Position numbers and translations under genes: made by a program
Part shown: piece by piece, positions 1-23,677 of the stretch
Numbering within the stretch: the stretch's first letter is position 1
Layout: each line of letters starts with the position of its first letter
Source: a virus
Length of the DNA stretch: 23,677 bases
Direction: 5' to 3' (one strand)
IMG/VR virus record: IMGVR_UViG_3300000547_000007
Span: 1-23,677 of that record
Notes under the pieces: model-generated
What the model was told of the DNA's origin: nothing
The model's input: the letters and a program-made list of their open reading frames with translations, nothing else
Database searches by the model: none

Positions 1-56
1 TAGAAGAATCAGACTATAATGATTTTGCATCACTTTTAAGTACATTTAATCAATAA
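1..56 (+). CDS. C-terminal end of an upstream virion-module gene (partial)
   Basis: The window opens inside a gene whose last 17 residues can be read from position 3 (EESDYNDFASLLSTFNQ) to a TAA at 54-56. The next gene starts 1 nt later, so it belongs to the same late operon. Its function cannot be told from this fragment. The tail DYNDFASLLST resembles GDFNSFASRMQT near the N-terminus of the giant protein at 1674-8228, which suggests a shared short virion motif. Confidence 0.7.
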   Translation, partial: EESDYNDFASLLSTFNQ

Positions 57-57
57 T

Positions 58-1674
58 ATGGCAAAGTCATACTTCAAGTATCAACAAAGGGACGCAGGAG
101 CTCAGATAGATTGGAACACAGTCGGACAGAGTGTTGTAAAAACACTTAATGACGTAGTAGAGGATCGTGAAAGAAGGAAGGCAGAGCTAGACCAGCTTTC
201 TGCTGACTTAGGTGAAGTTCTCCAAGAACAGCCTGCTGGAACTCATAAGGGTGCAAATGTTTTTGCACAGCAACACGCATCTCATGTGAAGGAGATGGCT
301 AGAATCTACAATGCTGCTCTAAAGAGTGGTAAGATGAGCCCAAAGGAGTTCAAGATGAGAATGCAGGCTCTAATGGATGGAACCAATCAAGTATTTGATG
401 TTGCACAGAAATACCAAACAGAGTATGACAAGTTCTTAGAAAGAACTAAGACTGGTGCTAACCAAGAGATTGAGCGTCACTTTGCTGAAAAAATGGAGGG
501 CTTTGCTAAGTTGAATGACATTGACTCATTCATTGACCCGACAAGTGGGCAGGTTTCATTAGGCAAGCTAGTTGAGGTAGATGGCCTAAAGACATTATCT
601 AAAAACCCAGGAGACGTTAAGAGTATTGTTCAGTTGAATAATATCATTAACCAAAAGTTTGACAGGTATGATCTTACCAAAGACTTAAAGAAAGAGGTTG
701 ATACGTTAGGGTCTTTCGTTAGAACAATCTCAGACGAGACCAATGGTACTATAGAAGAGCTTACTGATGTTACTGGTGGCGATGAATTTAAGGAACAAAG
801 AGAAAAGTTTCTAAAAGTAGAGAATGATGTTATATCATCTATAATGGCTAACCCATACAATGTATCATCTATACTTACTGAGAACCTAGTCAGAAACCCT
901 AACACTGGTGGATCATATAAGATAACAGAGAGCTTGGATGGTATCCCTGAAGGAGAGAGAAATGACTATATTTTAGTAACTGTAGATGGCAACGGCAGGA
1001 TTATGCCTGAGTACACTGAAGATCAAGAAGAAGATGTTAAGGAGGCTATCAGGGCTAAGTTTAGGTCAATGCTAGATAGCGAGATAGTATCTAAGAGAGG
1101 GTCTTTTAAACCCACTACAGAAGGGGGGCGAGGTGGCTTTGGCTTTGGAAGCGAGGATGAAAGCGTTAACGCATACTACAAGGCTACCAAAATAATATCA
1201 GATGGCCTCAATCAAGGCGATATGAGTGAAGAGGCTATTCAGACATGGAATGAGTATGATGATGATGGTGTATTAATAACTAAGGATAAAATCCCCTCAG
1301 AGGTTGATAGGCTTACTAGATATCTAGGTGTTCTTACTGGTCCAGAAGACCAAACGGTTAATATAGCTGGAGAGGCTGTGTCTGTTGACACTTTGCTTGA
1401 CATGATGCAAACTGGTAGGGACAAGGAGGAAGCAAAGAGAAAGATTCAATCACAAATTGATCAATTAAAATCTGCTGAGGATGATATATCTAAGGTTTTC
1501 TACCTAGAGAATAGCGGAAATCTCTCGAAGATGGAAGGTCCAGATGACTACAGAGAAAGATGGTCAGGGTGGAAGAAGGCAAAGTCATGGGGATCAAAGG
1601 TTGACCCAGAGATATTAGGTAAAATATGGAGCGGTGCTGCTATTCCTACACAAAAGAAAAAAATTAATTGGTAA
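58..1674 (+). CDS. Phage virion-module protein, 538 aa, unknown function
   Basis: This soluble, charged, mostly helical protein has no signal peptide or membrane segment. It is rich in Lys, Glu and Asp, with long predicted helices in residues 30-230 and a glycine-rich turn (GGRGGFGFGS) near residue 360. I recognise no enzymatic motif. It sits between a gene ending at 56 and the giant virion-type protein whose ATG overlaps its TAA by one base, so the three are probably translated from one late transcript. Position and size suit an internal, portal-proximal or ejected virion protein, but that is inference from context only. The start is the first ATG after the upstream stop; the leader has no GGAGG, as usual in Bacteroidota. 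Confidence 0.8.
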   Translation: MAKSYFKYQQRDAGAQIDWNTVGQSVVKTLNDVVEDRERRKAELDQLSADLGEVLQEQPAGTHKGANVFAQQHASHVKEMARIYNAALKSGKMSPKEFKMRMQALMDGTNQVFDVAQKYQTEYDKFLERTKTGANQEIERHFAEKMEGFAKLNDIDSFIDPTSGQVSLGKLVEVDGLKTLSKNPGDVKSIVQLNNIINQKFDRYDLTKDLKKEVDTLGSFVRTISDETNGTIEELTDVTGGDEFKEQREKFLKVENDVISSIMANPYNVSSILTENLVRNPNTGGSYKITESLDGIPEGERNDYILVTVDGNGRIMPEYTEDQEEDVKEAIRAKFRSMLDSEIVSKRGSFKPTTEGGRGGFGFGSEDESVNAYYKATKIISDGLNQGDMSEEAIQTWNEYDDDGVLITKDKIPSEVDRLTRYLGVLTGPEDQTVNIAGEAVSVDTLLDMMQTGRDKEEAKRKIQSQIDQLKSAEDDISKVFYLENSGNLSKMEGPDDYRERWSGWKKAKSWGSKVDPEILGKIWSGAAIPTQKKKINW

Positions 1675-4600
1675 TGGAAGAACTACAAAAATTATATAAT
1701 GCCCTAAGTAATGATTATGACTTAGGTGATTTTAATTCATTTGCATCTAGAATGCAAACTCCAGAACAAAGAAAAAGATTTTATGATGCCATATCTAATG
1801 AAGGGTTAGATTTAGGAGATTATAATGAATATGAGAATAGATTAAAAAAAAAAGATACAGTTGTCGATGGTACTTCTCCAATGGAGCCTATGGACTCTAC
1901 ATTGCCACAGGCAGAAGCAGATACTTTATTGGTGTCAGAAGAGCCACAAGAACCTAGCTCTCCAATAGATGCTATAATAAATTCTTTTACTGTAGATTTA
2001 GAAAACTTATCACCAGAGGAGCTAGCCCCATTTAAGGCTGATGAAAGTTTAAGAGAGAGGGCTGCCATTTTTGGCTCTGAAAGCTCGTTCTTTAATGAGC
2101 TATCTGATGAAGTAGCACAGTCAAAATACATACAGAGCAGAGCCGAGGAAACGGCTAAAGACATAGAGGATTTTTATGCAGATAAAATTAATAGCGAATT
2201 AAATGCCAACCCTGAGTATGCCAAAGAGATAAAAAATATACAAAAAAAATACTATGATGTTATTGAACAAAAAACTAGAGAATTAAGGAGTAAGGTATTT
2301 AATAAAGAAATAAGCTCTAAAGAGGCTAATGACTTTTTAAGGAAAATGAATGAAAGTGCTGAAGAAAGTATAGCACTAGAAAAATATACAAACCCTATTA
2401 CATCTAAACTATTAGATGAAACATTAAAAAAATATGAGGAAGAGTGGAAGGGTTCTTTAGATAAATTAAACGCAAGAACAGAAGCGTTAGTGGAACAAAT
2501 TGATGCCAATAGCTTCTGGAAGCCATTGAGAAATGTTGTGTTGAACAATTTATATGGAACATCTATGGCTACTCTAGGCGGTGCAACTGACGTTATATCT
2601 GATGTTTATAATTCAAATTTCAACCCAGACTACAAAGAATTAGAATACCAAACCACAATTGAATTAGCTAAAATTGCTGGGGTAGATATTCCTGAAAAAA
2701 TAAACTCAACACCAAGGCTTGAGATGTCTATAGATGATGTTAAAGAACTTGTGAAATTGAGGGAAGAGGTTAAAGATGTACTTGGCAAGGAGACATATAG
2801 AACATATTTTAAAGATAAGGAAAGAGATTTCTTTAGAAAAAACCCAGAAGAAAGAACAGCACTATCCGCAGTAGCAGCAGACTTTATGGATTCAGCACAA
2901 GCCTTTAAGGAAATGGCTGATGTTGTTGGTCTAACTACTAGAATACAGGACATAAACAGCGTTGGTGATTTTGGTGATTGGGCTTGGAATACGATAGTTC
3001 AGCTAGGTTCTCAAGTTGGATTGAACGCCGCAACTGGAGGTGGTTACTTGTTTGCCCAAGGAATGTCAGAAACGTATTATGGTGCACTAGAAAAGGCTGC
3101 CGAAGAGTACAAAGAGAAGACTGGAGAAGACTTAACCATGCAGGAGATTTTAGACTTATCTTCTGCGGAGATGGTTGGATCATCAGTGACCACAGGCATA
3201 CTAATGGGTATTTTAGAAAAATTTGGTTTAGATAAGATAGTAAAAAAGAATCCATTAGCCTTAAAAACATTAACAGAATCTGGTACTGAATTTTTTCAAG
3301 AATGGCTTCAGAAAATTGGTGAGAAGGTAGGATTAGACAGGAGCTTTAAAGATGTTGGAGAAGTCATAAGAGACCCAGAAAATCTTATCCAATCCCTAGA
3401 GGCTGCTGGGGCTGGTGCTTTTGGGGCTGGTGCTTTTGGGGCATTATCTAATCAAAGAAGAACAAGTGATGACTTGAAAATAAATACCGTAGCTGCCAAT
3501 GAAAGTTTAGCAGATAAGATAAGAAACAAGGTTGCCCGTAAACCTGAGGGTGGAAAATATAAGGTAGGAAATAGCTTTAAGACTAGAAAAGAAATCAATG
3601 ACATAATAGAGAACGCTACAACAGCCGCTGATTTAGAGTCTATTGTTGTCATGGATGATAAAGGTATTGAGGATAAATTAATAAGAAAATATAACCAGTT
3701 AACAGATGCCATTCAAGAGCAAAAAACAAGAGATATACCTGATGCTGAACGAGCCGAAGGTGCACCAGAAGTGGAAGAAGAAGTACGGGAGCCTTCTATC
3801 CAAGAAAAAAGGCAAGAAATAGAGCAAAGAAGACAGGAAGAACTAGAGCCAGTAAGGACTGCAATAGCTACTTCAGAGCAGACTGGAGAATCTCCAGTCG
3901 TTGATGGTGAGCTTGTAAATGATGAAACATTAAGTAATATTAATGCGAAGTACGATGCAGAGCTAGACGCATTACAAGAAACAAGGCCTCGTGAAGAGGC
4001 TTCTAAGGTGTCGGACGCATTAGGTTCTACTGTCTTTGTTGATGATAAGAAAGGAACTCTTAAGATAGATGAGACAGAGGGGGCTGGTAAGAAGGTAATA
4101 TTTGAGTCTGAAGATGGAACTCAAATCAGGGACATTGGGGATATAGATGTTATTGGCAACAGACCAATAGGTGACTTCAATCTAAAACAAGAGATAGGAA
4201 CTACTCAAGAACAGGCAGCTCCCCGTGCTGAAGGGGAAACCGTTATCAACACAGAGGGAGATGTTGTCACCTCTCCAGAAGGAGTTCAAGAAGGACCTCA
4301 AAGGCCAGCCACTTTTCTTAGAGAAAGAAGAGATGGAACCATTGTAGTAATAGATGAAAGAGGGCTACAGAGATCTGTAAAGGGCGAAAAAGCCCAGCAG
4401 TTCAAGATGAGATTCCCTAATGCCAAAAAGGGAGATCAAGTTAGATTCCAACTTCCAAAGTTTGAAGTTTCTAAAGAGGGAAAGGGTGACCCATCAATAT
4501 CTGTTAGGAATAAAGTAATACAGGAGGCTGCTGAAAAATTAAAAAACGGAGAAATATCTAATGAAGAATATAGAGCGACTGTCTCAGAAAATTCTCCAAT

Positions 4601-7600
4601 AACCCCTATTACGAGGTTCTTTGAGCCAGCTACTGACCAGCAAATGGAAAGGGCATTAGGGGGGAAAGCTGATAAATTAAATGATGAAATTGAAGCAGGG
4701 ACAATTGTCGGGTCTAGGTTAGATATACCCGCATATAAGAATAATAATACATGGGTTGTTTCTATTCACGATGGTAATACTGCTGGTGGCAAGGTATTGT
4801 CTTATAGAAATGTTGCAAAACTAAAGAATGTAAATTTTGGAACATTCCCTAAAGCAGCGTTAAATATTGCTGCTGGAAAGCCTAAAACCACCATAGCTAG
4901 AATGTTTGGTGAGTGGGTTCCGTATAAAGGGAAGACAAGTGAAGAAAGAGCAAAGGCTGCTAAAGATGAATTAAAAGACATCGTAAATAGCGATAGATGG
5001 GTACAGGTTGGTATGAACCCATTTAGGCATTCATACTTCTATGACAGAAGCAAGGATATGGGGCGTCCTATAAACTCTGCATCTGAGGTTGTTCAAATAG
5101 GTGGGTTAGTATACGCCAAAGACCCTGTTTACGGAAATTGGACAGATGAATCTTTTATTGTGAAAGGTCTTTTCGATTCAAAAGGAGAGCCTGTTAGGTT
5201 TCAGTTATCTGAAGACTTAGAGACTAAACCACAGGATGTGGGTAAGCTTAAAACCCTAGCTAGACAGCAACGTGCCAAGACTGAGCCTAAGAAAACATTA
5301 GAGTCTTCAAAGGACTTTGATATATTTACTACTAGGAATAATATCCAAATGAGTAGAGGCCTGAAGGGTGTTGTGAGAAACATAAAAGGGCTTAGAAGTA
5401 TTAACCTTGAGAACGTAAAGGTTCCTCTTTTAAAGGACCCAGTAAGTCTTGTTATAGGCAATCCTAACGTTGGCATTTCTATGGGAGAGCTTCTCAATTA
5501 CTACAGAAGGTCATTGCTATCTGCTAAGAAGTTTTTTACAAAAGACCTGTTCAGAGCTGGAGAACTTAAGGATGCATTTATAGCTAAACAAGCAAGCATT
5601 GTTGAGCAGAACATCTCTAGGCTTAATAGGAAGATGAAAGAAATCAAATCGACAGCAGAAGATTTAGTTGAGCTAGATTTATTCATGAGGGGTCTTCCTA
5701 ATAAACTAAATGAAGCCTTAGTCCCGTTAGCAACTGAGATGAGAAGTCAAATTGACAAGCTATCCGAAACTCTTATTGCTAATGGATGGGTTGCTGAGTC
5801 AAGAGAGTATGTGATAGAGGAAATATCCAATGATTCAGGAGAGTATTTTGCTATTGACACTGGAACTGGTAACAGAGTTAAGCTAAGTCAAGCTCAAATA
5901 AATCAGCTAGAAAGTAATGGTAAGGCTCCAATAGAGGGTGAGACTGTTAACATACTTAGCTCTGTAAAAGATAACCTAGGCGAGTATCTAACTAGAAGCT
6001 ATAAGATTTTTGATGACAAGAATTGGAGAGACAAGGTAGGTACAGTTATAGTTCAAAGAGCTAAAAACCTATACAGAGAACAACTAAGGTCTGTAGCAGA
6101 AAGGGTTCAGCCTAGAGCCACTAAGGACAGAATGAGATCTGAACTTTTGTCACAATACACAAATGATGATGGTACCATCAGAGAGCAAGAATTAACTCAG
6201 GCTGTAGAAAATGAATACTCTAAGCTAACTCCATCTCAGATATCTGAGGAAATCAACACCACCTTAGAGAGAATGGTGGATAACAAGATTGACGAAATTT
6301 TAGGAACTAGCGAGGAGAAGTCTTTCATGAAGAAAGGGAAGATGGGTTCAAAGGACTTATCTATACTTAAAGAAAGAAAGGACATACCTCTTGAGATAAG
6401 AATGTTGATGGGAGAATACACTGACCCATTACAGAACTATGCTAGAACTATATTGAAACAGGCTTCACTTGTTGCTAACCAAAGATTCTTAGAAACATCT
6501 AGACAGATGGGGATGGGTAAATTCTTCTTTGAGCCTGGCCAACCTAGACCTCGTGGATTTGACTTTCAAATCGCAGCAGAGGGGTCTGAGACAATGTCTC
6601 CTCTAAATGGTCTATACACCACTAAAGAGATATTTGAGCAGTTTAGCCAAGCCGCTGACAGTATGCCTAAATGGCTTGAGCCTTGGATGAAGACAATATC
6701 TGTGGTAAAGTGGATGAAGACTATAGGTAGTTTTACCACACACATAAAGAACTTTACTGGTAACTTTGGCTTTATGGCGGCAAATGGACACTGGGATCTT
6801 AGAGAGATGGGTGGTGCTTACAAGATAATTAAGAATGATTTATTGAGCAAAACAGATGTTGAACTCAATGAGATGATGAACGAATACATTGAAGCTGGAC
6901 TTGTTAAGCAAAGTGCTGGACTTAATGAGATAAGAGCAATGTTCAAGGATGCCAATTTTGATGAGGCTACTGAAAGAATATTGTCAAAAAAACCTAGCAA
7001 ACTAGGCAAGGTTAAGAAGTTTTTAGAGGATCTTTATGGCTCTACTGATGATATGTTTAAAATCGTAGCCTATGAGAATGAGATGTCTAGATACTCTAGA
7101 GCAATATATGGAAAGGACAAATCTCAGCTCACAGAGGCAGAGAGGTCTTCTTTAAAGGAAGAGGTTGCTGATATTGTTAAGAATACATACCCTACATACA
7201 GTAGAGTACCAGAGCTTATCCAAATGATTAGGAGATTTCCTGCTGTCGGAAACTTTGTTTCGTTTCAGGCTGAGTCATGGAGGACTGCATATAATATAAT
7301 CAACATAGCGTCTAAGGAAATTAAGTCAGACAACCCTGCTATAAAAAAGATTGGATTTCAAAGACTAGCGGGTGTTGTGGCTTATACTTCAATTAAAGAT
7401 GCCATCGTTAGTTACTCATCATATAGTGCTGGGATGGGACTTTCTGGTTTGCTTGGAGCACTATTTGATGATGACGAGGAAAAAGAGAAGGATAGGGCAC
7501 TAAGAAGATACGTTGCTGACTGGTCTAAAAACTCTGACTTGGTTATTCTTGAATCAAAGGATGGTAATTTAAGGTATATAGACGTGTCCGCATCTGACCC

Positions 7601-8228
7601 ATTTGGAGGAATAGCAAAGGTGTTTAACGCATTCGCCAATGGAGAAGACATAATGGACTCTACATTAGACGGGCTTTATGCAGCTATAGAACCATTTATA
7701 GGTACTGATATAGCTACCAATACATTCTTGCAGATTAAAAACAATGACAATGGGTATGGAGGAAGGATATATAATCCAGAGGATCCTAGTGCATTTAATA
7801 AAGCTCTTCAGAAGGTTATAAAAACATTCCAGCCTGGCACGGCAGCATCTGTCAGAAGGTTCATTGATGCTGAGAACAAGCTAGAGGAAGCTTCTGCTCA
7901 ATTACTTGGATTAAGGACTTACACTAATGACTTAAACCAATCATTTACGTTTAAACTAACTGGTGAAGATGGTTATAGACAAAGGATAAGGGATGCTAAG
8001 TCATTGTCTAGAGAAAGGTATGACAAGAACGCGACACTACCAGAGGTTCTAGAGGGAGAGGAAAGAAAGAAACAAGCATTAAAACTTGTATACGCTGACC
8101 TGACTGAAGACTTTGTTGCGGCAATAAAGCTTGGTGTTAGTCCTCTGGAGCTAATTAAGAAAATGAAGGACTTAGGACTTTCTAGGGAAGATATAGTTAA
8201 TGTTATAGTTAGCTCTTCTGAAGACTAG
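1674..8228 (+). CDS. Giant virion-associated polyvalent protein, 2184 aa
   Basis: The ATG at 1674 overlaps the upstream TAA; an in-frame TTG at 1668 is less likely. Seen in order: two tandem copies of a short motif (SNDYDLGDFNSFASRM at 12-27 and SNEGLDLGDYNEYENRL at 41-57); charged coiled-coil stretches; a hydrophobic Gly/Ala-rich region around residues 430-595 ending in AGAGAFGAGAFGAL; an acidic linker; then a globular stretch (about 980-1180) containing GMNPFRHSYFYDR and bracketed by two VRFQL strings near residues 923 and 1174; and a long helical C-terminal half with FPAVGNFVSFQ near residue 1855. The globular stretch and the C-terminal helices resemble modules of large polyvalent proteins of phages and conjugative elements, which are packaged and delivered with DNA. 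The hydrophobic region could insert in a membrane during ejection. I see no lysozyme or transglycosylase motif. Virion association is likely; the exact activity is unknown. Confidence 0.85.
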   Translation: MEELQKLYNALSNDYDLGDFNSFASRMQTPEQRKRFYDAISNEGLDLGDYNEYENRLKKKDTVVDGTSPMEPMDSTLPQAEADTLLVSEEPQEPSSPIDAIINSFTVDLENLSPEELAPFKADESLRERAAIFGSESSFFNELSDEVAQSKYIQSRAEETAKDIEDFYADKINSELNANPEYAKEIKNIQKKYYDVIEQKTRELRSKVFNKEISSKEANDFLRKMNESAEESIALEKYTNPITSKLLDETLKKYEEEWKGSLDKLNARTEALVEQIDANSFWKPLRNVVLNNLYGTSMATLGGATDVISDVYNSNFNPDYKELEYQTTIELAKIAGVDIPEKINSTPRLEMSIDDVKELVKLREEVKDVLGKETYRTYFKDKERDFFRKNPEERTALSAVAADFMDSAQAFKEMADVVGLTTRIQDINSVGDFGDWAWNTIVQLGSQVGLNAATGGGYLFAQGMSETYYGALEKAAEEYKEKTGEDLTMQEILDLSSAEMVGSSVTTGILMGILEKFGLDKIVKKNPLALKTLTESGTEFFQEWLQKIGEKVGLDRSFKDVGEVIRDPENLIQSLEAAGAGAFGAGAFGALSNQRRTSDDLKINTVAANESLADKIRNKVARKPEGGKYKVGNSFKTRKEINDIIENATTAADLESIVVMDDKGIEDKLIRKYNQLTDAIQEQKTRDIPDAERAEGAPEVEEEVREPSIQEKRQEIEQRRQEELEPVRTAIATSEQTGESPVVDGELVNDETLSNINAKYDAELDALQETRPREEASKVSDALGSTVFVDDKKGTLKIDETEGAGKKVIFESEDGTQIRDIGDIDVIGNRPIGDFNLKQEIGTTQEQAAPRAEGETVINTEGDVVTSPEGVQEGPQRPATFLRERRDGTIVVIDERGLQRSVKGEKAQQFKMRFPNAKKGDQVRFQLPKFEVSKEGKGDPSISVRNKVIQEAAEKLKNGEISNEEYRATVSENSPITPITRFFEPATDQQMERALGGKADKLNDEIEAGTIVGSRLDIPAYKNNNTWVVSIHDGNTAGGKVLSYRNVAKLKNVNFGTFPKAALNIAAGKPKTTIARMFGEWVPYKGKTSEERAKAAKDELKDIVNSDRWVQVGMNPFRHSYFYDRSKDMGRPINSASEVVQIGGLVYAKDPVYGNWTDESFIVKGLFDSKGEPVRFQLSEDLETKPQDVGKLKTLARQQRAKTEPKKTLESSKDFDIFTTRNNIQMSRGLKGVVRNIKGLRSINLENVKVPLLKDPVSLVIGNPNVGISMGELLNYYRRSLLSAKKFFTKDLFRAGELKDAFIAKQASIVEQNISRLNRKMKEIKSTAEDLVELDLFMRGLPNKLNEALVPLATEMRSQIDKLSETLIANGWVAESREYVIEEISNDSGEYFAIDTGTGNRVKLSQAQINQLESNGKAPIEGETVNILSSVKDNLGEYLTRSYKIFDDKNWRDKVGTVIVQRAKNLYREQLRSVAERVQPRATKDRMRSELLSQYTNDDGTIREQELTQAVENEYSKLTPSQISEEINTTLERMVDNKIDEILGTSEEKSFMKKGKMGSKDLSILKERKDIPLEIRMLMGEYTDPLQNYARTILKQASLVANQRFLETSRQMGMGKFFFEPGQPRPRGFDFQIAAEGSETMSPLNGLYTTKEIFEQFSQAADSMPKWLEPWMKTISVVKWMKTIGSFTTHIKNFTGNFGFMAANGHWDLREMGGAYKIIKNDLLSKTDVELNEMMNEYIEAGLVKQSAGLNEIRAMFKDANFDEATERILSKKPSKLGKVKKFLEDLYGSTDDMFKIVAYENEMSRYSRAIYGKDKSQLTEAERSSLKEEVADIVKNTYPTYSRVPELIQMIRRFPAVGNFVSFQAESWRTAYNIINIASKEIKSDNPAIKKIGFQRLAGVVAYTSIKDAIVSYSSYSAGMGLSGLLGALFDDDEEKEKDRALRRYVADWSKNSDLVILESKDGNLRYIDVSASDPFGGIAKVFNAFANGEDIMDSTLDGLYAAIEPFIGTDIATNTFLQIKNNDNGYGGRIYNPEDPSAFNKALQKVIKTFQPGTAASVRRFIDAENKLEEASAQLLGLRTYTNDLNQSFTFKLTGEDGYRQRIRDAKSLSRERYDKNATLPEVLEGEERKKQALKLVYADLTEDFVAAIKLGVSPLELIKKMKDLGLSREDIVNVIVSSSED
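3408..3442 (+). repeat. 15-bp tandem repeat inside the giant virion gene
   Basis: The unit GGGGCTGGTGCTTTT occurs twice without change (3408-3422 and 3423-3437), followed by GGGGC. It encodes the repeated GAGAF pentapeptide of the Gly/Ala-rich segment. It is in frame, so slippage would change protein length by five residues. Confidence 0.85.
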
Positions 8229-8587
8229 TAAATCACCTTATTACGAGGGTAGGAAATAAACAGCCTGCCCTCCTTATGATAAATACGTCCCTCTGAGTTT
8301 TTAAGCTTGATGTACGCTAGGCCATCGTCAAAGGCCCAGATGATTATTGGATTCATCATCTTGTTAGCAACCTTTACCGCCTTGTCTGCCAGTACTTCTA
8401 GTTGATTTGATATATTATCATACACACAAATAACCTGTGCGTAGGCAATGACCTCTCCGTCCTTGTCATAGATTCTGTAGTCTACGTCAGTTGGGGATAG
8501 CCTCTTGAATGATCCACCGAAACTTTCAGTGAACTTAGAGATAGCTTTGTTCTGTCTTGGTTTATCATCCTCACCATTAAATATCAT
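8225..8587 (-). CDS. Small PD-(D/E)XK-like protein with degenerate active site, 120 aa
   Basis: The ATG at 8587 forms an ATGA overlap with the upstream gene's TGA; an in-frame TTG at 8596 is a less likely start. The order helix, strand VDYRIYDKDG, strand EVIAYAQVICV, helix NQLEVLADKAVKVANKM, strand NPIIIWAF resembles the core of small PD-(D/E)XK nucleases. However, the E-x-K position reads Q51-V52-I53; only an acidic residue near D36 remains. It may therefore be an inactive nuclease-fold DNA-binding protein. It is the last gene of the minus-strand operon, and its stop overlaps that of the late gene on the other strand. Fold assignment is tentative; that the gene is real is fairly certain. Confidence 0.7.
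   Translation of the reverse strand: MIFNGEDDKPRQNKAISKFTESFGGSFKRLSPTDVDYRIYDKDGEVIAYAQVICVYDNISNQLEVLADKAVKVANKMMNPIIIWAFDDGLAYIKLKNSEGRIYHKEGRLFISYPRNKVIY
8245..8272 (+). terminator. Possible terminator hairpin after the late operon
   Basis: GAGGGTAGG (8245-8253) and CCTGCCCTC (8264-8272) can form a 9-bp stem with one G-U pair in the plus-strand transcript, around a 10-nt loop, 16 nt past the stop of the giant virion gene. The minus transcript would have a C-A mismatch instead, so the structure favours plus-strand transcripts. No U-tract follows, so intrinsic termination is uncertain. It lies within the end of the opposing CDS. Confidence 0.35.
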
Positions 8588-9222
8588 TCCTCCCAAATAA
8601 CATTTTTAAACTTTTCTGGTGATAGATTGAAGTAGTCAGTCCTCCATTTCGTTTGCTCAAAAAAATCTAGGTTATACCACCTGCTCCTTATTGACCAAAG
8701 TTCATCAGCAACGTCATCCCAGTCTTTAGAGAGAACAAACTCCTCTAACTCTTGTCTCTTCTCATCTACTCTATTGAAGTCAAAGTCATCCCACTCATAG
8801 TGGAAAACTTCAAATACCCTGTCCTCCGATACATAGTCTATAGATATGTCAATCCCCCACTTGGGCTTCATCTTTATTAACTTATAAAGTATGGGGTTAT
8901 CTTTTGCGTGTTTTATTAGCTGATCTTTAGCATCTCCTAAAAACCCCTTTCTCTCAAATAGATCAGAATGATTTATGTGAGCTCCACTCTTTTTATCCCA
9001 AACAAACCAATCCTGCCTCATGCAGTCCTCTACCCTTCTGTCTATTTTCTTGAACTCGCTGTTGGGTATGAATGCCTGTTCTGCCTTTGTAAGGTGGTAT
9101 CCGTTCTGATCGAACAAGTCAACAGAATGCTTGTCCTTTAATACTTCATCATCCATTGTAGGGGCTGTGAAGTATCCGTTCTTATGAAATGTGTTATTAG
9201 TTATCTTCACCCCTGAGCTCAT
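8584..9222 (-). CDS. Hypothetical phage protein, 212 aa
   Basis: This acidic, aromatic-rich soluble protein is unknown to me. Its C-terminal third is dense in Trp and Asp (WDDFDFNRVDEKRQELEEFV and further WDD/WS elements), and the N-terminal part has HLTKAEQAFIPNSEFKKID. There is no signal peptide, membrane helix or metal-binding pattern. It overlaps the DUF3310 gene upstream by 26 bp and is followed by the degenerate nuclease-like gene through an ATGA, so all three are co-translated. The two neighbours are typical of phage early regions. Confidence 0.75.
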   Translation of the reverse strand: MSSGVKITNNTFHKNGYFTAPTMDDEVLKDKHSVDLFDQNGYHLTKAEQAFIPNSEFKKIDRRVEDCMRQDWFVWDKKSGAHINHSDLFERKGFLGDAKDQLIKHAKDNPILYKLIKMKPKWGIDISIDYVSEDRVFEVFHYEWDDFDFNRVDEKRQELEEFVLSKDWDDVADELWSIRSRWYNLDFFEQTKWRTDYFNLSPEKFKNVIWEE

Positions 9223-9439
9223 TAGCTTTAGACTCGTACCATCTTGCTTTATCTAAGTCCCTCTCTATAGACTCACCAGGCTTCTTACCTAGCCTCTGTC
9301 TATACTTGAACGCATTCATCTCACAGTATGATATAAAAGCCTCCTTACCCCATATATCTACCATCATCTCCCATGTCTCCTTGGTGGATGATTTGTAATG
9401 GTTAGGGTTTACAAAATCGTAACTACTCGTCCACTCCAT
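9197..9439 (-). CDS. DUF3310 family protein, 80 aa
   Basis: The protein matches the pattern of DUF3310, a small family common in phage early regions: VNPNHY at 10-15, a central helix (KEAFISYCEMNAFKYRQRLGKK, roughly 32-53) matching the family's N-A-[IF]-K-Y-x-x-R-x-G-x-K signature, then a linker and DLDKARWY (61-68). The family's function is not established; in some phages the domain is joined to nucleotide-metabolism proteins. The length is normal for a stand-alone member. It overlaps both neighbours (17 bp upstream, 26 bp downstream), consistent with tight translational coupling. Confidence 0.9.
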   Translation of the reverse strand: MEWTSSYDFVNPNHYKSSTKETWEMMVDIWGKEAFISYCEMNAFKYRQRLGKKPGESIERDLDKARWYESKANELRGEDN

Positions 9440-9617
9440 ATCCCATAAACTCTTTAAGGTCCTCTAACTCTTCAGTTATAATTTCTATCTGCTCCAGACA
9501 TTCGTCAAACTCTTCGTCAACAACATATTCGTAAACGCTCGCAACAGCGTCATACAAAAGCTTCATCTTGAAGTTTATGTAACTAAGTCTGTGATTATCT
9601 CTCTCGTTCACAATCAT
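9423..9617 (-). CDS. Hypothetical small acidic protein, 64 aa
   Basis: A short helical protein that I do not recognise. Its second half is very acidic (EEFDECLEQIEIITEELEDL) and could form a coiled coil; the first half has alternating charged and hydrophobic residues. It lies between two other small early genes: an ATGA overlap with the 73-aa gene upstream and a 17-bp overlap with DUF3310 downstream. The overlap pattern is the main support for its being a gene. Confidence 0.65.
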   Translation of the reverse strand: MIVNERDNHRLSYINFKMKLLYDAVASVYEYVVDEEFDECLEQIEIITEELEDLKEFMGYGVDE

Positions 9618-9835
9618 TTATCTATTGATGATAAAAGTCTTTCCCCAATATCCTTGTCTATCTCTTTGATAACCCTATATATTCTCTTGGAGTTCTTTTT
9701 TACTGTATTTTTTTCTTCTTTTGTGGAGTCTATTCCAAGATTGGTATATTGAAAACAATCCATCTTCAATAACTCATCAACCTTTCTTCTTTTACTCCAT
9801 GTCTTGAAGTATCTGATTTGTTCTACTGAATACAT
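9614..9835 (-). CDS. Hypothetical small basic protein, 73 aa
   Basis: This Lys-rich helical protein (MYSVEQIRYFKTWSKRRKVD, then a DCFQYTNLG segment and a C-terminal helix KRIYRVIKEIDKDIGERLL) has no recognised domain. The basic N-terminal helix could contact nucleic acid, but no helix-turn-helix is clear. Its ATG overlaps the VRR-NUC stop by one base (TAATG) and its own TGA overlaps the next ATG, so it belongs to the same operon. Confidence 0.65.
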   Translation of the reverse strand: MYSVEQIRYFKTWSKRRKVDELLKMDCFQYTNLGIDSTKEEKNTVKKNSKRIYRVIKEIDKDIGERLLSSIDK

Positions 9836-10077
9836 TACTTTCCTTTATATACTTCTGTCTTACAGCCGTGCTCCTCAAGCTCCTTTAGTCTATACTCTTG
9901 AAGCTTTGATAGCCTACCGTTCTTTGTTTTTATTTCACTAAAAAGTACACCACTGTCAGGGGGTATTGCTACAAGATCTGGTATCCCATTCTTGTTTGTA
10001 TTGATAAGCTTGATGACGTAGTATCCTTCGCTCTCAAGCTGCTTAATCCTTTCAGCCTGTATCTTTTGCTCTTTCAC
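9835..10077 (-). CDS. VRR-NUC domain nuclease, 80 aa
   Basis: A complete stand-alone VRR-NUC protein of the PD-(D/E)XK superfamily. The N-terminal helix (QAERIKQLESEGYYVIKL) is followed by the metal-binding GIPDL with D34, the E48-I-K50 catalytic pair in FSEIKTKNG, and the helix with Q60 (LSKLQEYRLKELEEHG). All key residues are present. Stand-alone VRR-NUC proteins occur in many phages and are thought to cut branched or structured DNA during replication or resolution; the precise substrate here is not known. The gene overlaps its neighbours by 4 nt upstream and 1 nt downstream. Confidence 0.92.
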   Translation of the reverse strand: MKEQKIQAERIKQLESEGYYVIKLINTNKNGIPDLVAIPPDSGVLFSEIKTKNGRLSKLQEYRLKELEEHGCKTEVYKGK

Positions 10078-10277
10078 TTATAATGCCTGTCAAGGGTCTC
10101 TAAAACATCCTCAGCCTCTGCTAGTGACTTGATAGCCTCCTTTGCGTTGTTGTAGAAATCATCCGTACTGTGGTCTCCTATACCAGCAGGGTGTTCTGTT
10201 AATAGTTCTAATGTGAGCAAAGCGTTTTCTCTTTGTGACTCAAAATGTTTTCTTAAACTTGTAATAACTCTTTTCAT
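10074..10277 (-). CDS. Conserved small phage protein with HPxGIGDH motif, 67 aa
   Basis: A two-helix protein with the central motif EHPAGIGDHS (about 28-37), joining an N-terminal helix (HFESQRENALLTLELL) to a C-terminal helix (AEAEDVLETLDRHY). I recognise the HPxGIGDH core from small uncharacterised proteins in marine and cyanobacterial phages; no function is known. The leader upstream of the ATG is A-rich (CTAAAAAAAAGTT). It heads the group of genes running to 8225, after a 100-bp gap, and its last codons overlap the VRR-NUC start by 4 nt. Confidence 0.75.
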   Translation of the reverse strand: MKRVITSLRKHFESQRENALLTLELLTEHPAGIGDHSTDDFYNNAKEAIKSLAEAEDVLETLDRHYK

Positions 10278-10294
10278 AACTTTTTTTTAGAAAT

Positions 10295-10319
10295 GGGAAG
10301 AAGCCGTCTGCCTCTTCCC
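10295..10319 (-). other. Hairpin in the leader of the 67-aa gene
   Basis: GGGAAGA (10295-10301) and TCTTCCC (10313-10319) form a perfect 7-bp stem around 11 nt, 17 nt upstream of the ATG at 10277 in the transcribed direction. It could protect the 5' end or tune translation. No T-run follows on the minus strand, so it does not look like a terminator of the gene before it. Confidence 0.4.
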
Positions 10320-10355
10320 TAAACCTAAATTATAATACCCCTGGTTACACATACT

Positions 10356-10372
10356 CCTAGCACCTTGCTAGG
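10356..10372 (-). terminator. Short perfect hairpin after the lipoprotein gene
   Basis: CCTAGCA (10356-10362) and TGCTAGG (10366-10372) pair perfectly around three bases, 5 nt past the stop of the lipoprotein gene. It is placed as a terminator would be, but no T-tract follows. Together with the hairpin at 10295-10319 it fills the only sizeable gap (about 100 bp) in this stretch, so a transcript may end here or be processed and a new one begin. Confidence 0.4.
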
Positions 10373-10377
10373 ATATC

Positions 10378-10626
10378 TTAAATATAATCAACTATATTGA
10401 TAATGCTACCTATTTTCACTTTTTTATTTGTTCTTATTTTAAAAAATACTGGGTAGCAGTTACCGTTTCTTTTATAGTACGTCTTTAGTGTTATCAAATA
10501 GATTTGATCTCTATGCCTTTCTTCTTTTATATACACCACGGTAAATCTTAAATCATCAGACTCAGGGACATACCTAAGGCTACTGCATGATGTTATCAAT
10601 ATTAAAATCAATATAAACTTTCTCAT
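10378..10626 (-). CDS. Small phage-encoded lipoprotein, 82 aa
   Basis: The N-terminus is a classical lipoprotein signal: MRK, then a hydrophobic run (FILILILI) and a lipobox ITSC with Cys14 as the acylated residue. The mature part (about 68 residues) is mostly beta-strand and basic (FTVVYIKEERHRDQIYLITLKTYYKR). The family is not recognised. It should be exported and anchored in a membrane of the host, so it acts in the envelope rather than on DNA. Phage lipoproteins of this kind sometimes block superinfection by masking receptors; that role is only a hypothesis here. It is coupled to the 75-aa gene upstream by an ATGA overlap. Confidence 0.8.
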   Translation of the reverse strand: MRKFILILILITSCSSLRYVPESDDLRFTVVYIKEERHRDQIYLITLKTYYKRNGNCYPVFFKIRTNKKVKIGSIINIVDYI

Positions 10627-10850
10627 ATCTCAAGGCTTACATCATTAGCGAGTAGCATGTCATTAAAATACTCCCTGCACTCTTCATAAGCATTTAAAGC
10701 CTCATCGCTAACATCATCATCAGCGTATTTGGTTCTTTTCCTTAAAAACTCCTGCATCTCGTGTAAGGCACTATACATCCTATTTGCTTGAAAGTAAACA
10801 TGGTGCTCGTCTGTATCTTCGGGAAGGTCAAATTCAAGTATTGCTTTCAT
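10623..10850 (-). CDS. Conserved small phage protein, LEFxLPE type, 75 aa
   Basis: It begins MKAILEFDLPEDTDEHHVYF and continues as two helices (NRMYSALHEMQEFLRKRTKY and ALNAYEECREYFNDML), ending NDVSLEI. The opening [KA].LEF.LPE followed by an amphipathic helix recurs in small phage proteins I have seen, none with a known function. It is soluble and acidic. ATGA-type 4-nt overlaps tie it to the 144-aa gene before and the lipoprotein gene after. Confidence 0.75.
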   Translation of the reverse strand: MKAILEFDLPEDTDEHHVYFQANRMYSALHEMQEFLRKRTKYADDDVSDEALNAYEECREYFNDMLLANDVSLEI

Positions 10851-11281
10851 ATCTTCGTTAGTTCGTAAATACTATTCTCTGTTCTAAATTTAAGGTAATC
10901 TTCTTTTTGTTCTAGTATCTCTACTACTGGAGTCGTTTGCCATGTAAAAGACTCATTAAAAGGTGACATTAGAAGGCTTCTTCCTATTGCAGGCTCATTG
11001 TGCTTTGACTTGAATGTTCTATCTTCGTTAAATTCTAGCCAAATAATATTTGCCGACTCCCTGACTAGCTTATCCCTATCCCTTACCAAGCGATAGTAAA
11101 GTTTATCCTCATCCTTGTTATTTTCAAACCATTCATTCAGCAATTCTACCAAATCTATTGCATCTTCTCCTTCAGTAAAACCTATATGTTCATCATTAAC
11201 ATAAACGTCATATCCTGTTCTGTAACAACACCCATCACCGCAAGTATGCTCCCATCTTTCTAGTCTTATATTCATATTCAT
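10847..11281 (-). CDS. Hypothetical phage protein with CGDGCC cluster, 144 aa
   Basis: Two parts are visible. Residues 1-55 carry a Cys cluster, CGDGCC (C14, C18, C19), with His12 next to it, a possible metal site, followed by strands (YDVYVNDEHIGFTEGEDA). Residues 78-144 form a strand-rich module with IIWLEFNEDRTF and LLMSPFNESFTWQTTPVVEI, a sequence type common in uncharacterised proteins of Bacteroidota and their phages. There is no known function. The start at 11281 is followed by a second ATG two codons on. The 13-nt spacing to the gene before it fits one operon. Confidence 0.7.
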   Translation of the reverse strand: MNMNIRLERWEHTCGDGCCYRTGYDVYVNDEHIGFTEGEDAIDLVELLNEWFENNKDEDKLYYRLVRDRDKLVRESANIIWLEFNEDRTFKSKHNEPAIGRSLLMSPFNESFTWQTTPVVEILEQKEDYLKFRTENSIYELTKI

Positions 11282-11294
11282 TTCTAAAAAACGA

Positions 11295-11792
11295 CTAATC
11301 CCACCACGACTGAATATTCCATTCTATAAAATCCCAAAGTAGTTTATGGGCTCGTTGTTGTTTTTGATGTGATAGTTTCATTATTTCTTTTTTAGCTTCA
11401 TCTATTTCTTCTTGGTGTTTTGAAGATAGAGCAAGTTCGTTCCACTGTATCATCTCGTAATAAGGATCCCCATTTTCATCTTTTTGTTCTAATTCAAGCC
11501 AATCATAGTAAGTTTTACCATATAGTTTTTCAATATGTTCCATATACTCCATTCCATATTCTTCATCATAAACCTTATCCATCAATCTGATTGCGGTTCT
11601 GATTCTTGAAGCATTATGTTTTGCAGATAGGGTCATTGCTCTATCAGATTCTAAAAACTTAGCCTGTCTTTCCAGTTGTTTTTTGAAAAGTTCTACTGAA
11701 TAACGATAATCGAAATCAAACCCATTCCATATAATAGGTAAGAAATCTATTACTCGCTGAATCTGTCTATATTTTCTTTTAAACCAATACAT
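11295..11792 (-). CDS. Conserved phage hypothetical protein, 165 aa
   Basis: Mostly helical and rich in Trp, Tyr, Glu and Lys. The N-terminal region (IDFLPIIWNGFDFDYRYSVEL) resembles the LPxIWxDxDWDY-type opening of a widespread uncharacterised phage family. Helices with LERQAKFLESDRAMTLSA and AKKEIMKLSHQKQQRAHKLL follow, and it ends WDFIEWNIQSWWD. No catalytic motif or membrane segment is seen. Its start is preceded by a 20-bp sequence (11799-11818) that is repeated before the next gene's start at 12079. Confidence 0.75.
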   Translation of the reverse strand: MYWFKRKYRQIQRVIDFLPIIWNGFDFDYRYSVELFKKQLERQAKFLESDRAMTLSAKHNASRIRTAIRLMDKVYDEEYGMEYMEHIEKLYGKTYYDWLELEQKDENGDPYYEMIQWNELALSSKHQEEIDEAKKEIMKLSHQKQQRAHKLLWDFIEWNIQSWWD

Positions 11793-11798
11793 TATTTC

Positions 11799-11818
11799 CT
11801 AATTCTTCAAGTTGTTTT
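11799..11818 (-). repeat. 20-bp direct repeat, copy 1, in a translation-start region
   Basis: Minus-strand sequence AAAACAACTTGAAGAATTAG lies 6 nt before the ATG at 11792. The same 20 bases lie 6 nt before the ATG at 12079 (12086-12105). Both copies encode KQLEEL in the reading frame that ends just past the next start. Confidence 0.85.
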
Positions 11819-11845
11819 CCTGACGTTAATTTGATTTTTGGGGCA

Positions 11846-12079
11846 TCATCCCAAAAATTGCTTCCGTGTAATTTTGAAACCCATTTTACTCAGCTCTTCT
11901 TGTGAATATTCTTCCGCACTATCCACAATAAAAAAGTCGTCTAAAGTCCACTCATTCATCCCTAAGATGTTAGACCATGCTTCATAAGCTTCTTTAGTTA
12001 GTATTACATGGGTCTTTCCTGTTTCTGTCGATTCTACAACTTGACCTATTGGTTCTTGTTTGTCTTGATTAAACTTCAT
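11846..12079 (-). CDS. Small hypothetical protein, probably frameshifted (77 aa as read)
   Basis: As read, the frame runs from ATG 12079 to TGA at 11846. Residues 1-69 (ending QEELSKMGFK) look like ordinary soluble protein; the last eight residues do not. If one A is removed from the four-A run at 11872-11875, the frame continues as LHGSNFWDDAPKIKLTSG and then KQLEELGNNVLV to a TAA at 11779, giving about 99 aa and overlapping the next start by 14 bp. That end mirrors the C-terminus of the preceding gene (KQLEELENNEV), supporting the longer product. It may be a sequencing error, a real lesion or a programmed shift. No known family. Confidence 0.6.
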   Translation of the reverse strand: MKFNQDKQEPIGQVVESTETGKTHVILTKEAYEAWSNILGMNEWTLDDFFIVDSAEEYSQEELSKMGFKITRKQFLG

Positions 12080-12605
12080 TGTTTTCTAATTCTTCAAGTT
12101 GTTTTTCTAATCGTTCTATACTACCCAAAACAATACTTGCATCTTGATCAAGTTTTTTAATTTGCTCAGCTAAATCATTTTGTCTTCCTCTTGTATAAAA
12201 TCCTTGTTCTATATCGTCTGCAAGATTTTGTAGGTGTTGTGGTGCTGATATATAGATTCGTAAATCATAATCATACCATTTTGTTTTCCAATCCCAAAAG
12301 GCGATACCTTTAGTCAGTTTTCTATGTAAATCACTTAACTTGCGATTTCTAAGTGCTACAATACTTCTATCATTGCCAAATACATGAAGAAACCGAAGGA
12401 ACCATCTTGGACTCCATTTTGGTTTTGCTTCATAGTCCATTGCAAGAACTAATGGGTAAAGTGCTCTATAATATTCACTATCTTCTTTGTAGAAAATGAT
12501 TCCTAAATATCCATACTTTTCTAACTTTTTAGGAAAGAAGATATAGCGAAAATCATCCCACTTTATATCACGAGTATAGATCATTCCTTTCTTTCTATCT
12601 TTCAT
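12069..12605 (-). CDS. Conserved Bacteroidota-phage protein with C-terminal coiled coil, 178 aa
   Basis: The chosen ATG (12605) overlaps the previous stop by 11 bp and has a GGAGG 12 nt upstream. A longer in-frame form from 12677 would lie inside the preceding gene and adds residues unlike the rest. The body is very rich in Trp, Tyr and Arg (FRYIFFPKKLEKYGYLGIIF, KWSPRWFLRFLHVFGND, AFWDWKTKWYDYDLRIYIS). The C-terminus is a heptad-like helix (ASIVLGSIERLEKQLEELEN). It resembles a family repeatedly found beside the 100-aa and 190-aa proteins in phages of Bacteroidota. Function unknown; the coiled coil suggests oligomerisation. Confidence 0.75.
   Translation of the reverse strand: MKDRKKGMIYTRDIKWDDFRYIFFPKKLEKYGYLGIIFYKEDSEYYRALYPLVLAMDYEAKPKWSPRWFLRFLHVFGNDRSIVALRNRKLSDLHRKLTKGIAFWDWKTKWYDYDLRIYISAPQHLQNLADDIEQGFYTRGRQNDLAEQIKKLDQDASIVLGSIERLEKQLEELENNEV
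12086..12105 (-). repeat. 20-bp direct repeat, copy 2, in a translation-start region
   Basis: Identical to 11799-11818 and at the same 6-nt distance from the following ATG (12079). It sits in the last codons of the 178-aa gene and contains GAAGAATTAG, which may act as the ribosome-loading leader. Confidence 0.85.
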
Positions 12606-12897
12606 TTTTACAGTTTTCCTCCAAGTATTCCCATAGCGATTCGTGAGAATAACAGATGGGGTTTTCGTTTTCATCAAGCGCCTCTAACCCTTTTTGTCCG
12701 AAATCATTCTCCCAACAATACCAGCTGAACCAATCTTCTCCAGCTTCGCCATAAACTTCTTGGATTAATTGGTTGATAATAACTTGGTATGAATCTGTAA
12801 AATTTACCAAATCAACGCCATTATTGTATAGGTTCTTTACTGTCCTATCTTCTTTCTGAAGCCCTAGTATTATTTTTAAGAATCTTTCGTAAGTCAT
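12595..12897 (-). CDS. Conserved phage hypothetical protein, 100 aa
   Basis: A compact acidic protein with a characteristic block YGEAGEDWFSWYCWENDFGQKG (about 49-70), then a DENENPICYSHESLWEYLEEN tail. This Trp/Glu/Asp-rich signature recurs in uncharacterised small proteins of gut and marine Bacteroidota phages. There is no metal or catalytic pattern beyond two scattered Cys. The ATG forms an ATGA overlap with the 190-aa gene before it. It probably acts with its neighbours, since these families tend to travel together, but no function is known. Confidence 0.75.
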   Translation of the reverse strand: MTYERFLKIILGLQKEDRTVKNLYNNGVDLVNFTDSYQVIINQLIQEVYGEAGEDWFSWYCWENDFGQKGLEALDENENPICYSHESLWEYLEENCKNER

Positions 12898-13466
12898 AAC
12901 TTTACTTTAATATTTTCGTTTTTTCTATTAGTTAGATGAACGCTGGAATCAACAGTTATTTTACTTCTATTTGGGTTCTTTTTCCAAAATTCATGTCTGA
13001 TTACTTGAATCAAGTCAAATGCATCTCTACAAGAATCATCCACATCGGGATGAAAGATACCCCAACTGCCGTTTCTACTCAACTCATTGCTATTATACAG
13101 CATATTTCGGGGTTGAACCAACATATTATCTACGGAGTCTCTAACTGCATGATATCTTTCATAGTCTGTTGAGTGTTCAATATTTTCTACGTCTTCCCAC
13201 TTTCTAACTTCTTCTTCACCATTCCATATACCCTTAGTTTTGATCCATCTGCCTTTAGGGTCAATTTCAACTACCTCACCTCTCGTTGTCTTATCTCCTA
13301 CTTTAAAAGAACCACTTCCAGTAGCAAACTCTTTATATAAATGTTTTTGAAAGGTTGGATGATTCTTTATTTCATTAAACTGACCCGAACCAATACGACT
13401 GTAGAAATCTAAAGCCCTTTGTATTAGTTTTAATTGTTCTTCTGTTACGGTTAATGTTGCCATCAT
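12894..13466 (-). CDS. Conserved phage hypothetical protein, 190 aa
   Basis: Three parts are visible. An N-terminal helical segment has QLKLIQRALDFYSRIGSGQF and NEIKNHPTF. A small basic beta-rich insert (about 54-95, KVGDKTTRGEVVEIDPKGRW) could be an SH3-like barrel. The C-terminal segment contains HAVRDSVDNMLVQPRNMLYN, NGSWGIFHPDVDDSCRDAFD and VIRHEFWKKNPNRS. The N- and C-terminal blocks match an uncharacterised family common in phages; the insert may be a lineage-specific addition. Tandem ATGs (13466 and 13463) overlap the preceding TGA; the first gives the ATGA overlap. Confidence 0.75.
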   Translation of the reverse strand: MMATLTVTEEQLKLIQRALDFYSRIGSGQFNEIKNHPTFQKHLYKEFATGSGSFKVGDKTTRGEVVEIDPKGRWIKTKGIWNGEEEVRKWEDVENIEHSTDYERYHAVRDSVDNMLVQPRNMLYNSNELSRNGSWGIFHPDVDDSCRDAFDLIQVIRHEFWKKNPNRSKITVDSSVHLTNRKNENIKVKL

Positions 13467-13762
13467 TTTGTTATTATTAAATAACCTTTCTCATTTGATT
13501 TAAACTCTTTAATAGTTTTACCCATTAGTTCCATTCCTTCTGTAAGGTAAGGCCCTCCGCTTGGGTCAACCATATTGATTAGATCTTTTTGCTTTTTAAC
13601 CAACTTGCCATTGGTTACATACTCTTGGTAAGCAGATGGGTAATCGTTGGGGTAACCGATTCTACTGTATTCAAAGTTACCACTCCATTGAATGTTACCA
13701 TCTTCCAATAAGGTGAAGGTAAACTCATTCCCATACCTATTTCTGATAGTTTCTTTACTCAT
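13463..13762 (-). CDS. Conserved phage hypothetical protein, 99 aa
   Basis: It opens with NRYGNEFTFTLLEDGNIQWS and GNFEYSRIGYPNDY, a strand-rich module typical of small uncharacterised phage proteins, and later carries MVDPSGGPYLTEGMELMG, also conserved in that family. It is soluble, with no Cys or His cluster. It is the first of a run of four overlapping genes (99, 190, 100 and 178 aa). About 45 bp separate it from the small Cys-rich ORF upstream, with a hairpin in the gap. Confidence 0.75.
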   Translation of the reverse strand: MSKETIRNRYGNEFTFTLLEDGNIQWSGNFEYSRIGYPNDYPSAYQEYVTNGKLVKKQKDLINMVDPSGGPYLTEGMELMGKTIKEFKSNEKGYLIITK

Positions 13763-13781
13763 TGTTTTATTTACTTAAAAT

Positions 13782-13805
13782 TGCCATTAATTAATTTTAT
13801 TGGCA
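13782..13805 (-). terminator. AT-rich hairpin between small genes
   Basis: TGCCA (13782-13786) and TGGCA (13801-13805) flank an AT-only stretch that extends the pairing imperfectly. On the minus strand it lies 1 nt after the stop of the 25-aa ORF and is followed by ATTTT. A weak terminator or a start-site structure for the 99-aa gene is possible. Confidence 0.3.
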
Positions 13806-13806
13806 T

Positions 13807-13884
13807 TTATGAGTCCTGACATTCATAGTCATCTCCTAGTATCGCCTTGCAGCATACACCATGGCATGAGCATTTCTTCTTCAT
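13807..13884 (-). CDS. Cys-rich microprotein, 25 aa
   Basis: A very short frame (MKKKCSCHGVCCKAILGDDY, then ECQDS) starts 6 nt after the stop of the metallophosphoesterase gene, with a purine-rich leader (AAGTAAGAAAAG). Five Cys and one His in 25 residues (C5, C7, H8, C11, C12, C22) suggest a metal-binding knuckle. Small CHGxCC-type peptides are seen in other phages, though I cannot name a family. Spacing, leader and residue bias support it; the length leaves doubt. Confidence 0.55.
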   Translation of the reverse strand: MKKKCSCHGVCCKAILGDDYECQDS

Positions 13885-13890
13885 CTTTTC

Positions 13891-15033
13891 TTACTTAAAT
13901 AAATGAGTTAATCTAGCGACCTGTCCGAACTCCTTGTGGTGCAAAAACCCAGTTACACATTTTGGAACGTGCTGATATGATTTCCTATGATGCCACGAGT
14001 CGGTGTAACTTACCGACCTTAAATATTCCACCGTAGCACCGTGATAATCCTTACCACTCAAAAAGTTTACCTTCTTCATGTGGTGAATGTGATGCAAATA
14101 GATATATCTCCACTTAGTCGATGACCAATGATCACCGCTCTCGTTTGCCATCAATAGAGGCATATCAGCCATCTTCGCTCCGTCGCCATGACTGGTCGCA
14201 ATTAGGTTCTGCCCATAGGCATAGTATTTTCTGTGCGCCATGCTGACGTCAAAGGTAATGTTCGGATGCTTCCTGAACCATGAGTAGACCGTATCAGCAA
14301 GCATAAAACCTGTCATGTAGTCGTGATTGGATGGGTTGTGAACGATGTGAACATTCGCTTCCTGTACCAGCTTTTCAATGACGTTGATATAAAGGTCTTT
14401 GGCAGCCATGAAATTATCATACCAAGTCCCATCAGTATCTTGCTTAGTTCCGCTCGTTGTCGTGCCTGCTGGTGTATCGACATGAAGAACATCGTTACCA
14501 ATGACAAAAACTATTTGGTCAATATCAAAGCCATCAGCTTTCTGTAAGATACCTGCCACTCCTTCAGATGCTAGTTCAACCGCCTTACCTACGTTGTACT
14601 CTTCGCCTGTTTCAAGAGCAGATGCTAGCTTGCCAATATGAAGGTCAGCAATGTCAATGACTAAGCAATGTGGTTCATTTACCTTCTGCCTTTTTATCTT
14701 CTTAAAAGAGGGTGAGTAGCTTTTTAAGGCATCTAACAAATCATTTCTGAAATCTTCGTGAGTTATTAGCCCATTAGTGTTCTTGATAAAAACAGTGCCC
14801 TCCTTGCTCTTTACCCAAGCATGCGCCCAGTTAGAAGGATCTAGCCCTTTGTCTGATAATATTTCAGCGACTTGACCTCCCTCACCCTGCCACCTATTTC
14901 GAGCCTGTCTAATCGAACGACCATTGAAGTCTAAGGCATATCTACCTGATAGCTCCTTAGCGATTGCATCAGATCCCTTTCCTTGCTTATACAGAGAGAT
15001 TATCTCTTCTCTGTATTCATCTAGTTTAATCAT
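13891..15033 (-). CDS. HTH-containing calcineurin-like metallophosphoesterase, 380 aa
   Basis: Residues 1-50 look like a helix-turn-helix (EEIISLYKQGKGSDAIAKEL). From about residue 120 a complete metallophosphoesterase core follows: D130-L-H132 (IADLHIGK), G179-N-D181 (VIGNDVLH), N236-H-D238 (NPSNHD, the GNHD motif variant), H282 (TSHGDGAK) and H315/H317 (LHHIHH, the GHxH motif). All two-metal ligands are present. Family members include the Mre11/SbcD nucleases, so a DNA nuclease or end-processing role is plausible, though phosphodiesterase or phosphatase activity on another substrate cannot be excluded. It has no SbcC-like partner here. Its ATG overlaps the helicase stop by 4 nt, which suggests joint action in DNA repair or recombination. 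Confidence 0.85.
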   Translation of the reverse strand: MIKLDEYREEIISLYKQGKGSDAIAKELSGRYALDFNGRSIRQARNRWQGEGGQVAEILSDKGLDPSNWAHAWVKSKEGTVFIKNTNGLITHEDFRNDLLDALKSYSPSFKKIKRQKVNEPHCLVIDIADLHIGKLASALETGEEYNVGKAVELASEGVAGILQKADGFDIDQIVFVIGNDVLHVDTPAGTTTSGTKQDTDGTWYDNFMAAKDLYINVIEKLVQEANVHIVHNPSNHDYMTGFMLADTVYSWFRKHPNITFDVSMAHRKYYAYGQNLIATSHGDGAKMADMPLLMANESGDHWSSTKWRYIYLHHIHHMKKVNFLSGKDYHGATVEYLRSVSYTDSWHHRKSYQHVPKCVTGFLHHKEFGQVARLTHLFK

Positions 15034-16250
15034 GATAATTTTTTAAAATGGTTAAGTGTATAGGATTTTTTTCTGATTACAGTATTGTATATATCGTTTT
15101 CTATACCTCCCCTAGAAAAAATCCAGTAGACATCGCTATTAACTCTGTCCTTTGTAGTCATTCTATCTCTTGACTGCCAGTAGCTAGTCGCTGAGAAATC
15201 AATGTTGTAGTAGACCAACGCATCAGCATCTCGTAAGGATATACCCTCACGTCCGCTAACGATTTGTAAAGCTATGGCCTGACAGTCTTTGAACTCACCT
15301 AGCTCAGTTGTCAAGTTATCTGTGCCAAATACTTGACGCAGCGCATTTAGCTCTTCCTTGAACTTGTAAAAGATCCCAATCTTCTTGCCCTTGAACTTTT
15401 CTTTTATGAATTCTGCCTTTGACAAATCAACAATCATTGAGTTACCACTCTCAAATTTAACAGTTCCTGACGATAATTGATGGATTTTCTGCATTAATTT
15501 CACAGGGGTGTCAGCTAATATGACCTCATCGTCAATTTCTACAACCAAGTCTCTGCTAAGTTTTCTGATTAAATCACCCACCTCATCGCTCATGTCAACT
15601 TGCAGGATATGCTCATTGATTGTGCTCTTAAAGCCTGCCTCTTGCTGAGTATAAGATATCGTGTATGGCTCCATCAAATCTATGATGTCCTTCTTACCCT
15701 TACTGTAGTCGTTTATGTTATAGCCATTAATAATTTTAGTAGTAACATTAACGTACTGATCCGCAAACCTGTAGAAATTCTTAAACTTTCTAAATGGATT
15801 GTTGGGACAACCATACACCTGATGATACATTTGACTGTACGACTCAGGTGTAGGTGTCCCTGAAAGGAAACATACTAGGGGGTTGAATTTCTTGATGATT
15901 TCTCGTACTCCCTTTGCTCTTTTACTAGGCTTAGGGAACGCTCCGAGTGAATGCGATTCATCAAGAACTAGCACATCTATCCTTTCTGGTTTAATCTTAT
16001 GCAGTGACTCATAGTTGATCACAATAAGATTGAACTGAGGGTTCAGAAGTTTATAGTCAGACTCAATGCTGCCTATCGCCTTCTTCTTTGTAAGGAATAA
16101 CACATTCTTTGCTCCAATGTTTTGGCAAATTCCTAAACTTGTTAATGTTTTTCCCGTCCTTACCTGCATCGCAAGATAGACGAACCGATGTTTTAGAATT
16201 ATGCTAGAGCCCTTCCGTATTATCTCCTCTTGATAGTCTCTGAAATTCAT
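15030..16250 (-). CDS. SF2 (SNF2/DEAD-like) DNA helicase, 406 aa
   Basis: A compact two-lobe SF2 ATPase. FRDYQ at 3-7 is the Q-like motif; motif I is AMQVRTGKT with K34 and T35 (Arg in place of the usual Gly or Ala before TGKT); motif II is D97-E-S-H100; motif III SGTPTP (130-135); motif V QIVSGREGISL (329-339); motif VI QSRDRM (359-364) with two candidate arginine-finger residues. The layout matches small phage SNF2-like helicases used for replication restart or recombination. It is somewhat short but complete. The start inside the preceding gene (47-bp overlap) is required to keep the Q motif. The next gene is the metallophosphoesterase. Confidence 0.9.
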   Translation of the reverse strand: MNFRDYQEEIIRKGSSIILKHRFVYLAMQVRTGKTLTSLGICQNIGAKNVLFLTKKKAIGSIESDYKLLNPQFNLIVINYESLHKIKPERIDVLVLDESHSLGAFPKPSKRAKGVREIIKKFNPLVCFLSGTPTPESYSQMYHQVYGCPNNPFRKFKNFYRFADQYVNVTTKIINGYNINDYSKGKKDIIDLMEPYTISYTQQEAGFKSTINEHILQVDMSDEVGDLIRKLSRDLVVEIDDEVILADTPVKLMQKIHQLSSGTVKFESGNSMIVDLSKAEFIKEKFKGKKIGIFYKFKEELNALRQVFGTDNLTTELGEFKDCQAIALQIVSGREGISLRDADALVYYNIDFSATSYWQSRDRMTTKDRVNSDVYWIFSRGGIENDIYNTVIRKKSYTLNHFKKLS

Positions 16251-16443
16251 AGTATTCTATTGAATTTTTAATTTTCTGTATTACCTCATCATCGACTCTG
16301 TACTTTGGAATCTTCTTCGTGGTAGAATTTTTACCTCTTCCTATCTTCAATTCCTTCGTCTGAGTCAACACTCTTAACATACGCTTGCAGTCTTCAAGCA
16401 TAGTTTCATCGCTACAACCTGGGACTCTCTGAACTATTTTCAT
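16204..16443 (-). CDS. Hypothetical small basic protein, 79 aa
   Basis: This Lys/Arg-rich protein (MLEDCKRMLRVLTQTKELKI, then GRGKNSTTKKIPKYRVDDEV) has a helix, basic loop and helix that could be a small winged-helix or other DNA-binding fold, but I cannot assign a family. It lies between a membrane protein gene (ATGA overlap) and the helicase gene, which it overlaps by 47 bp. Its position suggests an accessory role in replication. Confidence 0.65.
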   Translation of the reverse strand: MKIVQRVPGCSDETMLEDCKRMLRVLTQTKELKIGRGKNSTTKKIPKYRVDDEVIQKIKNSIEYYEFQRLSRGDNTEGL

Positions 16444-16592
16444 AGCAACAGAGAAATCCCAAGTACAACAAACACAAACAACATGAATCCTACAAAAACT
16501 GATAAAGTAACAAATATTGAAACCTGAACTTTATAAGATAATCGGTAATGCCATGTCCTAGCAATCAATATTAAATCCTTCCTGCTAATCAT
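16440..16592 (-). CDS. Small single-pass membrane protein, 50 aa
   Basis: The ATG at 16592 overlaps the primase stop as ATGA, and the TGA overlaps the next ATG in the same way. A longer form from 16640 would sit inside the primase gene. The first 21 residues are basic (MISRKDLILIARTWHYRLSY), then a long hydrophobic segment (about 22-50) runs to the end: one membrane helix, probably with the N-terminus inside by the positive-inside rule. It sits in the middle of a replication operon; it could tether replication proteins or act as a toxin or lysis factor, but there is no direct evidence. Confidence 0.65.
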   Translation of the reverse strand: MISRKDLILIARTWHYRLSYKVQVSIFVTLSVFVGFMLFVFVVLGISLLL

Positions 16593-18997
16593 ATCTTTAA
16601 TTGAGTATTTACCTCTTCTATCGGTTTTATCCTCATCCATCTACCAGCCATGTCTCTATCCTCCTCTGGATCAGCTCCTGATATATATCTCGCATACGAA
16701 ACCATCCACTTATTAAACTTGGCTCTGGATATTGTCATCTTTGACTTCGGGCCGTAGTCTGGATATTCACTGACAAAACTTTGGTAGCATTCATTAAGCC
16801 TAATCTTAGCACCAACAACTAGATTCTCATCCTTCTTGGTCCCGTTGATTAACCCACACCACTCAATGAACTCATGGCTTGTCTCAGCAGATAGGTGTCT
16901 AATTCTAAGGTTCACGAACTTACTCTTCACTAGCCCAGTCCTTAAGAAACCAGATAGACATGAAATCATGTAGTTGTCAAACTTACACCACTCATCATCA
17001 TCCCAATCACTAAACATAAGCCTACCAAATTCATCTTGCGGAGTAAAGTTCTTATGGTAGAACTGATGCAGCTCTAGCTCCCACTTTCTCCTCTCAAAAG
17101 AGTTCCCAGCACCTTTGATGGCGTAGTTAGTTGTGATTGAAATCTTCGGTGACTTACTGAATGGAATCTTGATTGCGTCCTTGTTCTTCTTCTCCAAGGT
17201 AAGTCCCTCTGTAACTACAGAGAACAGCCGCTCAAAGTCAAAGTGCTTTTTGACATCATCAAATACCAATACCTGAGTGTCGGCAGACACTAACTGATAT
17301 GCAAATGATCTCTCAAACGTAAATGACTTACCGTCAATTGTAACAACCTTCTTCATTTGACTTAGCGCATTCATCATAAGCCCCTTACCAGTTCCTCCCT
17401 CTGGGTTATCACTAATAACCTCGTCATTGAGAATCACTGCTGGACTGTAAGATAAGCTTTTATATCCATGAAGCAAGTAGCCAATTGTTGATTCCATTGA
17501 TTCCTTTCTGCTTTCATCATTAGCGGATATATTTCCAACGAACTTACTAAAGTCGCATTCATGTGAATCGCACTCCTTGTATGTTCTGTCAATGATGTGG
17601 TCCTTCCAAACATATCCACCCAAGTCTAGGTAGTCAATCTTCTCAACACCATCCTTTGTAACTCTTACAGCACAGTTCTTGTAGTACAAGTAAGACGAGC
17701 TCTTGGTATCCTCAATGAAGAAGACATCAATCGTTGACAGAAGCGTCAAGAAGTCCTCCTTGAAGAACCTAGTTTGGTCCGCAAAGTAATTGTAGATGGA
17801 TATGTCATCTAAGTCTAAAAGGTAGTTAAGCACAAAGTCTTTGATAGCCTTCTCATCAGTGTGGTCAATCAGGTTGTTAGTAACCTTCACAAACACATAG
17901 TTCTTACTTCCCTCTGGGCAGTACTTGTAGAAACCATTCTCCTCCAAAAACTTCTTGAACAAGAAATGAATAATCTTTATCGTTCCCTTTTCATTCTTTG
18001 TCCAAAACTGATGATTACTGCTGTCTTCTTCTACCTTGTTCAGGACTGATTCAATTGTTCTATCGTCAAGGTCGGTGTCCTGAAGATCTTGCTTTATCTC
18101 CTTCCTTGACGCTCCCCTCTTTAGCTTTACACGTATATCATTAACACGATCCTCATCCTCGTAGTACTTTGTACCAAAGTTCTGAGTCTTGGCGTAAGCA
18201 CTGTCTATTGTTCTAGATATTTCCCTAAGAGGAAAATCCTTAGACGCATACTGATTTAGCACATACGAAGCTAAACTCTTATTAACACCGAAGTCATTGA
18301 ATGCTGAAGCTAGTATGTATGTATTCTGATTCCGCTGGCCTTCCGCCATTGGATACTTTTTCTCCCACCACTTCACCAAGATTTCAACAATCTTATTCTC
18401 GTCAGTGATTGGTATGGTTGGCAAATCCCTCATAGAATTCACCTCCTTGTACTCTCGGTCATCAATCCTATCCCAAACAGATGAGTTCTCGTTCACATAG
18501 ATTAGGGGGTCATAGGACTCGTAGCACACCCTGCTAATGTTCTTTGAGGTAGGGTCAAAGTAATCGCTCTGGAAATGATTCTCCAAAGAAAGGAAGTAGC
18601 TGACATGATCCTCTGGAACCGCAGGTATTTTAACCAAAACCTTTAAGCCATTCCCAGATGGTGATACAAATACTGAGTACACATACTTGTCTTTGGTCAA
18701 CCTTTCCTTCTCCTCAAGCATCTGCTGCTTCTTCTCGTAGCCATCAAAGTCTAGGCATATTATCCCAGAGTGAGACATAAGTGAACTATCATTCCTCTTC
18801 GTGAACTCACCAGAAAAACAAATCGCTGGAAGATTTTTCTTCAACTCGTTTCTCTCAGCCTTGTCGGACTCCTGCCTAATTCTCTTGACTATCTCCTTGC
18901 TAGAACCAGTCTTTATTCTTTCAAGTATGACACCAACATCCCTATGGAAGGGAGCCTCAGTGTCTTTTATGTTTTTGAATATCGTGACTTTTTTCAT
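16589..18997 (-). CDS. Bifunctional primase-helicase (BT4734/VirE_N-type primase plus SF3 helicase), 802 aa
   Basis: The N-terminal 1-180 matches the BT4734-like/VirE_N primase-type domain: IICLDFDG with D83 and D85, VSPSGNGLKVLVKI (111-124) and ISRVCYESYDP (154-164). Residues 200-275 resemble a PriCT-type linker (NQNTYILASAFNDFGV). The C-terminal part is an SF3-type D5-like helicase: Walker A EGGTGKGL with K538, Walker B VLVFDDV with D580/D581, sensor SITTNY with N624, and ERRKWELEL supplying an arginine finger. The protein would prime and unwind DNA at the replication fork. Length and order are usual for such phage and plasmid fusions. Its leader contains four phased copies of a heptamer (19012-19050), a likely control or origin element. 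Confidence 0.92.
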   Translation of the reverse strand: MKKVTIFKNIKDTEAPFHRDVGVILERIKTGSSKEIVKRIRQESDKAERNELKKNLPAICFSGEFTKRNDSSLMSHSGIICLDFDGYEKKQQMLEEKERLTKDKYVYSVFVSPSGNGLKVLVKIPAVPEDHVSYFLSLENHFQSDYFDPTSKNISRVCYESYDPLIYVNENSSVWDRIDDREYKEVNSMRDLPTIPITDENKIVEILVKWWEKKYPMAEGQRNQNTYILASAFNDFGVNKSLASYVLNQYASKDFPLREISRTIDSAYAKTQNFGTKYYEDEDRVNDIRVKLKRGASRKEIKQDLQDTDLDDRTIESVLNKVEEDSSNHQFWTKNEKGTIKIIHFLFKKFLEENGFYKYCPEGSKNYVFVKVTNNLIDHTDEKAIKDFVLNYLLDLDDISIYNYFADQTRFFKEDFLTLLSTIDVFFIEDTKSSSYLYYKNCAVRVTKDGVEKIDYLDLGGYVWKDHIIDRTYKECDSHECDFSKFVGNISANDESRKESMESTIGYLLHGYKSLSYSPAVILNDEVISDNPEGGTGKGLMMNALSQMKKVVTIDGKSFTFERSFAYQLVSADTQVLVFDDVKKHFDFERLFSVVTEGLTLEKKNKDAIKIPFSKSPKISITTNYAIKGAGNSFERRKWELELHQFYHKNFTPQDEFGRLMFSDWDDDEWCKFDNYMISCLSGFLRTGLVKSKFVNLRIRHLSAETSHEFIEWCGLINGTKKDENLVVGAKIRLNECYQSFVSEYPDYGPKSKMTISRAKFNKWMVSYARYISGADPEEDRDMAGRWMRIKPIEEVNTQLKI

Positions 18998-19011
18998 GTA
19001 TTTAGGGGTTT

Positions 19012-19050
19012 ATGTTGATCCATGTTGAGTTTATGTTGAGTTTATGTCGA
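19012..19050 (+). repeat. Four phased ATGTTGA-type heptamers (iteron-like)
   Basis: ATGTTGA occurs at 19012, 19022 and 19033 and the variant ATGTCGA at 19044, start-to-start spacing 10, 11 and 11 bp, which puts them on one face of the helix. The last units form an 11-bp tandem repeat (TGTTGAGTTTA). More copies follow at 19185, 19192, 19305, 19327 and 19338 in both orientations, some inside SSB. Confidence 0.8.
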
Positions 19051-19198
19051 GTTTGAAAACCCTAACTCCCTGTATTCTAGTTCTTTATCTATTATTATGT
19101 TATATATGTTAACTTTAAGTAGTATATATATATAAAAAAGTAATAGAGATAGTAAAAAAAATATAGAGAGTAGTGGGAAAAAACTCAACATTCAACAT

Positions 19199-19223
19199 AA
19201 GAGGGGCTTAAAATACCCCTCTT
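19199..19223 (-). terminator. Terminator-like hairpin after SSB
   Basis: AAGAGGGG (19199-19206) and CCCCTCTT (19216-19223) form a perfect 8-bp, GC-rich stem around 9 nt, 11 nt after the SSB stop on the minus strand. A run of six T follows only about 14 nt later, so it is not a textbook intrinsic terminator. It probably limits read-through from the recombination genes into primase. Confidence 0.55.
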
Positions 19224-19234
19224 GATGTATTATT

Positions 19235-19489
19235 CTAAAATGGAACTTCCTCATTATCAGACTGTTTAGTCTTCGGTTGTTGAGTTGGTTTCCATGTGTC
19301 CAACTCAACATAATAGGTCCCACTTTTCGACATATTTATGTTGAGATTAACATAACCTCCGTCTTCATGTTGGTTCAAGAACTCAATCGCGTCCTCTTTT
19401 TTAACACTAAGGTTTCCAACAACAAAGCTTGGAGCCTTCTCGCTTCTCTTGAATGAGAATCCGTTTGCAAAGATTTTTTCTTTACTCAT
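19235..19489 (-). CDS. Small phage single-stranded DNA-binding protein, 84 aa
   Basis: A short beta-rich protein (FANGFSFKRSEKAPSFVVGN, LSVKKEDAIEFL, GYVNLNINMSKSGTYYVELD) followed by a flexible Lys/Gln/Pro tail ending in acidic DNEEVPF. That tail matches the DDD-[IL]-PF-type C-terminal tip by which SSBs recruit partners. The body fits the compact SSB-like proteins of phages rather than full-length bacterial SSB (about 110 residues or more of OB fold). It lies downstream of the nuclease and annealing protein genes, a usual recombination grouping. The C-terminal coding region also carries an 11-bp dyad and heptamer copies. Confidence 0.8.
   Translation of the reverse strand: MSKEKIFANGFSFKRSEKAPSFVVGNLSVKKEDAIEFLNQHEDGGYVNLNINMSKSGTYYVELDTWKPTQQPKTKQSDNEEVPF
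19278..19310. repeat. Perfect 11-bp inverted repeat inside SSB
   Basis: TGTTGAGTTGG (19278-19288) and CCAACTCAACA (19300-19310) are exact reverse complements around 11 bases. Each arm includes the heptamer core seen in the intergenic cluster. It is either an operator-like dyad bound by the same protein or a strong hairpin in the SSB message. Confidence 0.8.
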
Positions 19490-19530
19490 GACAATATTAA
19501 ATTTAAAATATACAAAAAAGGGAATACACC

Positions 19531-20256
19531 CTACACTTCATCTTGGTAGTAGAACTGGTCTATGTACTCAGTTGAGTCCTCACTAAAGAACTTATTGTAA
19601 ACCTCAATCGCTCGCTCTACCTTCTCAGCACCTCGCTCAAGGCTCTCCTCACTGACTGAGTAAACACCCATCATGTGAGTGTCTTTGTCAATCACAATAA
19701 ACCTCAATGGCTTACCGAAGATCTGCTGATATATGTACGCCTGACTGTCGTAGTTGTAGTCTCTTACACTCCACTTAAACCTGTCAATGTTTGACGAAGT
19801 CTTTAGGTCATATAAGCAATCACTGCCAACAATGTCAGCCTTACCTTTCCATGGTAAACCATGTAGCTCTGTAGTTCCTGGAACTTCAAACTCATCAGCA
19901 CTGTAGATCATCTCAAAGATGTCTACGTTCTGCTTGATCTTAGAGACCAATAGTTCAGCCTCAGCCTTCTCTGAAGAGAGTAATGCTACTGGTAGTTCAT
20001 TTTCTGCTAAGAACTCCTTATAAGCCTTAGTATTGCGGCTAGAGACATCCACCCATGGAACATCCTGAGCCTTCTCGGGCTCTAATATAAGTTGATGGAA
20101 GTATCTTCCAAACAAAAAGTTCTTATTATCTTCTTTTTTATGACCGAAGAGTTTTGGATTCTTCAGCAATGTTCCTATGTCGGAGTTGGATAAGTAGTTC
20201 TTACCCACTCCGTTATAGTACTCATTATCATCTCTTAGTTTATCAATTACTTCCAT
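19531..20256 (-). CDS. PD-(D/E)XK exonuclease, RecE/Cas4-like (DUF3799 type), 241 aa
   Basis: All core residues of the RecB-type nuclease family are visible (numbered from ATG 20256): FGRYFHQLILEP with H54, the ELHGLPWKGKAD block with E130 and D141, YDLKTS with D150 and K152, and the SQAYIYQ helix with Q172. An N-terminal LSNSDIGTLLKNP is typical of RecE-like and DUF3799 proteins. It would resect double-stranded DNA ends for the annealing protein encoded just before it. The start at 20256 follows an A-rich leader; the in-frame ATG at 20283 would add nine residues. It overlaps the annealing gene by 14 bp. Confidence 0.88.
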   Translation of the reverse strand: MEVIDKLRDDNEYYNGVGKNYLSNSDIGTLLKNPKLFGHKKEDNKNFLFGRYFHQLILEPEKAQDVPWVDVSSRNTKAYKEFLAENELPVALLSSEKAEAELLVSKIKQNVDIFEMIYSADEFEVPGTTELHGLPWKGKADIVGSDCLYDLKTSSNIDRFKWSVRDYNYDSQAYIYQQIFGKPLRFIVIDKDTHMMGVYSVSEESLERGAEKVERAIEVYNKFFSEDSTEYIDQFYYQDEV

Positions 20257-20818
20257 GATGTTTTTTGATTTCTTTTTTAACATCTGACACTACTTCATAC
20301 TTGGTCTCAAGCATCTTGACAATCTCAGAGAATGGCTTGTCCTTGTTGGCAGACACATACTTAAGCACCTTGCTGTAGTTATCATCGCCAATGTTTAGCT
20401 TGATGTGTCTCTGCTCTTTCGGAGCTGACACCTCCTCAGTTGGTAAATCCTCTCCAGCGTAGATGTATAACCCCAATCCATGTCTAGCCAATGCCTTAGT
20501 AAGACTTCTTTGTATGCTAGAGTTGACATGGAAAGATGTGATCTTATCTACCCTAATAGATTGGTTCCTGTAGTCCATGATTGGCAAATACTCAATCATC
20601 TCCATACCCTCAATGGTTACACCAGTTTTCACCCAACCAGTCATACCATCATGGTGGTAGTTAAACCCATCCTCATTTTCGTAAACCTTGTACGTTGCTG
20701 TTGGATAGTTCTGCTTTGCCACAGACCATGCCCATGCCCAAGGCAAGTAGCTTAGTCCATTCTTCTTCTCGACCTTGTCATTGACATTGATCTTGCTAAG
20801 TGTTTCAAATACGCTCAT
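20243..20818 (-). CDS. Sak-type single-strand annealing protein (DUF1071), 191 aa
   Basis: The N-terminal 125 residues match the DUF1071/Sak family of Rad52-like annealing proteins: LSYLPWAWAWSVAKQNYP (22-39), then KVYENEDGFNYHHDGMTGWV, MEMIEYLPIMDYRNQSI, and the helix SSIQRSLTKALARHGLGLYI followed by YAGEDLP. The C-terminal 60 residues are charged and probably flexible. With the downstream nuclease it forms a two-component recombination system (end resection and annealing) similar in plan to lambda Exo-Beta; the SSB follows. Overlaps of 14 bp on both sides suggest coupled translation. Confidence 0.9.
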   Translation of the reverse strand: MSVFETLSKINVNDKVEKKNGLSYLPWAWAWSVAKQNYPTATYKVYENEDGFNYHHDGMTGWVKTGVTIEGMEMIEYLPIMDYRNQSIRVDKITSFHVNSSIQRSLTKALARHGLGLYIYAGEDLPTEEVSAPKEQRHIKLNIGDDNYSKVLKYVSANKDKPFSEIVKMLETKYEVVSDVKKEIKKHHGSN

Positions 20819-21197
20819 TTTTCTCTTTGATTTTATTTAACTTTGATTCATATCTACTCTTTAACTCAGAGTATTGCTTTATCATTGATTCATCCTTTTG
20901 TTTTGATAGAATATTGGTGTATCTGTCAACTAAATTTTGAAGATTGAACATGGCTACCGAGTAAACACCCTTACGCCATCCCTTCCTATCAAATACATCC
21001 CTCTGATGATCGTTTATCCCAATGTATGTAGGGCTGTTGCTGCCAACATTCTCTATTACGACAGACCCATCTTCTTTGGATTTAGATATTTTGACACCAT
21101 AAAGGAATACTGATTGGTGTGATAACCCATCAGTCTTTACGCCGAAACTATCCTTCCATGCTTCTGCAAAAATTTGTGCATCTGTAAACATATTCAT
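20805..21197 (-). CDS. Hypothetical early phage protein, 130 aa
   Basis: An N-terminal alpha/beta part (FTDAQIFAEAWKDSFGVKTD, VFLYGVKISKSKEDGSVVIE) is followed by a long Lys/Glu-rich helix (LVDRYTNILSKQKDESMIKQ onward) that may be a coiled coil. I recognise no family. It leads directly into the annealing protein gene with a 14-bp overlap, so it may be an accessory recombination factor. Its ATG shares one base with the stop of the 52-aa gene upstream (TAATG). Confidence 0.7.
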   Translation of the reverse strand: MNMFTDAQIFAEAWKDSFGVKTDGLSHQSVFLYGVKISKSKEDGSVVIENVGSNSPTYIGINDHQRDVFDRKGWRKGVYSVAMFNLQNLVDRYTNILSKQKDESMIKQYSELKSRYESKLNKIKEKNERI

Positions 21198-21355
21198 TAT
21201 TTGATTTTATTCCTAATTAATTTTCTTAAAACTATAGTGTACGCATTGCCCCTCGTGTTTATGCGCTTTATAAATCTCTTAGTATGGTAGGTAATGTAGA
21301 AGTACAAGAATATTGCAATCGGTACAAGTGACATGATTAATATTATATTTTTCAT
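21197..21355 (-). CDS. Small membrane protein, 52 aa
   Basis: It starts MKNIILIMSLVPIAIFLYFY (residues 3-22 form one hydrophobic helix) and continues as a strongly basic tail (HTKRFIKRINTRGNAY, then LRKLIRNKIK). It is thus a single-pass or membrane-attached protein with its basic side in the cytoplasm. ATGA overlap with the 56-aa gene upstream and TAATG with the gene downstream strongly support it as real. Function unknown. Confidence 0.65.
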   Translation of the reverse strand: MKNIILIMSLVPIAIFLYFYITYHTKRFIKRINTRGNAYTIVLRKLIRNKIK

Positions 21356-21522
21356 TTTAAATGTTTAAATGGTTCTTCTTTAATCTTGTAGGTCTGTTCA
21401 ACTAGACTTCTGAACTTTGCGGAAGACCTGCGTAATCCGCCAGCCTTGAGTCCCAATCCCCAAGCTATGTTGATGAGTTTGGAAAACTGCCTAGTTGTAA
21501 ATGTATAGTACTTAGTCTTCAT
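21352..21522 (-). CDS. Small basic protein, 56 aa
   Basis: The frame MKTKYYTFTTRQFSKLINIA, WGLGLKAGGLRRSSAKFRSL, then VEQTYKIKEEPFKHLK is well formed, basic and in phase with neighbours: 11-bp overlap with the 86-aa gene upstream and ATGA overlap with the 52-aa gene downstream. It might be a small helix-turn-helix or other DNA binder, but no family is recognised. Confidence 0.65.
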   Translation of the reverse strand: MKTKYYTFTTRQFSKLINIAWGLGLKAGGLRRSSAKFRSLVEQTYKIKEEPFKHLK

Positions 21523-21772
21523 TGTTCATCATCCATTCCCTGAAATACTTACCGTAAACTCTGTTGATTGATCTATACATGATGTCGGCATGATGAATTG
21601 AATCAGCCATTGTGTTGGGGAAATCCTCTAGCATATCAGCAGATGACTCAAATGTTTCACCCATTGAGTGCCATAGCTTACAAGCCCTCAGCATCTTTAA
21701 TGCCTCCTCATGCTCTTCTATAAGTTTCAGAATCATTTCCTTACTTACGTTTGGTTCTGTCATTTTATTCAT
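21512..21772 (-). CDS. Hypothetical small helical protein, 86 aa
   Basis: All-helical and acidic: SKEMILKLIEEHEEALKMLR, ACKLWHSMGETFESSADMLE, FPNTMADSIHHADIMYRSIN, ending REWMMNNED. It is unknown to me. Four His and two Trp are present but not as a clear metal site. Its ATG overlaps the preceding TGA (ATGA), and its end overlaps the 56-aa gene by 11 bp. Confidence 0.65.
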   Translation of the reverse strand: MNKMTEPNVSKEMILKLIEEHEEALKMLRACKLWHSMGETFESSADMLEDFPNTMADSIHHADIMYRSINRVYGKYFREWMMNNED

Positions 21773-22149
21773 AATAGTTGTCTGTAACAGTCTTCTAATA
21801 AATCATCTAGTTCTAGGTGTATGAAGTCATCTTTATGTAGGTCGTATATATGATTAACACCAGATGAATGTGCTGACTTGATTGCATCAATCATGTTATA
21901 GTAGTTGCGATATAGGCCTATCTTAACACCATCGTCTAAGTTAATTAAGCCTCTATATAGATCACTATCCATCTCTAACAATGTAATGAAGTCATCACTA
22001 TTCATATAATCCTCAGCCCTCATTGTGCCTTCGGTATAGAGTACCTCTATGCCATCAATGATTGTCTCTACCATATACCCTGAGTATGGGCTTTCATTGT
22101 TGATATTTATGAACATCCCCCGTAATATTGATTGATTTAATTTTTCCAT
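21769..22149 (-). CDS. Hypothetical acidic phage protein, 126 aa
   Basis: A soluble acidic protein (YSGYMVETIIDGIEVLYTEG, DDFITLLEMDSDLYRGLINL, and the C-terminal HKDDFIHLELDDLLEDCYRQ). No known domain is seen; abundant acidic patches could mimic DNA or bind a basic partner, which is speculation. The 22149 start lies 56 bp inside the 55-aa frame; an alternative ATG at 22116 reduces this overlap to 23 bp. Confidence 0.65.
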   Translation of the reverse strand: MEKLNQSILRGMFININNESPYSGYMVETIIDGIEVLYTEGTMRAEDYMNSDDFITLLEMDSDLYRGLINLDDGVKIGLYRNYYNMIDAIKSAHSSGVNHIYDLHKDDFIHLELDDLLEDCYRQLL

Positions 22150-22261
22150 TCTGTTCTAATTTAATTGTCCACAATTTGTTTTTGTAATGGCATTCAATAA
22201 GCTTCCAGTCTCCTTCTGGAAGCTTCTCAAGTGCCTTCTTGAATAGTTCTTTAGTTGTCAT
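22094..22261 (-). CDS. Small hypothetical protein, 55 aa
   Basis: The frame MTTKELFKKALEKLPEGDWK, LIECHYKNKLWTIKLEQNGK, then IKSINITGDVHKYQQ has a natural helix-then-strands composition and fills the otherwise empty space between the zinc-ribbon gene and the 126-aa gene. It overlaps the 126-aa gene by 56 bp or 23 bp depending on that gene's start. Codons 13-21 (KLPEGDWKL) form a perfect 10-bp hairpin at DNA level (22199-22225). Confidence 0.5.
   Translation of the reverse strand: MTTKELFKKALEKLPEGDWKLIECHYKNKLWTIKLEQNGKIKSINITGDVHKYQQ
22199..22225. repeat. Perfect 10-bp inverted repeat in the 55-aa gene
   Basis: AAGCTTCCAG (22199-22208) and CTGGAAGCTT (22216-22225) pair exactly around a 7-nt loop. 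It lies inside coding sequence, so it is either a message hairpin affecting expression of the overlapping genes or a palindromic protein-binding site. Confidence 0.75.
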
Positions 22262-22302
22262 AATGATTAGGTATTTTTACTGATAGAACACGTTAGTAAA
22301 TA

Positions 22303-22482
22303 TTAATCCTCAAAATCTAAGAAGAACTCGTATTCACAATTCAAGCATCTATGTTGTTGCTTATCTCCTGATATTTCTTCAAATTCTGTTCTACTGCCAC
22401 ATTTGGTACAAGTTGTTGGTTGGGAATTATCTATATTTATATAAGTATCTAATTCGTGAATTGATTTTATCTCTAATTTCAT
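22303..22482 (-). CDS. Zinc-ribbon microprotein, 59 aa
   Basis: The protein contains two CxxC knuckles, TTCTKCGSR and HRCLNCEYEF, separated by 17 residues, which is a zinc-ribbon arrangement. The N-terminus is MKLEIKSIHELDTYINIDNS, and the end is acidic (FFLDFED). Small zinc ribbons of this kind often bind nucleic acids or RNA polymerase; its role is unknown. The sequence before the start (CTTTTTTATTATG) closely matches the leaders of the two cassette genes to its right, and it starts 53 nt after a G|TT core, so it may be the remains of a further cassette that has lost its own recombination site. No complementary sequence was found after its stop. Confidence 0.7.
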   Translation of the reverse strand: MKLEIKSIHELDTYINIDNSQPTTCTKCGSRTEFEEISGDKQQHRCLNCEYEFFLDFED

Positions 22483-22528
22483 AATAAAAAAGTTTTGGAG
22501 TGAAATATGTTTCGAGCATTGAAACGCT

Positions 22529-22591
22529 CGACAACAGTCGCTAAAAGCTACTCGTACCTCGCTGCATTTAGCTTTGTGTTGTGTGTAATAC
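22529..22591 (-). other. attC-like recombination site 3
   Basis: In minus-strand order: GTATTACACACAAC (22591-22578, R''-like, overlapping the stop codon of the 137-aa gene), GCTAAATGC (22572-22564), a 15-nt loop, GCTTTTAGC (22548-22540), GACT, then the core G|TTGTCG with the cut expected between 22535 and 22534. The first element is complementary (13 of 14, the other a G-T pair) to the start of its own cassette at 23041-23028, as expected when an integron cassette is linearised. Confidence 0.65.
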
Positions 22592-23004
22592 TACTCTGTA
22601 CCTAACCTTTTAAGTTTCTGTACTAAATGTAAAGCAAGGGTCATGTACTCTTTAACTTGCTCTTCTGTTGGTAAATCATAATCGTAACTACTAATCGCTT
22701 GAAGAGTATCGCAACCAATACAGCTTCCATAGTAAGTATCTGTCATTACATAATCTTCAACGCTTGGTTGGTAAGTGTCAGTAGGTATAATGAATATCTG
22801 TGTGCCTTGGTAATTACCATCATCAATTACAGTCATTTTATCCAAAGCCCATCCGCTATAAGTGGTTGCTTCGGGTATGCACAATTCAAATATCTTTTTC
22901 ACAATAGTTTCATAACTATCGTATTCGTCTTGTTTTGTCGTTTTGAAATACTCTTCAAGCTTATGCTTGTTTTCTTCCCATTGCTTTACTAATTCTGTTA
23001 TCAT
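22591..23004 (-). CDS. Conserved phage-type hypothetical protein in a cassette, 137 aa
   Basis: The start at 23004 is chosen because the upstream in-frame ATG (23043) would lie in the recombination site. The protein has a helical N-terminus (WEENKHKLEEYFKTTKQDEY), a middle block with ITVIDD-like strands, and the distinctive GTQIFIIPTDTYQPSVEDYV and TYYGSCIGCDTLQAI segments, then a C-terminal helix (EEQVKEYMTLALHLVQKLKR). This set of blocks recurs in uncharacterised phage proteins. The GSCIGCDTL pair of Cys might bind metal. It is the only gene of a 506-bp unit flanked by complementary GTTGTGTGTA-type sequences, so it may be a mobile cassette gene. Confidence 0.75.
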   Translation of the reverse strand: MITELVKQWEENKHKLEEYFKTTKQDEYDSYETIVKKIFELCIPEATTYSGWALDKMTVIDDGNYQGTQIFIIPTDTYQPSVEDYVMTDTYYGSCIGCDTLQAISSYDYDLPTEEQVKEYMTLALHLVQKLKRLGTE

Positions 23005-23034
23005 AATAAAATTTCGTTTATAAACCCGTACTAC

Positions 23035-23176
23035 ACACAACAATGCGTATAAGTAATAGCGGGTTTTGTGTTAATATTTAAGCCCAATTCTTTTTTCAAT
23101 CTTTGTAGTCAAACGAAAAGTAGTTGCTTCTAATCCGCTACTACTCATACGCTCGACCGTTGTAAAACATAGGCGG
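23035..23176 (-). other. attC-like recombination site 2
   Basis: In minus-strand order: CCGCCTA and TTTTACAAC (23176-23159), then GCGTATGAGTAGTAGCGG (23152-23135), a 72-nt loop, CCGCTATTACTTATACGC (23062-23045), ATT and core G|TTGTGT (cut 23041/23040). The 18-bp arms pair fully on the minus strand with two G-T wobbles, whereas the plus strand has two A-C mismatches. Strand bias in folding is a feature of attC sites, which recombine as one folded strand. Confidence 0.7.
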
Positions 23177-23258
23177 CTGTTCATCCGTACTTGAAGTCAC
23201 AATCTGTGACCACTATTTCTGAATGAACGCTATACCTCACCGCCTACGAATTTTACAA
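23041..23258 (-). other. Cassette-like unit without a convincing gene
   Basis: This 218-bp unit opens GTTGTAAAA and TAGGCGG and has the complementary CCGCCTA and TTTTACAAC at 23159-23176. Between them are two further nested inverted repeats: ATGAAC/GTTCAT (23223-23228 with 23179-23184) and GTCACA/TGTGAC (23196-23201 with 23205-23210), so the enclosed 100 nt can fold into a long multi-stem structure. The only frame (37 codons from a mid-unit ATG) runs through the recombination site and is not believable. It may encode a structured RNA or a promoter element, or be an empty cassette. Confidence 0.55.
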
Positions 23259-23384
23259 CAATAAATAAAGAAAATAAGCAAGTGGGAATCACGCCAACTT
23301 TCAACCACAGTTCGCAACCGTATGCACTCGGATATATTTGTCTGCTCATTCTCTTACTCTCTTTATTCGTTTCCGTTAGCCACC
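23253..23384 (-). other. attC-like recombination site 1
   Basis: In minus-strand order: GGTGGCTAAC (23384-23375, R''-like, overlapping the last two codons and stop of the 64-aa gene), AATAAAGAGAGTAAG (23367-23353), a 74-nt loop, CTTATTTTCTTTATT (23278-23264), TATT and core G|TTGTAA (cut 23259/23258). The 15-nt arms pair completely with two G-T wobbles. The R''-like element is the exact complement of the unit's own start, GTTAGCCACC at 23589-23580. Confidence 0.7.
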
Positions 23385-23570
23385 ATTTGAAAGACACACT
23401 TTGAATTTACCTCGTTTTGTGTCTGTCATAATAAATGTCATAACTTTTTCACTTGTTCCGTCCTTTTGTGAGATAAGTGTGTCAAATTGCTTATAGTTAC
23501 AATTCCCATCTATACAAAATGCTTCTTTCAAGAAGTTCTCTAAATCCTTTATTCTTTCTATGTCAGTCAT
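23376..23570 (-). CDS. Hypothetical protein in a cassette, 64 aa
   Basis: The start at 23570 (MTDIERIKDLENFLKEAFCI) is chosen over an upstream ATG at 23603 that lies in the recombination palindrome. A helical N-terminus is followed by DGNCNYKQFDTLISQKDGTS and strands VMTFIMTDTKRGKFKVCLSN. Three Cys are present without a clear metal pattern. No family is recognised. The stop codon lies within the recombination site, and the leader (GTTTTTATTATGA) is shared with the neighbouring cassette genes. Confidence 0.65.
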   Translation of the reverse strand: MTDIERIKDLENFLKEAFCIDGNCNYKQFDTLISQKDGTSEKVMTFIMTDTKRGKFKVCLSNGG

Positions 23571-23582
23571 AATAAAAACGGT

Positions 23583-23618
23583 GGCTAACAAAGTATATAG
23601 CACATAGCCTGTTAGCCA
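23583..23618 (-). other. attC-like recombination site 0 (short form)
   Basis: TGGCTAACA and TGTTAGCCA pair perfectly (9 bp; 23618-23610 with 23590-23582 on the minus strand) around 19 nt and end at a core G|TTAGCC (cut 23589/23588). It is shorter than usual attC sites and inner arms are weak. GCACAT (23635-23630) and ATGTGC (23605-23600) give an alternative, interleaved pairing. The palindrome overlaps the stop codon of the gene to its right. Confidence 0.5.
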
Positions 23619-23677
23619 TTTTTGAAACCATGTGCAGTTATTAAATTATTTTCTCTTTTGCTTGGGTTCTGTGATAG
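23612..23677 (-). CDS. C-terminal end of a further cassette gene (partial)
   Basis: From the window edge an open frame reads LSQNPSKRENNLITAHGFKN, then G and TAA at 23612-23614. The other two frames close within 14 codons. Like the 64-aa gene, it ends ...NG-stop inside a GGCTAAC element, which supports its being the last codons of another cassette gene. Nothing can be said about its function. Confidence 0.5.
   Translation of the reverse strand, partial: LSQNPSKRENNLITAHGFKNG

Follow-up and report, generated by a model that had tools for sequence, protein, structure and literature searches.

The window, by which we mean the whole stretch of DNA analysed, is the entire IMG/VR record IMGVR_UViG_3300000547_000007, a linear sequence of 23,677 bases. 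Its phage part carries genes for a primase and a single-strand annealing protein, and its right end consists of three consecutive units on the + strand, each running from G|TT to AAC, with a fourth GTT beyond them at 23611 (Table 1). Four attC-like sites were recognized in this array and no tyrosine recombinase was found in the 23.7-kb record, in agreement with an earlier interpretation made from the letters of the DNA (hereafter the sequence-only reading), which had described an integron-like cassette array lacking an integrase. A second contig, IMGVR_UViG_3300000517_000029 (L001, 14.7 kb), is identical to the right part of the window and stops at the same final base within the array; such a stop would be expected if variation among cassettes interrupts assembly.

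Table 1. Positions of the phage genes, cassettes and attC-like sites in the window
Feature	Position	Strand	Remarks
Primase, BT4734-like/DUF5906	16589..18997	(-)	Phage backbone marker
Sak-type single-strand annealing protein, phage	20243..20818	(-)	
Leftmost attC-like site	22533..22580	(+)	Short hairpin between AAC (22533-22535) and G|TT (22578-22580); here phage DNA meets the array
Cassette 1 body	22578..23041	(+)	R' GTTGTGTGTAATAC to R'' GTACTACACACAAC; ends pair
Cassette 1 gene, 138 aa, phrog_12588	22591..23007	(-)	Antisense to cassette direction
Long-type attC-like site	23039..23161	(+)	117 nt from AAC to GTT
Cassette 2, about 98 nt	23159..23259	(+)	No ORF; strong palindrome in itself, from fold (z -3.8) and sequence
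Third site	23257..23377	(+)	Inner arms imperfect; missed by R1; fold at shuffle level
Cassette 3	23375..23589	(+)	R' GTTAGCCACC to R'' GGTGGCTAAC; inverted repeat
Cassette 3 gene, 64 aa	23376..23570	(-)	Without family match
Fourth site, very short	23587..23613	(+)	Starts the next cassette, which runs off the contig; from sequence and fold

The complementary ends attributed to all three units were recovered: those of unit 1 form an inverted repeat (22577-22591 with 23028-23042, 93% complementary), as do those of unit 3 (23375-23388 with 23576-23589, 93% complementary), and those of unit 2 were matched by sequence (GTTGTAAAA..TAGGCGG with CCGCCTA..TTTTACAAC). A detector requiring both an AAC-hairpin-GTT site and a matching unit end found two units in 22480-23677 and none in the rest of the window, and at strict settings it found none in each of 100 dinucleotide shuffles. 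The inner hairpin arms proposed for every site hold as a conserved structure of the site class, but within the window they are clear as structure at only one of the four sites. Folding of the minus strand, suggested as a check, gave a similarly mixed outcome, since the long-type site is stable (DNA fold z = -3.5) and scores 113.9 bits with R1, a covariance model built from relatives with this site itself in the training set, but the hairpin of the leftmost site is weak (z about -1.2) and the third site does not fold better than its shuffles. Given these weak or shuffle-level folds, two of the four sites may be degenerate. The fold of unit 2 is beaten by only one of 200 shuffles, and at the fourth site only 21 nt separate AAC and GTT. 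The loop of the leftmost site, TCGTACCTC, is also present in sites of the Polaribacter phage P12002L and in contig L100. The array had no match in Rfam, nor, by blastn, among INPHARED phages and PLSDB plasmids.

The layout of one gene per unit applies to units 1 and 3 but not to unit 2. The orientation of the genes had to be corrected: when the + strand of the window is taken for the direction of the cassettes, the genes of both coding cassettes are antisense, whereas in chromosomal arrays of the same class 79 of 87 cassettes have a sense gene. Taking the strand of the 138-aa gene as the cassette direction was considered and rejected, since the chromosomal arrays run the other way. The copy of this gene in L104, a Flavobacterium MAG, is likewise inverted. 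The phrog_12588 protein has an invariant YYGSC.GCDTL motif, and it occurs in cassettes, in phages as an ordinary gene, and in Clostridioides phages at about 35% identity. For the 64-aa protein of cassette 3 one distant relative was found, in an IMG/VR contig (L116) that also has R1 sites.

Exchange of cassettes and the class of their sites

The 138-aa gene is present in 14 further IMG/VR contigs. In four of the virus contigs compared (L089-L092) unit 1 was found at about 89% identity over 470 bases, with the match ending at the unit ends, and in L093 the cassette 1 body was found at 79% identity. The arms of the unit are GTTGTGTGTA/TACACACAAC in the window, GTTGTACACA...TGTGTACAAC in L089-L092, GTTAGGCG...CGCCTAAC in L093 and GTTGTCGG...CCGACAAC in L100, so that both arms vary jointly across these contigs, and the flanking sequence differs as well. 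In some other contigs the 138-aa gene lacks cassette ends and stands as an ordinary phage gene. In L104, two cassette copies are identical at 474/474 bases and in the 3' hairpin that follows, and diverge at G|TT on either side; an integron cassette with its site at the 3' end behaves in this way. Arrays have therefore exchanged cassettes at G|TT breakpoints, a property by which integrons are recognized, and the integron-like nature proposed for the cassettes is borne out by the occurrence of the same cassette among different neighbours with similarity ending at G|TT. Four contigs retrieved as exact-pattern matches (L002, L003, L005 and L006) look like chance and were discarded.

An alignment of 13 sites revealed the conserved arrangement AAC-N5-...AGTNGCG...CGCNATT...GTT, with a stem that has 11 of its 15 pairs altered on both sides, a number as high being reached in 0 of 500 shuffles, so that conserved hairpin arms, as known from integrons, are a feature of the class. 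One stem pair is an invariant G.T (G.U in the strand modelled by R1). R1 was built from these 13 sites and applied with a cut-off of E <= 1e-4; since it was trained on long sites, short ones are undercounted, and since about 10 candidates were scored per genome in the large searches, site counts are lower bounds. In the L104 genome R1 detected 63 sites, on a single strand per contig. Matches were found in 131 of 296 Bacteroidota genomes, many with several, compared with one of 200 Pseudomonadota and two of 199 Bacillota genomes, each with a single weak match. The suggestion of a Bacteroidota-specific class in the sequence-only reading agrees with sites nearly confined to this phylum among the three sampled.

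Pairing of R' with R'' was quantified in 90 chromosomal cassettes and averaged 9.6 of 12 positions when both ends came from one cassette versus 6.0 when cassettes were combined at random, and at least 10 of 12 positions paired in 71% of within-cassette comparisons against 1.4% of random pairs. The R'/R'' complementarity of integrons is therefore found in the class and in the window alike, but the integron core GTTRRRY / RYYYAAC is not, as GTTRRRY fits only seven of the 90 R' boxes at the cassette starts, in keeping with the divergent cores noted earlier. Arrays of this class comprise 5-20 sites of uniform orientation with a tyrosine recombinase at the end.

Recombinases and attI-like sites at the array ends

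The best IntI-like protein of L104 led to relatives positioned at array ends, whose genes mostly point toward the array and share the orientation of the cassette genes, with a smaller group being divergent. Many of these regions were picked for proximity and show geometry, not frequency. Among 20 regions selected by recombinase score alone, six had sites (E <= 1e-4), arranged in each case as described above, and 14 had no R1 site, versus 0 of 20 XerC/D regions with sites. Across the 296 genomes, the recombinase was present in 58 of the 77 genomes with at least three sites and in 34 of the 219 others (odds ratio 16.6, p 2e-21), and the association of at least three sites with canonical IntI was negative. 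When only the 30 genomes with at least eight sites were considered, 25 had the recombinase, the other five lacked it at the threshold used, and none had canonical IntI.

The I2 insertion that characterizes integron integrases is lacking in these enzymes, and no such integrase is present in the window. In ten array recombinases the match to TIGR02249 is split in two, with about 180-238 skipped and scores of 190-221 bits against a cut-off of 265, and the spacing from the first Arg box to HxxR is 91-96 residues, compared with 133 in IntI and 98 in Xer. The best PDB matches of the array recombinase are XerA (4a8e, 5hxy), followed by IntI4 in two stretches. In the tree, IntI proteins form a fully supported clade, as do XerC/D; the array recombinases fall on the IntI side, separated from Bacteroidota XerC/D, but not as a single clade.

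At least 22 of 32 recombinase loci have an attI-like G|TT that pairs with the far end of the first cassette. Its distance beyond the recombinase stop is about 50-126 bases, whereas in the divergent group it is 53-93 bases upstream of the start; of the 12 bases that follow it, 10-11 are complementary to R'' of the first site, and the preceding bases are shared (..TATATAAACAA|GTT). Two Chryseobacterium plasmids (NZ_CP041688.1 and NZ_CP094530.1) show 93% identity up to the G and 20% beyond it. An attI beside the integrase with insertion at G|TT, another hallmark of integrons, therefore occurs in relatives and is absent from the window. On this comparative evidence, each cassette extends from TT to G and has its hairpin site at the 3' end, and the conserved attI beside the recombinase holds the first cassette. 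Complete platforms, with a non-IntI recombinase and an attI, are present in chromosomal, plasmid and phage relatives.

Phage carriage and alternative explanations

Among IMG/VR loci with a related recombinase, 41 of 71 have R1 sites alongside, the largest count being 37 sites in one 170-kb record. The viral recombinases fall mostly in one clade (18 of 22), and their neighbours include a T4-type RNA ligase/tail-fibre attachment protein, a helicase, a thymidylate synthase and a clamp-loader-like ATPase, with Terminase_6N in two of 15 records. In the phage group of the window, defined by 79 primase kin, sites are rare (3/79; L066, L068 and L057), and L066 has a cassette with matching ends within its genome. 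Sites of the same class are also carried by the lytic phage P12002L, one attC of which was shown to recombine with attI1 via IntI1 (PMC9892861), although the site tested there may belong to another class.

This last result favours the view that the window holds an ordinary CALIN, whose divergent attC sites are served by a canonical IntI common in Bacteroidota, and full-length IntI above cut-off was indeed found in 84 of the 296 genomes. However, IntI is missing from the site-rich genomes (0/30), the surroundings of 12 canonical Bacteroidota IntI genes, even with longer flanks, gave R1 matches no better than chance (best E 0.01), and attI and arrays adjoin the non-IntI recombinase, making this view unlikely. 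We also hold it improbable that the array lies off the phage, either through an assembly chimera or as host chromosome next to a prophage. Its position at the contig end, the identical contig stopping at the same base and the rarity of sites among phage kin would all fit such an origin, but L001 crosses the same junction with identical sequence, a relative has an internal cassette with matching ends and a lytic phage carries such sites; moreover, the nature of the array is independent of the question of phage carriage.

Two further explanations dispense with cassettes altogether, and we give very little credence to either. The inverted ends of 10-14 nt on every unit are what a transposon or MITE family with terminal inverted repeats would have, but here the ends vary between units yet remain complementary, the units lie head to tail with a single gene each in the same orientation, and the two L104 copies share the 3' hairpin and body and diverge at G|TT. 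Structured intergenic RNA, such as terminators or riboregulators among small phage genes, could account for stable hairpins and for the invariant G.U pair, but the Rfam search gave no match for the array, and the complementary far ends, the exact breakpoints and attI would be left unexplained.

We therefore favour, with a probability of about 0.85, the reading that the right end of the window is an integrase-less cassette cluster in a Bacteroidota phage, drawn from a Bacteroidota-wide integron-like system. The divergent Bacteroidota class guessed at earlier is supported, and the guess understated the case, the window being an integrase-less cluster of an integron-like platform.

Proposed mechanism and relation to known systems

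In the mechanism that we propose, the recombinase would excise cassettes as circles, in which the rejoined R' and R'' ends would make up one folded site, and would insert the excised cassettes at attI. Its linkage to the arrays suggests that this recombinase moves the cassettes, probably acting on folded single strands. The cassettes of the window are presumably still mobile and, since the phage of this contig has no recombinase gene, could be moved by an enzyme of the host or of a co-infecting phage. IntI is held to require I2 for capturing cassettes, and no other protein is held to have this insertion (PMC7790495), so that it is a puzzle how an I2-less enzyme would handle such sites.

The system resembles canonical integrons in that the array recombinase adjoins attI, one-gene cassettes lie head to tail with G|TT breakpoints, R' and R'' are complementary and a hairpin stands at the 3' end of each cassette. 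It differs from them in that the recombinase has no I2 insertion and is placed outside the IntI clade, the R' box is GTTRKCNRYAAT-like instead of GTTRRRY, the attI motif is its own, and the class is nearly restricted to Bacteroidota within our sample. The window array, being without an integrase and in a phage, is similar to CALINs, including the phage ones described in the accessible part of PMC9892861; that part treats the P12002L sites as ordinary attC and describes neither such a recombinase nor a phylum-wide system. With Xer proteins (XerA/XerC/XerD) the array recombinase shares its domain size and best PDB matches, but unlike them it groups with IntI, with full support against Bacteroidota XerC/D, and adjoins cassette arrays. 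We found no prior account of the system in the open literature, though P12002L features in that 2023 paper on integrons in phages (PMC9892861).

IntegronFinder 2.0 reported integrons to be nearly absent from Bacteroidetes (PMC9024848), and nearly half of the Bacteroidota genomes sampled here have cassette sites outside the known core consensus. We lean toward a second kind of integron, without the I2 helix, in Bacteroidota and their large phages, with phages possessing an integrase lineage of their own; if this is true, large phages with a complete platform would be doing their own shuffling of gene cassettes. It was through the acquisition of I2, on the current view, that integron integrases gained the use of folded single-stranded sites (PMC7790495), and an I2-less integron may be a surviving relative of the pre-I2 state of IntI or an independent solution. 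A close I2-less relative at real cassette arrays makes the scenario of I2 acquisition directly testable.

Some observations on the enzymes themselves were also made. Canonical IntI, at the frequency given above, is much commoner in Bacteroidota species genomes than complete-genome surveys suggest, and few attC-like sites are detectable alongside the 12 Bacteroidota IntI genes. Identity to the array recombinase is as high as 49% among Acinetobacter TnpF and many recombinases of rhizobial plasmids; the plasmids concerned include FJ012881.1 and NZ_CP104735.1. Array-type recombinases with an N-terminal extension of about 290 residues, which has no Pfam match in L129, are encoded at L129:165-1895 and L178:6874-8643 and in L196, L197 and L198.
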